Assembly: GCA_012033335.1 (NCBI GenBank)
Contig: JAAURB010000011.1
Span: 1-64,000, forward strand
Reading direction: 5' to 3'
Length of the DNA stretch: 64,000 nucleotides
Origin: Oscillatoriales cyanobacterium RM2_1_1
GTDB lineage: Bacteria; Cyanobacteriota; Cyanobacteriia; Cyanobacteriales; Microcoleaceae
The position numbers and the translations under genes were made by a program. Below, piece by piece: positions 1 through 64,000 of this stretch (its first letter is position 1; each line of letters starts with the position of its first letter). The notes under the pieces are model-generated. The model ran no database searches. It was not told the origin of the DNA and saw nothing but the letters and a program-made list of their open reading frames with translations.

Positions 1-3000
1 GACAGTCAATAGAAGCAACCCCGGTCCGGGCGGGTGGGGTCTTCCAGCGACACCATGTCGACGGCGTTGGTGTGGGCGTTGGATTGGGTGTTGGTGTGGG
101 AGTGGGGTTCGGTGTGGGAGTGGGATTGGGATTAGGCGTTGGATTGGGAGTTGGGGTTGGAACAACTTCATCAATGTCACTGACCCCGATTGTGAAGTTC
201 TGACTAGTACTCAGGTTACCTGAATCCGTTGCCGTAATTGCCAGATTAACAGTAGGCTCTGTTTCAAAGTCCAGACTCTCACCCGCCTTGAGTTTGAGAG
301 CGTCATTGACGATTTCAAACCGAGTATCATCGACCGTGAAAGTGACAGCATTATTTTCTGGGTCAGAGGCACTCAGGTTGCCAATCACAGCTCCAACAGC
401 ATTTTCAGGAATGCTGGTGTTGTCCAGCGTAACAGCACTGGGAGCTTCATTAGTATCCTGAACATCAAGGATGAAGGTTTGGGCAAAGGTTCCGCCATTG
501 CCATCATCGGTCTGAACCCGAACACTCCGGGTGGCTTGAGCTTCAAAATCGAAGGAGGTGACTGTTCTCAGTTGATTGCCGACAATCTCAAACTGAGTAT
601 TGTCAGTATCTCCGGTTCCAGCAATCAGACTGTAGGTATGAGCATCCCCAGCATCCCCATCAACGGTGCTAAAATCCCCTACTACGGTTCCAGTCGGTTG
701 GTTTTCAGTAATATTCAGGTTACCCAAGCTCAGGGCAATAGGAGGATCGTTAGTATTGTTGACCGTCAAGTCAAAGCTAGGTAAATCAACGGTTACAGTA
801 CCGTCATTCACACTGATGACAATACCAGTCGTGATGCCAACATCATCATTATCAGGCGTTCCGCTCAGCTCTCCAGTTGCAGAATTGAAGCTAACCCAAG
901 CCGGTTGGTTCTGAATGGAGAAGCTCAGGGTATCATTATCTGGATCGCTAGCGGTAGGAATAAAACTGTAGTTACCATCCTGATTGACACTGGTGGCTGG
1001 TACACCTGAAATCGTGGGGGGATCGTTAATGTTATCGACATTAACGCTAAACGTCTGAGTAGCAGTTGCTCCAGCCAGATCTTGAACCTGTAATTGCAGA
1101 TTGAAAGCGCTGCCAACTTCAGCACTGGTGGGAGTTCCGCTGAGAGTTGCTGTGCCGTTGCCAGTGCTTGTTAGAGTCAACCAACTGGGTAGGGTGGTTC
1201 CTGTAATGGTTAAGCTGTCTCCCGTATCGGGGTCAGTGGTGACAATGTTGTAGGTGTAAGGCGAGTCTTGGGTAGCACTTGTGGGGGCAGTACTAGTGAA
1301 CTCAGGGGGATCGTTTGTATTGGCAACCGCGATCGCGAACGTTTGAGTTGCTGTCAAACCTGCGATGTCCTCAACCTGAAGCTCAACCAGATGGTTCCCA
1401 ACCTGGTCGTTTGTGGGAGTGCCGGCGAGGGTTGCTGTGCCGTTGCTAGTGCTTGTTAGAGTCAACCAACTGGGTAGGGTGGTTCCTTTAATGGTTAAGT
1501 CGTCTCCCGTATCGGGGTCGGTGGTGACAATGTTGTAGGTGTAGGATGTGTCCTCTGTGGCGGCAGTTAATTCTGAACTGGTAAAACTGGGAGCTTCATT
1601 GACATCCTGAACATTCACTGTGAAGGTCTGGGCAAAGGTTCCACCATTACCATCATCGGTCTGAACCCGAATGCTATAGGAATTCTGACCTTCAAAGTCG
1701 AAAGGATTGAGGGCTCTGAGCTGACTACCAAACATCTCAAACTGAGAATTGTCAGTATCTCCAGTTCCAGGAACCAAACTATAGGTATGCACATCGCTCA
1801 CATCCACATCCACAGTAGTGAAGCTGCCCACTACAGTTCCGGTAGGCTGATTTTCGTTAATGTCTGGGTTGCTGAGGGTGAGGGCGGTGGGAGCGTCGTT
1901 AACGTTAGCCACAGCAATGGTAAAGGCTTGGGTCGCCGTTGCCCCGGCTAAATCCGTCACCTCAAGGACAACGCTGTTGCCGCCAACATCGGCATTACCA
2001 GGGGTTCCAGTCAGGGTTGCTGTGCCGTTGCCATTGTCCGTTAGAGTCAACCAACTGGGTAGGGCAGTTCCTGTAATGGTTAAGCTGTCTCCCGTATCAG
2101 GGTCGGTGGTGACAATGTTGTAAGTGTAGGGTGTGTCTTGAGTCCCGGTTGTAGTTCCTGTACTGGTGAAGGTAGGAGCGTCGTTAACGTTAGCCACAGC
2201 AATGGTCTCAGCACTGGTAACCGTTTCGTTTGTTCCTTGACCATCTAGGTAGGAAACTTCTACCCGCAGTTGTTTACCAACCTGTGGATCGCCTGGAGTG
2301 AAATCAGTATTGGTTGCGGTTGGAATATCATTCCAAGTTGTCCCATCCAAGACTTGCCATTGGTAACTGAAAGCACCCAAACCCTCGAAATCTTGCAAAA
2401 TACTGGGATCAACACTCAGGGTTTGATCCTCCTCCACTGTGCCCGTAATGTTCAGGGTTTGACCATGGGTTTCAACGGAGATCCCCTTGAGCTTAACTTG
2501 AGCCTGGGCAGAGGGGGTGTCATCTCCCAGGAACAGGTAGTTAGGAACCCCATAAGGATCGGGTAAAGGCACAGGAATTATAGCAGCGGTATAGTCTCGC
2601 AAACGTCCGGTGAGGATTTCTGTACTCCCCGCAAACAGTCTGTAGGTCTCTCCCTGGACGCTTAACTGATAGTCTACAAATCCAGCGACTGTGTCAAAGG
2701 TTGCACTCTCAGCCTGGGTAAAGAGTTGGCGGTTGTGGGTGCTGCTCGTGTCTGGATCAGGTTCTAGGGAAGGAGTCACCTGGTTTGTGCCATCTTCCAA
2801 TACCCAAATGCGATCGCTATCAAAACTGAGTTCGATGCCTTCTTGGCCATCACTGCTGATGACGATCAGGTTAAATCCTGCCCGATCCAGCTTGCCATCT
2901 TTGTTCTTGTCACTTTTATTGGTTGAAGTATCATCATTGTTCTCAGAGTCAACTTTGGCAGTGAAGTTAATGCTGTATCCGGCACTGCGATCCAGAGTTG

Positions 3001-4396
3001 GGAAGCTGGGGTTAACTGGAGTAAACGCTGTAGTGAAAGGGTTATAGAGATGGTTGCTGTAGCCCGCATAGACCGCATTACCTGCTGGAGGAGTTGGCAT
3101 AACATTCCCGGCTGTATTTAGGGTTGTGGCGGTTCCATCGGCAGTTTGGGTGGCGTTGCCAATTGTAGTAGGATTAGCACTGACCGAAGCAAACTCAAAC
3201 CATTTTCCAGCGGTTGTCGCGCTGTCATTATTGGGGGTAACAGTAAAGTTGTCGTATAGGTTAGCGGTGGCACTGACAAGGGGAGCATCGTTTTCTGGCG
3301 TAACGTTGATCTGAATGTTTTGGGCTGTGCTGGTACCGCCATCGCCATCATTAACGGTAATCTGGATGGTTCGGCTAGCGGTAGGAGTGTTAGAGGTGTT
3401 GCGGTAGGTGAGGTTCTCGATCAGGGCTTCAACAGCGGCGGGGGTGGCATTGGCGTTGAGGCTGATCACCAGGTTACTGCCCCCTGTACCATCCAGGCTA
3501 GTCCCTTGAGCAATCTGACCAATGTTTGTCCCACCAAATTTTACGGTTCTGCCATCAAGGCCAATTTCATTGACTCCAGTTCCCTGATTCCGAACAAACA
3601 GCGTATCCTGGAAGGAACCGCCACTCAGATAGCTAACAGTAATATTGCCGCCGTCAAAATTGATGCTATTGGTATCAGTTAGGGTGACATCACTATCAAT
3701 GAGTTGAGCCGCTGCATTGAGGGTGTTTTCAGCAAAGGTGACTGTAGGAGCCACATCTGTCAGTTCAGGAGCAGTATTAGCAATGGGCGTGCTAACAGTC
3801 ACCACATCAATCCCATACTCGTCGCGACTGCCTGAACCATCAACATCATCTCCCCTCCAGCGCAGGTAGAATTCTGCTCCAGCGGCCAGGTTCAGGCCAG
3901 AGATTGTTGTTGAGCGCAGGACATTTTGCCAGGTTGGACTGGGATCGGCAGCAGCAGGAGTTGTAAAGTCAAGGGCGGAAATGCCTGTATACGTAGAATC
4001 ATCAGTTGACCAGGCGAAATTTAACGAGTTTCCTCTATTCTGGTCATTGCGGTACCAGATTGTATAGCTGACATCGAGTGCATTAACGGCTGAACTTGTA
4101 CTATTGGTAAACTTTAAAACAATATCTCCAGGCGTGAAGTCAGGGCCACCAGGCTGTATGCCGAGAATGGTGTTACCGCTGCCCACATCGAAGCCATAAA
4201 CCCCACCTGTTCCTACTGTACCCGTTGAGGTACCTCGAGCAAAGTCATCAGCTGCAAAAGTTCCCCCGAAGGTTCCATTACCATCGGACAACCCGGTAAC
4301 TTTCCAGTTATCAGAGTCAAGTTTCCCGATCTCAGGGGTAGGTGCAAAGCCAGTACCCGTAAAGTTGTCAAAGTTTTCAGAAAATAGTGCAGTCAT
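1..4396 (-). CDS. Giant cadherin/Ig-repeat surface or secreted protein (3' end off window)
   Basis: The minus-strand frame is open from an ATG at 4396 to the window edge, at least 1465 codons. About the first 210 residues form a beta-rich domain (motifs DNWKVTGLSDG, GDDVDGSGSRDE) of a type found at the start of cyanobacterial repeat proteins. Next come a cadherin-like segment (NDGDGGTST), a jelly-roll-like segment with an EF-hand-like DKNKDGKLD loop, and then many alternating He_PIG/cadherin-type repeats (DTPYTYNIVTTDPDTGD, LPSWLTLT, INENQPTGTVVG). A Pro-Thr linker of PTPNPTP type lies at 50-160. Nearly identical DNA blocks recur in the repeats. The likely role, adhesion or Ca-dependent surface structure, is inferred from the domains only. 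The C-terminus is outside the window, and the frame past the Pro-Thr linker is uncertain (see findings). An AGAGG lies about 10 nt before the ATG. Confidence 0.85.
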   Translation of the reverse strand, partial: MTALFSENFDNFTGTGFAPTPEIGKLDSDNWKVTGLSDGNGTFGGTFAADDFARGTSTGTVGTGGVYGFDVGSGNTILGIQPGGPDFTPGDIVLKFTNSTSSAVNALDVSYTIWYRNDQNRGNSLNFAWSTDDSTYTGISALDFTTPAAADPSPTWQNVLRSTTISGLNLAAGAEFYLRWRGDDVDGSGSRDEYGIDVVTVSTPIANTAPELTDVAPTVTFAENTLNAAAQLIDSDVTLTDTNSINFDGGNITVSYLSGGSFQDTLFVRNQGTGVNEIGLDGRTVKFGGTNIGQIAQGTSLDGTGGSNLVISLNANATPAAVEALIENLTYRNTSNTPTASRTIQITVNDGDGGTSTAQNIQINVTPENDAPLVSATANLYDNFTVTPNNDSATTAGKWFEFASVSANPTTIGNATQTADGTATTLNTAGNVMPTPPAGNAVYAGYSNHLYNPFTTAFTPVNPSFPTLDRSAGYSINFTAKVDSENNDDTSTNKSDKNKDGKLDRAGFNLIVISSDGQEGIELSFDSDRIWVLEDGTNQVTPSLEPDPDTSSTHNRQLFTQAESATFDTVAGFVDYQLSVQGETYRLFAGSTEILTGRLRDYTAAIIPVPLPDPYGVPNYLFLGDDTPSAQAQVKLKGISVETHGQTLNITGTVEEDQTLSVDPSILQDFEGLGAFSYQWQVLDGTTWNDIPTATNTDFTPGDPQVGKQLRVEVSYLDGQGTNETVTSAETIAVANVNDAPTFTSTGTTTGTQDTPYTYNIVTTDPDTGDSLTITGTALPSWLTLTDNGNGTATLTGTPGNADVGGNSVVLEVTDLAGATATQAFTIAVANVNDAPTALTLSNPDINENQPTGTVVGSFTTVDVDVSDVHTYSLVPGTGDTDNSQFEMFGSQLRALNPFDFEGQNSYSIRVQTDDGNGGTFAQTFTVNVQDVNEAPSFTSSELTAATEDTSYTYNIVTTDPDTGDDLTIKGTTLPSWLTLTSTSNGTATLAGTPTNDQVGNHLVELQVEDIAGLTATQTFAIAVANTNDPPEFTSTAPTSATQDSPYTYNIVTTDPDTGDSLTITGTTLPSWLTLTSTGNGTATLSGTPTSAEVGSAFNLQLQVQDLAGATATQTFSVNVDNINDPPTISGVPATSVNQDGNYSFIPTASDPDNDTLSFSIQNQPAWVSFNSATGELSGTPDNDDVGITTGIVISVNDGTVTVDLPSFDLTVNNTNDPPIALSLGNLNITENQPTGTVVGDFSTVDGDAGDAHTYSLIAGTGDTDNTQFEIVGNQLRTVTSFDFEAQATRSVRVQTDDGNGGTFAQTFILDVQDTNEAPSAVTLDNTSIPENAVGAVIGNLSASDPENNAVTFTVDDTRFEIVNDALKLKAGESLDFETEPTVNLAITATDSGNLSTSQNFTIGVSDIDEVVPTPTPNPTPNPNPTPTPNPTPTPTPNPTPTPTPSTWCRWKTPPARTGVASIDC

Positions 4397-4841
4397 TAGG
4401 ATATAACCTCTAGATTTTGGTTTAGGAATCACTAAAATACACCCGTCCTGAGACCAGATCACTTTCTCGCTAGAGCCCTGGAAATCAAGTCGTTATAAAC
4501 CGTGCATGAAGACTTACATAACGTACTTGTTGACTGAGTAACATACTAAGTTTCTGCTTATCAGACATACTCGTGTCACATTTTTACTTTGCTTAACTTT
4601 GAGGCTCCTAATCCTAGCCTTTATCATTCCCCAATATTACAGAAGAGAATCATATTTTTCTATAAATCTTTTGTAAAGTATTAGGACTGCAACTACCACC
4701 ACAATTTCAAACCCTAAAGGCAAGTGTTTAAGATAAGATTAATAGCTTCAAAAAAATCCTGAATAACTTTTTTCCCTTGGAAGAATTAAGTTAAACCCTT
4801 TAAGTCTTAACTTAGATTCTTCAATTTAAATCTTACCAGCG
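4397..4841. other. Intergenic region between divergent genes
   Basis: About 445 AT-rich bases separate the minus-strand repeat-protein gene from the small plus-strand gene at 4842. It probably carries both promoters. I see no clear -10/-35 pair, RNA gene or strong hairpin. Confidence 0.5.
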
Positions 4842-5081
4842 ATGCAACCTACCCCCCATCAAGAAGAATTCAGACGGCGGCTTGCCAGTTTCCCCCAGGA
4901 AGTCACAGCCGCTCTAACCCCAGAACAAACCATTGCCATCACAGAAGCCCTAGTCAACTCAACCCTGACCGAAGCTCAGATCATGGCGATTACCCAGGCC
5001 ATGGTAACGGCTAAAATGGAGAATGTTGGGATGCCGAACACAATCCCAATTTCTAAGAGATTGTTAAGAGATAAACTTTAA
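4842..5081 (+). CDS. Small hypothetical protein (79 aa)
   Basis: An ATG-initiated frame encodes 79 residues with no membrane segment or Cys. It is mostly predicted helix, with two similar segments (TPEQTIAITEALVNS and LTEAQIMAITQAMV) that suggest an internal helical duplication. Codon use resembles the neighbouring genes, and no competing frame overlaps. It stands alone between the divergent repeat-protein gene and the PBP2 gene. I do not recognise the family and cannot assign a function. The last ~15 residues (basic, Ser/Leu-rich) could be an altered tail. Confidence 0.55.
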   Translation: MQPTPHQEEFRRRLASFPQEVTAALTPEQTIAITEALVNSTLTEAQIMAITQAMVTAKMENVGMPNTIPISKRLLRDKL

Positions 5082-5264
5082 AGGACAAATTCCCAGCCAT
5101 CCACTTTGTTCAGTGACGATCGCTGAGGTTGAAGACTCTATATTGGCTACAATTCTGACTTCAAATTTGTGCTGAGTAGCTGAATATGCTTGCTCTAGGG
5201 ATAATGTCACCCTACAATCTGAAAGGAATTAGCTCGGGTCAATCAGCCCTTCTGTGTTAGCACT

Positions 5265-7103
5265 ATGGTACGCCAACTCTCATTCGGAACCAAAAAGCCC
5301 TCCGTCGATCAATTTCAAGGAAGTGTGGCTGCCTCTGCCGCTCCCTCACCGAACCTGGTTTACAGAGCTCTTCTACTGATGTTGTTGGTGACCACCACCA
5401 TCGGTCTGCATATCCATCGCCTGACCCAGCTTCAACTCATTGCAGGCAATGAAAATCGCCAGAGAGCTGAAGAAAATCGCATCCGACCCATTCCTCTTCC
5501 CGCTAGCCGAGGTGCAATTTTTGATCGCCATGGCAAGCTCCTCGCCGCCAACCAAATGACCCGGTCAGTTTACCTGTGGCCCAAGGAACAAACCCGGGAA
5601 CAATGGCAAAAGGCCATCCCTCAGCTCAGCCGAATTTTAGGAATTTCAGCCGAGAGTATATTGGCCAAGCTAGAGAAAGTCAATTATCGATCCGCATCCC
5701 CTGTGCGGATCGCCCGTCAAATTACCCCGGAAGCGTTTATCTGGATCGGGGAAAAATCTGGAGAATTTCCAGGGGTGGAGATTCGCAACGAAAACAGTCG
5801 CTACTACCCCAATCAGGATCTGGCATCCCAGGTGATTGGCTACATTGGCGAGGCTACCCAGGCTGATCTTGAAGCCCATCCAGACTATCCGATGGGAATG
5901 ATTGTGGGTCAGCTTGGGATTGAGGCAAGCTCTAATGAAAAACTAGCTGGGGTTTGGGGCGCTCGGATTGTCGAAGTCGATGCCCGAAATGAAGAGTTGC
6001 AATTCCTTGGCGAAAAACCAGCCGTTGCGGGACAACCCTTGACGTTGACCCTGGATCTCGATCTACAAAAAACTGCGGAACAGGCTTTAGGCAATCGCCT
6101 GGGAGCCGTTGTCGCCCTGAATGTCAAAACTGGAGAAGTGCTGGCCATGGCCAGTAGCCCTCGATTCGACCTGAATCTATTTACCAAACCGATCTCCAGC
6201 CAGCAGTGGGAAAACCTGCAAAACGAAAATAAACCATTTCTCAATCGCACCCTCCAGGGCTATCCACCCGGGAGCACCTTCAAAATTGTCTCCTCTGCGG
6301 CGGGCATGGGTTCTGGAAAATTTTCTCCGTGGGATGTGATCGCCACCTCCGCATCAATCGTCGTAGGAAACCTGACCTTCCATGAACATGGTGAAGCGGG
6401 CTATGGGGTGATTGGATTTCGAGACGCTCTGACGGTAAGCAGCAATACCTTTTTCTATCGTCTGGGTCTAGAAGTTGGGCCGGACGAGTTAGCCAAATGG
6501 GCAAATCTTCTGGGAATTGAAAATACAGATTTGAAATTGCTCCAATTGAACGATGGCGGCTCTGGTTTTATACCTAATCCCGCCCGGAAAGAGCAGCTTT
6601 TAGGGGAGCCTTGGTATTCAGGGGATACGGTGACTATGGCCATTGGTCAGGGATCTCTACTGGCCACCCCCTTAGAACTAGCCGTTATGGTTTCGACTAT
6701 AGCCAATGGGGGCAATCGAGTCAGACCCCACTTGCTGGCTGCGCTGACCAATACCCCCGCCACTCAACCAATTCCCACGGGGCTAACCGCCGAAATGGTC
6801 AACACCATTCGAGATGGCCTGATTGATGTGGTACGATACGGAACCGGGCAGGGGCTCAATGATGGCTCAATTCCCTTGACCGGAGGTAAAACAGGGACTT
6901 CCGAGGTTCAGGGTCAAGAATCCCACTCCCTTTATGTGGCCTTTGGCCCTGCTGAAAAGCCAGAAGTTGCCATCGCCGTTGTCGTCGAAAATGGAGGATA
7001 TGGGGCAGAGTCTGCTGCCCCTGTGGCCAAACAAGTATTTCAGACCTACTTTAAAACGGGTCAAGTGACCCCATCTGAGGAGGCAATCCCAGAGGAATTC
7101 TAG
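5265..7103 (+). CDS. mrdA: Class B penicillin-binding protein, PBP2/MrdA type (copy 1)
   Basis: This 612-residue D,D-transpeptidase cross-links peptidoglycan in the periplasm, probably in the elongation machinery. It has a short cytoplasmic N-terminus and one membrane anchor at about residues 30-50 (YRALLLMLLVTT). A PBP dimer domain follows, then a transpeptidase domain with all three catalytic motifs: S337-T-F-K340, S392-S-N394 and K542-T-G544. There is no transglycosylase domain, so it is class B. Length is usual for PBP2. A close paralogue lies at 23951-25750 with the same motif spacing. No rodA or mre gene is adjacent, so the partner is elsewhere. Assignment to PBP2 rather than FtsI rests on overall similarity (GEVLAMASSP, GYPPGSTFK). 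Confidence 0.93.
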   Translation: MVRQLSFGTKKPSVDQFQGSVAASAAPSPNLVYRALLLMLLVTTTIGLHIHRLTQLQLIAGNENRQRAEENRIRPIPLPASRGAIFDRHGKLLAANQMTRSVYLWPKEQTREQWQKAIPQLSRILGISAESILAKLEKVNYRSASPVRIARQITPEAFIWIGEKSGEFPGVEIRNENSRYYPNQDLASQVIGYIGEATQADLEAHPDYPMGMIVGQLGIEASSNEKLAGVWGARIVEVDARNEELQFLGEKPAVAGQPLTLTLDLDLQKTAEQALGNRLGAVVALNVKTGEVLAMASSPRFDLNLFTKPISSQQWENLQNENKPFLNRTLQGYPPGSTFKIVSSAAGMGSGKFSPWDVIATSASIVVGNLTFHEHGEAGYGVIGFRDALTVSSNTFFYRLGLEVGPDELAKWANLLGIENTDLKLLQLNDGGSGFIPNPARKEQLLGEPWYSGDTVTMAIGQGSLLATPLELAVMVSTIANGGNRVRPHLLAALTNTPATQPIPTGLTAEMVNTIRDGLIDVVRYGTGQGLNDGSIPLTGGKTGTSEVQGQESHSLYVAFGPAEKPEVAIAVVVENGGYGAESAAPVAKQVFQTYFKTGQVTPSEEAIPEEF

Positions 7104-7153
7104 ACGTTGCTCCGGCTATGCCATCAGGCAGAATGAAGATGAGACCTGTAAAG

Positions 7154-7181
7154 TTGAGAATTTAAGTTTGAGAATTTAAAT
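7154..7181. repeat. 14-bp tandem duplication
   Basis: Two adjacent near-identical 14-bp units (TTGAGAATTTAAGT / TTGAGAATTTAAAT) lie just downstream of the PBP2 gene. A third degenerate copy may follow. They belong to the short tandem repeat class seen throughout the window. Confidence 0.7.
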
Positions 7182-7243
7182 ATGAAAATTCCCTCTCTAT
7201 TACGAAAGGGAATCCAGACTAAATGTCCCGGTTAGCCTAGAAG

Positions 7244-7375
7244 CTAAAGCGTACCTTTGGCATAGAAGTAAGCAACCAGAAGGTTTCCGGCCAGTAACAG
7301 AATGGCCCAGAACAGACGAAAAGGATAGGGAAATTGCCCCCCGGCTTTGTTCACGGCGTGAGTATCAGTAGACAT
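7244..7375 (-). CDS. psaX: Photosystem I protein PsaX
   Basis: This is a 43-residue single-helix protein in a gap between larger genes. A hydrophilic N-terminus of ~16 residues (MSTDTHAVNKAGG) is followed by the block FPYPFRLFWAILLLAGNLLV and a short AYFYAKGTL tail. The YPFR-FWA-LLLA-N-LVA pattern matches PsaX, a small peripheral thylakoid-membrane subunit of cyanobacterial photosystem I, as I recall the family. A good Shine-Dalgarno (GAGGAG) sits 5-10 nt before the ATG. A possible -10 (TATGAT) lies about 31 nt upstream. It is monocistronic, pointing towards the PBP2 gene. It is below the usual ORF-length cut-off and easily missed. Confidence 0.8.
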   Translation of the reverse strand: MSTDTHAVNKAGGQFPYPFRLFWAILLLAGNLLVAYFYAKGTL

Positions 7376-7406
7376 AACTCTCCTCTCTATTTTTCTTAAC
7401 GATTAC

Positions 7407-7412
7407 ATCATA
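7407..7412 (-). promoter_or_regulatory. Possible -10 element of psaX
   Basis: Read on the minus strand this is TATGAT, one mismatch from TATAAT, 31 nt upstream of the psaX ATG. No convincing -35 is visible at the right spacing. Confidence 0.3.
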
Positions 7413-7530
7413 CAAACGTTAAATTCTGATTAACCTCTCGCTTGAGACGGAAACCTTGAACGCCTAGCTTCAAACTACTGCTTTCAGGATGCTGTGCTTC
7501 AGGTTGTATTCTTTAGATTATCAGGCTAAA

Positions 7531-7556
7531 AGTTTAGACCAAGAGTTTAGACCAAG
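7531..7556. repeat. 13-bp tandem duplication over a stop codon
   Basis: AGTTTAGACCAAG occurs twice in direct tandem (7531-7543 and 7544-7556) and is followed by a third partial copy (AGTTG). It spans the stop codon of the NYN-domain gene, whose C-terminus may therefore have been altered by the duplication. Confidence 0.75.
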
Positions 7557-9172
7557 AGTTGCCCCAAAACCTGCTCGTCCACTTCAGGCAGATCAGTAGC
7601 CAATAATTTTTGCGTCATTGCCCGCTTGAGAACATCAATAATTTCTGCTGCGGATCGGTGCTCTGCCAGGGAGAGTTTTTGTTCAGCCAGTTTGACATCT
7701 ACAAGTTCTCGCACCAGCACACCCGCCGAAACCAGAGTTCGCAGCGTCGCCTCAACGGTTTCTGGGGAGACCGGATAGAGGGCGATCGCAATCTGATCTG
7801 CCGCAGCGCTAAAATCGGTTCGCTGCAGTGGTTGCCTGACAAGATAGTCAACAATCTCGGACAGGGTTCCGGGGGGAGGCAAATGATAGAAGGGTCGGCC
7901 TACCGCCAGTAAAGATCGATAGGTTTCAACGGAATGAATTGGGCGCGCCATCAAATCTGGCAAAATCTCAGCATCTCCAGGAATATGGGCTCGAAGGGCC
8001 AGGATCACGACGGACGGAGGAACTCGGGCTGTACAAAGGGCCGATTCCTGACAGGCACATTGCATGTATTCAATAAACTTAGCGAAGCCCCAGTAGATGG
8101 GTCGAAACTCAGGGATCAGATGCCCGATAGCCTGTTGGACAACCGATAGAAAAATGCCGGACTGCACCAGATCCGAGTAGCAATTCTTCAGGTACCACTC
8201 CAAAATCTCTCTGGTTTTTTCCAAAATTTCTGCGGGAGAATCCGACAGAGTCGGTTGGATGTAGGTAATCAATTGGGCATTTCGGGGATCGAGGCTATTG
8301 AAGGGCTTGCCTGTTGCATCTTTCAGAATAATCGATGAGTCTGAAGGTCTCTCATCTTCATTGGGGTCGGGAATCCAGATGAAGTCATCACAGACCGCCT
8401 GAAATGTTTTGCTAGTCGAGTTTTGATAGGCACAACCAATCACAGTTTTGCCATATTCGTGGAGTTTATTGGTCAGGGCCGAAAATCCCCCATCTCCAGA
8501 AATAATCACATAGGTCTGAATTTCAGGTCGGGTGTAGGTTAGCTCTGTCGCATCAATTACTAATTGAATATCAGCAGCATTTTTCTTCAGTTCATAGGAA
8601 AAGCCAAAGACCTGAATAGGTTCAATGCCTAGGGTATTGATTTCCGTTCGGAGGGCTTTCAGGCGGGAATCACTCCAATTGGCGTAGGCTTTTTGCATGG
8701 CGATCCGACTGGCTTTGCCCATTTGTTGAATGGTTTGCAGAATATCTCTGAGGGAGAGATTGGTCAGTTCCTCCTGGGAAAAACCATAGCCCTTTAGCAG
8801 GTTCTCAATATCATAAAAGATCGCAGTTGTTTCTAGGGCTTGGGCAGCCAAAGTCTGATGGAGCTGCTGTTTGAGTTTCTGTAATTCGTAGTTTTGTTGC
8901 TTGAGTAATTGTTCTATTTGATGCAGTTCACTCCCTTCTAAGGAGCCTGAATTCAGATCCAGCTCAGAACTCAATGGTTTGGGCCCTTGGGAGGATCTGC
9001 GTAAGCGTTTTTGAGATAACGGTTGGGAGTTTGAGAGCAGCAATCCACCAATTGTCCCGGCTGCACTGCCAACCATAACAGCCATTGGTTTGGCAGAAGC
9101 AATGGCAACAGACGTTACAGTGCTGACTACAAGGGTGGTTACTCCAAGAGCCAGCCAGGGCTGATTCTGCAT
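7547..9172 (-). CDS. Membrane-anchored NYN (LabA-like/PIN) protein with OST-HTH region
   Basis: The protein has 541 residues from the ATG at 9172, which has a purine-rich GGATAGAAG before it. An upstream in-frame start at 9280 is possible but would add a low-quality 36 residues. The N-terminus has hydrophobic segments (QPWLALGVTTLVV; AVMVGSAAGTIGGLLL). A short coiled coil (HQIEQLLKQQNYELQKLKQQL) leads into an NYN domain (IFYDIENLL, IQLVIDATE, VIISGDGGFSALTNKL) with the acidic residues expected of a PIN-like RNase. A later segment (GIFLSVVQQAIG, YWGFAKFIEYMQ) resembles an OST-HTH/LOTUS RNA-binding domain. The likely role is membrane-associated RNA processing or regulation. That is family inference; the substrate is unknown. 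Confidence 0.85.
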   Translation of the reverse strand: MQNQPWLALGVTTLVVSTVTSVAIASAKPMAVMVGSAAGTIGGLLLSNSQPLSQKRLRRSSQGPKPLSSELDLNSGSLEGSELHQIEQLLKQQNYELQKLKQQLHQTLAAQALETTAIFYDIENLLKGYGFSQEELTNLSLRDILQTIQQMGKASRIAMQKAYANWSDSRLKALRTEINTLGIEPIQVFGFSYELKKNAADIQLVIDATELTYTRPEIQTYVIISGDGGFSALTNKLHEYGKTVIGCAYQNSTSKTFQAVCDDFIWIPDPNEDERPSDSSIILKDATGKPFNSLDPRNAQLITYIQPTLSDSPAEILEKTREILEWYLKNCYSDLVQSGIFLSVVQQAIGHLIPEFRPIYWGFAKFIEYMQCACQESALCTARVPPSVVILALRAHIPGDAEILPDLMARPIHSVETYRSLLAVGRPFYHLPPPGTLSEIVDYLVRQPLQRTDFSAAADQIAIALYPVSPETVEATLRTLVSAGVLVRELVDVKLAEQKLSLAEHRSAAEIIDVLKRAMTQKLLATDLPEVDEQVLGQLLV

Positions 9173-9419
9173 AACTTCTATCCTATGCGGGTTTGCGGGC
9201 GGCCTCGTTGAATACCCTGCTGGGTTCAGCATCAAAATTTTGACCCAAACAGGGCTGATCTGAATCATGACTGATTCCATTGATTCAGATCATAGAGTAA
9301 ATTCAAGTGGAACAGCCATCCCGGCTATTTCCTGACAGGCCAGAAACTTGTACCATAAACTCCTGAATCATTTTCCTGAATCATTTGTCCAATAGACTGA
9401 ACCAGTCAATTGGTTTAGT

Positions 9420-10349
9420 CTAATTCAGGACATTGGCTGGGGAAGTCTCAGACGGCTCCCCGGCATGGTAAGAACTGCGAACCAATGGCCCAGACCGAAC
9501 ATGGAGGAACCCCAGGGTTCTGGCCAGGTTTCCCAGGGTCTCAAACTCCTCTGGTGTCCAGTACTTCTGTACCGGGAGATGGGCTAGAGAAGGCCGCAGA
9601 TATTGGCCGAGGGTGAGGCGATCGCACCCCACAGCCCGTAAATCCTCCAGGGCTGAGAGGATTTCAGTTTGGGTTTCCCCATGACCCAGCATCAAACCCG
9701 ATTTGGTAGGAATGGCCGGGTTCAGGGCTTTGACAATTTGCAAAACCTCCAGGGAGCGGTCATATTTAGCCCCCCGACGGACGGGATTTTGTAAGCGCTT
9801 AACTGTCTCTAGATTGTGGTTATAACAAGCGGGTTGAGCTTGAACTACTGTGGCAATCCGCTGCCGTTGCTGCTCTTTGAGATCGCCCTCTCCCTGTCCT
9901 CCCCAGAAATCGGAGGTGAGAACTTCAATTTGGGTTTGGGGACTAGATTGACGGATTTGAGCCATGGTCAGTGCAAACCAGCCAGCACCGCCATCGGGTA
10001 AATCATCCCGAGCAACAGCAGTCAGAACGACATATTTCAATCCCAGAAGTTGCACCGCCTCCGCCACCTTTTCTGGTTCCGCTGGATCAAGGGGCATGGG
10101 GGCATGGCCTTTATCCACCTGACAGAATCCACAGGCCCGGGTACAGGTGGGCCCCATCAGTAAAAAGGTTGCTGTTTTCTGGCTGTAACATTCGCCCCGA
10201 TTGGGACAGCGCCCCTCTTCACAAATGGTGTGAATCTGGCGTTGCTTAATGATTCGTTGGACTTCTGAAAGTTCACTGGCCTTACCCATTGACTTTTTCA
10301 GCCAACGGGGCAGGGGTTCAATTTTGGGCGATGGTGTGGGAGTTGCCAT
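9420..10349 (-). CDS. lipA: Lipoyl synthase
   Basis: This radical-SAM enzyme inserts two sulfurs into octanoyl-lipoyl domains of 2-oxoacid dehydrogenases and the glycine cleavage H protein. The protein is 309 residues from the ATG at 10349; a TTG at 10373 would add 8. It shows both iron-sulfur sets: auxiliary cluster cysteines C43, C48, C54 (CEEGRC, GEC) and SAM-cluster cysteines C69, C73, C76 (CTRACGFC). The family C-terminal RSSYH motif is present. It stands alone; no lipB is adjacent. Cyanobacteria often have two lipA copies, and the other is not in this window. Confidence 0.95.
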
Positions 10350-10498
10350 GGATAAATTAGACTTGAGTAACAAGACGCTAGAATTTGGTAAATTCTCCGG
10401 TTTGAGACTAGTCTAAGCTAAAGAACTAGGCTACAGTTTTAGCGATAGGTTAAACTAAACCTTACTCATAGCCGTTCTCACGAATAGAGGAGTTACTT

Positions 10499-11062
10499 GT
10501 GGCAGGTCGAAAAATCTTAGTTATTGATGATAGTAAGGTGATTCGGGTGCGAGTGCGAGAAATGCTCCCACCTGGCAACTTTGAAGTATTAGAAGCCAAA
10601 GATGGCCGAGAAGGATTGGATTTGGTTCGCCGAGAAAAACCCAGTCTGATTATGCTGGATTTTTTGCTGCCCAAACTGAGTGGTTGGGATGTATTTCAAG
10701 AGATTCAGGCTCAGAATGAGTTATGTCAGATTCCCCTGGTGTTGATGTCAGGTCGTAAAGAAGAGGTGACCGAGAAGATCTCTGAACCCTTTGAATACTT
10801 TGAGTTTATTGAGAAGCCCTTCGAGAAGAAACAACTGCTAGACGCGATTAAATCTGCTTTTGTCAAAGCTAAAACTCCACGTCCAATGGTGGCGAAAGCA
10901 GCGGCTCCGACCCCTCCTGCTGCGGCATCCCCCGCCGATGCGGCGAAGCTGAAAGCCCTCGAACAAAAAATGGCACGGCTTCAGGCAGAAGTGGTGGCCC
11001 TGAAGAAACAGATGGCTCAGTTGAAAGCGTTTGTGATCAAGCAGGCCAAAGCAGGTTCATAA
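10499..11062 (+). CDS. Response regulator, CheY-like receiver with C-terminal coiled coil
   Basis: The 187-residue protein starts with GTG, preceded by GAGGAG with good spacing. Residues 1-125 form a receiver domain: acidic pair D10-D11, predicted phospho-acceptor D54 in MLDFLLP, LMSG, and the conserved Lys in EKPF. An Ala/Pro linker follows (APTPPAAASPAD), then a ~45-residue helical coiled coil (KLKALEQKMARLQAEVVALKKQM) instead of a DNA-binding domain. Output is therefore probably by protein interaction or oligomerisation. No histidine kinase is adjacent. A PfkB gene follows 69 nt downstream and may be cotranscribed. Confidence 0.9.
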   Translation: MAGRKILVIDDSKVIRVRVREMLPPGNFEVLEAKDGREGLDLVRREKPSLIMLDFLLPKLSGWDVFQEIQAQNELCQIPLVLMSGRKEEVTEKISEPFEYFEFIEKPFEKKQLLDAIKSAFVKAKTPRPMVAKAAAPTPPAAASPADAAKLKALEQKMARLQAEVVALKKQMAQLKAFVIKQAKAGS

Positions 11063-11131
11063 CAGGCTGGAGTTCATGCTATAAAAACTCAAACAGTGCC
11101 GTCCCCTGCTCAGGGAGATGAACGTGAATCT

Positions 11132-12181
11132 ATGAACTTTGATGGCTCATTTTTGAATCAGTTGCAGCGGAGTAGTGACGCTCTATTTCAGTATTTAGAG
11201 CAGTTTCCCCGGGTGCGAGTGTTGGTGATTGGAGATTTGACCCTGGATGAGTTTCTCATGGGGCAGGCTGAACGGATTTCCCGGGAGGCTCCGGTGTTAA
11301 TTCTGCGCCATGAAGTGACCCGCCAGATTCCTGGGGGCGGGGCCAATGCGGTTTATAATCTGGCCCGGTTAGGGGCCCAGGTGAAGGTTGGAGGATTTCT
11401 GGGCAAGGATGAACAGGGTTCAGCTTTGCAGCAGATTTTTCAGGGGGCGGGAATTGATACCCGGGGCATTCTGATCGACCCCAACCGCCCCACCGTCACC
11501 AAAACCCGGATTTCAGGCCATGCCCGCCAGTCGGTGAATCAGCAAATTGTCAGAATTGATCGCAAGTCCGATGACCCCCCAGAACTGGACTTACAATTGC
11601 AACTGGCTGACTATGTGAAGCAACAACTTGCCACTGTTGATGCGGTGGTCTGTTCTGACTATGGAGATGGGGCATTGATGGCTCCAGTAATTGCCGCCGC
11701 CTTGGAGCATGATCGCACCATCGTCGATACGCAAACCGATTTACATCGTTTTCAGAGCGCCACGTTGTTCACCCCCAATCTTCCAGAAGCGGAGCAAGCA
11801 GTGGGCTATGGCATTACCAATCAGCAGACCTTGCTGCGGGCCGGCCAGGATTTACTCCAGATGACTCAGGCCCGGGCAATGCTAATTACCCGAGGAGAAG
11901 CAGGAATGACCCTGTTTGAACAAACCCCGACTGGACTGACAAGCCAGCATATTCCAGCTTTTAACCGGACGGAGGTGTTTGATGTCACCGGGGCAGGGGA
12001 CACCGTAGTGGCGGCCTTAACCCTGGGGTTATGCTCTGGGGCCTCCCTCTGGGAAGCGGCGGTACTGGGAAATCTGGCGGCGAGCTTGGTGGTGCGGCAG
12101 TTTGGCACAGCTACTACAACCACAGATGCCATGGCGGAAACCCTGCGATCGCTGCTCAATCTAGAAGGGTCTGAATCCTGA
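11132..12181 (+). CDS. PfkB-family carbohydrate kinase, heptose-7-phosphate kinase (RfaE domain I) type
   Basis: The protein is about 349 residues from the ATG at 11132, which I prefer over a GTG at 11096 because homology begins around VRVLVIGDLTLDEFL. It has the ribokinase fold signatures: an N-terminal GGGANAVYNLARLG substrate-site motif and the C-terminal DVTGAGDTV anion hole with catalytic Asp. Overall pattern (GDLTLDEF, TKTRI, QIVRID, SDYGDG) is closest to the kinase domain of HldE/RfaE, which phosphorylates D-glycero-D-manno-heptose 7-phosphate for surface polysaccharide. The adenylyltransferase domain is absent. Substrate assignment is inference; another sugar is possible. Confidence 0.85.
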   Translation: MNFDGSFLNQLQRSSDALFQYLEQFPRVRVLVIGDLTLDEFLMGQAERISREAPVLILRHEVTRQIPGGGANAVYNLARLGAQVKVGGFLGKDEQGSALQQIFQGAGIDTRGILIDPNRPTVTKTRISGHARQSVNQQIVRIDRKSDDPPELDLQLQLADYVKQQLATVDAVVCSDYGDGALMAPVIAAALEHDRTIVDTQTDLHRFQSATLFTPNLPEAEQAVGYGITNQQTLLRAGQDLLQMTQARAMLITRGEAGMTLFEQTPTGLTSQHIPAFNRTEVFDVTGAGDTVVAALTLGLCSGASLWEAAVLGNLAASLVVRQFGTATTTTDAMAETLRSLLNLEGSES

Positions 12182-12563
12182 AGTTACTGAGGGCGGAAGC
12201 TTGGTTCAAGGGACATTTGAAAAGAGGGTGTCTGAAAAGGGTGATTAAATGTTTGTTAAATGTTTAAGTATCTTTGTTTGGGAGAGATGCTCATCCTGGG
12301 AACTTAGGATACCATAGTGGCTAGCTTTGGTATTTGTCTGAGGGGTAAAGTCGCTTGTTTGGCCAGGCTGTGGATCTATATTCTGCTACGAATGCCAACC
12401 CTGCATCATCGAGTTCAGGTGATTCGCTCATGAATACAAACCCAAATTCAGTCAGGATTGCATCCCTCATCTCCTTTGAGAGAACTTAAAAACTCCAGCC
12501 GACAATAGCCTGGAGAGCCCTCCAACATCTCAATATTCTAATGGCAACCGATCTAGAAAAGTT
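12182..12563. other. Intergenic region
   Basis: This 382-base stretch holds no supported gene. It contains a short near-tandem AAATGTTTGTTAAATGTTT near 12247 and is otherwise featureless by eye. Confidence 0.5.
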
Positions 12564-13055
12564 ATGGCAAATTCATCCCTGCGTCCATCTCCATTCAAGT
12601 GGATATCCGGCCTGATTTTAACCCTTTTGCTAGTTCAATTTCTGATGGCATTTCGATTGCTCTGTTTGCCCAGCGCCCTTTCGTTCCTGCCCCAATCGTT
12701 GAACCTGGCCTGTGATCCAGATCTCTATCCGTTTATGTCCTATGCCATGTATTCCTATCCCAAGTATTCCGGACAGAAACTAGCTGAACATCAACTATTT
12801 GGCACTTGGACAGATGGAACAGAAGTGCCAATCACTGAAAAGGAAATTGGCATAGATTTATATAAATTTAAAAAAGCCTATATGAAACCCATCAGAGAAC
12901 AGAACCCAGAGGCAATTGCGTCTCTATTGGCTCTGTATCGACAAAAAAATAATCAGCAACTCACCCAACTGGTGTTGAAGTCCTATCCCGTTACGATCAC
13001 AAAATCAGGGATTCGCCAGCGGCCCATGGAAACGAAAATCATTCCGATTCAATAG
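12564..13055 (+). CDS. Small signal-anchored protein next to the HTTM gene
   Basis: The 163-residue protein has a short basic N-terminus and one strong hydrophobic segment (about residues 13-33, ISGLILTLLLVQFLMAF). A soluble domain follows, rich in aromatic and charged residues (LYPFMSYAMYSYPKY, FGTWTDGTEVP) with three Cys: two in or near the anchor and one in LACDPD. It lies ~200 nt upstream of the HTTM-DCC gene on the same strand, so it is a likely partner, possibly presented outside the membrane. A hairpin repeat sits between the two genes. I recognise no family for it. Confidence 0.75.
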   Translation: MANSSLRPSPFKWISGLILTLLLVQFLMAFRLLCLPSALSFLPQSLNLACDPDLYPFMSYAMYSYPKYSGQKLAEHQLFGTWTDGTEVPITEKEIGIDLYKFKKAYMKPIREQNPEAIASLLALYRQKNNQQLTQLVLKSYPVTITKSGIRQRPMETKIIPIQ

Positions 13056-13065
13056 TATTCTCTAT

Positions 13066-13160
13066 AGAGATTTTTAATCCCGTGAGATAGGGATTTGGGA
13101 GTTGGTGACGCGGTATCACCAACTGCTGGAATACGGCAGCGTGAGAAACGCTGTATCAAG
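13066..13160. repeat. Hairpin repeat, GTGAG family copy 1
   Basis: A perfect stem AGTTGGTGA / TCACCAACT with a 7-nt loop is followed by a smaller stem CAGCGT / ACGCTG. Flanks TTTAATCCCGTGAG and GGAATA, and the GCAGCGTGAGAAA block, recur at 42475-42545 and 48085-48145 with a different stem sequence. Confidence 0.6.
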
Positions 13161-13253
13161 TAGCTCTCATCCAGTATTCCTGATCAAAAAAGCCAAGCGA
13201 GTCAACCTAAAACGATTTAGATGATCACTAGAAAATAATCAGGAGAGAAATTC

Positions 13254-14615
13254 ATGCAATTACAACAAGGGACAGAAAACCCCTGGATTCAACGTTGGCA
13301 AGCCTACTGGTTTACTCCGGCTCCCCTGTTTGATCTGGCAATTTGTCGAATTATGATTGTCTTGTTTCAGGTAACTTACTGCTTTCGTCAGGATCCTCTC
13401 ACGGGGATGCTGGATTTATCGGCCACTGCAGCAGAGTTGTATGATCCTCTACTGCCAGTGCGGGCGTTGACTTTTTTTCTGGGCTTCGAGGTTCCTCCTC
13501 CTAATGGATTTTTGAGTCTGGTCTTCTGGGTAACTTTGATCGCTGGATTTTTTGCTTTGATTGGGCTGCAAACTCGTTTAAGCCTGATCATTTTTGCTGT
13601 TGGCAATCTTTTTATCCAGTCCTTTATCTATTCTTTTGATGAACATCACCATTCCCAGGGCTTGATTCTCATTACTTTTTTTCTATTGGCCCTCAGTCCC
13701 TCTAGCCGGGTGTTGTCTGTCGATAATTTGATGCAACGGCTACGGCAAAATATTCAGCGGAGAAAATTTACAGCCTTTAGCCTGGTTGACGAACAAAGTG
13801 AATTTGCTCGCTGGCCCCTGCTGATGGTGCAATGGCTACTGTCATTGTCCTACCTGAGCGCAGCAGTCAGTAAATTGGCGGCGGGGGGACTGAACTGGGT
13901 AAATGGGTATACCTTGCAGTTTTATCTTCTAGCGGATGGATTCCTCTGGGATCGCCCCTTGGGGATTTTCCTAGCTCAGAACCATTTTCTCTGCGTTATT
14001 TTCTCCTGGATGGCCCTTATTTTTGAAGCAACCTTTTTTCTGGTTCTCATTTTTCCATCGTTAATCTGGATTTATCTTCCGGCAGGAGCATCCTTTCACA
14101 TCGGCATTTATCTGGCGCAATGGGCCCCATTTTTTCAGTTTGTCACACTTTATTGCGTGTTTTTGCCCTGGGCTGGGTTGACTAAAATCCTCTCCCGGCG
14201 TTTGTGGCGCATCCAAACCGCCCAAAAGCCTGAGGTTCTATTTGACGGTGAATGTCCATTGTGTATTCGTTCTATGACGGTGATCTGTTATCTGGATTGG
14301 TTTGAGTGGATCACTTACAGTGAATTGCAATCCCGTTGGCAAGATTTAGCCAAGACCCATCCTGAGATTTCTCTGGAGGCTTGCTTAGAAGAGATGCATC
14401 TGATTCTGCCCAATAATGCAGTACGACGAGGGTTTTTTGCCTTTCGCGAAATGACCCGCTATTTGCCTTTACTGTGGATCCTATGGCCGATCCTACACAT
14501 CCCTGGCGTGCCCTATCTGGGCGATCGCATTTACAGCTATGTAGCGGCTCATCGGCCTCGATTTTTGCAAAGTTGCAGTTCCGGTGGTTGTGCGATTGAT
14601 CCAGATCAGGACTGA
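13254..14615 (+). CDS. HTTM (vitamin-K carboxylase-like) membrane protein fused to DCC thiol-oxidoreductase domain
   Basis: The 453-residue protein has a strong Shine-Dalgarno (AGGAGAG) before the ATG. Residues 1 to ~310 form a multi-pass membrane domain of HTTM type, the bacterial relative of gamma-glutamyl carboxylase, with a conserved-looking DEHHHSQG loop and LSAAVSKLAAGGLNW. From ~325 to the end is a DUF393/DCC domain with the signature D331-G-E-C334-P-L-C337, a thioredoxin-like CxxC. The C-terminus adds another Cys pair (SCSSGGC). The arrangement suggests redox chemistry at the membrane, perhaps quinone or disulfide linked. It is convergent with corA, 5 nt apart. The actual substrate is unknown. 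Confidence 0.88.
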   Translation: MQLQQGTENPWIQRWQAYWFTPAPLFDLAICRIMIVLFQVTYCFRQDPLTGMLDLSATAAELYDPLLPVRALTFFLGFEVPPPNGFLSLVFWVTLIAGFFALIGLQTRLSLIIFAVGNLFIQSFIYSFDEHHHSQGLILITFFLLALSPSSRVLSVDNLMQRLRQNIQRRKFTAFSLVDEQSEFARWPLLMVQWLLSLSYLSAAVSKLAAGGLNWVNGYTLQFYLLADGFLWDRPLGIFLAQNHFLCVIFSWMALIFEATFFLVLIFPSLIWIYLPAGASFHIGIYLAQWAPFFQFVTLYCVFLPWAGLTKILSRRLWRIQTAQKPEVLFDGECPLCIRSMTVICYLDWFEWITYSELQSRWQDLAKTHPEISLEACLEEMHLILPNNAVRRGFFAFREMTRYLPLLWILWPILHIPGVPYLGDRIYSYVAAHRPRFLQSCSSGGCAIDPDQD

Positions 14616-14620
14616 TTCCT

Positions 14621-15619
14621 TCAAAGCTTGAGCTTTTTAGTGTAGATAAAACCTCCCAGGGCAATCACTGCCATCACACAGAGCAAAGCTGGATATGCCC
14701 AGGGAATTTCTAATTCAGGCATATTTTCAAAGTTCATGCCGTACAACCCCGCCAGAAAAGAGAGGGGCAAGAAAATAGACGAAACTACCGTTAATTGATT
14801 GATCACCCGGTTGGTGTTGCGACTGAGATTATCCCGCTGAATTTCTATCAGTTCATACATCCAGTCCCGCAATGACTGGTATTCCTGCCAGAGTTCATCC
14901 ACCTCGTGGATCAACTTTTGTTGAAATAACTGCGCCACGGGTTGGCTGATCCAGGGAATATCTTCTCGATTGAGCAACGCCACAAGATTTCGAATGGCTT
15001 GAAAATTTCGTCGTCCCAACCGGGTCGATTGTTTGAGGGAGGCAATCATCCGATAGGTGGATTCCCCCCCTGTATTTTCCAGCACTTGATCTTCTAAATC
15101 ATCCAATTCCCGTCCTAGACGATCAAAGATGGATTCATAGCGGCTGAGAATTTCATCGTGAATCAGATATAGAAGATAATCAATCTGATGATTTTGAATG
15201 GACAAGGTGCCTTTTTGAATTTTGTGAATCACATGCTCAAAAACCGGAAACTCATCGGACTCAAAGGTTAGCAAAAAATTCTGACCTAGAGCGTAGCTGC
15301 CCCTGACTCGGTCAAATTGGTAGGACTTGACTTGAGGCGAAATCACTTCATAGTTGCCAAAGAAACAATCTTCTGTTTCCTCATCATCAATGCCACTCGG
15401 CAATCCACTGCGAATCATGGACACCCGTCCAGACTGAAGTTGAAAAAATTGCACCAGGCGAGCAATTTCATTTACATTCCGAATTCGAACACAACGCAGC
15501 CAGTTCTGGCAGGTGGGATCAATCTGTTGCAAGGTCTCTTCCACTTCCCAAATGGTTTGAATGTTCAGTTGGGTGGGTGAAAAGCTGATCAAAGTCACAT
15601 AAGAAGCTGGTCTTGACAT
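14621..15619 (-). CDS. corA: CorA-family magnesium/cobalt transporter
   Basis: This 332-residue CorA-type divalent cation channel has a large cytoplasmic alpha/beta N-terminal domain, a long helical stalk (ELDDLEDQVLENT to VDELWQEYQSLRDWM) and two C-terminal membrane helices. The family signature Y-G-M-N is at about residues 293-296 (GMN 294-296), after the first helix (LPLSFLAGLYGMN). A basic tail KKLKL follows the last helix. Length and layout are normal for CorA. It is convergent with the HTTM-DCC gene; no operon partner is visible. Confidence 0.95.
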   Translation of the reverse strand: MSRPASYVTLISFSPTQLNIQTIWEVEETLQQIDPTCQNWLRCVRIRNVNEIARLVQFFQLQSGRVSMIRSGLPSGIDDEETEDCFFGNYEVISPQVKSYQFDRVRGSYALGQNFLLTFESDEFPVFEHVIHKIQKGTLSIQNHQIDYLLYLIHDEILSRYESIFDRLGRELDDLEDQVLENTGGESTYRMIASLKQSTRLGRRNFQAIRNLVALLNREDIPWISQPVAQLFQQKLIHEVDELWQEYQSLRDWMYELIEIQRDNLSRNTNRVINQLTVVSSIFLPLSFLAGLYGMNFENMPELEIPWAYPALLCVMAVIALGGFIYTKKLKL

Positions 15620-15865
15620 GGAGTTTGTCCGAATTTGATCCGTATAGAGGCTTCTCAGGATTCAGAATGCTGTTGGATATTGTAGAGGAATTCATTGTTC
15701 TTCGACCTATCCGGGTAAATTATCCCCCCTCAGCAATCAGGTTGAACACTTGGCTTCAAGCGCCAATCCTTAACCTCCGCTATCCAATCTAAAAAATTTT
15801 AGTGATTGTAACCACAGTGTCCTTCTATACTGCTATCCTCTTAGCTAAAATCTCACTTTGGGAAT

Positions 15866-16510
15866 ATGGTTAAAACACTAATTCTGGCGATATTTTCAGC
15901 CCTCTTTGGTGGTCTCTTCTGCTTTGGAGGCTATCGCTTGTTGACAGTGATGCTGCCAATTTGGGTCTTTTTTAGCGGACTATGGTTGGGAGCAAAGGGT
16001 TTTTCTCTGCTGTTGGGGGAAGGGTTTCTCGCGACAACAACAGGATTAACGGTTGGGGTTGGCTTAGGGGTTTTCCTGGCCATTTTTTCCTGGCAATTCT
16101 ATGAAATTGGGATTGCTTTACTGGGGGGAATTAGTGGGGCCTGGCTGGCTTCTGGCTTGATGCAGGCTGGGGGGATTGAGTCAGGGCCATTGATCGCCCT
16201 AGGGGCTGGAATCGTCGGTATGATTGCCGGGGTGCTGACCTTTGTTCGTCATTGGCAGCAATACTGGGTGATTGTCCTGACCGCTATCAGTGGCGCAAAT
16301 GCTATCCTGGCAGCGATTTTATTGCTGATGAATCGAATTTCCCTAGAGGGATTGCAGGGGGCTGGAAACGCCATTCATCCCATCCTACAGGATTCCTGGC
16401 TATGGTTACTGATATGGTTGGCGGTGGCGATCGCCGGAACTGTAGTTCAATGGCGAAGCTATCGACAGTTTGCCTTTGTGAAGGAAGAATTTGTCAAATA
16501 CTGGAGCTAA
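15866..16510 (+). CDS. DUF4203-like multi-pass membrane protein
   Basis: The 214-residue, almost wholly hydrophobic protein has about seven predicted membrane helices, rich in Gly (FSALFGGLFCFGGYRLL, GLTVGVGLGVFLAIF). Such Gly-rich repeated helices are typical of the DUF4203/TMEM198-like family, whose function is unknown. A charged segment at the C-terminus (RSYRQFAFVKEEFVKYW) is probably cytoplasmic. The next gene begins 18 nt after its stop with its own AGGAG, so the two probably form an operon with the membrane Zn peptidase. Confidence 0.85.
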   Translation: MVKTLILAIFSALFGGLFCFGGYRLLTVMLPIWVFFSGLWLGAKGFSLLLGEGFLATTTGLTVGVGLGVFLAIFSWQFYEIGIALLGGISGAWLASGLMQAGGIESGPLIALGAGIVGMIAGVLTFVRHWQQYWVIVLTAISGANAILAAILLLMNRISLEGLQGAGNAIHPILQDSWLWLLIWLAVAIAGTVVQWRSYRQFAFVKEEFVKYWS

Positions 16511-16528
16511 TACAGGAGCTAAACACCG

Positions 16529-17227
16529 ATGTTTTATTTTGATCCGACTTACTTTTTATTTGTGGCCCTGCCGACCCTAGTTTTATCGGGTCTGGTACAG
16601 ATGTATTTGAAAAGCTCCTTTGCCAAATGGAGCCGTGTCCCCAATTCAGAACGGATGACCGGAATGCAGGTTGGGGAAACATTGTTCAATAAGACCTCCC
16701 TGCGACCAATCCCTCTGGAACAAACTCAAGGTTCCTTGACGGATCATTATGATCCCCATGCCAATGTGGTGCGGCTTTCTACCCCGGTAGCGGGACAGAC
16801 CTCCATTGCCGCAATGGCGGTGACGGCCCATGAGTTGGGCCATGTGCAGCAATACCAAACCGGATCACCTCTGATTGGAATGCGGAGTTTGTTGTTGCCC
16901 GCCATTCAATTCTCACCAACGATTTCCTACATTGCTTTTACTCTGGGAATTTTGTTCAACCTCACCGGATTAATGTGGGTCGGGGTGGTTTTCTTCGGGT
17001 TTATGGTGGTATTTTCATTGCTGACATTGCCGGTGGAACTGGATGCGAGCCGCCGAGGTCTGGCGTTACTCAAGGAAGCGGGACTCCTGGATACTCAAGA
17101 AGAGGTCAGAGGAGCCCGTCAAGTTCTGAGCGCAGCGGCGTTGACCTATCTAGCGGCGGCCATTACGTCGGTGATGCAGTTGCTTTATTACATCAACTTG
17201 ATCCAACGAAACAGACGGTATAACTAA
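16529..17227 (+). CDS. Membrane zinc metallopeptidase (DUF2265/YugP type)
   Basis: The 232-residue membrane protein has one helix at the N-terminus (YFLFVALPTLVLSGLVQMYL), a cytoplasmic catalytic segment with zinc motif H101-E-L-G-H105, then two to three further helices and a C-terminal helix. The third ligand is probably an acidic residue in VELDASRRG (around 170), as usual for the Zn_peptidase_2 family. It is likely a membrane proteostasis protease; substrates are unknown. A good AGGAG precedes the ATG, and it follows the DUF4203 gene directly, so it is the second gene of a probable operon. Confidence 0.9.
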   Translation: MFYFDPTYFLFVALPTLVLSGLVQMYLKSSFAKWSRVPNSERMTGMQVGETLFNKTSLRPIPLEQTQGSLTDHYDPHANVVRLSTPVAGQTSIAAMAVTAHELGHVQQYQTGSPLIGMRSLLLPAIQFSPTISYIAFTLGILFNLTGLMWVGVVFFGFMVVFSLLTLPVELDASRRGLALLKEAGLLDTQEEVRGARQVLSAAALTYLAAAITSVMQLLYYINLIQRNRRYN

Positions 17228-17383
17228 GCACCTGTTTCAGGATTTTTAATCAGTCTTCTGCGGATAAACTATGGGGCGCAATTCCAGCTATTATCCGGTT
17301 GGATTGTCCTGGGTTTCAAGAACTTGAGTTCAAGGATTGGAATGAAGTTTGGTCAGTTTCGAGGATGCCAGTTCTGAGTTTCC

Positions 17384-17438
17384 AATTCTAAAGTTCAAAT
17401 TCTAAAGTTCAAGTCCTGAAATCTAAGTCCTGAAATCT
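17384..17438. repeat. Two adjacent 14-bp tandem duplications
   Basis: AATTCTAAAGTTCA is repeated perfectly at 17384-17397 and 17398-17411. AAGTCCTGAAATCT is then repeated at 17411-17424 and 17425-17438. Two unrelated 14-mers duplicated side by side suggest a period-based mechanism rather than a mobile element. Confidence 0.8.
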
Positions 17439-17457
17439 AAGTTGTAGAGTGGAAGTT

Positions 17458-17756
17458 GTGAAGAATACCATGCTGAATGCAACCTGGCCCAAAGTGGCCC
17501 CGCTGATCCCAGTAGCTCAACGGTGCGCTAGTGTCAGACTGAAGTGTCAGGAGACATCAAGCAAGCCTATGGCAGAGTAGAAAAAGTGATTTATTCCACA
17601 GATACCACTACGGAATATTTTATTTCTAATGCCGAACAGGGGGTTAAAGGTCAAGGTCAATTTCTCCAGTCCGGTGGCTGGAAAGATTTTAGCTATGACT
17701 GCACCGTGAATATCCGCAACGGTACAGTTGCTCAATCCGAATACAAACTCAGTTAA
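17458..17756 (+). pseudogene. Short hypothetical gene with a probable single-base frameshift
   Basis: A frame from about 17458 (GTG; ATG at 17470) reads MLNATWPKVAPLIPVAQRCAS. It appears to continue in another frame from ~17544 (SGDIKQAYGRVEKVIY... to SEYKLS). One missing base near GAAGTG at 17541-17546, giving LKVSGDIKQ, would join them into a ~100-residue protein. No signal peptide or membrane helix is visible. The C-terminal half has a plausible beta-rich pattern (GWKDFSYDCTVNIRNG). A strong terminator 28 nt after the stop supports an expressed gene. I do not know the family. It may be a short intact ORF from 17544 instead. Confidence 0.5.
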
Positions 17757-17783
17757 GCGCTTTGAATTGCGGCATACCTTTAG

Positions 17784-17816
17784 GGTGCGTTAGCCAACGG
17801 TAACGCACCTTTTTTT
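17784..17816 (+). terminator. Strong intrinsic terminator
   Basis: A perfect 9-bp stem GGTGCGTTA / TAACGCACC with an 8-nt loop is followed directly by seven T on the plus strand. It lies 28 nt after the short gene ending at 17756. Confidence 0.9.
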
Positions 17817-18343
17817 ATGGATGCAGGGTTGAAGTTCTGAAAATCCTCTGAGGGGATATTTGAACAGGATATCGGTTCTGATGTAGGTATTGGCAATGGA
17901 TAACCCACCTTTTGTACCCCAAAAATATCCGGGTTTCAGGCGGCATTACCCAACGACTCGACTACAAATTCGATCTTCTAAACACCCTTTAAGCCCTTGA
18001 AAAACTAAAAAATTTCGAGATCGGGAATATCTTTAAATCCGAAAAAATATCGGGATACAACCTTGAGTCTGCTTGAGAATAGCCGTCTCGGCTGTTTTCG
18101 TCTAACTGCCCTGAACTTCAAGGATAGCAATGCCCATGTAGTAATCCTAAATCAGTCATACAAAAGGTCAGAGAGGGATTTGAGGACTTCATCCCCTTCA
18201 CTCCATTTCACAAATATGTGCGATCGCTAGATCAAGCTAATATCAGGTAGTTGATTGCTGATCATTGATCCGGAAATTAAGCTGGTAATCAGGGATTATA
18301 TTGAATGTGAAGTTGAATTTTGATTGATTTTCGTGGGACTTAG
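17817..18343. other. Intergenic region, no gene seen
   Basis: This 527-base stretch has no ORF I can support. Its only notable content is the AGCCG-TCT-CGGCT hairpin at 18081-18098, related to one near 53960. Confidence 0.5.
18081..18098. repeat. AGCCGTCTCGGCT hairpin motif, copy 1
   Basis: A 5-bp stem with a TCT loop is followed by GTTTT. The same 17-nt AGCCGTCTCGGCTGTTT is the heart of a longer hairpin at 53953-53981. Confidence 0.6.
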
Positions 18344-18892
18344 ATGAACGTTTTAAAGACCAACGGCAAGACTTTGATTGCTTTACTATTCTCTATGGTC
18401 TGGTGGAGTTCTACCCAGCCTGTTTTAGCTCAATTCCCCAGTACGATTGATCCGAAATGTAGAACCGCCTTTCGAATTGTTGCCACCCAAGAAGGGGAAC
18501 TGAATTTGCGAGATCAGCCCGACTATCCTAGTTTGAGCAGTGCTGTGATCAAGCGGATTCCCAATGGCACAGAGGTGGTGTTTAATATCAGCGATCGCAC
18601 TGGAGATTGGGCAGAGGTGAAGATCCCCGGAGGGCAAACGGGATGGGTGGCAGCGCGATATTTGAAGTACAGCCATCACGGAGCCACCGATTTCAATGGT
18701 CGGATGCGAATTAGAACCCTCGATGGCGGAGCCGTCAATCTCAGGGATCTGGACAATTCTCAAGCGGTAATTGGCACCCTTCCCAACAATGCCACGGTTG
18801 AGTTTCAACAACTGAGCGGCTACTATTCGATTGTTGCGACTCCGGATGGAAAGGTTGGCCAGGTTGATAACCGTTTCCTAGTCTGCAACTGA
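18344..18892 (+). CDS. Secreted SH3-domain protein
   Basis: The 182-residue protein has a cleavable signal peptide (positive N-terminus, hydrophobic LIALLFSMVWW, probable cleavage after VLAQ at ~30). Two bacterial SH3-like domains follow: the first around 45-110 (GELNLRDQPDYPS, GWVAARYLKY), the second around 118-180 (GAVNLRDLDNSQAV, GQVDNRFLVC). NLR-centred SH3b domains usually bind cell wall or protein ligands; a periplasmic wall-associated role is inferred. Two Cys (KC and VC) could form a disulfide joining the termini. The gene overlaps tail-to-tail by 15 nt with the fusion gene on the other strand. Confidence 0.88.
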   Translation: MNVLKTNGKTLIALLFSMVWWSSTQPVLAQFPSTIDPKCRTAFRIVATQEGELNLRDQPDYPSLSSAVIKRIPNGTEVVFNISDRTGDWAEVKIPGGQTGWVAARYLKYSHHGATDFNGRMRIRTLDGGAVNLRDLDNSQAVIGTLPNNATVEFQQLSGYYSIVATPDGKVGQVDNRFLVCN

Positions 18893-21788
18893 CTCTAACA
18901 CCTCCACGGTGCCCCGATAGCCATCTACCCGCACCCGTTGACCATCTTGAAGTTGTACCATGGCGTTGGGGACATTCATCACCGCCGGAATCCTGTACTC
19001 CCGAGCAATAATCGCTCCATGGGAGAGCTGTCCGCCAACTTCCGTGATGATCGCCTTTGCCGTTAACAACAGCGGAGCCCAACCGGCATCGGTGTATGGA
19101 ACTACCAGGATCGAGGGTTCAGGGTCTAGGGAGGTGGCCGCCAAACTGCGGCAGATTTTGACGGTTCCTTCTACACAGCCGACACTGGCGGGAATTCCCC
19201 TGAGCAGGGTTGCCGGACTTGAAAGCTGATCGGGTTGCAGGGTCGGCAGTAAATTGCCATAGACAACAGCGGGAATTTGACGTTGAGTATCCTGTTCAAA
19301 CTCTTGCCGACGCTGCTGAATTTTTTGCAGCAAGCTCTCAGGCAAAAAATCCGAGGATGCAGCCCGAATCCATTGCTGAATCTCGGAAAACTCCAAAAAG
19401 AAAATATCTCCAGGTTGCTGCAATAGGCCCTGATTCAAACCCTGGGTTTCAATAGTCAGAAATGTCCAGCGGAGATGGGCTAGAAGCTTGCCATAAATCT
19501 GGCCAATCTGTCCCTTGATTATTGTGCGTTGTTCACATTGCTGGAGCCGCCAGCGCCGCCAACCTTTGATTTGATTGCGATCGCATTTGGTAGGTTCCCA
19601 GGTGGGATTGTTCACCATTTTGAACAACATCTTTTGAAAGGTTTCCGGCTGTTCTTGCCAGGTTGGCACGGCAATATCTGTCCCGACCTCACTCAGATAG
19701 CCGTAAGTCGAAAGCCAAGTTTGAAACCGGGTTTGCAAGGTGTGGTTCTGCTGAAATTCCTGTTCTAATGCTGGGATTGGAACAGGATTGGGGACTCAAA
19801 ACTTTGCTGAAATTCATGGGCTAGGGCCTGCAAATCTTTCATTGATGCCACCTCAGGGGCCGTTTCCATCGGTAGCCAGGAATCTGGCACCCGGAAGATG
19901 GATCGGCGAATCGCCAATCCAATCGGCCCGAGAATATTGTAGTAAGTAATGGGCTTGAGCACGTTCTGAATCGTTTCGCAGCGGTGCAAAAGTTCAGCCA
20001 GGGAAAAGGAACTTAAATGGGGATGTTCGGCTTCAAGTCGCTCCAGTGTAGGGGAGAAAATACTCTGCGATCGCCCTCAAACTCCTTGACCAGACCTATT
20101 TCTCTACGAACCAGCCGCAGCAAACCCGGCAGGGCCATCACCGCTTTTTTCAACGGGGGTTTACCCATTTTTTGACCCCGCAGCAGGAACTCCAACCCCT
20201 GTTCTGGCAACCCCATCATCCGAAAAATTTCCCCCAGCAAACTGGCATTGAAATAGGCATGGGAACCCAGTAAGGTAGCCGTTTCAGTGAAGTCTAAGGG
20301 GGCTGCCAACTCGCCTAAAACCAGGGTAAAAATCTGTCCCCAAATCCCACAGGTTAAGGGGCGATTGATTGACCAAGTGAGGGGACGAATTGCCCCCGGA
20401 ATCACTTCCGCCGCAATGGTTCTAGTCCAGATTGGCCGCAGATTGGTAATCGGACGCGCTTGAAAAATCCATAGATGTTCACCATCCCATCCCCATTCAA
20501 TATCCTGGGGAATCCCGTGATAAAAAGCCTCGATTCTCCGGGCTTGCTCTACTAGTTCAACGAGTAAATTTGACGGAATCGTTGAGTCTTGCAAGGGATC
20601 CAGGCTGGCCGTCTGAGCCTCAACGGTGCTGATATCAATTTCCAAGTGAATCGGCGTTTGTTTTCCCCCCACTACCCCCTCTGCCCCCCCTGGCAAGGCT
20701 TCAATCACTATGGTAGCTGCCCCATCCAGGGGATTGCGACTGAATAGCACCCCAGCCATTTGACTTTCCAGGTAAGGCTGAATTAAAACGGCTATTCCCT
20801 CTCCGGCAATCTGACGCTGCTGACGATAGGCGATCGCGGCATCGCTCCAATAGGATTGACGACATTGGTGAACCGCCCCCACCAGATCAGTCGCCGTCGC
20901 CACTGGGCCAATGGTTTGATATTGTCCAGCGGCGGAATTGAGTTCACCATCTTCCTCCAAGGCGGATGAGCGTACAATCACCGGGAAATGGGATGGGGCG
21001 ATGGGAATCTGGACAAAAGCACGATTTTCCTGGGCGGCAGCCTCTTGATCGAGGGCGGGCAACACCCAACCAATCGGAATCCTAAATCCAGCCTGGTTTA
21101 ATTGACTCAAACAGGCTGCCTTCTTACCATAGATTTTGCTGTCCAATTCCTGGTCAAGGGTGACCAAACGATGTTGTTTCATATAGAGTTCCAGGTCATC
21201 TGCTTGATGAAGATTAATCAGAATCAATAAACCCGCCAATCCCATGGCAGCCAGAAGTTCCCAGGGAGAAAGCGGTAATTGCTGGGGCCATTGATGCCAG
21301 AACCAGATCCAAAATGGCAGACTAACACAAGCCCAGCGGACGGCCTGTCGCCGATCCGAATCAGCTTCTCGGGGAGACAGCCATAAACCCAGCCGCCAGA
21401 GGATGAAGCCCGTTAAACCCGTAAATATGATCACCGGAGGAGAATAAACCAGGATGCCCCAAGCCCCATTGGTGACGCCTCCACCCCGGCTGATCCAATA
21501 CCGCCCCGCCACCAAGGCGATCAAACCCAGGAGTGAACAGACAGGAACTTCCGGAAACCAGTAACGGGCCAGTAACACTGGGACAATCCCTCGACCAATC
21601 TCAATCAACACCGCCCCGATTCCCCCCTTAACTCCGGCATGGGTAAAGGCTGCCGAGACACTGATATTTCCCGTTCCTGACTGAGCCAAGTCCTGTTGAG
21701 TCAGGAGCTTAACAACATAGCGGGTCAGGGGTAATGCACCTAGACCAAGACAGCCCAGGACAAATAGACTAATTTCCAGGAGTAGCAT
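18878..21788 (-). pseudogene. PlsY-like/PEP-synthase-like fusion gene with two frameshifts
   Basis: Three consecutive minus-strand frames join into one ~970-residue protein. Part one (21788-20013) has a PlsY-like membrane acyltransferase region (SGTGNISVSAAF, GGIGAVLIEIGRG, ~residues 1-200). It then has a pyruvate-phosphate-dikinase-type ATP-grasp domain (GKKAACLSQLNQAG, VIVRSSALEEDGE, QARPITN). Continuation needs one extra base near the GGGG at 20051-20054 (reading LERLEAEHPHLSSFS), and again near 19790-19793 (reading PVPIPALEQEF). Part three ends with a PEP-utiliser mobile domain carrying the phosphohistidine motif GGQLSHGAIIAREYRIPAV. Both repairs are single-base C additions, so the gene may be intact in the cell. 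Role unknown; a phospholipid/PEP link is only suggested by the domains. Confidence 0.8.
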
Positions 21789-21930
21789 GTCGGTTTATTG
21801 GTTGGTGATTCATCAGGAGATGGATCAAGGCTTATCAGAATGGAATTGACAGATCATTCAGTTCACTCAGTCTGGTTCAGGGGTCATCGGCTTGCAAGAA
21901 GCAACGAACCTCAAGTAAAAGGCAAGCTAG

Positions 21931-22085
21931 TAAGTAGCTTGGCGCAATTAATTAGAAAATTGATGGGGGCGAAGGGGCAGTGCTCCTTCCTAGGGCGAAG
22001 CCCCAGACCCCCTGCTGTTTAACAATTAATTACGACCACTGATTACAGCCACTGATTACGACCACTAATTACAACCGTCCACTTA
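21931..22085. repeat. MITE-like element, copy A
   Basis: The left end TAAGTAGCTTGGCGCAATTAATTAG and the inverted right end (CTAATTACAACC...CACTTA) form imperfect terminal inverted repeats around a GC-rich core with GGGCGAAGCCCC. A 13-bp ATTACGACCACTG motif is tandemly expanded near the right end. An 11-bp direct repeat TAAAAGGCAAG flanks it (21916-21926 and 22084-22094). Related copies lie at 33269, 53618 and 57696. Confidence 0.7.
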
Positions 22086-22161
22086 AAAGGCAAGATGGAT
22101 GAAAGGTTAACATAGGAAACAGATCGAGTGTGCATTCTGTCCCTACTCTAGATCACTGGCA

Positions 22162-23862
22162 ATGGCTTTGATCCGCCTTATCATCACGATTTTTGGCCTC
22201 AGCCTGATTTTAGGGTTGATGATCTGGTTGGTGACTTCCTTTTCAGCCCTTTACACTCAGATTGCCTGGGCTGCAAATCCATTTCTAGCAAATTTATTAT
22301 TGCTGCTGTTGGTGGCGTTGTTGGGAGTCGCCCTCTATGGCTTTTTTCACTATACCCGCCTGTTTAGGTCTGGTCGCAAATCCCGGCAACGCCCTCCCTT
22401 AAAAGTTCCCGCTGACAAAGCAGAGGCCGCCGTAGAATCCCTAAAAGCCCTGCAACAGCAGGTGGCCCAGATCCAGGATGATGTGGCCAAACAGGCGTTG
22501 CTAGACCGTTCCCAGGACATTGCTGCGAACCTATCCCGAGGTCGGATTCGGTTGGTGGTCTTTGGGACAGGATCAGCGGGCAAAACCTCAATTGTGAATG
22601 CTTTGATCGGGCGGATGGTGGGGCAGGTGAGCGCCCCCATGGGAACTACCACCGCCGGGGAAACTTACTACTTATCTCTGGCGGGACTGGATCGAGAGAT
22701 TTTGATTACGGATACTCCCGGTATCCTGGAGGCCAGCATCCTGGGAACCCAACGGGGAGAGGTGGCCCGATCCCTGGCAACAGAAGCCAATTTACTGCTA
22801 TTTGTGGTGGACAATGACCTGCGACAGTCCGAATCCCAACCCTTGAAGATCCTGGCGGAAATCGGCAAGCGATCGCTGCTGGTGTTTAATAAAATTGACC
22901 TGTTCCCGGAGGCGGATCGGGAGATCATTTTAGAACGGTTACGGGGAAGAGTTTATGGGGTGATCGCTCCGGAGGATGTGGTCGCTGTCACCGCTAATCC
23001 CCAGATTCTTTACCTGAGTTCTGGGGAAACCCTGCAACCCGATCCGGAGATTGCTCCTCTAATCCAGCGGATCGCCCAGATTTTACGGCAGGAAGGGGAG
23101 GAGCTGATTGCGGATAATATTCTGCTACAATCCCAACGGCTAGGCACAGAAGCCCGCCAGTTAATTGATGACCAGCGTCGTCGTCAGGCGGAAAAAATCG
23201 TCGAGCGCTATCAGTGGATTGGGGCGGGGGCGATCGCCCTGACCCCTTTACCGGTGGTTGATTTGCTGGCAACGGCAGCGGTGAATGCTCAAATGGTGGT
23301 GGAGTTAGGCAAAATCTATGGCTGTGAACTAAATCGCGATCGCGGTCAAGAATTGGCCCTATCCCTGGCCAAAACCCTGGGCAGTTTGGGAATTGTCCAG
23401 GGGACAATTCAATTGGTGGCCCGGGGTCTGCAACTGCACTTTGGCACATTTGTGATTGGGAAAGGGATTCAAGCCGTGAGTGCGGCTTATTTGACCCGAA
23501 TTGCTGGCAGAAGTTTCATTGAGTATTTCCGCCAGGATCAAGATTGGGGGGATGGGGGGATGACGGAGGTGGTACAGCAACAATTTCAACTCAACCGCCA
23601 AGATGAATTTGTCCGGAGGTTTATCAAAGATGCCATGATGCGGGTGATTGAGCCCCTGAACCTGAGGGAGGATGCATCCAATCCAGATGCATCCAATCCA
23701 TCGGAGGATATTGACATTGAACTGAAAACGCCAGAGTTACCGAAAGCTCAATTGCTCCAATCCCAAACCGAGTCTTATCAAGACGGGGATCAAACGGCGG
23801 ATCAAGCGGTCAATTCCGACAACTGGGAGCAAAATCCTGCTGACTTTCGCCAAGATTGGTGA
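22162..23862 (+). CDS. Membrane-associated GTPase with DUF697-like C-terminal domain
   Basis: The 566-residue protein has two N-terminal membrane helices (~2-30 and 40-62), a linker helix, and a P-loop GTPase domain: G1 G135-T-G-S-A-G-K-T-S143, G3 DTPG in LITDTPGILE, and G4 NKID in LVFNKIDLF. The second half has a DUF697-like domain with alternating hydrophobic helices (YQWIGAGAIALTPLPVVDLLA, GSLGIVQGTIQLVARG). The C-terminal tail is acidic and probably disordered, with a 15-bp in-frame duplication coding DASNP twice (23671-23700). Function is inferred as a membrane stress or trafficking GTPase. The PBP2 paralogue starts 88 nt downstream and may be cotranscribed. Confidence 0.88.
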   Translation: MALIRLIITIFGLSLILGLMIWLVTSFSALYTQIAWAANPFLANLLLLLLVALLGVALYGFFHYTRLFRSGRKSRQRPPLKVPADKAEAAVESLKALQQQVAQIQDDVAKQALLDRSQDIAANLSRGRIRLVVFGTGSAGKTSIVNALIGRMVGQVSAPMGTTTAGETYYLSLAGLDREILITDTPGILEASILGTQRGEVARSLATEANLLLFVVDNDLRQSESQPLKILAEIGKRSLLVFNKIDLFPEADREIILERLRGRVYGVIAPEDVVAVTANPQILYLSSGETLQPDPEIAPLIQRIAQILRQEGEELIADNILLQSQRLGTEARQLIDDQRRRQAEKIVERYQWIGAGAIALTPLPVVDLLATAAVNAQMVVELGKIYGCELNRDRGQELALSLAKTLGSLGIVQGTIQLVARGLQLHFGTFVIGKGIQAVSAAYLTRIAGRSFIEYFRQDQDWGDGGMTEVVQQQFQLNRQDEFVRRFIKDAMMRVIEPLNLREDASNPDASNPSEDIDIELKTPELPKAQLLQSQTESYQDGDQTADQAVNSDNWEQNPADFRQDW

Positions 23863-23950
23863 TCTTGATCGATGCTAATCCCTCCAGATTTCATCCTGAA
23901 CTCCTGCTGATCTAACCGAAAACAGATAAAAACGGATAGGAGCGGGAGCA

Positions 23951-25750
23951 GTGTTTGGAGAGTCACCATTTGATTTTCGCTGGAAACTGGGAGCCGAAAA
24001 GGGAACAGATGCAAACACTTCCCGGCGGCAGCGTTCTTTCAAAGGCACAGCACTGTTGCTGATCCTGGGAAGTTGCTTTGGTTTGTATGGGGTTCAACTG
24101 GCAAATCTCCAGTTGATTCAAGGCGACTACAATCGCCAATGGGCCGAAACCAATCGGCTGCGACTGATTCCTGTTCCTGCCAAACGGGGTCAACTCCTGG
24201 ATCGCAAGGGTCGGGTTTTAGCCGCCAGTCAGCTCTCCCGTTCAGTGTATCTGTGGCCAAGGGAACAAACCCCGGAAGAATGGCCAGCGATCGCCCGGGA
24301 TCTGGCCCCAATTCTCAACTTTCCCGCCGATGAAATCCTCGAAAAGCTCAACAGCACTGGATATACCTCCCGTCTGCCGGTACGGATTAGCCGGGATATC
24401 GACCCTGGGGCGTTTATTGCCTTGGCGGAAAAAGCCGGAAATTGGCGGGGCATCGAGGTGCGGAGTGAGCCTCGCCGTCAGTATCCCAATCAGTCCCTCG
24501 CGGCCCATGTTCTGGGCTACATCGGAGAAGCCACCCTCGATGAGCTCAAAGCTCACCCTGAGTACCCCATGGGAATGCTGGTGGGAAAAACAGGAGCGGA
24601 ACGTCTGGCCAATACTGAACTGGATGGCGTTTGGGGAAATCGTTTGATTGAGGTCGATGCTCGAGGAGAGGAACTACAGGAATTGGGAGTTCAGACTCCT
24701 GTGGTGGGAGAATCTATCTCTCTGACCCTGGATCTGACCCTACAGAAAACCGCTGAAACAGCTTTGGGAAATCGTCGCGGTGCAGTCGTGGTCATCAATG
24801 CCCGGACTGGAGAGGTATTAGCCCTAGCCAGTGCCCCGGCCTACAATCCTAACTGGTTTACCCAACAACTCTCATCTGCCCAGTGGCAACAACTTCAAAG
24901 CGATGAAAATCCCCTGCTCAATCGGGCAGTTCAGGGATATCCCCCCGGCAGTACCTTCAAGCCGGTAACTGCGATCGCCGGCATGGAATCGGGGAAATTT
25001 TCGCCTAGTTCTTCCCTGGCAACTTACTCATCCATCACCATTGGGGGCATGACCTTTAACGAGCACAGTGGCAGCTATGGGGTAATTGGATTTCGAGATG
25101 CGATCGCCTACAGTAGCAACACCTTTTTCTATCAAGTAGGAACCCGGGCTGGAGCCGAGGAAATTGCCCGCTGGGGTAAAGAACTCGGTATTGGCGGGGC
25201 CATTAATCTAGATCTATTGGGGCTGGACGGGGCCAACCATGGTCAAATGCCCACTCCCGCTGAGAAAGAAAAATTTTACGGGGAGCCCTGGTACATCGGT
25301 GATACGGTTTCTATGTCTATTGGTCAGGGCATGGTGCTGGTAACGCCGTTAGAACTGGCTGTCATGGTTTCTACCATTGCCAATGGCGGCTGGCGAGTCC
25401 AACCCCATCTATTGACAGCTCAAACCAACACTCCCCTGACCAAACCCATCAAGACCTCGATTAATCCTGAAGCTCTGACCCTGGTACGGGAGGGATTGGT
25501 GGATGTAGTCAGAAAAGGAACCGGGCGACGGCTCAATGATGGCTCTATTCCCCTCACCGGAGGCAAAACCGGAACCGTTGAAATTCCCGGTAAACCAGAC
25601 AATTCCATGTATATTGGATTCGGCCCCGCTGACAAGGTTGAGATTGCCGTCGCGGTCGTGGTTGAGGAGGGGGGCTATGGTTCTGTTTCCGCTGCTCCCA
25701 TTGCTCAAGCTGTCTTCAAGACTTATTTTGCAGGTCAAACTCAGAAGTGA
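23951..25750 (+). CDS. mrdA: Class B penicillin-binding protein, PBP2/MrdA type (copy 2)
   Basis: The 599-residue D,D-transpeptidase starts with GTG after a GGAGCGGGAGCA purine run. It has one membrane anchor (~38-58, ALLLILGSCFGLYGV), a dimer domain and a transpeptidase domain with S334-T-F-K337, S388-S-N390 and K539-T-G541. It is clearly paralogous to the protein at 5265-7103 (shared ASAP/ASSP, NRAVQGYPPGSTFK, NGGWRVQPHLL). It differs at the N-terminus and lacks the Glu-rich tail. Two MrdA-like proteins ~17 kb apart suggest duplication followed by specialisation, for example division versus elongation. Which copy is canonical cannot be told from sequence. Confidence 0.93.
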   Translation: MFGESPFDFRWKLGAEKGTDANTSRRQRSFKGTALLLILGSCFGLYGVQLANLQLIQGDYNRQWAETNRLRLIPVPAKRGQLLDRKGRVLAASQLSRSVYLWPREQTPEEWPAIARDLAPILNFPADEILEKLNSTGYTSRLPVRISRDIDPGAFIALAEKAGNWRGIEVRSEPRRQYPNQSLAAHVLGYIGEATLDELKAHPEYPMGMLVGKTGAERLANTELDGVWGNRLIEVDARGEELQELGVQTPVVGESISLTLDLTLQKTAETALGNRRGAVVVINARTGEVLALASAPAYNPNWFTQQLSSAQWQQLQSDENPLLNRAVQGYPPGSTFKPVTAIAGMESGKFSPSSSLATYSSITIGGMTFNEHSGSYGVIGFRDAIAYSSNTFFYQVGTRAGAEEIARWGKELGIGGAINLDLLGLDGANHGQMPTPAEKEKFYGEPWYIGDTVSMSIGQGMVLVTPLELAVMVSTIANGGWRVQPHLLTAQTNTPLTKPIKTSINPEALTLVREGLVDVVRKGTGRRLNDGSIPLTGGKTGTVEIPGKPDNSMYIGFGPADKVEIAVAVVVEEGGYGSVSAAPIAQAVFKTYFAGQTQK

Positions 25751-25910
25751 GACTTAAAGACTGTTTTAGATTTGTTGAGGCTTTGCAGTTTTTCAAGGGT
25801 TTTTTCAAGAACCTGACAGCGTTTCTTATTCTATTGAAGTGCGATAGTGGGGGGGTACCGTGCCGCCCACTCCCAAGTCTGTAACTCCCGGGATTGAAAA
25901 TTGCTGTCAG

Positions 25911-25978
25911 CATTCTTCAGGATCATTCTTCAAGATCATTTAAGACCGCCCAAACCTACCCAAACCACCCAAACCTAA
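25911..25978. repeat. Short tandem repeats (13-mer and 9-10-mer)
   Basis: CATTCTTCAGGAT / CATTCTTCAAGAT are tandem 13-mers at 25911-25936. They are followed by a CCCAAACCTA-type unit repeated three times (25949-25978). Confidence 0.7.
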
Positions 25979-26004
25979 CAAAATCAGGCAAAACTATCCA
26001 AACT

Positions 26005-26379
26005 TTAAAGCAGGGACAGGATAACGCTAGTTGCAATCAGCCCCAACAGAATGAACCAGACCGGGTTTTGTTTCAAAGTTTGGGCTAGAGTCTGGGGCAA
26101 TCCAGCCGGAAACCTGAAAAATTGCTGCTGGGTTCGGAGGGGTTCAGTCTCAACTGCTTGGAAATCCCGATACAACGTACATTCCCTGGCAAAAGGGCGT
26201 TGGGGAAAGTTGCAGCTATCATCGTGATGGTAGAGGCAAGTTTCACAGAGAGAAGTCTCTCCCGTAGCTCGGTGCAATGGGATTCCAGGATGACCAAACG
26301 CCTTCAGTTGTAACTTGCAGTGGGGGCAGTTCACCGCTTGAGGATTGACAAGCTGTTGACAGCGAGGACAGGTGGGCAT
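26005..26379 (-). CDS. Zinc-ribbon protein with C-terminal membrane anchor
   Basis: The protein is 124 residues from the ATG at 26379 (a TTG at 26385 is weaker). It begins with a zinc ribbon, CPRCQ...CPHCK, and has a second Cys/His cluster (CETCLYHHDDSCNFP, CTLY) that could bind another metal. A single hydrophobic helix ends the chain (WFILLGLIATSVILSLL), so it is tail-anchored with the zinc domains in the cytoplasm. Function unknown; an adaptor or chaperone role in membrane assembly is only a guess. It overlaps no other gene and is convergent with the PBP2 gene. Confidence 0.8.
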   Translation of the reverse strand: MPTCPRCQQLVNPQAVNCPHCKLQLKAFGHPGIPLHRATGETSLCETCLYHHDDSCNFPQRPFARECTLYRDFQAVETEPLRTQQQFFRFPAGLPQTLAQTLKQNPVWFILLGLIATSVILSLL

Positions 26380-26546
26380 AGTCAATTTAGAGTGAATTTA
26401 GAGGGATTTGATAGTCAATTTCGGGCTGGGATTGCAGATTTTAGCCGTCAATTGGAGACAATTTGGACAGAATATCCCACAATAGAGGCTAGACCTATTC
26501 TATGAATTTTTTATAAAGTTCGTAACGCAATCCACCCCCATAACCC

Positions 26547-26870
26547 ATGGATAATAGTAACTTTCTCAAACAGTTGTTAATGTTGGGCATTGGCACAACC
26601 TCCCTAGCCGCCGAAAAGTTACAGGAAGTGACCGATAAATGGGTCAGAGAAGGCACCCTGAATCCCGAAGATGCCACCCGTTTTATGGATGAAATCACCC
26701 AACGCCTGAAGATGGAGCAGGGTAACTTTGAGGAGATCATGCAACGGCAGATGCGGAACGTCATGCAAGATATTGGCGTACCCCGTCAGGCTGAAATGGA
26801 TGAATTGCGCGGACGCTTAGATCGGCTAGAACGGCAAATCCGCGATCTGGAAAATCGTCTGTGGCGATAG
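26547..26870 (+). CDS. Phasin-like/coiled-coil protein
   Basis: The 107-residue helical protein starts with a hydrophobic-flanked segment (NFLKQLLMLGIGTTSLAAEKL) and ends in an amphipathic coiled coil (ELRGRLDRLERQIRDLENRL). The pattern is that of phasin-like or PHA-granule-associated small proteins found in many cyanobacteria. The segment TDKWVREGTLNPEDATRFMDEI is typical. A role on granules or membranes is inferred; no PHA genes are nearby. The FKBP gene starts ~135 nt downstream. Confidence 0.75.
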   Translation: MDNSNFLKQLLMLGIGTTSLAAEKLQEVTDKWVREGTLNPEDATRFMDEITQRLKMEQGNFEEIMQRQMRNVMQDIGVPRQAEMDELRGRLDRLERQIRDLENRLWR

Positions 26871-27004
26871 GGGTAGTCGCGGTGTACAGTAAATAAGTTG
26901 AATAAATCAGTTGAACCCTTGAACTGAAGATGAAATTCAAGTTTCAACTCAGGCTCAAATGTTTTGACTTACCCTATTTGACTTACCCTAGAGGAGCTTT
27001 TACT

Positions 27005-27586
27005 GTGCGAGAAATCCTTGTCAGTTTAGGAATCATTATTGTCTGTGGCTTGATGCTGATTGTCTCCCAACTAATCACCCCTAGCTCAACGGCTCAAGCT
27101 GCCAACAGCAATCCTGTCCCTGCACCCCAGGGGACTGCTTTACAAACCCAAGCGGTCAGAACCCCCAGTAATCCCCTCCTGGCCCAGGGAATGTCTGCTC
27201 AAGTTGATACTAAACTAGCTGAAACCACAATGAATCAAGAAAACGTCATCACCACCGACTCTGGCTTGCAATATGTTGATCTAGAAGTCGGAGATGGAGC
27301 ATCGCCTCAACCCGGTCAAACGGTCGTCGTCCATTACACCGGTACTTTAGAAGACGGTAAGAAATTTGATAGTTCCCGCGATCGCAACCAGCCATTCCAG
27401 TTCAAAATTGGCGTCGGTCAGGTGATCAAGGGATGGGATGAGGGGGTTGCCACGATGAAAATTGGGGGACGGCGCAAATTGATTGTTCCGGCTGAACTGG
27501 GTTATGGGGCCCGGGGTGCTGGAGGCGTGATTCCCCCGAATGCGACTCTGATTTTCGATGTCGAGCTATTAAAAATTGCAGGTTAG
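27005..27586 (+). CDS. FKBP-type peptidyl-prolyl isomerase, membrane-anchored
   Basis: I choose the GTG at 27005 because a strong AGAGGAG lies 9 nt upstream; the ATG at 26930 has no such site and would add 25 residues. The protein (193 aa) has an N-terminal hydrophobic segment ([18 protein letters not shown]), a Thr/Ala/Pro-rich linker and a complete FKBP domain at the C-terminus ([46 protein letters not shown]). It is probably periplasmic or lumenal, helping fold exported proteins. A strong bidirectional terminator follows. Confidence 0.9.
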
Positions 27587-27625
27587 TTCTGAATTCTGAG
27601 TTCCCAAGCTTGATCACACTGATCG

Positions 27626-27663
27626 ACTCAAAACCCCACGAGTAAACCCGTGGGGTTTTGAGT
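27626..27663. terminator. Bidirectional intrinsic terminator
   Basis: A perfect 15-bp stem, ACTCAAAACCCCACG / CGTGGGGTTTTGAGT, has an 8-nt loop. The A-rich left arm and T-rich right arm make it suitable for both strands. It lies between the FKBP gene (+) and the ABC1 kinase gene (-). Confidence 0.85.
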
Positions 27664-27703
27664 TAGTCTCAAATTAATCTCGGCTCCCTTAGTAACCTAT
27701 AGA

Positions 27704-27741
27704 ATTCTTAAAAGGCCCAGCAGTGCGGGACTTTTAAGAAT
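27704..27741. terminator. Second hairpin, probable terminator of the ABC1 kinase gene
   Basis: Arms ATTCTTAAAAG / CTTTTAAGAAT pair perfectly (11 bp), with an inner CCC/GGG extension. It sits ~33 nt after the minus-strand stop at 27774. Confidence 0.65.
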
Positions 27742-27773
27742 CAAACGATTTAGAATTGATAGTCTTAACCCGA

Positions 27774-29471
27774 TTACATCCGGTCAATCCGATCAATCTT
27801 TCTCAGCAATCGTAAGAACGCTAAACCCATAATGAGCGCTAAAACTACCATCAATAGGGCTGCCCCAACCTTGTCACTGATCAACAGCAGCGTCGCTGAC
27901 AGGGTAAAGGCTCCGAGCAGCAAAGCGTAGTTGGTGCTCATTTGCATCGTACTGACCCGCCGTAACGCCCGATCAGTCTCCGTGGCGCGAATCCGCATCC
28001 GCAGATCCCCCTGTTCTAGCCGATCCAGGGTATCATCAATTCGTCGGGGAAGACCCAAAGCACTGGAGCTAACCTGGGCGGCCTGACGACCCAATTCATT
28101 AAACAAGCTATTGGCAGTTTCTGGAACATTGGCATTTGACATAAGCTGCATCGCAAATGGTTGAGCGACCTCCATAAAGTTAAACTCAGGATCTAATCCC
28201 TTACCTACGCCCTCAAGGGTTGAAAACGCCCGCATCACAAACGTAAACGTAGCTGGAAACCGAAATGGCTGATCGTAGGCAATCTCATACAGGTCATCAC
28301 TGATTGCCGCCACAGACTGATGTTCGAACGGCTTATCCATGAAGTTATCCAGCATGTACTGGATTGATCGCCTGGCTGGCCCCAAATCCTCCGTCGGCGC
28401 TAATACCCCCATGGCCACCAGAGATTGGACAACCCGGGTGGCATCTTTTTGGGCAATCCCAAATAGGGTATCCATCAGCCGTTCCCGCAAGTTTGAGGTG
28501 ATCTGGCCCATCATCCCAAAGTCATAGAAAATCAGTTGGCCTTCAGGACTAACTGCCAAATTCCCAGGATGGGGATCGGCATGAAAGAAACCATCATTCA
28601 GTAATTGTCGCAAATAGGCCTCAGCCCCTAGATGGGCTAAGCGACGACGATCCAGTCCAGAGGCTTCCAGGGCTTCATAGTTGCTGATCTTGATGCCCGG
28701 TAAGTATTCTAAGGTTAGTACCCGAGGAGAAGAGTACTGCCAGAACACTCTGGGAACCTTCACCCAGTCACACTCCCGAAAATTACGCCGGAAGGTGTCG
28801 GCATTGCGACCTTCCACCAGATAGTCAATCTCTAACCAGAGAATCCGGCAACATTCCTCATAGATACCCATCCAGTCCCGACCCCGGCCCCAGTCCGGAT
28901 GATTCTGAAAGTAGCGGGCAATCCCCTTTAAAATTGCTAGGTCAACTTCAAATAATCGCTTGAGGCCAGGCCGCTGAACCTTAACAACAACTTCAGCCCC
29001 AGAATGCAGCTTTGCCTTGTGAACCTGCCCTAGACTGGCGGCAGCCAATGGCACCGGGTCAAAGCTGCGAAACAATTGGGAAACCGTCTTGCCAAAGTCC
29101 TGCTCGATGATTTCCTCGCAGAGTTCGTAGCTAAAAGCTGGCACCCTATCCTGGAGTTTTGCCAGTTCCTCGACATATTCCTTCGGGAATAAATCCGCCC
29201 GAGTCGAGAATAACTGCCCAATCTTGATGAAGGTTGGCCCCAGATCCAGTAATCCCTCCCGTACCCAGATCGCCTGGGATCGGCGGCGGGAGAGTTTGTT
29301 CTCTTCGGTATAACCTTTGCGATAGCTCCACTGTTTCTTGTCAACCCAAAGCCACGACAGCCAGGTCAAAACAAATGCCCAAATATCCAGGGAGCGCCGC
29401 TGCCGAGAATAATTCTTCCGATTCCAGCGATAAACCTTCGCCTTTCTTGATCCTGAAGCAGTCACAGCCAT
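27774..29471 (-). CDS. ABC1/AarF/UbiB atypical kinase
   Basis: The protein is 565 residues from the ATG at 29471, chosen for the GAGGGA six bases upstream and because homology begins at YRWNRKNYSRQRR. An in-frame start at 29609 would add a poor 46 residues. The family motifs are intact: KxGQ in FIKIGQLFSTR, Ala-rich AAASLGQVHKA, VKVQRPG, HADPHPGNL and the metal-binding YDFGMMGQ. Two membrane helices lie near the C-terminus (YALLLGAFTLSATLLLI, LLMVVLALIMGLAFL). Cyanobacterial members are linked to quinone and lipid metabolism in thylakoids; the exact substrate is not known. Confidence 0.93.
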   Translation of the reverse strand: MAVTASGSRKAKVYRWNRKNYSRQRRSLDIWAFVLTWLSWLWVDKKQWSYRKGYTEENKLSRRRSQAIWVREGLLDLGPTFIKIGQLFSTRADLFPKEYVEELAKLQDRVPAFSYELCEEIIEQDFGKTVSQLFRSFDPVPLAAASLGQVHKAKLHSGAEVVVKVQRPGLKRLFEVDLAILKGIARYFQNHPDWGRGRDWMGIYEECCRILWLEIDYLVEGRNADTFRRNFRECDWVKVPRVFWQYSSPRVLTLEYLPGIKISNYEALEASGLDRRRLAHLGAEAYLRQLLNDGFFHADPHPGNLAVSPEGQLIFYDFGMMGQITSNLRERLMDTLFGIAQKDATRVVQSLVAMGVLAPTEDLGPARRSIQYMLDNFMDKPFEHQSVAAISDDLYEIAYDQPFRFPATFTFVMRAFSTLEGVGKGLDPEFNFMEVAQPFAMQLMSNANVPETANSLFNELGRQAAQVSSSALGLPRRIDDTLDRLEQGDLRMRIRATETDRALRRVSTMQMSTNYALLLGAFTLSATLLLISDKVGAALLMVVLALIMGLAFLRLLRKIDRIDRM

Positions 29472-29651
29472 AGATATTCCCTCAACGGCACGCTGATCGT
29501 ATCGTCGGGAATGGATTGAGTCATCTGCAGGAGCGGCCACTCGAGTATCCAAAATCTTGTCTCTAAAGAAACTAATCGAACTGAACTTAATCGCATCTAA
29601 TTGAATCAAACCGGATCACAGTCCACTAAAGCCTAAACGAGTCCCAAGCCC

Positions 29652-29981
29652 TCAAGCTTGGTTGCGATAACGTTGCAGCTCAGAGCGAACTTGAGCAATC
29701 TCTGCCCGCAACTCGTCAATGGTCGCCTGTAAATCTACAGATTGGGTACGAACACTAGAAGGGCTAGAGTAAGCTGCTGGAGAATTCTGGACGACTGCCT
29801 GAGCTTCCCGGTCAGCCCGAGCAATAACATGCTCTGTGAACTGCCGCAGATTTTCCCGCTGCTCAGCATCAAACTTACCCAGCTCACTCAGGCCATTAGT
29901 AAAAACATTTTCTAGCTGTTCGTAGAGACCTTCTGCTAAAGCTCGGCCCACAAAAAAAGCATCAACGGCTGGCTTAGTCAT
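29652..29981 (-). CDS. DUF6825-like small conserved protein
   Basis: The protein is 109 residues from the ATG at 29981 (a GTG 15 nt upstream is possible). The N-terminal half is helical with conserved-looking AVDAFFVGRALAEGLYEQLENVFTNG. The C-terminal third is a coiled coil (LQATIDELRAEIAQVRSELQRY). The pattern resembles a cyanobacteria/plastid family of unknown function (DUF6825 as I recall). It lies between the ABC1 kinase gene and the pseudokinase gene on the same strand, with separate spacing. Confidence 0.7.
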   Translation of the reverse strand: MTKPAVDAFFVGRALAEGLYEQLENVFTNGLSELGKFDAEQRENLRQFTEHVIARADREAQAVVQNSPAAYSSPSSVRTQSVDLQATIDELRAEIAQVRSELQRYRNQA

Positions 29982-30132
29982 AAAAACTCTACTCACTAAT
30001 TTTTGATAACTTCCGTTACAAATTATAACTGTTCCTGCCCATTCCGAGGAGATTTTCGTGCTCTTTGTTACTTATCTGTTACCTATTCTTCGGGATTGAG
30101 GGCTGATGGCGCTTGAGGTAATTGCCCCTGCA

Positions 30133-32067
30133 TTAGGAGGCGGAGTCGAAGGGTGAACCGGACTGTACTTCTGGATACCGGCTTTGACCAGGAGCCTCAA
30201 ACTGAGCCGGATCACTGGGGTTATAGGGAATATACAGCGGCGGGTTCGGATTGTATCCGGACGGGTCAGGTAGAGGAATCGGCGGCAACTCATCAGGATT
30301 GGGGTCAGAGGGGTTAACCTCAAAGGGAATTGATTGTTGTAAATTTGTCTCAGTTCCTGATGGCGAATTGGATTGTCTCATCCCATTCTGGGGTATCGGG
30401 GGCAGATCCTCTAGGTTCGAATCGTCAAGCTTTGATGGTTCCTCCTGCCAGTAAAAATCCCGAGCAGGCCGAGTTCCTCGATTGAATCGCTGCCGGGTCT
30501 CCCCGGGGGGAATAGGGGTTTTCGGGTCAAATTCAGTGTTAAATTCGGTTTGGTCTCGATCTGAGAGAGTTGGGTCGAGACGATTGGAATCGAGAGCGTC
30601 CGAGGTCTCAGGATTTACCCCGTCTGAATCGTCTTCCAGGGGAGCTTCTAAGGGGTCAGACTGACCTGGAATTGGCGGCAGTTCATCTGTCTCTAGAGAC
30701 TTAAGTTTATTTTTTTCTAGATCTTCAGAGGTGTCATTCTCCCGAATTCCTGGATCAAAATCCCGTTCCCCCCGAAATCGAAACAAGGGCCGATTGCGCT
30801 GGCGAACAATCGATGGATCTTCAAAGGTTGGCTTGGAGGGATCATAGGTGGGCAGGCTCTCCTCAGATGACTGTCGGGATAGAATTGCTTTGGGAGCCAG
30901 GGTACGGCTGTAGAACCGGGTAAAGGCAAACCCTAGCCATCCAGAAAACAGGGCGGTAAATACTACCAAACCCGACACCGTTTTCCAGGAAAGAGCAGGC
31001 TGAGGGCGCAATCCAGGAAAGTGGGGCTTTGAATTTGGCGTTGAAGTTGAGCCTGGGGAATCCGGCAGAGAAGGTTGAGTTGAATCTGCAGTCGAGTCAT
31101 GGACTGGGACAGCCGGGGGATTGGTTGGATGGGTCATCATTGAATGGGGTGGCAATTGGATGGGTTTGGAACTTGCCTCTAGGGTTGATCCTGCTTCTAT
31201 CACAGGAGCGGAGGATTGGGGAAACAAAGATAACCACTGCTCAACGGTTTGGGGACGATGCTGGGGCTCTAGCTCCAACCCCCAAAGAATCAAACGTTCA
31301 AGGGTGGGGGTGAGGGGAGAGTGCAGATGGGGCAAACCTCGTTGGGGCTGCCCCAGAAGGGTTTGAGTGGTCTGACTCAACAATAGGGGAGCCTCCAGGG
31401 GAGGCTTCCCGGTCAGAAGACTGTAAAAAACTGCCGCCAACCCATAGATATCAGTGGCGGGACTCAAGGGTTCATGGGGTAAATATTGTTCAATGGCTGC
31501 ATAACCCCCGGTTAAGCTCCGACTCCGGATTGGGGACGAGGCTTGAGCCTGGGTCAACTCACTTGTCAGCCCAAACCCTGACAGGATAACTTGTTGGGTT
31601 CCTGAACATTGCAAAATCACAGATGGATCCAAGTTACAGTGCAAAACTCCTCGATGATGGGCCACACTCAGGGCCAAAGCCACCTGACGAATCACCTGGG
31701 TCGCTTGGGGAATGGAGTAGGGAGACTGGCTTTGCAGAATAGTTGCCAGAGTCTTCCCGGTACTGTCCGCTATCACCATAAAGGGCAAGCCACGCTCTTC
31801 AAATACCCTCAGGACTCGAATCAGGCTAGGGCATTGACAATGATAGAGATGCTGGGCAATCGTTTTGAAGTGTAGATGCAAATGGCTAAAATCTGGTCGA
31901 TGACGAAGCTGAGGATTCAGGGTCTTGATCAGAATAGGACATCCTTTAAATAGGTCAACTCCTAGAAAGACTAGCTCAAATTCATTGCGATAGAGCAGGC
32001 TCCTCAATCCGTATTGACCATTCTGAAATTTGGTTTCAGTACTTAAATCTTTGGGTATGACTACCAA
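30133..32067 (-). CDS. Ser/Thr protein kinase-like pseudokinase with membrane helix and disordered tail
   Basis: The 644-residue protein has a TTG start with GGGAGA nine bases before it. Residues ~18-280 follow the kinase fold. The VAIK Lys is kept (ILIK, K48), but the catalytic loop reads H143-C-N145-L-D-P instead of HRDLKP, and the DFG is GFG (164-166). Both catalytic aspartates are therefore gone. A linker leads to a membrane helix at ~365-385 (TVSGLVVFTALFSGWLGFAF), then a ~255-residue acidic, Pro/Ser/Asp-rich tail, probably disordered and outside the membrane. It is likely a regulatory pseudokinase rather than an active one. Neighbours give no partner. Confidence 0.82.
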   Translation of the reverse strand: MVVIPKDLSTETKFQNGQYGLRSLLYRNEFELVFLGVDLFKGCPILIKTLNPQLRHRPDFSHLHLHFKTIAQHLYHCQCPSLIRVLRVFEERGLPFMVIADSTGKTLATILQSQSPYSIPQATQVIRQVALALSVAHHRGVLHCNLDPSVILQCSGTQQVILSGFGLTSELTQAQASSPIRSRSLTGGYAAIEQYLPHEPLSPATDIYGLAAVFYSLLTGKPPLEAPLLLSQTTQTLLGQPQRGLPHLHSPLTPTLERLILWGLELEPQHRPQTVEQWLSLFPQSSAPVIEAGSTLEASSKPIQLPPHSMMTHPTNPPAVPVHDSTADSTQPSLPDSPGSTSTPNSKPHFPGLRPQPALSWKTVSGLVVFTALFSGWLGFAFTRFYSRTLAPKAILSRQSSEESLPTYDPSKPTFEDPSIVRQRNRPLFRFRGERDFDPGIRENDTSEDLEKNKLKSLETDELPPIPGQSDPLEAPLEDDSDGVNPETSDALDSNRLDPTLSDRDQTEFNTEFDPKTPIPPGETRQRFNRGTRPARDFYWQEEPSKLDDSNLEDLPPIPQNGMRQSNSPSGTETNLQQSIPFEVNPSDPNPDELPPIPLPDPSGYNPNPPLYIPYNPSDPAQFEAPGQSRYPEVQSGSPFDSAS

Positions 32068-32231
32068 ATCATTTCTCCCTTGCGGTTCTACTCTAGCCCC
32101 TTTATCGTCTGCCAGCAGACTTCCCCCGGTTAGTCTATCGTGGCTCTAGGCATTGTAACTCATTCTTAAGAGGCAAAATTAATCCGGTCAAATAAATTCT
32201 ATATAAGTCTCAGATAAACCTTGTATAGATG

Positions 32232-33238
32232 TCATACACTTTTATCTCCCTGAATTCCGGGGGGTTTCTTCCCCGTGTTGCGAACGTTGACAACTTGATT
32301 TAAAAGATCAAACCAGAAGGACGATCCCATGGACGTGGCGATCGCCGTTAAGCTCCACCCCAGTAAAACCCGCAAGACCTTGAGAACATCTGTCCGAGGC
32401 TCAAGGGCTTGACCAAACTGCCCGATCAAATTCTCAGCCGACCAGCCGACGGGTAACATTGAAACCTCCGCCAATAGGGCAAAGACATCCAGTTGATTCC
32501 CGGAAGGAGTGAGGTTTTCCGGTGGATAGATCAGGCTGGATTGCTCAAAGGTTTGCAGGAGTCGCTCTTGAAGCAACGGTTCCTCCGCCAGCCGATTGGC
32601 CATATTCAGGGTATCGGCGTTTAGGACAATCGCCAGGATCAATCCAATTAGTAAAGTGTGCGATCGCACCCGTCGCTTGTATACCCCTGAAGCCCGTTCC
32701 ATGGCCTGGGTAAACCAGATGGTCAGTTCCCGTTGTAGGGCTTGTAGATAGGAGGTTTCTAGATTGGTTTGTAGGGTAGCCTGTAACCCCAGCACCTTAA
32801 ACAATTCAATTCGATCCGGATAAGAACCGTTTGTAGGGACTGACTATTCAAAGCTGCCGTCAAACGGCTGTAATCCAGTTGGCTTTCCGGGGAGTGGTTC
32901 AGCAGTGGTTCAGCCGGTTCTGGGGTGAGGTTTAGTTGGGTCTGGGCTAAAATCACCCGAATCAAAGCCATGGCAAAGACATCATCAGGGATATAGGATG
33001 GGCCAATAAATCGATGGTTAACCTGTTGCTTATAATCCTTCAAAGACTTGATCAGAGGATGCTGATAAAGGAGCTGAGTCATCGACTCCCCCAACAGGGT
33101 TTGAATTGACTCGAATAGATTTCTGGCCCTGCCATCCCAGAAATAGGTTGATAGGAGTTCTTCTAACTCAGAAACCAGCAAGCTGAGGAGCGAGTAGATA
33201 AATAGCAAGCCAATCGCGACGTTAAGCAAACTTTCCAA
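32232..33238 (-). pseudogene. Membrane protein gene with frameshift at a CAATTCAATT repeat
   Basis: Two overlapping minus-strand frames form one protein of ~335 residues. The first (33238-32759) starts MESLLNVAIGLLFIYSLLSL with an N-terminal membrane helix. The second (32804-32232) continues FKVLGLQATLQTNLETSYLQ and holds another membrane segment (HTLLIGLILAIVLNAD) plus a hydrophobic C-terminal part. They join if the 5-bp tandem CAATT CAATT at 32802-32812 is reduced to one copy, or if one base is added there. Family unrecognised; helix-rich, probably a small cyanobacterial membrane protein. Confidence 0.65.
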
Positions 33239-33268
33239 ATCGTTTTGCTCCTGAAAGTTCTATTAAAT

Positions 33269-33372
33269 TAAGTAGTTGACGCAATTAATTAGAAGAAGTA
33301 GTAAGAGATTGATTTGGAGCTGAAGGGGGCCCTACCCCTTCCATTTAACAATTGATTACAACCACCCACTGA
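33269..33372. repeat. MITE-like element, copy B
   Basis: It shares the ends TAAGTAGTTGACGCAATTAATTAG and ...ACAACCACCCACT with copies at 21931, 53618 and 57696. The central hairpin (GAAGGGGGCCCTACCCCTTC) is shorter than in A and E. Confidence 0.65.
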
Positions 33373-33549
33373 CTCGTAAAAGTGTACTCACTGTTCGGGT
33401 TCCTGGACACAGGGTGCCACCTTCAACTGGTGGGTGCAGGAATAACTAACCGCCCAACCATCCCGATTCATAAACATTTACAATGAACTTGAGCTTATTT
33501 TAGACCCGCTTATAGACTTAGCTCAAACAACTCAGCTTGAAAAACTTTT

Positions 33550-34530
33550 ATGCCTTTAATTCGTATTCCTAAATCCTGGGAACTACCCGAAAGGATGGTG
33601 ACCCCTGAGTTGGCCTTCATGAATCGGCGCCAGTTTATGAAAAATCTCATCAGCGCTGGCCTAGGGATGGCAGCCGTCTCCCTGACCGCTTGTAACCGAT
33701 CCGAAGCAGAAGTCCAAACCATTACCAGCAATCTGGCTGAATTTCCTAACCTGACTCAAAATCCAAAGTTCAAGGATGTTGGTCGGGCAGTGACTTCTGA
33801 AGATTTTGCCACTCGATACAACAATTTTTACGAATTTGGTGGAACCAAGTCAATCTGGGAAGCGGCCCAAGCCCTACCAACCGAGAACTGGAGCGTCGAG
33901 GTCACCGGGTTAGTGAACAATCCCCAGACCTATGATATTGATGCCTTGATGCAAAAATTTCCCCTGGAAGAGCGGGTATATCGATTCCGCTGCGTCGAAG
34001 CCTGGGCCATGGTTGTGCCCTGGGTGGGGTTTCCCATGGCATCACTGATGAAAGATGTGGAGCCTAAGGATCAAGCAAAATTTGTCCGGTTCACCTCATT
34101 CTATGACCCAAAAATCACCAAAGGCCCTGGATTTTGGGCCTTGAACTATCCCTGGCCCTACACCGAAGGCTTGAGAATTGAAGAGATGGCCAATGATCTG
34201 GCTTTCTTCGCCGTTGGACTCTATGGCAAAACCCTACCCAAACAAAATGGAGCCCCTCTTCGCGCTGTTATCCCCTGGAAATATGGATTCAAAGGGGCAA
34301 AGTCGATTGTCAAGATTGAGTTTCTCGATCAACAGCCCCCGACCTTCTGGAATGTCCTGGCTCCCAATGAATATGGCTTTGAAGCCAATGTCAATCCTGA
34401 GGTTCCCCATCCCCGCTGGTCGCAAGCCACGGAACGCATCGTCACCAATGGTTCGAGCTCTTCCTGGGAAAAACAGCCAACGCTTCTGTACAACGGCTAT
34501 GAAAAATACGTCGGCAAGTTGTACAGTTAG
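33550..34530 (+). CDS. msrP: MsrP-type molybdopterin protein-methionine-sulfoxide reductase catalytic subunit
   Basis: The 326-residue protein has a twin-arginine-type N-terminus (NRRQFMKNLISAG, ~25-38) and an Ala-rich hydrophobic core ending in TACN, so export by Tat is likely. The molybdopterin-binding Cys is C148 in RFRCVEAW, followed by VPWVGFPM. The pattern matches MsrP (YedY), which reduces methionine sulfoxides of periplasmic proteins. No membrane haem subunit MsrQ is next to it, which is notable because the pair is often adjacent. It is convergent with cysK. Confidence 0.92.
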   Translation: MPLIRIPKSWELPERMVTPELAFMNRRQFMKNLISAGLGMAAVSLTACNRSEAEVQTITSNLAEFPNLTQNPKFKDVGRAVTSEDFATRYNNFYEFGGTKSIWEAAQALPTENWSVEVTGLVNNPQTYDIDALMQKFPLEERVYRFRCVEAWAMVVPWVGFPMASLMKDVEPKDQAKFVRFTSFYDPKITKGPGFWALNYPWPYTEGLRIEEMANDLAFFAVGLYGKTLPKQNGAPLRAVIPWKYGFKGAKSIVKIEFLDQQPPTFWNVLAPNEYGFEANVNPEVPHPRWSQATERIVTNGSSSSWEKQPTLLYNGYEKYVGKLYS

Positions 34531-34584
34531 GCCCCCAAATCCTGGAGGTGAGTCTCAAGACTGCAAACTAGATAAACCAGGAAA

Positions 34585-35547
34585 TCAGGCCATCAGGGCT
34601 GGTTCCCGTTGATCCATTTCCTGGAACATAGGAGTGCTGAGATAGCGCTCTCCAAAACTGGGCTGAATCATCACAATTAATTTGCCCTGATTGTTGGGCC
34701 GTTGGCCAACCTGAATGGCTGCCCATAGCGCTGCACCGGAGGAGATCCCAGAGAGAATCCCTTCTTCCTTGGCTAAACGCCGTCCGTAGTGCATGGCATC
34801 TTCATCAGAAACTCGCACGACTTCATCAATCAGGTCAGTCCTCAAAACATCGGGAATAAATCCAGCCCCGATCCCCTGAATTTTATGGGGGCCAGGATTG
34901 CCCCCGGATATCACTGGACTGTTCGTGGGTTCAACGGCGATCGCCTGAAAAGTTGGTTTCTTTTGTTTAAGGGCTTCCGCAATTCCGGTAATCGTTCCCC
35001 CGGTTCCAACCCCTGCGATCAGGATATCAACTCGTCCCTCCGTGTCTTCCCAGATCTCCTGGGCCGTGGTCTGGCGGTGAATTTCTGGATTGGCTGGATT
35101 TTGGAACTGTTGCAACATGTAGGCATTGAGGGTAGAATCCACAATTTCCTGAGCCCGCTGGATCGCCCCCTTCATGCCCATGGGCCCGGGAGTGAGTTCT
35201 AGCTGAGCCCCGTAGGCTTTTAACATAGCTCGCCGCTCCAAACTCATGGTTTCTGGCATGGTCAGAATAAGCTGATAGCCCTTGGCGGCGGCAGCCATCG
35301 CCAGGGCTATGCCAGTATTGCCCGAGGTCGGCTCCACTAATATAGTCTTACCCGGGGCAATCATTCCCTCCCGTTCTGCGGCATTGATCATATTCACTCC
35401 AATCCGATCTTTCACAGAAGCGGCTGGATTCATCCCTTCTAGTTTCACAATGATTTGAGCCAGACATCCTTCCGATTGAGGAATGGAATTCAGTTGAACG
35501 AGGGGAGTTCGACCGACCAGCTCAGTAATATTATGGGCGATTTTCAT
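34585..35547 (-). CDS. cysK: Cysteine synthase (O-acetylserine sulfhydrylase)
   Basis: The 320-residue PLP enzyme converts O-acetylserine and sulfide to cysteine in the cytoplasm. PLP Lys is K46 in [11 protein letters not shown]. The phosphate/substrate loop [11 protein letters not shown] and glycine-rich [10 protein letters not shown] are present, as is the SSGAALWA segment near the C-terminus. Length is normal. An AGGA lies before the ATG. The gene stands alone. Confidence 0.96.
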
Positions 35548-35832
35548 GGCTGTAAATCCTTTTTAAATCCTTTTGAGACGTTAACAATTGCTACAGAATC
35601 ATCCTGAATCAGTCATGAATCAGGACAGGTATTCAATCATTAGCATAACCCTTAGGGTTGACACAGGCACTGCATTTAGCATCTTATTTGTCACTGCAAG
35701 AGTTGTCACTGAAATCGGTTGCTGACTAATGACTAAAGCCTATCCAATAAATTTCTGTAAGTAAATTCATAACACATACATTAGAAATTGCTGTTCCAGG
35801 TTAACGGTTTAACAACTTTTTAAGATTTACGT

Positions 35833-36327
35833 TCAGACTCCAGGGAGAGTGAAATGGCTCTGGGTGGAAGGCTGCAATTGAATATCAACTTGATCAAGCT
35901 TTTTAGAGGAAAAGGTCAAAAAATGTCCAAATGCCCCCACTGTTTTGTAGCGCCGATCAAAAACGTCCGTGGTATAAATGCTAAACAATACTGCGTTCTG
36001 GCGCTGAGTCCCTTTATCTAAGTATCCTTCGATAGCTTGACGCTGATCCGTGACCACTGAGCTACAAAAGTTGACAATGGACTTAGAAAAGTTTTTCAGG
36101 AATTCGGGCAACTCAGATTCTTTACACCAGTTCTGCTTGACTTCCTGGGCGAGTTTATTAGAGGCGTAATTTAAGTAGCTTTTTTCAGAAGGATTGGTAA
36201 AAGCCATTGTTCCTGCCAGAATAGCCAGGGCGATCGCGGCTTTACTCAAACAGCCCCCTAAATTTGATTTACCTTTTTTGGCTGCCGCATCTTGATGTTC
36301 AGAAATATCCACTAGTTTTCTTACCAT
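35833..36327 (-). CDS. DUF4359 family protein
   Basis: The 164-residue protein has one hydrophobic segment at ~28-44 (LSKAAIALAILAGTMAFTNP) and a C-terminal soluble domain with three or four Cys (NWCKE, NFCSS) that may form a disulfide. The FTNPSEKSYLNYA motif just after the helix is typical of the DUF4359 family of cyanobacteria as I recall it. It is probably anchored and exported. Function unknown. Confidence 0.75.
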   Translation of the reverse strand: MVRKLVDISEHQDAAAKKGKSNLGGCLSKAAIALAILAGTMAFTNPSEKSYLNYASNKLAQEVKQNWCKESELPEFLKNFSKSIVNFCSSVVTDQRQAIEGYLDKGTQRQNAVLFSIYTTDVFDRRYKTVGAFGHFLTFSSKKLDQVDIQLQPSTQSHFTLPGV

Positions 36328-36332
36328 TACTT

Positions 36333-36367
36333 AATCTTCAAATCCAATCTTCAAATCCAATCTTTGA
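36333..36367. repeat. 13-bp tandem duplication upstream of DUF4359 gene
   Basis: AATCTTCAAATCC is repeated at 36333-36345 and 36346-36358, followed by a partial third copy. It lies directly upstream of the DUF4359 gene, in its probable promoter/leader. Confidence 0.75.
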
Positions 36368-36509
36368 ATTAATCAATTAATAATCCTGGCTTTGATCTTG
36401 ACCTTGATTTTGATCTTAGTTTCAATTTTAATCTCTGATCCAATGGTCGAGATCGTGCTGGACTCGACCTATTAATTAGGTGACCAATCTCAATCATTAC
36501 GGATCCAAA

Positions 36510-37466
36510 TTATCTGGATTTCATGCGATCAATTTCCTGTTGCAGAGTTTCAATCTGGCGACGGAGGGTTTCAACCTCTTCAACTGATTCCTCAACGTCT
36601 TCAACTGGGGGCGCTGCCGATGAGCGCTGATAATTCCCACGCTGAATTTGACCATAGTGTTCGGAGACTGACCACTCTTTCAAGTAGTGAATTCTCTCCA
36701 CTGGAAAAGGATGGGTTAACATAGTGCCTTGACCTCCATTGTAGAGCAAGAATTTGTAGATCTGGTTGAGGTTATCGTGATCCAGATTTTGATATCGCTC
36801 TGCCTGCTGGATAAATTCTTCCAGGTTGCACTCTTGAGCATATTTCAAACTCACACCAGCCATCTGCATCATCGATCCTATGACGCTGTTGAGATCATCT
36901 GTGACTAACAAAGCGGCCCGATCAGCCGAGAGTTCTGCCTTGCGCCGCCATTCATAGAAGCCATAAATCAAGCCACTACTGACCAGGCTACCAATTCCCA
37001 AGGTCAAATCCCCCAAGGTGGAAGCCACACCCATTGCCCAAATTGCCATCTGATTTAAGATCGAATGACCACATTTGATATGCCCTAACTCATGGGCAAG
37101 AATTCCTTGTAGTGCTGACTCATTGACTAAATCTAGAAGTCCCGTATTGATCACCACATAGGGCCGTTCTTTTCCTAGAGAATAGCTATTAACCTGAGGG
37201 TTTTGGGCAACAAACAAGTCGGGTACGGGAGAGATGTCCAAATCCCGGACACAATCCTGAAACACACGATCAACAGAGGCATATTGCCGGGCTCCAACCT
37301 GAATACTATTCCCCATCAAATAAACATATTGGGGGCGTTCGTAAAGAAACTCCACAAATTTACTGGCAATCAAATCAAATCCTGGGACGCTGCGAAGAGA
37401 AGCCTCCGCTTGTCGATCCAGAGGATGGCGAAATGCTTCGCTGGAAATTCCGGGGTACGCTGGCAT
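36510..37466 (-). CDS. M48-family metallopeptidase with C-terminal coiled coil
   Basis: The 318-residue protein has an M48 zinc motif H125-E-L-G-H129 and the third-ligand region KAELSADRAALL. Two hydrophobic segments follow the motif (LNQMAIWAMGVAS, IGSLVSSGLIYGF), so it may sit at the membrane. The last ~30 residues are an amphipathic coiled coil (VETLRRQIETLQQEIDRM). The start carries PGISSEAFRHPLDRQ, usual for these cyanobacterial members. Role: probably protein quality control. Confidence 0.9.
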   Translation of the reverse strand: MPAYPGISSEAFRHPLDRQAEASLRSVPGFDLIASKFVEFLYERPQYVYLMGNSIQVGARQYASVDRVFQDCVRDLDISPVPDLFVAQNPQVNSYSLGKERPYVVINTGLLDLVNESALQGILAHELGHIKCGHSILNQMAIWAMGVASTLGDLTLGIGSLVSSGLIYGFYEWRRKAELSADRAALLVTDDLNSVIGSMMQMAGVSLKYAQECNLEEFIQQAERYQNLDHDNLNQIYKFLLYNGGQGTMLTHPFPVERIHYLKEWSVSEHYGQIQRGNYQRSSAAPPVEDVEESVEEVETLRRQIETLQQEIDRMKSR

Positions 37467-37622
37467 AGAACCACTATTAATTGATAATTTGAATCATACT
37501 AAAACTACTCGATCTCTGGGGCGAATTCCTCAAAATCTTTCCAGAGCTGACCGTGATTGTGTCAGAACTTCTTGGTTGATCAATGCTGCCACTGCTGCCT
37601 GCACCCCAAGATTTTCATCTTA

Positions 37623-38609
37623 CTAACTGAACGTTCCTAAACATTTTAAATCTTCAATCAAACAAGCCAATAAATTAACCGGATCAACCGTAGCCGCCAC
37701 CCAAGCATTGGCGGGTAATTTAGTCTGATGGCGGAAGTCAGCTAGTGTTCTGCCTCGGGTGAATTGACCAACCGTTTCCACATCAGTTCTAGCGCGATAA
37801 AACTGCAAGGTTTCTGGATAGAATAAATAGGCTAAAGTCACCGCATCATGAACTAAAAAGCCCTGAATTCCCTGGGTTTCTCGATGGGCTAGAGAAGCTT
37901 TACTCATGGATTGACAGAGGGATTGAATAAACTGGGTAATGGGCTGATCTGGAGCATTTTGAGAGATATCATTGGCCATTTCGGGGGTAAAAATCAGCGA
38001 TCGCGTCACATCCAGCGGCAGGATCACTAAATTTTGACACTGATTAAACACAAGAGCAGCGGCTTCAGGATTATAGGCGATGTTAAACTCTGCTTCTGGG
38101 GTAACATTTCCCGGAACTCTAAACGCCCCTCCCATTAAAACAATTTCTTTTGCGGCTTGTAAAATGCCTGGGCTTTTGATTTCAGCAGCAGCCAGGTTAT
38201 TCAAAGGCCCCAAGGCAACGATGGTAATGTCTCCCGGGTAGTTCGTCAGGGTTTCGATTAAGATTTCATCAGAAAATCGAGCCGTTTGATAATTTTGATG
38301 GGGAACGGGTAGGGTGTGGGCCAGATTGCCCAAGCCATCATGGCCATGAATCATCGCCGCATTTGCCATGGCCTGGTCAGGATTCAATACGCCGCGACCG
38401 ACTTCAACCTGATCTAACCCCGTGAGTTGCAATAATTTACAGGCATTGGTAAAGGTCAGGCTAGCCTGGACATTGCCATCGGTAGCGGTGACAGCCACTA
38501 GTTTCGCCAAATCTTGCTGAATCAAACTCGCCAGCCAGAGGAAGGCAAAGGCATCATCTCCACCGGGATCGGTATCCAGAATGATTTTAGTTTGAGGATC
38601 CGGTTTCAT
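37623..38609 (-). CDS. Inosine-uridine-preferring nucleoside hydrolase
   Basis: The 328-residue protein has the calcium-binding signature D12-x-D14-P-G-G-D-D19-A-F and the later [10 protein letters not shown] motif with the active-site Asp/His. It cleaves the N-glycosidic bond of ribonucleosides for base salvage. Its start overlaps the stop of hisI by four bases (ATGA), so it is the last gene of the sufE-hisI-nucleoside hydrolase operon. The specific nucleoside cannot be told from the sequence. Confidence 0.93.
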
Positions 38610-38953
38610 GGGCGCAAAGGAACCCGGTTAAAAAAACAACTTCTAGCCCCGGTATGGCAGGCAATATCCCCCACCTGCTCGATTTTCACCAGCAGCGCAT
38701 CGGCATCACAGTCATAGTAAAGGGCTTTGACTTTCTGGATATGGCCTGAGGTTCCTCCCTTGTGCCAGAGCTCAGTCCGGGAACGGCTCCAATAGTGGAC
38801 TTCCCCAGTGTCCAAGGTTTTCTGGAGGGAATCCCGGTTCATCCAGGCCATCATCAATACCGTACCATCCTGGTCGTCCTGGGCGATCGCCGGAATCAGT
38901 CCTTGTTGATTAAATTTCAGGGTTTCAATCCAGAGGTCAGCTTGATTGATCAT
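38606..38953 (-). CDS. hisI: Phosphoribosyl-AMP cyclohydrolase
   Basis: The 115-residue enzyme opens the ring of phosphoribosyl-AMP in histidine synthesis. The metal-binding YYDCDADAL (DxDxD), [19 protein letters not shown] and CHTGARSC motifs are all present. The HisE pyrophosphatase domain is not fused and must be encoded elsewhere. Both ends overlap neighbours by ATGA (sufE upstream, nucleoside hydrolase downstream), so translational coupling is likely. Confidence 0.95.
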
Positions 38954-39375
38954 AGTTCTGTAGCTTTTTTTTGCATGGTTTTGAAAATATTAAAAAAGCC
39001 ATTGGCCCGGGAGGGGGTCAAGCTCCCCTGTAACCCCGTTTCCTCAATAAAGTCAGGGGCGAGTTGGGCAATTTGGGTAGGGGGTAACCCGTTTAAACCG
39101 CGAATCAAAAACGCGACTAATCCTTTGGTCAATTGAGAATCAGAATCTCCCTCAAACCGTACCTCTCCAGCGTCATCCAATTGGGCGATCACATACACCT
39201 GGGAAACGCAGCCCGGAACTTTGTTTTGGGGAATTTTGGCCTCTGGGGGAAATTCATCCAGTTTTTGGGCCAGGGTGATCAACTGTTCGTAGCGGAGTTT
39301 GTTGGAGGATGCTTTTTTAAAGCGTTGTACCATACGGTCTAAGGTTGGGGGCAATGGAGTTGCGGTGGAAGACAT
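38950..39375 (-). CDS. sufE: SufE family cysteine desulfurase activator
   Basis: The 141-residue protein has the sulfur-accepting Cys C56 in [10 protein letters not shown]. It accepts persulfide from SufS in iron-sulfur cluster assembly. The fold pattern and C-terminal [16 protein letters not shown] are typical of SufE. First gene of the operon with hisI and the nucleoside hydrolase. Confidence 0.94.
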
Positions 39376-39463
39376 AGGTTGGGGTTTGGATTTTAGAATC
39401 AGTGCCGGATAGATTATTATTCTAAACCATGGCCTTTTTCAGAGACAGAAAACATCCCCATAG

Positions 39464-39482
39464 GGGCGGGGTCTCCCCGCCC
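39464..39482. repeat. GGGCGGGG hairpin motif
   Basis: A perfect 8-bp stem GGGCGGGG / CCCCGCCC with loop TCT lies between the sufE operon and hemB. It has no T-run. It is probably a repeat element rather than a terminator. Confidence 0.55.
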
Positions 39483-39548
39483 AATTCTCTAACCCAATTC
39501 ACCCCGCCCAATTTACTACCGCAAGATCAAGGATTCCTGGTCAAGGGT

Positions 39549-39612
39549 TAGAACAGTCGGCGGCTGTTTTCCAACAGGCAAGCTGCCTGCTCCACAAGAA
39601 CTGCCGACTAAA
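39549..39612. repeat. GGCTGTTT...GCCTGC-CCACAAG repeat
   Basis: Outer arms AGTCGGC / GCCGACT enclose an inner GGCAAGCTGCC hairpin and CTCCACAAGA. Half of it matches 54010-54050 closely (GGCTGTTT, GCCTGC, CCACAAGA). It fills the region downstream of the hemB stop. Confidence 0.65.
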
Positions 39613-39623
39613 CCCACCCCGAG

Positions 39624-40658
<1,035 letters not shown>

Positions 40659-40786
40659 TCAGTACTTAATCTAGAATCTACTAGAATCTACTCCTAAAGA
40701 TCCTACAGCGTTATGGGATTAAAAATCATCGAGATAGCTATTAAAAACTAATAAAAATTGTAAAACTTCCAGAAATTCCCGCGAAT

Positions 40787-42328
40787 ATGCCAGAACTCAT
40801 CCAACCCCATAGACCCTCCCAAAAACCACCCCATAACCCACGACTCCATCAGATTGAGCTGCCAGAAAACTGGATAGAACTCCTGACCATTGGTTTCTTG
40901 GGGTTTGGAATTTTAGTCCGGTTAATGCAATATTTTGGCAATCGCTCCCTGTGGTTTGATGAGATTAGTTTATCTCTGAATATTATCCGCCGTTCCTATG
41001 GAGACTTGCTCAATCCTTTAGATCATAATCAAGCGGCTCCTCCAGGATTTCTCTGGATTGAAAAGTTAGCCACTCAGGTTTTAGGAAATAATGAATATGC
41101 CCTGCGATTATTTCCCTTGATGTCTAGCCTGGTGGCTTTAGTTTGTTTTTATCAGTTAGCCACGCGCTACAGCTCAAAGTTGACTGCTCTATGGGCGATC
41201 GCCCTATTTTCTAGTCTACGCTACACCGTTTACTATGCCACCGAGGTCAAACAATATTCTAGCGATGTCATGGTAGCGGTGGTTTTTAGCCTGTGGTTGA
41301 TCAACTGGCGCTATCAATCCTTAAAAATGAGTCAAACGATTCTCCTGGGATTGGCGGGTGCTGTTGCAATCTGGCTCTCCCATCCTGCAATTTTTACCCT
41401 GGGAGGAATTGAGCTGGTTTATTTAATCACCGCCAAAAATCGGCGATTGATATTCTACAATCGTCTGCCGGTTTATCTCACCTGGTTGGTGAGTTTTGGC
41501 AGTTTATATCTGCTGACCATTCAGTTAGTTCTAAGGAACGAACAGTTGATAGAGTCCTGGAGTTCTCGCTATCCGGACTCGATTTTTGATCTGATCTGGT
41601 TGTTGGATGCCTTTGGTCGGTTTTTTTATCGACCCCTGGGATTTCTGAGTATTTCAGACGGGGTGGCTATGGTGGCATTTATCATTGGATGTTGGGCTTT
41701 TTTTCGGCGCGATCGCTTAATTTTTTGTTCTTTGATGGCTCCTTTGGGAGCAACATTATTAGCCAGCTATCTACATCAATATCCATTCCGAGAACGGCTG
41801 GTTTTGTTCTTAGTGCCCGGAGTGATTTTAGTAATTGCTGAAGGCATTAATTTTTCTATGAAGCAACCTCAGCGACTTTTTCAAGTATTTGGGGGATTAT
41901 TGCTATTGATTTTACTAATTCCTCCGGTGATTCGTTCAGGATGGTTAATTGTTCAGCCAGAGTTCAAAGAAGAATTCAGACCCGTTCTTGCCTATGTCAA
42001 GCAGCATAAACTTTCCGGCGATCGCCTCTATATTTATTTCAAGGGGAGAAATCATTTTGCTTACTATGGAGAGCGGTTTGGCTATGGGGATGAAGACTAT
42101 TTTTTGGGACAGATTGAACTCGATGATCGTGGTAAAGTTTCCCCAGAAGAACAGGCTCAATATCAACAGGAACTCAATCAATTTCGTGGGCAGAATCGGG
42201 TCTGGTTAGTCTTTCGAGCAAGCAATGCCGAAGAGCCCATTTTGCTCAATTATCCCAATCAAATCGGTCAGCAAACCGAATGTTTTCGTAAACGGGGAGC
42301 ATTTGCTTGTCTGTATAATTTTGAATGA
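40787..42328 (+). CDS. Multi-pass glycosyltransferase, GT39/ArnT-like
   Basis: The 513-residue protein has ~10 membrane helices and the early WFDEISLSLN loop (catalytic D-E) expected of GT39/ArnT-type lipid-sugar transferases. A soluble C-terminal domain starts near 400 (YVKQHKLSGDRLYIYFKG). It probably transfers a sugar from a lipid-linked donor to a protein or lipid acceptor outside the membrane. No other cell-envelope gene is adjacent, so the acceptor cannot be inferred. Confidence 0.87.
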   Translation: MPELIQPHRPSQKPPHNPRLHQIELPENWIELLTIGFLGFGILVRLMQYFGNRSLWFDEISLSLNIIRRSYGDLLNPLDHNQAAPPGFLWIEKLATQVLGNNEYALRLFPLMSSLVALVCFYQLATRYSSKLTALWAIALFSSLRYTVYYATEVKQYSSDVMVAVVFSLWLINWRYQSLKMSQTILLGLAGAVAIWLSHPAIFTLGGIELVYLITAKNRRLIFYNRLPVYLTWLVSFGSLYLLTIQLVLRNEQLIESWSSRYPDSIFDLIWLLDAFGRFFYRPLGFLSISDGVAMVAFIIGCWAFFRRDRLIFCSLMAPLGATLLASYLHQYPFRERLVLFLVPGVILVIAEGINFSMKQPQRLFQVFGGLLLLILLIPPVIRSGWLIVQPEFKEEFRPVLAYVKQHKLSGDRLYIYFKGRNHFAYYGERFGYGDEDYFLGQIELDDRGKVSPEEQAQYQQELNQFRGQNRVWLVFRASNAEEPILLNYPNQIGQQTECFRKRGAFACLYNFE

Positions 42329-42474
42329 TATCAACTTCAGTCCAACTTAGTTATATCAAGTCCTTTGGAGTGAAAACAACGTCATTGAGGCCAGAATCTT
42401 CAGATAGCAAGGATTTTAGCTGATTGACGACCTAAGTTTAATTAGGGTAATCAAGCGGATTTAATATTACAGAG

Positions 42475-42545
42475 ATTTTCAATCTTGTGAGGTACCAATT
42501 AGGAAGTGGGTGTGCACCACGCCATCCACTTCCTAACTCCAATAG
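42475..42545. repeat. Hairpin repeat, GTGAG family copy 2
   Basis: The stem TTAGGAAGTGG / CCACTTCCTAA (11 bp perfect) is flanked by TTCAATCTTGTGAG and CCAATA. It matches copy 1 in the flanks but not in the stem, so the pairing is conserved while the bases change. It sits just downstream of the kinase gene's stop. Confidence 0.65.
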
Positions 42546-42565
42546 TGAACGAAGACTCCCGAACT

Positions 42566-45500
42566 TCAAACTGGAATTTGAATCATAAATTCTGTTCCTA
42601 CCCCTGGAGTCGATTCACAGATTAACTGTCCTCCATGTTTGTCCACTACAATCTGACGTGCAATTGATAATCCCAAACCTGTTCCTTTGCCAACTTCTTT
42701 AGTAGTAAAGAGATGTTCAAATACCTTGGCTTTGATTTCCTCAGACATGCCACAGCCATTATCCCGAATTCGGACTTCGACAACTTGATTTTCGGCATCC
42801 AACTCTGTTTTTAGAGTAATCTGATAGGGATCTTGCTTAATCTCGTCTATTGAGCGCCCTTCGCTCATTTCATCAAACACATCAACTGTGTTGGCTAGGA
42901 TATTCATAAATACCTGATTGAGTTGACCGGGGAAACCATGAATTTTGGGTAATTCGCCATATTTCTTAATCACCTGGATCTGAGGGCGCTTTTCATTCGC
43001 TTTCAGACGATGACTGAGAATTAATAAAGTGCTATCAATGTTTTCATACAACTCAAATTCAACAGTTTGCTCTTGATCTGCACGGGAGAAAATCCGCATT
43101 GACTTGCTAATGTCTCGAATCCGATTGATACCTACTTTCATAGAGGTCACCATTTCTGGTAAATCTTCCAGCAAATATTCCAACTCAATTTCTTCAGCCC
43201 GAGCCATGACTTCTTCTCCGGGCGGATGGTACTGCTGGTATAGTTGGAGATATTCAAACAGTTCTTGTAAAGTCTCCTCGACTTGACCAATATTTCCAGA
43301 AACAAAACCAAGGGGGTTATTAATCTCATGGGTAATTCCCGACATCATTTCTCCGAGAGCAGACATCTTTTCACTCTGAACCAGTTGTACCTGAGTCTCC
43401 TGCAATTGGGTTAAAGACTGCTCCAGTTGATGGGCATAATCTTGTGATTTTTGATAGAGTTCTGCATTTTCTAGAGAGATTGCAGCTTGTGAACAAAGAA
43501 GTTTTATTACCTCTACTCGCTCGCTGGTGAAAGCCCCTGTCATCAATTGATTTTCTAAGTAAAGAATGGCCAGTAACTTTCCATGACTCAGAATTGGCAA
43601 GCAAATTAAGCTCTTCGGCTGTTGTTGAATGAGATAAGAATCTGAAGTCCATTCAGCATGGTTTAGAACGTCATCAATGACTAGTGGTTCTAATTGACGC
43701 TTGACTAAATTCACCAGTTTGAGTGGAATATCTGAGCTTTCTTCCAGGGATAAAGTTTGCTGCATGATGCGGATAGATATAGATGATTCTGAAGACTGGG
43801 TAGCCACGACCTCAACGGTTAATTGTTGATCTCGATTAATTAGCAATACACCTTGGGTGGCTCCAGCATTTTCTAGAATGACTTGCATCAGTTTGGTTAC
43901 TAATTTCTCTAGCTCAATCTCACCTGACAAAGCTTGGGAGGCTTTCATCAAACTGGTTAAGTCTAGCAAGTGGGAAATACTGGTGCTGCCAGAAGTAACT
44001 GTTTGAGAGGTATGTCGCCCTGTTGTTGTGTGAGTTTGGCAGGGATTTGGATTAACTGATTTCTGTTGAAAGATAGGGGTAAGAAGTTCAGGATACTGTT
44101 TCCCGAGCTGGTCTGTTTTGGCTTTTGCGCCCCAGCGACCATAGCAATAGTAAGCCTCAATCAAATAACTTTGAGCAATTTTTTCTTTGCCCCATTTCAA
44201 GTAGAATTTGGCAGCTAGCTCATTGGCGATGGCTTCTTCTTGAAGATATTCGTTTTTCTTCGCTCCAACAATTGCTTTGTCATACAGCTCAATCGCTTCA
44301 GCCTTCTGACCTAGAACGCGACATTTTTCGGCTTCAACTAAGTCAACTTTATGTTGGTGATTCATTGGAGCATGGTTCGCCCATTGCTGTTGCAGGATCG
44401 CTTGATTTTCTTCAACCTGTTGGAGTAATTCAGAAGTATTCTCAGATTGAGAACTTACAGATGCTAAAACTGTCAAAGAATCATAGAAATAGAATGCGGG
44501 TTCGGCAATAGTTCCATTAATATTTATTAAATAATATCTAACTCGAGCTGTTTGTTCTTGAGCAAGTTGAATTTCTCCTAACACGTTACATAACATTAAT
44601 TTATACAAATGAAACGTACAGAGTGCCCACAGATCATGATTTTCTGTTGATTTGGGCAGAAACTCTGATTCTCGCATTGCCTCACCCGATAAAATAGTCG
44701 GGTTTTCCGCATATCCTAATAGGTTCAAAATGGGCTGCCAGTAAACGCGACACCAATTTGCTATATTCAACTGATTCAATCGTGTTAGCTCAGTACAATA
44801 CGCACGAGTTTCTGATTCTAAAGATAAAAGAGGTTTGCCACTCCAAAAAGAATTGAAGCAAAATGCGTGAGCACTATATCCGGCGAACTCCAAATTTCCA
44901 ATTTCCAGTGCAGTTACATAGCTATTTTGCAAGAGCTTTAGTCCGATATTAAGATGGGATTTGCGATGAAGGATGAATAATCCAGCTACAGTAACTACAT
45001 TAGACTCAACTGCCTTCGCTTCTAACTTTGCAACCAGATCTATGGCAAGTTGACCGAGTTTTACACCTGTATTGACATCCTTTAAAAAATTACAAGCAAC
45101 CACACTATAGCCAATATAACTGACTATCGAATTGGGTGTATTTCCATACTGGATTGATAGCTTAGTACATAAGGAAACAATAATTGGAAACAGGGGAGAA
45201 CCGGAAACATAAGCTGCTGGTATAATGCTACTGACAATCTGAATAATTGCTATCTTTTCTTGATCAGTCATCAGTGGCAGATGTACTAAGTCTTCAATAT
45301 TAGTATCTTCAAGTAATTTTACAACTTCTGAAACTGCGCGTTGAGTATCTTCGAGTGTTGGAGTTTCAGGCCAGATCACACCAAACTCTTGTAAGAATTG
45401 TCGAGCGGTATTAATGGCTGCAGTAAACTGGCCATGAGCAACACTTGATAGGATTTTGATGCGGCAAGCATTTGCCTGATCTAATGGAGAGTTGGCCTTC

Positions 45501-47992
45501 TCAAAAGTAATTGAGGTATATTCTTCCACAATTTCAGGGTTACCAGTAAGATAGGCTAACTCTGTCGCCAAATCGTGCAGAATTAGTATTATTTCATAGC
45601 AGCGTTGCCAGGCATTTTCACCCAGTAAATTCAAACCAATTTGGGCATAGTCAAAAGCAGCTTGATGAGCAGCAGCATTTTTGGCTCTTTGGGCGGCGAC
45701 CAAATTGAGACTGGCCAACTCATCCCGTTCTGCTTGCGTAGAAACGAGGGCTGTTCCGTAATTTAACTGACCGACCAACTCGAAAATCCGCTCTCCTCTG
45801 ATTTCTGGCGGAATCTGTTGTAGTAATAGTTGACCGATATGATAGTGAGTTTTTTGCTTTTGTTGTTCGGGAATGAGTTCGTAGGCCGCCTGCTGCACCC
45901 GGTCATGCAAGAATCGATAGGTACATTCACAAGCATCCGGAATGGAATTTTGAGTTTCTACTTCTGTCTGATAAGCCTTGTAGGCTTCGCTCAGAGGAAT
46001 GATGAACCCTTCTCGAATTCCTGGCCATAAATCTTGAGCCATCTCACGAACTGAACGCTCGGCTGACGTTGCCAAGGTTTGCAAGTCAAACTGATTACCA
46101 ATATAAGCCGCTAGGGAAAGTGCATTTTGACTGGCTTTGGGGAGCTGACCAATTCGACCAGTCATCAGTTCTACGACATTATCTGTGACTCCCTGTTGTT
46201 GAATTTGAGCTAAGTCCCATTGCCACTTTCGAGCCGTTACATCAAACCAAATTAGCCCATCTTCATAGAGGGATTTTAAGAGTTGAGTCAGAAAGAAGGG
46301 ATTCCCATTCGTTTTCTCATGCAATAAACTAGCCAAGGGCACAATGACCTCAATGTTTGTATGCAACGTGTCTGCTACAAGTTGAGCAACATGCATCAGT
46401 TGCAGGGGTTCCAGAGTGATGTCAGTAATCTTGACTCCCGCCTGCCGCAGAGATTCTATAGTCTGAACAAATGGGTGTGTGGGGCCAACTTCATTGTCTC
46501 GATAGGCACTAACCATCAGAAAATAAGCATTCTTGGGATCGGTCAAAAAGGCTTGCAATGACTGCAAGCTTGTACTATCAGCCCACTGCATATCATCAAT
46601 AAAGCAGATATGGGGATGTTCAATACTGTTAAAGGCTTGAGCAAATTGATTGAAGGTTTGACCCAGGCGAACAGCGGCTTCCGTCGCCCCAACTTCTGGA
46701 GCCAGCAGTTGTTTGCCGATGATTAACTCGAGTTCCGGAATCACATCAATCATCAGTTGAGCATTTGCTCTCATAGCCGTGAGGAATCGATCTCGCCAGT
46801 AGTCCAGTCGTTCTTGATTTTCTGTAAGCAACTCCCGGACTAACCTTTGAAATGCCTTAATTGGCACACTCATTGGTACATTGCGTTGAAACTGGTCAAA
46901 TTTACCTGAGCTGAAATAGCCTTTGCTTCGGGTCAACTGCTGTAAAATCTCATTCACTAAAGCTGTTTTCCCCACACCGGAATAGCCCCCAATCAGAACC
47001 AATTCGAAGCTCCCTTGACTAATCCGTTCAAAGGCATCCTGTAGAAGCTTTACCTGGGTTTCCCGTCCATAGAGTTTCTGAGGAATATTGAACTGGGCTA
47101 TCTCATCTAGTTTGCCAGGAGTGAAATGCTGAATCGTTCCAGTTTTCTGCCACTGGTTTAGACAGTCAGCAAAATCTGCTTTTAGCCCTACCGCGCTTTG
47201 ATAGCGAGCTTCGGCGTTTTTTGCCATTAGCTTCTCAACAATGACCATAATTGCCTCTGGCACTTCCGGGTTTAACTTAGAAATCGGTGTTGGAGTTTGA
47301 GCCATGTGGGCATACACCAGTTCCAGGGGGTTATCGCTCTGAAAGGGAAGTTGTCCGGTGAAGAGTTCATAGAGCGTAATTCCCAAGGAATAAAAGTCAG
47401 AGCGGTAGTCAATCCCTCGGTTCATCCGCCCGGTTTGTTCCGGAGAGATGTAGGTGAGTGTTCCTTCCAAAGTACTGGGATTTTGGATTTCCTTCGTTTC
47501 TTGAGGCAACTGAGAAGCAATACTGAAATCAATAACTTTAATTGCTAAAGTGTGCGGATGAATAATAATATTTTGAGGCTTGATATCCTTATGAATAATC
47601 CGATTCTGATGCAGATCGTCCAGAGTTTTAGCCAATTGAAGTCCCACGTTCAGCCCCAGTTCTAAATGATCCTTGGGTTTTAATTTTTGTGTATTCAAAT
47701 AGTGACTGAGGGAGACTGAGCCATCATCTGGCATAACCAACAGCAAACTATTACGATAAGGCTCTAGAGCAATGGGATGAACCACTCCTGCCAAATACAA
47801 ATCTTGAACAATGGTATATTGATTCTGAAATTGAATTAATTCTTTAAAGCTCGGATGCTCATTACAAAGCATCTTCAGCACCACTGGCTGACGATCTAAA
47901 ATTCGCGTAGCTCGATATACTAAGGTTTTAGACCCAGCGTGAAGGCAGTCAGTAATTTCATAGTTTTGAAATTGCAGAAAGGTAACACTCAT
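42566..47992 (-). CDS. HstK-type Ser/Thr kinase / AAA ATPase / GAF / histidine kinase
   Basis: 1808 residues from the ATG at 47992, preceded by AGGAG (a TTG one codon up is weaker). Order: Ser/Thr kinase (K40, catalytic D136 in HKDIKPQN, D155 in DFS); a large ATPase with Walker A GGYSGVGKTA at ~330 and helical repeats to ~1250; GAF domain (~1300-1450); coiled coil; histidine kinase with phospho-His in GITHEINNPLG (~1553) and ATP-binding GLGLSIARQI at the end. All catalytic residues seem intact. These cyanobacterial multi-kinases are linked to stress and developmental signalling. No response regulator is adjacent, so the phosphotransfer partner is elsewhere. Confidence 0.95.
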   Translation of the reverse strand: MSVTFLQFQNYEITDCLHAGSKTLVYRATRILDRQPVVLKMLCNEHPSFKELIQFQNQYTIVQDLYLAGVVHPIALEPYRNSLLLVMPDDGSVSLSHYLNTQKLKPKDHLELGLNVGLQLAKTLDDLHQNRIIHKDIKPQNIIIHPHTLAIKVIDFSIASQLPQETKEIQNPSTLEGTLTYISPEQTGRMNRGIDYRSDFYSLGITLYELFTGQLPFQSDNPLELVYAHMAQTPTPISKLNPEVPEAIMVIVEKLMAKNAEARYQSAVGLKADFADCLNQWQKTGTIQHFTPGKLDEIAQFNIPQKLYGRETQVKLLQDAFERISQGSFELVLIGGYSGVGKTALVNEILQQLTRSKGYFSSGKFDQFQRNVPMSVPIKAFQRLVRELLTENQERLDYWRDRFLTAMRANAQLMIDVIPELELIIGKQLLAPEVGATEAAVRLGQTFNQFAQAFNSIEHPHICFIDDMQWADSTSLQSLQAFLTDPKNAYFLMVSAYRDNEVGPTHPFVQTIESLRQAGVKITDITLEPLQLMHVAQLVADTLHTNIEVIVPLASLLHEKTNGNPFFLTQLLKSLYEDGLIWFDVTARKWQWDLAQIQQQGVTDNVVELMTGRIGQLPKASQNALSLAAYIGNQFDLQTLATSAERSVREMAQDLWPGIREGFIIPLSEAYKAYQTEVETQNSIPDACECTYRFLHDRVQQAAYELIPEQQKQKTHYHIGQLLLQQIPPEIRGERIFELVGQLNYGTALVSTQAERDELASLNLVAAQRAKNAAAHQAAFDYAQIGLNLLGENAWQRCYEIILILHDLATELAYLTGNPEIVEEYTSITFEKANSPLDQANACRIKILSSVAHGQFTAAINTARQFLQEFGVIWPETPTLEDTQRAVSEVVKLLEDTNIEDLVHLPLMTDQEKIAIIQIVSSIIPAAYVSGSPLFPIIVSLCTKLSIQYGNTPNSIVSYIGYSVVACNFLKDVNTGVKLGQLAIDLVAKLEAKAVESNVVTVAGLFILHRKSHLNIGLKLLQNSYVTALEIGNLEFAGYSAHAFCFNSFWSGKPLLSLESETRAYCTELTRLNQLNIANWCRVYWQPILNLLGYAENPTILSGEAMRESEFLPKSTENHDLWALCTFHLYKLMLCNVLGEIQLAQEQTARVRYYLININGTIAEPAFYFYDSLTVLASVSSQSENTSELLQQVEENQAILQQQWANHAPMNHQHKVDLVEAEKCRVLGQKAEAIELYDKAIVGAKKNEYLQEEAIANELAAKFYLKWGKEKIAQSYLIEAYYCYGRWGAKAKTDQLGKQYPELLTPIFQQKSVNPNPCQTHTTTGRHTSQTVTSGSTSISHLLDLTSLMKASQALSGEIELEKLVTKLMQVILENAGATQGVLLINRDQQLTVEVVATQSSESSISIRIMQQTLSLEESSDIPLKLVNLVKRQLEPLVIDDVLNHAEWTSDSYLIQQQPKSLICLPILSHGKLLAILYLENQLMTGAFTSERVEVIKLLCSQAAISLENAELYQKSQDYAHQLEQSLTQLQETQVQLVQSEKMSALGEMMSGITHEINNPLGFVSGNIGQVEETLQELFEYLQLYQQYHPPGEEVMARAEEIELEYLLEDLPEMVTSMKVGINRIRDISKSMRIFSRADQEQTVEFELYENIDSTLLILSHRLKANEKRPQIQVIKKYGELPKIHGFPGQLNQVFMNILANTVDVFDEMSEGRSIDEIKQDPYQITLKTELDAENQVVEVRIRDNGCGMSEEIKAKVFEHLFTTKEVGKGTGLGLSIARQIVVDKHGGQLICESTPGVGTEFMIQIPV

Positions 47993-48084
47993 CAATGTGA
48001 ACTCCTGAGTTGGTAGCTGGCAATAAAATTGGTTACGTGTGATGTACCTTAATTCTCAGGGTTCCCAGAAATTATCTGAGGTTA

Positions 48085-48145
48085 TCATTGGAAAGCCGGA
48101 ATAACTCCAACTCCCGTAATTCAGCAGCGTGAGAAATACTATAAA
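48085..48145. repeat. GTGAG-family repeat, copy 3 (partial)
   Basis: CAACTCCCGTAATTCAGCAGCGTGAGAAA resembles the right part of the element at 13066-13160 (CAACTGCTGGAATACGGCAGCGTGAGAAA). No complete stem is seen, so it may be a decayed copy. Confidence 0.5.
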
Positions 48146-48164
48146 ATACTGTTTAAATAGTCTG

Positions 48165-50003
48165 TTACACTTTGGCGACCGATGGTACAACAATAGTCCG
48201 ACTTCCGGATAGACCAAAAGCCCGATGAATCACTTGCAGGGCCCGAACCCCATCGGCTTCATCCACAACGCAACTGATTTTAATTTCCGAGGTGGCAATC
48301 ATCGAGATATTAATCTGCTGCTGGGCTAGGGCTTCAAACATCCGCGCTGCAACACCGGGGGAGTTGACCATGGCGGCTCCCACCGCACTGACTTTGGCGA
48401 TCGCCCGATTGACGACCACTTCTCCACAGACCCATTGAGCTGCTGCATGTTCCAGTACTGCCTGAGCCTCATCGGCATCATCCTGGGCTACCGTGAAGGC
48501 AATATCACGAGTCAGCACGCCGTTCACAGCATGACAGCGCTGGGACTGGATGATCATATCCACACTAATATTCCGCTCCGCCAGCAAGGCAAAGATCTGA
48601 GCCGCCATCCCCGGGTGATCCGGAACATGGCGAATGGCTAATCGGGCCTGGTTTCGATCCAGGGCCACTCCCCGCACGGGCGGCAGCATTCCGTCGCCGG
48701 AATTTGAGCGGGGATTGAGCTGGAGGGAAGTGGGTTCAGGGATCACCTCAACCTTAAAGGATTTACCCAAGGCTCGTACGGCGTGATCGCAATCCTCAGC
48801 GGCGATCACACAGCTCACCTTGACCTCAGAGGTTGAAATCATCTGAATATTAATCCCAGCCTCCGCCAGGGTAATAAACATCTGGGCCGCCACCCGAGGC
48901 CGACCAATCATTCCGGCCCCCGTAATACTGACCTTGGCAATGGGGGTATCGTCTCCCCTGACTTCGGCTTGGCTGAGGTTGTTTTCTCCAACCTTAGCCA
49001 GGGTCGGTAAAATCGCATCGGCTACAGCGATCGCCTGTTTAAAAGAGTCCTGGGTGACGGTAAAGGTAATGTCGTTGATATTGCCTTCGTGGATGGACTG
49101 AATAATTAAATCTACATTCAGGCTTTGAACCGCAATTCCACCAAATAAACTGGCAGCAATTCCTGGGCGATCCGGAATCCGCAACAGGGAAATTGCCCCC
49201 TGGTTTGTGTCAAATTCCACCGTATCTACTGGATGGGTCAGTTCTAATCCCTCCAGGGGACGGGGTTGGCGCTGAGCTGCCACTACCCGTGTCCCCGGTT
49301 CATCACTCCAACTCGAGCGCACCACCAGGGGAATGCCATAGTTCCGAGCGATTTCTACCGCCCGGGGATGCAATACTTTGGCCCCCAGGCTAGCCAGTTC
49401 TAGCATTTCATCGCAGGTGATCTCCACCATTAGTTGAGCATCCGGGACAATTCGTGGATCCGTGGTTAGGATGCCCGGGACATCGGTATAGATCTCACAT
49501 TGATCGGCCTGTAACGCAGCTGCCAGAGCCACCGCTGAGGTATCAGAGCCTCCCCGCCCCAGGGTCGTAATTTCTAAATCGGCTTGTCCAGTGACTCCCT
49601 GAAATCCCGCCACTACTACGACTTTGCCCGCATTCAGATGGCGTTCCAGTCGCTCTGTATGGATTTGCAGGATTCGAGCCCGGGTATGTTCAGCTTCGGT
49701 GACAATCCCCACCTGAACCCCCGTCATAGAGATGGCCGGTTGTCCCAGTTCTTGCAATGCCATGCTCATCAGAGCAATGGTCACCTGTTCCCCCGTGGAA
49801 AGCAGCATATCCATTTCCCGACGATTGGGGCTGCTGGAAATTTCACGGGCGAGCTTGACCAATCCGTCCGTCGTCTTACCCATGGCGGAAACTACTACTA
49901 CGACCCGATGGTGGTGAGCTGTTGCCACGATCCGTTGAGCAACGGCTTGAATCCGTTCTACAGAACCGACTGAAGATCCCCCATATTTTTGTACGATTAG
50001 CAT
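48165..50003 (-). CDS. lysC: Aspartate kinase with four ACT domains
   Basis: The protein is 612 residues from the ATG at 50003 (a TTG at 50021 is possible). The amino-acid kinase domain occupies residues 1 to ~240 (IVQKYGGSSVG, GRGGSDTSAVALAAAL, YTDVPGI). Four ACT-like regulatory units fill the rest (RIPDRPGIAASLFG, VSITGAGMIGRPRVAAQMF, RHVPDHPGMAAQIF, VSAVGAAMVNSPGVAARMF). The double ACT pair is the long cyanobacterial form, regulated by Lys and/or Thr. It makes the first step of Lys/Met/Thr synthesis. Stands alone. Confidence 0.95.
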   Translation of the reverse strand: MLIVQKYGGSSVGSVERIQAVAQRIVATAHHHRVVVVVSAMGKTTDGLVKLAREISSSPNRREMDMLLSTGEQVTIALMSMALQELGQPAISMTGVQVGIVTEAEHTRARILQIHTERLERHLNAGKVVVVAGFQGVTGQADLEITTLGRGGSDTSAVALAAALQADQCEIYTDVPGILTTDPRIVPDAQLMVEITCDEMLELASLGAKVLHPRAVEIARNYGIPLVVRSSWSDEPGTRVVAAQRQPRPLEGLELTHPVDTVEFDTNQGAISLLRIPDRPGIAASLFGGIAVQSLNVDLIIQSIHEGNINDITFTVTQDSFKQAIAVADAILPTLAKVGENNLSQAEVRGDDTPIAKVSITGAGMIGRPRVAAQMFITLAEAGINIQMISTSEVKVSCVIAAEDCDHAVRALGKSFKVEVIPEPTSLQLNPRSNSGDGMLPPVRGVALDRNQARLAIRHVPDHPGMAAQIFALLAERNISVDMIIQSQRCHAVNGVLTRDIAFTVAQDDADEAQAVLEHAAAQWVCGEVVVNRAIAKVSAVGAAMVNSPGVAARMFEALAQQQINISMIATSEIKISCVVDEADGVRALQVIHRAFGLSGSRTIVVPSVAKV

Positions 50004-50127
50004 GGCATTTTGATAAGACAAATTGGGACTGAAAGCAACACTCAGAATTAAGACTATAGCTTAATTGAATTGGATCAGTATTCTATCTAACAATTCTTCT
50101 TCCTAGGGTTAACTGATTCAGATTTAT

Positions 50128-50234
50128 AGCAATCACAAATGATTTGTGAAAAGGGGCTGAAGGGGGCAATGCCCCCTTCTTACGAAGTCCCCAAACCCCT
50201 GTCTAATCTTTTTCACGAATGAGACGGGATTGCT
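50128..50234. repeat. TIR-bounded element (AGCAATC ends)
   Basis: Left end AGCAATCACAAATGATTTGTGAAAAG matches, as an imperfect inverted repeat, the right end CTTTTTCACGAATGAGACGGGATTGCT. A perfect central hairpin GAAGGGGGC / GCCCCCTTC lies between. Size ~107 bp. No target duplication is clear. It looks like a MITE of a different family from copies A, B, D and E. Confidence 0.7.
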
Positions 50235-50249
50235 GGATTAAAATTCAGG

Positions 50250-51373
50250 TTAACTAAAGTAACCCTCTAGAATCTCAGTAATCCGCTGGGCGGCATGACC
50301 ATCCCCAAAGGGATTAATTGCAGTAGCCATTCGCTGATAAGCCTCGGGGCTGTTCAGTAATTCAACGGCTGCGGTCACAATATCTGCCGTTTCAGTTCCC
50401 ACCAATTTTGCTGTTCCGGCGGTGACGGCTTCAGGCCGTTCGGTAGTTTGTCGCAGCACCAGAACGGGTTTGCCCAGGCTGGGGGCTTCTTCCTGCAAAC
50501 CCCCCGAATCCGTTAGCAGAAAATCAGCGGCAGCGATTGCCGCCACCAACTCAGCGTAATCCAGGGGTTCGGTGAGGAAAACCCGGGGATGATCACCTAA
50601 TAGGGACTTTAATGGCTCTCGTACGGTGGGATTACGATGTAAAGGCAGAAGTAAGGCCGTATCCCGACAGCGATCCAGAATTTCCAAGAACCCTTGAGCA
50701 ATATTTTTCAGGGGCTCTCCCCAATTTTCCCGGCGATGAACCGTTGAGAGCAGCAGACGATATCGTGACAAATCCAGACCGGGAATTTTCAGCTCCGGTT
50801 GCCCTTGGGCAACGGAAAGCAGGGCATCAATCACCGTATTCCCAGTGTGGTAAATTGTCCCTAGAACCCCTGAGAGTTTCAGATTTTCGACGGCTTGTAC
50901 CGTTGGGCAAAGTGAAGCTGACTGATTTGAGAGATCAACCGACGGTTGGCTTCCTCGGGATAGGGATTCAAGACGTCATCGGTGCGGAGCCCAGCTTCCA
51001 CATGGGCGATGGGAATTTTTTGGTAAAATGCAGCTAAAGCCGCTGCAAAAGCCGTGGTGGTGTCTCCCTGCACTAATACAACTTGGGGCTGAAGCTGTTG
51101 AAACAGGGATTCTAATCCCTGCAAACTCCGACAGGTAATATCCGTCAAGGTTTGTTTGGGCTGCATGATTTGCAGATCATGGCTGGCGGTAATGTTGAAC
51201 AACTGCATCACCTGTTCTACCATTTCTCGATGCTGTCCCGTCAGAATTACCTGAGTTGCAAATCGTGGGGCGTGTTGTAGCGCTTGAATCACAGGGGCAA
51301 GTTTGATGGCTTCGGGTCTTGTACCCAGGACAATGGCGGCACGAATCTGAGGTTTTATGGAGGAGTTTGACAT
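50250..51373 (-). pseudogene. wecB: UDP-N-acetylglucosamine 2-epimerase with one frameshift
   Basis: Two frames on the minus strand, 51373-50879 and 50834-50250, form one ~375-residue epimerase. The first has GTRPEAIKLAPV, GQH, QGDTTTAFA and HVEAGLRT; the second has STVHRREN, LPLHRNP, LTDSGGLQEEAP and the RQTTERPEA motif. Adding one C to the GGG run at 50905-50907 restores HFAPTVQAVENLKLSGV. All key residues are kept, so loss of function is doubtful; a sequencing undercall is likelier. It makes UDP-ManNAc for surface polysaccharide. Confidence 0.88.
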
Positions 51374-51376
51374 AAG

Positions 51377-51418
51377 TTTAACTTTAGAAATTTAACTTTA
51401 GAAATCTAACTTTGGCAA
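51377..51418. repeat. 14-bp tandem duplication upstream of the epimerase
   Basis: TTTAACTTTAGAAA is repeated at 51377-51390 and 51391-51404, with a partial third copy. A further near-repeat GAAAAGCTTAATCT lies just beyond. It sits in the leader of the epimerase gene. Confidence 0.75.
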
Positions 51419-51533
51419 TTCACTTCAAGACCTCAATTTGAAAAGCTTAATCTGAAAAGCTAAAAAACTTTAATCCGAAACTATTCTAGAACCCTCTGAT
51501 AGAACGATTCTGAAATATTGACTGTAACTGCTA

Positions 51534-52205
51534 ATGCCCCATCGATACATCCTGTTTCACAAACCTTACAACGTTCTGAGTCAATTCACTGATCGAGTCA
51601 CTGATCGAGTCACCGACCCAGATCTGAACCAGACTTCTGAGGAGAATGGGGTGGCTCCCCGACGACAAACGCTGAGAGATTATCTGTCAATTCCTGATGT
51701 TTATCCGGTGGGACGATTGGATCAGGATAGTGAAGGGTTGCTCTTACTGACTGATCACGCCCAACTGCAACATCGCCTCAGTCATCCCCAATTTCATCAC
51801 CCTCGCACCTATTGGGTTCAAGTGGAACGAATTCCCGATACTAAAGCACTGGAACGTCTGGAAACTGGAGTAGCCATCAAAGGCTATCAAACCCAGCTGG
51901 CTCAGGTGAGAGTGCTCCCGGAGGAGCCGGATTTACCACCCCGTGATCCCCCGATTCGATTTCGCAAGACCGTTCCCACGAGTTGGTTGGAGCTAATCCT
52001 GACAGAGGGTAAAAATCGCCAGGTGCGACGAATGACAGCAGCGGTCGGGTTTCCGACTTTGCGACTGGTGCGGATAGCGATCGCGGACTTGACCCTAACG
52101 GGTTTAGCTCCCGGTCAATGGCGAGATCTGACCCCAGTTGAGATTGACCAACTCCTCCAGCGCACCAGACATTACCCCGGCAGGAGACGAGTTTCCTCAG
52201 GCTAG
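51534..52205 (+). CDS. RsuA/RluE-family pseudouridine synthase
   Basis: The 223-residue rRNA pseudouridine synthase lacks an S4 domain. The catalytic motif [13 protein letters not shown] carries the Asp, and the C-terminal [11 protein letters not shown] motif is present. A 12-bp in-frame duplication (ACTGATCGAGTC, near 51588-51615) gives [10 protein letters not shown] inside an early loop and may be recent. It is divergent from the epimerase gene. Length and absence of S4 fit RluE, but the exact rRNA site is unknown. Confidence 0.9.
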
Positions 52206-52224
52206 ATTCAAGCCAGATATCGAG

Positions 52225-52968
52225 TTATGGTTCAAAAATCGCGCCTCGCTGCATCAGATCTTGCTTGACCTCCGGCGATAGACCAGAATCATGCCATAAT
52301 CTAGCCTGGCTAACATTTGCCCCGGTCAAGTCTACCCGACTCAAATTTGTTAAAGCCAAACCCGCTTGGTGCAGGTCAGCATTGATCAATACGGCATCGC
52401 TCAGGTCGGCATGACTCAGGTTGGAGTTACTCAAGTTAGCGTCTTTCAGATTGGCCTGGCTCAGATTTGCGCCACTCAGGTTAGCCAGAACCAGGCTCAC
52501 CCGGTGGAGATCGGCCCCGGTTAAGTCTGTATCACTCAGGAGTGCCCCGCTCAAATCTGCCCCGCTGAGATTAGCCGCCCTGAAATTCGCACCACTTAGA
52601 TCCGCATCACTCAGGTTTGCTCCCCGGAAGTATGTCCCGGCAAAGCTAGCGCCACTGAGATCTAGTCCCGCCAGATCAACTCCCAGCATTCTGGCTCCCT
52701 CAAAGTCTGCGGTTACGTTCAATCTGGCAAGCTTTCCCAACTCTTTAAAGTTCTCAGTCGGAGCCTCTACAACGGACTGGATGATTTTTTGCAGAGGAAG
52801 AAAATCGCATCCCTGGGCGGCGGCTTGTTGGGTCAGGGTTTGCAACTCTCTCACGGCCAAGTCAGAGACGATATTTTGCGATCGCAGCCAAATTGCCAGG
52901 TGCCGTTCCAGTACCGCCAGGCGATTGGGGCTGACATTTTGGGGCCAAAGCCCTTCTATACTAGTCAT
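52225..52968 (-). CDS. Pentapeptide-repeat protein
   Basis: The 247-residue protein has ~80 N-terminal helical residues (SQNIVSDLAVRELQTLTQQA), then about 30 consecutive pentapeptide units of A(D/N)LSx type (SGASFAG, ADLSGANF, ANLSQANL) forming a right-handed beta-helix, and a short acidic end. Known pentapeptide proteins include DNA mimics and structural scaffolds. The function here is unknown. Cytoplasmic, no signal peptide. Confidence 0.88.
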   Translation of the reverse strand: MTSIEGLWPQNVSPNRLAVLERHLAIWLRSQNIVSDLAVRELQTLTQQAAAQGCDFLPLQKIIQSVVEAPTENFKELGKLARLNVTADFEGARMLGVDLAGLDLSGASFAGTYFRGANLSDADLSGANFRAANLSGADLSGALLSDTDLTGADLHRVSLVLANLSGANLSQANLKDANLSNSNLSHADLSDAVLINADLHQAGLALTNLSRVDLTGANVSQARLWHDSGLSPEVKQDLMQRGAIFEP

Positions 52969-53001
52969 GCTTTAGGAATATTGAGTAAAGAGCAGATGGT
53001 C

Positions 53002-53541
53002 TTACGGCAAATTCCCCAGTTGGTTGGAGATCGCAAAGCAATCGTCCTGGGCCGTTGCCGTTGGAATGGTAACCTGGGCTGGAAATTGTACTAATTGGGG
53101 ATGCTCCGGTAGCCAGGAACCAACTCTGGGTTGGAAGTCATGGGCCTGCTGCCACAGGATTTGGAGGGCTTGCTCTAGCTGGGCAGCCAACTGATTCACC
53201 ACTTGTACCTGTTCACAAATCTTGGGCCATTTTTGCTGGGCTTGAAGTTCGTAGAGCTTGGTTTGCTTGACAATCAGTTGCGCCCGAACCTTCTTGAGCT
53301 TCAGCCGCACGGATTTCAATTCCCGATCCAGTTCTTCCAGATTAAACTGCCATTTTTTCATCTCTTGCTCACAGGTTTGGCGATATTCTGCTAAGGATTC
53401 TGGTCGGTTATCTTGAGGAAACATCAGCTTCAGATGAAATCCTCCCCGCTGCCGACGCAATAACGTGTACTGGGCTTGAACCGTTTCAACCTGACTTTTA
53501 ATTTGATTCCACTCGGTTTGTAACTCTTGAATCTGGCTCAT
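53002..53541 (-). CDS. Coiled-coil protein, function unknown
   Basis: The 179-residue protein is almost all helix: a long coiled coil at ~1-60 and 70-135 (QIQELQTEWNQIKSQVET, ELDRELKSVRLKLKKVRAQL) broken by a short GGFHLKLMFP strand segment. A non-helical tail has two Pro-rich stretches (WLPEHPQLVQFP). No membrane helix or signal. I do not recognise the family. It lies ~30 nt beyond the pentapeptide gene's start on the same strand and may be cotranscribed with it. Confidence 0.75.
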   Translation of the reverse strand: MSQIQELQTEWNQIKSQVETVQAQYTLLRRQRGGFHLKLMFPQDNRPESLAEYRQTCEQEMKKWQFNLEELDRELKSVRLKLKKVRAQLIVKQTKLYELQAQQKWPKICEQVQVVNQLAAQLEQALQILWQQAHDFQPRVGSWLPEHPQLVQFPAQVTIPTATAQDDCFAISNQLGNLP

Positions 53542-53617
53542 AGGATGATCCTGAATAGATTTTGGATGATTGACTGGATACTCTAAGAAAATCGTATTGG
53601 ATATTTTATTGGATAGT

Positions 53618-53706
53618 CAGTAGCTTGACGCCATTAATTAGACGATTGATGGGGCGAAGCCCCAGACCCCCTGCCATTTAACAATCAACTACAACCACCT
53701 GCTTAT
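53618..53706. repeat. MITE-like element, copy D
   Basis: The shortest copy: ends AGTAGCTTGACGCCATTAATTAG and ...ACAACCACCTGCTTATA enclose a compact GGGGCGAAGCCCC hairpin. It is a likely deletion derivative of the A/E form. Confidence 0.7.
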
Positions 53707-53952
53707 AAGTATCTTGGATTCACGATCCGGGCGCAGGTCTGCCCTCAAGACCTGGCATTTTTAGAGAGCCAAGAGCAATCTTTGAGATTGAGATTTTTGA
53801 GATTGAGATTAGTGTTGACCTGGAACCATTGGAAACTCGCGTCGCCAACAGACCCTCACTAGAAATATCCTATGAGTTTACCAGAGAACCGTAGAGTTGC
53901 TTAGATCCTGACCAGGGTTCAATTTCAGGGCTGCTGAGGATTATGAACTCAA

Positions 53953-53981
53953 GGTGAAACAGCCGTCTCGGCTGTTTCACC
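53953..53981. repeat. Perfect 13-bp hairpin, AGCCGTCTCGGCT family
   Basis: GGTGAAACAGCCG and CGGCTGTTTCACC pair perfectly around a TCT loop. It is followed by CCAGG and a GCCTGCCCCACAAGA block at 54032-54049 that matches the element near 39590. It lies in a 577-base gene-free region between the coiled-coil gene and dnaX; apart from these repeats and copy D I see nothing else there. Confidence 0.75.
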
Positions 53982-54119
53982 CCAGGCAGGTTCAGATTTG
54001 CATCCGAGTAGTCTGGGCTGTTTCTCACCGAGCATCTTGCCTGCCCCACAAGATTTGCATTTGATTTGATAGAGGTTTCTGAGCCGTGTTCAAGGTCTCG
54101 CTGGAACCTAAATTTTTAG

Positions 54120-56266
54120 CTAGAACGGTACGTCTTTGTTATCTAACTTAGGATGGGCTGTGAACAGATCTGATCTTACCCTGGTGGAGAGTTGACCTGC
54201 CGCTGGCCCAGGCTGCATTGGGTTCGGAGCCTCAACTTTGCTCAAGGGCTGTGTAATCTGCCCTTCAAACATGACAATCAGTCGTTGAGCCGCCTGAGTC
54301 ACGGCATCAGCATCCGCCTGGAGCAGGGCAGCATGATTGAGGGCTGTTTCGTCTGTGGTTTCATTGATAGTTTCATCTGCGGTTTGATTGGTCTTTTGAG
54401 CCAGAACGGATCGGGCTTGTGGCAGCCTGGAGGAGTCAGCAGAAGCCTGGGTTGGAGCGGGGATTGGAGGTGCTGCTGATTGTTCAGGGGATCCTACGGG
54501 TGATGGAGCAGCCTCAGGAACAGCAATGGATCGCGGGGTGATAAATTGTCCGGATGCACTGTCCTGAACCCTCGAGGGAAAAGCTTTTGCGGCTGATTTT
54601 GGATCCGGAATATCCAGCAATACCTTGACGGGATGGTTCAGGGCCCGCTGAAAGGCTTCCTCAACTTTATTGGCTCGAATCATCCGAATCCTTTGCAGGT
54701 CATCAATATCAATATTAGCCACATGGCCATCAAATTTTGCCAATCGACCATGGGATCGCAAAATCACCTGCAATGAACTGGGAACATAGGTGAGAATCTG
54801 TTGCCAGATGTCCTCCAGGTTATAGTCTTCAATAATGTCTGCAATGTCTGCAATGTCAGGACTGGAAGTTGCTGCTGAACGGTTATCCGGGATTGACTCT
54901 ACAATTGACTCGACAGAGGCAACTGCGTCCGACCTTGAACCTTCAGGGGAAGCCGAAGAGGCAGGTGTTAACTCAGCTTGAACCGATGGGGATTGAGCTG
55001 GGGTAGATGGGGCTGAATGGGTTGGGGCTGAATGGGTTGGGGTTGAATTGATTAAAGCCGAATGGGTTGGGGTTGAATTGATTAAAGCTGAAGGGGTTGG
55101 AGTGGAACGGGTAGGAGCTGAAATTGGCTGAGCCAAAGCGGGCTGAACGGAACCTGATCTAACCTGACCAGACCTCAGAGCGCAGGGCAACAAACCCAGC
55201 AAAGTCACCTCCAACCAGAGTCGGGGTTGAGTAGTCTGCTTCAACTGCCCTTCACTACTGCGGAGGTGTTGTTGACTCTGAAGGATCAGTTCGGTGTCCC
55301 AGGATTGGGAGAATTGGCAGAGGGCCTGCCAGGTCGAGGAAGTCAGCTTAACCAGATCTCCCCGGCCTGGGGCTGTCCTGGCAATCAGTAAATCCCGATA
55401 AAACTCGGCTAAGTTTTGCAAAAGAACAATCGGTTCCCGACCCCGATCCAAAATTTGACGAGTCTGATCCAGAACGGCTGTCAGGTCTTCGGAGCTAATG
55501 GCCTGCAGGAGCTCCAGCAAGTCCTGTTCCGGCACAGCCCCGACGAGATCCCAAACTTTTTCCAGGGTTACTTCTCCCTCGAACAGGCTCAACTGATCCA
55601 GCAAGCTTTCAGCATCCCGCAAACCGCCTTGGGCAATTTGGGCCACCAGTTGCAGGGCTTCAGGGGTGATCTTAATCGCCTCCGCCTGAGCAATCATTTG
55701 TAGATGCTGCACCATCGCGTCTAGAGGAATCCGACGAAAATCAAACCGCTGGCAGCGAGAAATAATCGTGGGCAAAACCCGCTGCGGATCCGTGGTCGCT
55801 AGGATGAAAACAACCCGTTGAGGGGGCTCCTCCAGGGTTTTCAGGAGGGCATTGAAGGCGGCTGTACTCAGCATGTGACATTCATCAATCACATAAACTT
55901 TGTAACGACATTGCACAGGGCAAACTGGGCCCGTTCAATCAAGTCGCGAATATTATCGACTCCAGTGTTACTGGCTGCGTCAATCTCAATCACATCAAGG
56001 GCGGAGCCGCTGGCAATCCCCCGACAGACTTCACATTCGCCGCAGGGCTGCTGGGTGGGGCGATCGCTTGTCAGACAATTCAATGACTTGGCCATAATCC
56101 GAGCGCTAGAGGTTTTCCCAGTTCCCCTTGGCCCTGCAAACAGGTAGGCTGGGGCGACCCGATCACTCTCCAAGGCGCTGATCAAGGTAGAGGCGATCGC
56201 GGTTTGACCTACCAGTTGTGTAAAAGTTTGAGGACGATACTTATGATGTAGAGGTTCGTAGGCCAC
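54120..56266 (-). CDS. dnaX: DNA polymerase III subunit gamma/tau, one apparent frameshift
   Basis: ~715 residues if one C is added to the GGG run at 55918-55920, which restores [18 protein letters not shown] across the two frames 56266-55889 and 55916-54120. The clamp-loader ATPase has Walker A G45-PRGTGKTS, the zinc-binding Cys set (CGECEVC), DECH in VIDECHMLS, and the sensor [10 protein letters not shown] ~100-residue Ser/Thr/Pro linker holds 30-bp direct repeats, followed by a C-terminal domain (PVKVLLDI). No intein is present. As dnaX is essential, the break is most probably a sequencing error; a programmed shift is less likely because there is no A-run slippery site. Confidence 0.93.
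55031..55090. repeat. 30-bp minisatellite inside dnaX
   Basis: Two 30-bp units (beginning AATGGGTTGGGG and ending AAAGCCG / AAAGCTG) are direct tandem repeats with one difference, in frame, encoding a repeating Ser-Thr-Pro-rich linker. Shorter GGCTGAATGGGTTGG repeats lie just before. Confidence 0.8.
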
Positions 56267-56775
56267 AGTTCAGATTGGCTTTAAGCAGTGAATCTATAGT
56301 AACGCAGGAGGCTAGGGACATCCATCTCCGCTCCTGGGGTCAGGGTTTGGATGGGGCCTTGAGATTGAGCGTTAAAACTGAGTGTTAGAATGGCCTGGGA
56401 GAAGATTTCGATAATATTTTTTTAGATTATGGAATTACATTAATTCGGATTAAACTAAACTGTAGGCAAAGTTAAAATTGACCTAGTTGGAGATATTAGA
56501 TTCCCAGGGGCAAATATTATTGGGTTCTGTCCACTTGCCCCTGAACTGTATAACGCTTGAAAGATAGATAGATGAACATCATAGTGCGGGCTTCAGATCA
56601 ACCTGATTGGGGTTAAGTCCATGATTTTCACCCTATGGGCTAGGGCCAGGTAGAACACCCCGACGTTGAGCCTCAGCTACAAGACTCAGATGAAACTAAA
56701 GGTAAAGCTGAGATCATCCCTGGATCAATCCAGGTCAAGCCCGATGAAATTTGCTGTTTTTTTAAACTCAGGTTT
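56267..56775. other. Intergenic region with one inverted repeat
   Basis: A ~509-base stretch upstream of dnaX (-) and the next plus-strand gene, so it should hold both promoters. CAGGGGCAA / TTGCCCCTG at 56505-56513 and 56535-56543 form a perfect 9-bp stem with a 21-nt loop and no T-run. A small RNA or leader element is possible but not shown. Confidence 0.5.
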
Positions 56776-57609
56776 ATGGTTGCTTTCCCATCTTTGACAG
56801 AATCCCAACTTGCCCAAGCCCCCTCCAGTCCAACTTCAGGTTTATTACCCAAATCACTTCCCCCGGAGACTATTTGGATGGGAGCTTCCGGGTTACTGTT
56901 GTTGCTGCTTTTGCTCGCTTCATTTTTGCTGAATGCCCAAGCCCAGAGACTCAAAAAAGAGCTGAATAAAGAAATCTTTAGAAATCGCGAACTTCAGAAG
57001 AAATACAAACTGGCCCTCTCCACCATTTCCAAAATGGAGAAGAACCCTGACCTGATCCATTCCCGGGAATTCAACCTGGATTATCTCAGAATGCGGATGG
57101 CAGAGGATGTATTTCACTATGCGATTCTAGTGCAAATCAAGATGAAGGTCAAGCAACAAATTGCCCAAGCCCTACGACCCAAACAGGCCGCTGTCGGGGA
57201 ACAGGGCACGGGGGGCACCGCTGGGGTAGCGCGTCAGGTAGACTCTACATTTGATGTGGTGTACGAAACTGGAGAGGGCATGGTCACCAAGAAACGAGTG
57301 TTGTTTCGGATTCAAATTCGGTTAATGAAGCTCCCCACCCAGACCACCTCCAAAACGATTGATCAGATTATCGATTGCCTAGAAACCTATCTGAGTCCCT
57401 CCGAAGATCATGATATCTGGCAACCCACCATCCAGGGACGGTTGGCCAGTATTCGCTGGGATCAAAAGGCAAAACCAACCCCAATGCTGGTACTAGAACA
57501 ATCCAATGAAGGCATGAATGTCACCCTGAAAGTCAAACGCCAGACCCCCGGAACTGGGCTGATCGATCCTGAAACCATATCGGCGAATCAGGCCCAAAAT
57601 CAGGGTTAA
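56776..57609 (+). CDS. Conserved cyanobacterial membrane-anchored protein of unknown function
   Basis: The 277-residue protein has a single strong membrane helix at ~35-55 (GASGLLLLLLLLASFLLNA), followed by a coiled-coil segment (RLKKELNKEIFRNRELQKKYK) and a soluble alpha/beta domain (FRIQIRLMKLPTQTTSKTIDQIIDCLETYL). No signal cleavage site is evident. No Shine-Dalgarno is clear. Function unknown. It is divergent from dnaX, with a ~500-base shared upstream region. Confidence 0.78.
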   Translation: MVAFPSLTESQLAQAPSSPTSGLLPKSLPPETIWMGASGLLLLLLLLASFLLNAQAQRLKKELNKEIFRNRELQKKYKLALSTISKMEKNPDLIHSREFNLDYLRMRMAEDVFHYAILVQIKMKVKQQIAQALRPKQAAVGEQGTGGTAGVARQVDSTFDVVYETGEGMVTKKRVLFRIQIRLMKLPTQTTSKTIDQIIDCLETYLSPSEDHDIWQPTIQGRLASIRWDQKAKPTPMLVLEQSNEGMNVTLKVKRQTPGTGLIDPETISANQAQNQG

Positions 57610-57695
57610 AATCTCTACGCTATTATTGCAATGTAGGGTTAGTTTGAAATTTAGATTTGATCGCTTATAATTTGAGTATAGATAGTTTACTAATC

Positions 57696-57812
57696 AGTAG
57701 CTCAACGCAATTAATTAGAAGATTGATGGGGGGTGAAGGGGGCACTGCCCAGTTCTTGGGGCTTAGCCCCAGATTCTCTTCCATTTAATAATTAATGACA
57801 ACCACCTACTTA
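57696..57812. repeat. MITE-like element, copy E
   Basis: Ends AGTAGCTCAACGCAATTAATTAG and ...ACAACCACCTACTTA flank a GC-rich core with GGGGCTTAGCCCC. An 8-bp TAATCAGT occurs on both sides (57691-57698; 57830-57837), but its left copy overlaps the element end, so it may be chance. It lies in a ~340-base gap before the coiled-coil pair. Confidence 0.7.
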
Positions 57813-57947
57813 TTGTTAGTCGATATCAATAATCAGTCTGAGATTTTCTAAAATTTTTTAACATTAGGACTCAGATAGATCTATCAAAAGTTGCTATCAT
57901 GAGTGTAACCGGATCAAGGCCAATTCCTCCTTCAGGATAAATTTCCA

Positions 57948-58544
57948 GTGCAACAATCTACTCAAAAAAGCTCAAGCTTCAAAGAATACAGAAGCGTTAC
58001 CGAATTTCCCAAGCATACTCAGAAGTTGAGCCGTGAGGATCTAGAACAGCAATATCAGGAATTGCGAGAGTCTTACCGGAGCCTATCAGTGAGTCGAGGC
58101 CAACTAGTTCGGCGACAGAGTGAGGTCAAGGAAAAGCTAGTGGATTCATGCCGAAATCTACAACAGGTTCACTTCACTCTAAAAACTGTTGAAGTTGAGA
58201 AACAGAAGCTACAAAAGTCCCTTGCCCATAGTGTTGAAGCCCAAAGAGAGTTGCAGAGTTGGGGAAATCATCTAAATCAAGAGATTGATAATTTAACAGA
58301 TAAAATCACAGCCACTAATCAGCTAATCAAACAATTCGAAGGGGCTTATGAAGAAGCCAATACATCTACAGGCTTATTATCAATAGGTCGTCGTTTTATC
58401 CTGATCATGAAGGCAGCTCAGAGACTTCTTAATACGGATATTCAAGAACTTATTCAAAAGCCGTCCCTTCCTTCTGAAGATCCGGGAGAAGAATGGACTA
58501 AAGAGGATCCTGCTAATACAAATCGTAGGCTTCTGGATAAATGA
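57948..58544 (+). CDS. Coiled-coil protein (first of a pair)
   Basis: The 198-residue protein has a GTG start preceded by AGGA. It is nearly all coiled coil between ~25 and 130 (LEQQYQELRESYRSLSVSRGQL, VEVEKQKLQKSL, QELQSWGNHLNQEIDNL), then a short hydrophobic segment (SIGRRFILIMKAAQRLL) and an acidic tail. No membrane helix is certain. It precedes a second coiled-coil gene 48 nt downstream. I recognise no family; a structural or scaffold role is only a guess. Confidence 0.7.
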   Translation: MQQSTQKSSSFKEYRSVTEFPKHTQKLSREDLEQQYQELRESYRSLSVSRGQLVRRQSEVKEKLVDSCRNLQQVHFTLKTVEVEKQKLQKSLAHSVEAQRELQSWGNHLNQEIDNLTDKITATNQLIKQFEGAYEEANTSTGLLSIGRRFILIMKAAQRLLNTDIQELIQKPSLPSEDPGEEWTKEDPANTNRRLLDK

Positions 58545-58592
58545 TTAACTCAGACCCCCTACTAAAAGTTTTGGTTGAGCTTAAGAAATGAA

Positions 58593-59117
58593 ATGGGAAA
58601 ACTAACTCAATCTCTCAATGCTGTAACCCAGCAACTCCAACAGGTCAAACAAGGAATCAACAAAATGGAGGAACTGGGTCAGGAACTCGTGGGCCATACA
58701 TTTGATGCTGCGGAAGCGGGACTTCGAGCGGGCTATGCTTATGCAAAAGCTGAGACTGGGGAAGCCTTTTTGGAACCTCCTGTTGCTCAGCCAGCTTTAC
58801 AGCCTTCTCCAGTAATCTTGAGTTCAAACTTATTGAATACTGGAGAAACCCGCTGGACTAAAGCATCTCTCAAGGCTCAGTTTACCGATCTAAATACTGC
58901 TTATCGTCATCTAAGAGAAGTTCATGGAATCAAGCTGTCTAAGCGAAGCTGGGAAGGGATTATCAATGCTTTTAACGGTGTGAGCCACAGTTCAAAGTCA
59001 TTAGAACAACGCGTTCAGCAGCTAGAGCAAAAAGTGGTCTCGCAGGAAGAACGTATCGCAGTTTTAGAAGCAAAAATCCATCAGATACTAAACAGCTCAA
59101 TACTCCCTGGCCCCTAA
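58593..59117 (+). CDS. Coiled-coil protein (second of a pair)
   Basis: 174 residues from the ATG at 58593; a TTG at 58575 is possible. It begins with a coiled coil (LNAVTQQLQQVKQGINKMEEL), has an Ala-rich helix (AAEAGLRAGYAYAKAETGEA) and a Pro/Ser linker. A middle segment (ASLKAQFTDLNTAYRHLREVHGIKLSKRSW) could be helix-turn-helix, and the end is a coiled coil (LEQRVQQLEQKVVSQEERI). Similar order to the preceding gene suggests a functional pair. No family recognised. Confidence 0.7.
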   Translation: MGKLTQSLNAVTQQLQQVKQGINKMEELGQELVGHTFDAAEAGLRAGYAYAKAETGEAFLEPPVAQPALQPSPVILSSNLLNTGETRWTKASLKAQFTDLNTAYRHLREVHGIKLSKRSWEGIINAFNGVSHSSKSLEQRVQQLEQKVVSQEERIAVLEAKIHQILNSSILPGP

Positions 59118-59263
59118 GTTCATTTGGTCTCTGGAGATCTGGAACTTACCCACCCCTAATTTAATTAAGCTCTTGTATAAGCAATTCTGTTATCCCTGAA
59201 CCAAAATCCCTTAAAATAACTTCATAAAGCTTCAAGCTCAACACATCTAAGGAGGATAACGGC

Positions 59264-59698
59264 ATGGCACTATCTGCTGGCACCAAGGCCCCTGAGTTCA
59301 CAGCAAAAGATGCTGACGGGAAAGTTGTTTCCCTTGTAGATTTTAAGGGCAAAACAGTGGTTTTATACTTCTATCCTAAGGATGATACTCCGGGTTGCAC
59401 CAAAGAGGCCCAGAGTTTTCGGGATAGCTATGAGGACTATACCGGTAAAGACATGGTCGTATTGGGGGTCAGCATGGACGATGAAGCTTCCCACAAAATG
59501 TTCCAGGAAAAGTACGGTCTCCCCTTTCAGCTTTTAGCAGATACCGATGGGGCGATCACCAAAGCCTATGACGTTGAAGGCGGCGGTTACTCCAAGCGTG
59601 TCACTTACATCATTAATGCTGAAGGGATAATTGATCAGGTCGATGAGAGTGTCAACACGGCAACTCATGCCCAGGATATCCTGGCTAAGATGGGCTAA
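59264..59698 (+). CDS. bcp: Peroxiredoxin, BCP/PrxQ type, 1-Cys
   Basis: The 144-residue thiol peroxidase reduces H2O2 and alkyl peroxides. Peroxidatic Cys is C45 in TPGCTKEA, with YFYPKDDTPGC before it. There is no other Cys in the chain, so the usual PrxQ resolving Cys at +5 is missing and an external thiol must resolve it. A strong Shine-Dalgarno (AAGGAGG) precedes the ATG. A terminator follows. Confidence 0.95.
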   Translation: MALSAGTKAPEFTAKDADGKVVSLVDFKGKTVVLYFYPKDDTPGCTKEAQSFRDSYEDYTGKDMVVLGVSMDDEASHKMFQEKYGLPFQLLADTDGAITKAYDVEGGGYSKRVTYIINAEGIIDQVDESVNTATHAQDILAKMG

Positions 59699-59815
59699 TA
59701 ACCCGGTTCAAGCAGAATTTGTGGTCGGCTTCTACAAGCCCGGTTATAACCTCTAACAGCAGGTAGCTCCCCTGAGAACCTGTCCCCTGAGTTTCAATCC
59801 AACTCTAAATTGTTG

Positions 59816-59843
59816 GCCGTCCCTAAATAGGGGACGGCTTCTT
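59816..59843 (+). terminator. Intrinsic terminator after the peroxiredoxin gene
   Basis: Stem GCCGTCCC / GGGACGGC (8 bp) with a 7-nt loop is followed by TTCTTT on the plus strand, ~118 nt after the stop. It is weaker than the terminator at 17784. Confidence 0.7.
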
Positions 59844-59912
59844 TGATCGCGTTCTAAGCTATGCTTACCAGTGTGATTCTCAGTTGCTGATCATCATCCC
59901 TTGGACTGAAAA

Positions 59913-62558
59913 ATGCTCACTTTTCTTGCCCCTAAAACCGTTGTTGTCAACCAGCCCATCGTTTTGACGGGATCCTATGATCCGCAAAAGGTAAAGGCTG
60001 TCGCTGTGATCGCAGAGGACAAATATCCGCTGGAAGTGACTCTCAATCCCAAGACCAAAGTCTGGTACGTCAGCCTGAACAAAGGCTTTAATCTCGCCGG
60101 AAAACGGTGGTTTCGGCTCCAGGGAAAAAGTTCTCAGGGTCAGATTATCAAAGATGACCGGTTTGAAATAACGGTTGCTCAAGCTGGCATTAACCTGGGA
60201 GCGCGGTTCAGTCTGATCACTTTACAGGATACCTGGTTTAAGAAATCTCCTGTAGACTCTGCTAAACTTAGCGCTACCGAAAAACAACTGATTCGAACTG
60301 GGGAATTTCTAGGGATTGATAGCTACAAAGTTGTGGGCAATCATCTGCAGGTAGATCTGAGCCAGCAACTCCCTAATGTGGGAGAAGTAGGTTATTTCTA
60401 CCTTGACCACATCACCGTTGCCAAAGACTCAGAGATGTTGTGGTTTGAACAGGAGGACTTGCCGACAACCCCTGCCGGAACCCAATTGCTCTGGATTACC
60501 ACGGATACCCTGTTCAAACTCAAGGCTGAAAGCTCTGCCCTGCTTGCCCCCAATCAATTCGTTGAGGTGCCTCAGGGGCGAACCTTCACGATTCTGGGCT
60601 ATGCCAGCGTGGAAAATCACTTCAGGATTTCTAGTCGGGAGGAAGTTCCGGGAATTGGCTATTCCGGTTTCGTCTATCGCCATCACGCCCGAATTTTTGA
60701 ACAGGGCAAAGAAATCCCCTACGATACCAATGCCCTGAATTTAGTGGTGCTCAATTCCACCTTCTTGAAGAAGCGAACCGACGATTCTGCCTATCTTCCG
60801 GATCGGGACAAGGTCAGTCTTTCTCCAGGGATGATTTATGGGGTGCAAAGCTATGCCTTTGAGGATGAGCATATCAAGGTGGCCCTGACGGAGAATTTCC
60901 CTGGATTTGGCAATACGGGCTATGTCTATCCTGACTTTGTGCGGCTGACCCGGGCAGGAGTTCCCACTTCACCAGACACCCAACCAATTACTTACAACGG
61001 CCCGTCGGAAGTTTTAGTCAATAAACCCCTAACCTTGCGAGGCACGTTTGATCCCCGAGTTGTCACAACCATCACCCTTAAAGCGGAGGATCGCTATCCT
61101 CTCAACGTGGTACTCAACCGCTCTGCGGGGCTCTGGGAGGTTATCTTACCGAGAGGACTCCAGGAACCGGGCTACCGTTGGTTGCGATTACGGGCCCTGA
61201 ACTCCCAGGAAAAATTGGTAGGAACCCAGGTGATCAACCTGACCGTCAGTCCAGAACCGTTAACAGTGGGCGAATCCCTCATCTTAACTGTGCTCAAAGA
61301 TACCCTATTCAAGGTGGCCCCCCTGGACTCTAACAGCCTCAAAGCCGAACAAAAAATCACTGTGTCTAAGGGCCAAACCTTTGCCGTCGATAAATATGGT
61401 CTTCTGGATGGTCACTTAAAGATTCTCTTGAAAAATGCAATTTCCCCGGTGGGGAACTTTGGCTATTTTTTCCCCGGTCATGTCAGTTTGAAAAAAGGGA
61501 AAGAGGAATTAAAATTTGGGATTGAGTCCGTTCCTGATACAGAGGCTAAGGCTCAATTACTAGTCATAAAAACTACCTTTCTCAAGGCCCAACCTGTTGA
61601 TACGGCTAGTCTGGAAGCCAATCAATATACTCCCTTGTTGCTCGGTCAAACGTTTCCAATTCAAGGCTATGCCAGCACCGAAGGCCACTTTCGGGTGACA
61701 TTGGGAGAGTCAGTTCCAGGATTTGGCAATGTCGGCTATCTCTACTGGCAACATGTACAAATTGTTCGTCAGGGTCAAGAGGTTCTGTTCAATCCCAACG
61801 CCCTGACCATGACAATTCTGGCCATCACTGTATTTAAAAAGCAACCGATTAATGCCAGTCAACTGAGCGCCTCGGATAAAACAACGTTGCCTCTAGGACG
61901 AGTATATGGGGTTAATAGTTATGTGGTTGAGGCCAACCATTTGAAGGTTGCTCTGACAGAGGAACTACCCAACTTTGGTAATACGGGCTATGTATTTCCT
62001 GGTCACGTGCAATTGCGTTCTGGCAGCCAAACCCTCCAACCGATTCCGCCTCAACTGGAGCTGAATGTTCCCTACTTTTCCCAACGGGATAACCCCCGTT
62101 ATTCCTGGGCCACCTGCAACGTCACTTCGATTGCCATGGTCATGGCCTACTACGGAGTCAGACCCCGATATGGCGGTCAATTGGAGGATGAACTGCTGCA
62201 ATGGACTCTCAACTACGCTGGACAGGGCTCCTACACCGAGCACAATGTCCTCACGGCCTTGATCAAAGCCTATGGATTCAAAACCAGCTTCAGCACTACC
62301 CGCCGCTGGTATGAGATCAAGGAAGAATTAATTAATCGTCGTCCCGTGGTGTTGCCAGGGGATTTTATTGTGCCCTCTGGCCATATTGTGGTGTTGATCG
62401 GCTATGACAACCGGGGATACATTGCTAACGATCCTTGGGGAGATGCCTATACAGCTTATACCAGTACCTATGGCCGCCGACGATTGTATTCCTATAGCTA
62501 TCTGAACCAAGTAGCGGGGCCAGATGGAAACGTTTGGGCGCACTTTATTGCCCCTTAG
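59913..62558 (+). CDS. C39-like cysteine peptidase with duplicated Ig-like + triple-repeat architecture
   Basis: 881 residues. Order: Ig-like segment (~5-90); three ~70-residue units; a second Ig-like segment (~358-445); three more units (~455-710); then a C39-like papain-fold domain (~716-881). Each unit carries the pattern T-x-F-K, a short linker and (G/F)-x-x-x-x-YxxxxxHxxV, e.g. NFGNTGYVYPDFVRL. Catalytic triad is likely C735 (SWATCNVTS), H824 (SGHIVVLIGYD) and D840 (ANDPWGD). No signal peptide is clear, so the location is uncertain. The two halves are a tandem duplication. A role in processing a peptide or wall substrate is inferred; the repeats probably bind it. Confidence 0.85.
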   Translation: MLTFLAPKTVVVNQPIVLTGSYDPQKVKAVAVIAEDKYPLEVTLNPKTKVWYVSLNKGFNLAGKRWFRLQGKSSQGQIIKDDRFEITVAQAGINLGARFSLITLQDTWFKKSPVDSAKLSATEKQLIRTGEFLGIDSYKVVGNHLQVDLSQQLPNVGEVGYFYLDHITVAKDSEMLWFEQEDLPTTPAGTQLLWITTDTLFKLKAESSALLAPNQFVEVPQGRTFTILGYASVENHFRISSREEVPGIGYSGFVYRHHARIFEQGKEIPYDTNALNLVVLNSTFLKKRTDDSAYLPDRDKVSLSPGMIYGVQSYAFEDEHIKVALTENFPGFGNTGYVYPDFVRLTRAGVPTSPDTQPITYNGPSEVLVNKPLTLRGTFDPRVVTTITLKAEDRYPLNVVLNRSAGLWEVILPRGLQEPGYRWLRLRALNSQEKLVGTQVINLTVSPEPLTVGESLILTVLKDTLFKVAPLDSNSLKAEQKITVSKGQTFAVDKYGLLDGHLKILLKNAISPVGNFGYFFPGHVSLKKGKEELKFGIESVPDTEAKAQLLVIKTTFLKAQPVDTASLEANQYTPLLLGQTFPIQGYASTEGHFRVTLGESVPGFGNVGYLYWQHVQIVRQGQEVLFNPNALTMTILAITVFKKQPINASQLSASDKTTLPLGRVYGVNSYVVEANHLKVALTEELPNFGNTGYVFPGHVQLRSGSQTLQPIPPQLELNVPYFSQRDNPRYSWATCNVTSIAMVMAYYGVRPRYGGQLEDELLQWTLNYAGQGSYTEHNVLTALIKAYGFKTSFSTTRRWYEIKEELINRRPVVLPGDFIVPSGHIVVLIGYDNRGYIANDPWGDAYTAYTSTYGRRRLYSYSYLNQVAGPDGNVWAHFIAP

Positions 62559-62573
62559 GTTGCTCATGGCGCT

Positions 62574-64000
62574 TTATGCTGGTTCCCCTTTGCTACTGTC
62601 CCGACCAGCTTTTGTCCGTTCGGTTTTTGAGGCGCTATCTTGAAGCACTTCTGCAAAGGCAAAATTGGGAGCCGCCAGTACAAACAGAGTAGTTGGCAGT
62701 CCCTCTGTCAGGTCTTGTAACCCTTCATAGTAACTCTCATAATCCGGCATCTGTTCCGGTTGGGCCATGCCTAGAAACACCAGATCAGCATTTCGGGAAG
62801 ATTGACCCAAAATCTCAGGAAATGATCGGTCATAGGCAATAATCACCTGGGGTTTAGCGCCAATTCGTAGCTCCTCAACCAACTGGTTCAGGTTCAGACG
62901 AGCGGCTTGGGCAGCGGCCTCATCTGGAACCACCAACTTCAAGAAAATCTCCGCCCCACGCCATTCCAAACTGGTTCGTAGTAGATAGGCCAGAATTAAC
63001 ATCAATCCCCCATTGGCGTTTAATCCCCCCCACCAGATATCGATCCGCTTGCGATAGCGGCCAAAGTTTGTCTGCCCTGAATCTCGAAAGATCACGACAC
63101 TGCGGCCCTGCTGGTGAAATTTCTCAATCATCTGACAATAGGACATTTGCCGGATGTCCTCCGTTTTGCTGTCCCCCAGCAAGATAGTATTGGGAACCAG
63201 GGGGCCGATGCCATAGGACTCTGAGAGTTTTTCAGCCCCGATAAACGGTTCTGCTGCTGTAATCACCCGAACAAATCCCTGAATGCCGCGTTTCTCCAGA
63301 TACTCCCGCAGGGTGGCCTCCATCTCCACACACTGACCAGGATCTCGAGATCCCGAAGGCAACACCGTACAAACTGTAAAAAAGCTGCGGTTGTGGGTAA
63401 AGGCGGCAGCCAACTCCACTAAATGCCAGCGCTTGGTGGGGCCCCAGAAAAGACCAGAATATGGGGTCGCCAATTTTTAGCATCGGGGGTATAGCTAATT
63501 TGCAAAATCCCCGCCCGCACTAAGGCCATCCAGATCCCCTGCCGCGCATCTCCCCAGGCACTTTCAAGTTCCCGCCGCTCCAGCCAGATATAAACCCCAA
63601 AGACGATCACCGCCGCCATCACCGTGGCTACAGCATCAATCAGGAACATCACCCCCAGGCATCCCACAACCCCCAGGAACGACCAGAACCAATGCACCCG
63701 AAAGGTGGGCCGAAATGAAGGACTTCGCAAAAACCCCTCAATTCCTGCTGCCAGGTTCAAGACCAGATAGGTCGTCAGAAAAAACATGCTCAATATTGGG
63801 GCAATGACATTCAAGTCCCCCACCGCAACAGCAATCAAGACAAATCCCAGGGTTGCCCCAGTGGCGATTCGGGGTTCATCGGTTTCCCCATTGCCTGTCC
63901 CTAGAAATTTCAAGCCTGGGGGTAAAATTCCATCCCGAGCCAGGGCCTGAAGAATTCGGGGCGCGCCCAAAATACTTCCCAGGGCACTAGACAAGGTAGC
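62574..64000 (-). pseudogene. SLC12-type cation-chloride cotransporter, one frameshift, 5' end off window
   Basis: The minus-strand frame is open to the right edge. The first part (to ~63426) has membrane helices of the APC/CCC permease domain (LNVIAPILSMFFLTTYLVLNLAAG, VVGCLGVMFLIDAVATVMAAV). The second part is the CCC C-terminal domain (NWRPHILVFSGAP, KRIDIWWGGLNANGGLMLILAYLL). One C added to the GGGG at 63438-63441 restores FSGAPTKRWHLVELAA. It is convergent with the C39 gene, 15 nt apart. Ion specificity cannot be told. The break is probably a sequencing undercall. Confidence 0.85.

Follow-up and report, generated by a model that had tools for sequence, protein, structure and literature searches.

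A PlsY-like membrane domain fused to a rifampin-phosphotransferase-type dikinase: a putative membrane dikinase widespread in cyanobacteria

A gene on the minus strand of the window (the whole stretch of 64,000 nucleotides analysed here) encodes, once its two frame breaks are bridged, a protein in which a PlsY-type membrane domain precedes an ATP-grasp domain and a phosphohistidine domain. This protein is rather probably a membrane-bound dikinase of the rifampin phosphotransferase (RPH) type that phosphorylates a lipophilic acceptor with the help of a repurposed PlsY fold. The sequence-only reading of this DNA had proposed a phosphotransfer step acting on a membrane acyl or phospholipid substrate, and phosphate transfer linked to some compound of the membrane is still the most sensible prediction. 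The single domains are already known and are seen by Pfam; what is new is their combination as a variant, no description of which was found in the open-licence PubMed Central literature.

The window gene and its intact relatives

The gene is read in three pieces, which lie in successive minus-strand frames and together match a single unbroken protein of about 950-1050 aa. ORF A (20013..21788, minus strand, 591 aa) ends at the first frame break. When domain boundaries are carried over from the modelled homologue L034, which is intact, ORF A comprises the PlsY-fold membrane domain (aa ~1-205), the ATP-grasp domain (aa ~205-455) and the first part of the central acceptor domain. The middle piece, in the third frame (about 19768..20064, minus strand), continues the central acceptor domain and is joined to its neighbours by homology only, i.e., by a three-frame reading against the alignment of intact proteins. 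ORF B (18878..19783, minus strand; listed start codon at 19738, giving 286 aa, with an open frame back to 19783) completes the central domain and adds the C-terminal swivel phosphohistidine domain, which contains GGQLSHGAIIAREY. In ORF A, Pfam recognises G3P_acyltransf (PF02660; residues 16-191, E 5e-15) and PPDK_N (residues 267-450, E 4e-36); in ORF B, it recognises PEP-utilizers (residues 206-276, E 4e-24).

L034, a protein of 973 aa from another cyanobacterium, is 62% identical to ORF A over its residues 5-582 and 59% identical to ORF B over residues 676-970; the nearest protein to the window copy is 62% identical, and no close relative is in the sample. Because the third frame between ORF A and ORF B carries on the homology to intact relatives, the gene has two frame breaks, as the sequence-only reading had held with the correct coordinates. 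Its further claim that the pieces make up one protein was borne out by the intact L034 and by full-length copies across the class, and since such copies exist, the fusion is not a product of chance.

The window assembly consists of 178 contigs, and a Pfam scan of 30 window proteins revealed a second split conserved gene, for UDP-GlcNAc 2-epimerase (50253-51373, minus strand). Its two halves, which are among the proteins scanned, lie in two frames, with profile positions 1-129 at 50882-51373 and 154-347 at 50253-50834. All three breaks (two in the fusion gene and one in the epimerase gene) are near runs of four equal bases, which together with the second split gene fits small sequence errors without proving them. 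The frame breaks of the fusion gene may be sequence errors, and the organism itself probably has an unbroken gene that was disrupted in the assembly; the window copy could also be a recently dead gene.

Fold and active-site residues

L034 was modelled on the basis of 33 aligned proteins taken from genome contigs (mean pLDDT 73.8, pTM 0.52). Residues 3-206 adopt the seven-helix fold of PlsY (Z 16.2 to aaPlsY 5xj7, 184 of 193 residues, 3.5 A), the ATP-grasp part (from residue 205) matches pyruvate phosphate dikinase (1dik and 2dik; Z about 23, 2.3-2.4 A), and residues 864-971 match the swivel domain 2e28 (Z 18.1, 1.8 A). Over residues 205-971, the model matches RPH 5hv1 with Z 23.4 over 647 residues at an rmsd of 19 A, as would be seen when domains are placed differently; because this rmsd is so large, only the single-domain figures count as evidence of fold. 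Model confidence is low where the central domain is most conserved (pLDDT under 50 at 450-466, 503-517 and 531-544). Some homologues contain long insertions (up to 417 aa), which consist of low-complexity repeats, and a 178-residue N-terminal extension of L112 is probably due to a wrong start.

By sequence, the best PDB match is also RPH (E 3e-45). The order of parts in the fusion, i.e., ATP-grasp domain, helical central acceptor domain and C-terminal swivel domain with its histidine, is that of RPH (PDB 5fbs and 5hv1), as are the ATP-site residues; in contrast to RPH, the fusion has a membrane domain in front and differs in its acceptor-site residues. ATP-grasp and swivel domains are likewise shared with PEP synthase and pyruvate phosphate dikinase, which carry a PEP/pyruvate barrel at the chain end. 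However, the swivel domain ends the fusion protein (at residue 971 of 973, with nothing after it), whereas in these two enzymes the swivel histidine is placed mid-chain according to the available text of PMC4844700. The former label of the protein, 'PEP-synthase-like', is not supported, as the closest solved relative is rifampin phosphotransferase and the swivel domain is C-terminal. A bifunctional PlsY and phosphoenolpyruvate synthase, although suggested by the Pfam domain names and by sub-threshold NCBIfam matches to PEP synthase models, is extremely improbable: besides this domain order, no NCBIfam model is matched at its cut-off, and the same genome has both a separate PlsY and a far stronger PPDK_N protein (C167, 836 aa, E 3e-114).

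Residues were counted in 75 distinct full-length proteins, among which the family of the window is over-sampled. Mutation of the phosphohistidine in most homologues, which the sequence-only reading had named as evidence against itself, was not found: swivel His929 is kept in 72 of the 75 (Gln in L107, L108 and L116), and the corresponding histidine (His825 of RPH-Lm) is also present in ORF B. ATP-site residues are nearly invariant (Lys223 in 73/75, Arg273 and Glu432 in 75/75). When the fusions are aligned to a Streptomyces rph (residue numbers follow from this alignment only; L109 left out), the RPH phosphate-site residues, with roles taken, as for the ATP-site residues, from the available text of PMC4844700, are not kept: Gln337 is replaced by Glu462, Arg666 by Lys765 and Glu667 by Gly766. 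Since the acceptor phosphate site is changed, rifampin is not the expected substrate of the fusion.

The membrane half shares with PlsY (PDB 5xj5-5xj8) the fold and the GxGN loop; it differs in the residues of the active site. According to the available text of PMC5700162, PlsY binds glycerol-3-phosphate (G3P) through Ser35, Arg45, Lys104, Asn180 and His177, and its acyl-phosphate site includes His92 and Thr41. Among the fusions, the Ser35 position is Thr in 69/75, the Arg45 position is never Arg, being occupied by Tyr, Ile, Thr, Val or Ser or, in two proteins, by a gap, and the Lys104 position is Gly in 71/75 and Ala in 4/75; in all 75 proteins, Arg stands in place of His92. Loop 3 is about five residues shorter than in PlsY and lacks Lys104, and the C-terminal His177/Asn180 motif (motif 3), the position of which rests on a weak alignment, is absent when compared with canonical PlsY proteins. 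The usual motifs are intact in six canonical cyanobacterial PlsY proteins in the same alignment, and a separate canonical PlsY was found in 25 of the 25 relatives searched. The loss of the G3P clamp, together with this separate PlsY, makes the earlier acyltransferase reading of the domain very probably wrong. At the same time, a new set of residues is conserved, namely Glu63 (74/75), Arg96 (75/75), Gly104 (71/75), Thr106 (71/75), Asn107 (73/75), Trp110 (73/75) and Gly111 (74/75).

Some features of the PlsY loops persist: the GTGN loop (Thr39 69/75, Gly40 69/75, Asn41 72/75), a Ser at the Thr41 position in 57 proteins (Ala in 16, gap in two) and a loop 3 that is still glycine-rich. PlsY is known to take acyl-phosphate as its donor (available text of PMC5700162). 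Both points would suit a bifunctional machine, with a dikinase half that converts a free acid into acyl-phosphate (or produces some other energy-rich phosphate from it) and a PlsY half that acylates a target other than G3P. However, the invariant Arg in place of His92 and the shortened loop 3 without Lys104 argue against this arrangement, which appears quite unlikely. Moreover, we know of no RPH-type enzyme that makes acyl-phosphate.

Distribution and the unfused form

The fusion is widespread in cyanobacteria with larger genomes. When the intact 973-residue protein was searched against 386 genomes of the phylum (E 1e-30 or better), matches were obtained in 107, most of them approximately full length and a few in pieces. 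The fusion is present in 106 of the 186 sampled genomes of the window's class: 11/12 in the same family, 83/93 in other families of the order (this count takes in three genus g39 genomes with a degenerate copy) and 12/81 in other orders, so that most relatives of the window within its order do not, as the sequence-only reading had allowed for, lack the fusion. Carriers include Lyngbya aestuarii BL J, Arthrospira sp. PCC 9108, Microcoleus vaginatus HSN003 and Okeania hirsuta. The fusion was found in none of 200 genomes of the sister classes, where the one match (G127, protein L109) has no PlsY part. ORF A has some match in 97 of 98 relatives, several of these to other dikinases only. Family f41, which has small genomes, has no match among those listed; most small genomes are without the fusion, and a 2.2 Mb genome of the same order keeps it at full length (G439:C68:12882-15734).

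Gene context in cyanobacteria does not point to a substrate: among 39 loci compared, some neighbours are common to close relatives and none is common to, or conserved across, the families. Displacement of the small membrane kinase DgkA was also considered; PF01219 is present in 373 of the 386 phylum genomes, with and without the fusion, and simple replacement of DgkA is therefore not the answer.

The same partnership occurs as neighbouring genes. In an Anaerosomatales genome (G451, locus L075), which by its name we take to belong to Actinomycetota, a gene for a 203-residue PlsY-fold protein is directly followed by genes for a 798-residue dikinase and a ferrochelatase-like membrane protein. This dikinase is matched in 9 of 296 genomes of the class at E 1e-30, and a search for further Actinomycetota copies at E 1e-60 gave, among 396 genomes, one hit, the copy already known. 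In G451, G488, G518 and G556, one or two separate PlsY-fold genes are found no more than about 2 kb from the dikinase gene (there are two in G488; the one in G518 is on the opposite strand, and the one in G556 follows two transporter genes); because G451 and G488 are near-identical (96%), the four genomes amount to about three independent observations. The ferrochelatase-like neighbour is present in three of these genomes. This protein, which has N-terminal membrane helices, is encoded near the Actinomycetota PlsY-fold and dikinase genes at L128 7696-8949 and L132 5378-6685; it has no clear cyanobacterial relative, the matches in 2 of 20 genomes (E about 1e-4) being perhaps ordinary ferrochelatase.

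In a tree of 25 dikinases (four from Actinomycetota, 12 fusions and nine others; L123 left out), the Actinomycetota proteins and the cyanobacterial fusions form one clade (100/100), apart from the nine other RPH-type dikinases, among which RPH proper was not included; as the root was placed for drawing only, this is a split and not a rooted history. The 12 fusions alone also form a clade (100/100), which fits one fusion event. No PlsY-fold frame was found beside the nine other dikinases (L001, L109, L124-L127 and L144-L146) within flanks of 4 kb at most, and the same holds for the stretches examined around the plasmid dikinases that served as outgroups.

These findings bear on the possibility that the PlsY fold serves simply to anchor an ordinary dikinase with a soluble substrate at the membrane. 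The loss of the PlsY active-site residues is compatible with such a role, and RPH-type enzymes function without any membrane domain. However, the former active-site loops are strongly conserved with new residues (Arg96, Gly104, Thr106, Asn107, Trp110 and Gly111), beyond what an anchor needs, and PlsY-fold partners are also encoded by separate neighbouring genes. The occurrence of the partnership in both fused and unfused form, along with the new residues at the old PlsY site, argues for more than an anchor, and a pure anchoring role is unlikely.

Proposed reaction and divergent copies

In RPH, the swivel histidine relays phosphate from ATP to a small molecule that the central domain binds (available text of PMC4844700). 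HpeHI (PDB 9goj, a structure match) uses the same route to phosphorylate phenols, and similar ATP-grasp/swivel chemistry on a small-molecule hydroxyl is predicted for the fusion; unlike the fusion, HpeHI consists of two proteins, and no membrane domain is mentioned in the available text of PMC12167813. By analogy with these characterised relatives, ATP would phosphorylate the swivel histidine of the fusion (ATP to AMP and Pi), after which the swivel domain would travel to the central domain and phosphate would be transferred to the hydroxyl of a small acceptor. The PlsY fold, presumably no longer acylating glycerol-3-phosphate, might anchor the enzyme and bind or present a membrane-soluble acceptor, or it might hold the phosphorylated product. 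The reaction at the membrane could thus be phosphorylation of a lipid alcohol, a phenol or a similar compound; these roles of the membrane half would be new. A narrower formulation, by which the PlsY fold has lost its acyltransferase chemistry and become the membrane half of a dikinase for lipids or membrane-soluble alcohols (ATP to AMP and Pi), is tentative.

If a membrane dikinase of this kind exists, it would represent a lipid kinase chemistry of which no description was found, widespread in cyanobacteria and encoded by neighbouring genes in an Actinomycetota lineage. Proteins that read as 'acyltransferase' or 'PEP synthase' in approximately half of the sampled cyanobacterial genomes would then be one uncharacterised membrane dikinase, the acceptor of which would bring to light a so far unknown phosphorylation step in the membrane metabolism of cyanobacteria. 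Reuse of the PlsY fold beyond acyl transfer would also make PlsY annotation by Pfam alone unsafe.

Some copies have diverged further. In genus g39 (L107 6863-9604 and L108; G283 and G086), the swivel histidine is replaced by Gln and the ATP-grasp motif is eroded, with gene order conserved; taken with the same replacement in L116, this indicates that some lineages keep the protein without this chemistry. Six genomes of genus g95 have a second, short paralogue of about 590 aa (L110 6605-8377, minus strand, and L134-L139). In L134 and L135, the two of the six that were read, it has PlsY-fold, ATP-grasp and swivel parts, is without the central acceptor domain and has lost several ATP-grasp and PlsY motifs. 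The argument that the short paralogue proves the PlsY fold to be the acceptor site was considered and, because of these losses, dropped.

The same paralogue, and the fact that the swivel domain is common to enzyme I of the PTS, might suggest a phosphohistidine signalling or carrier protein, which would pass phosphate to another protein as in the PTS instead of acting as a small-molecule kinase. Nearly all copies nonetheless keep the large central acceptor domain, which resembles that of RPH, and with several motifs lost from the short paralogues read, such a function is very unlikely.

A different combination is encoded at L131 5166-6533 (plus strand), where a protein of 456 aa has a PlsY domain followed by an unassigned membrane domain that by eye resembles the dolichol/phytol-kinase type but has no Pfam match.
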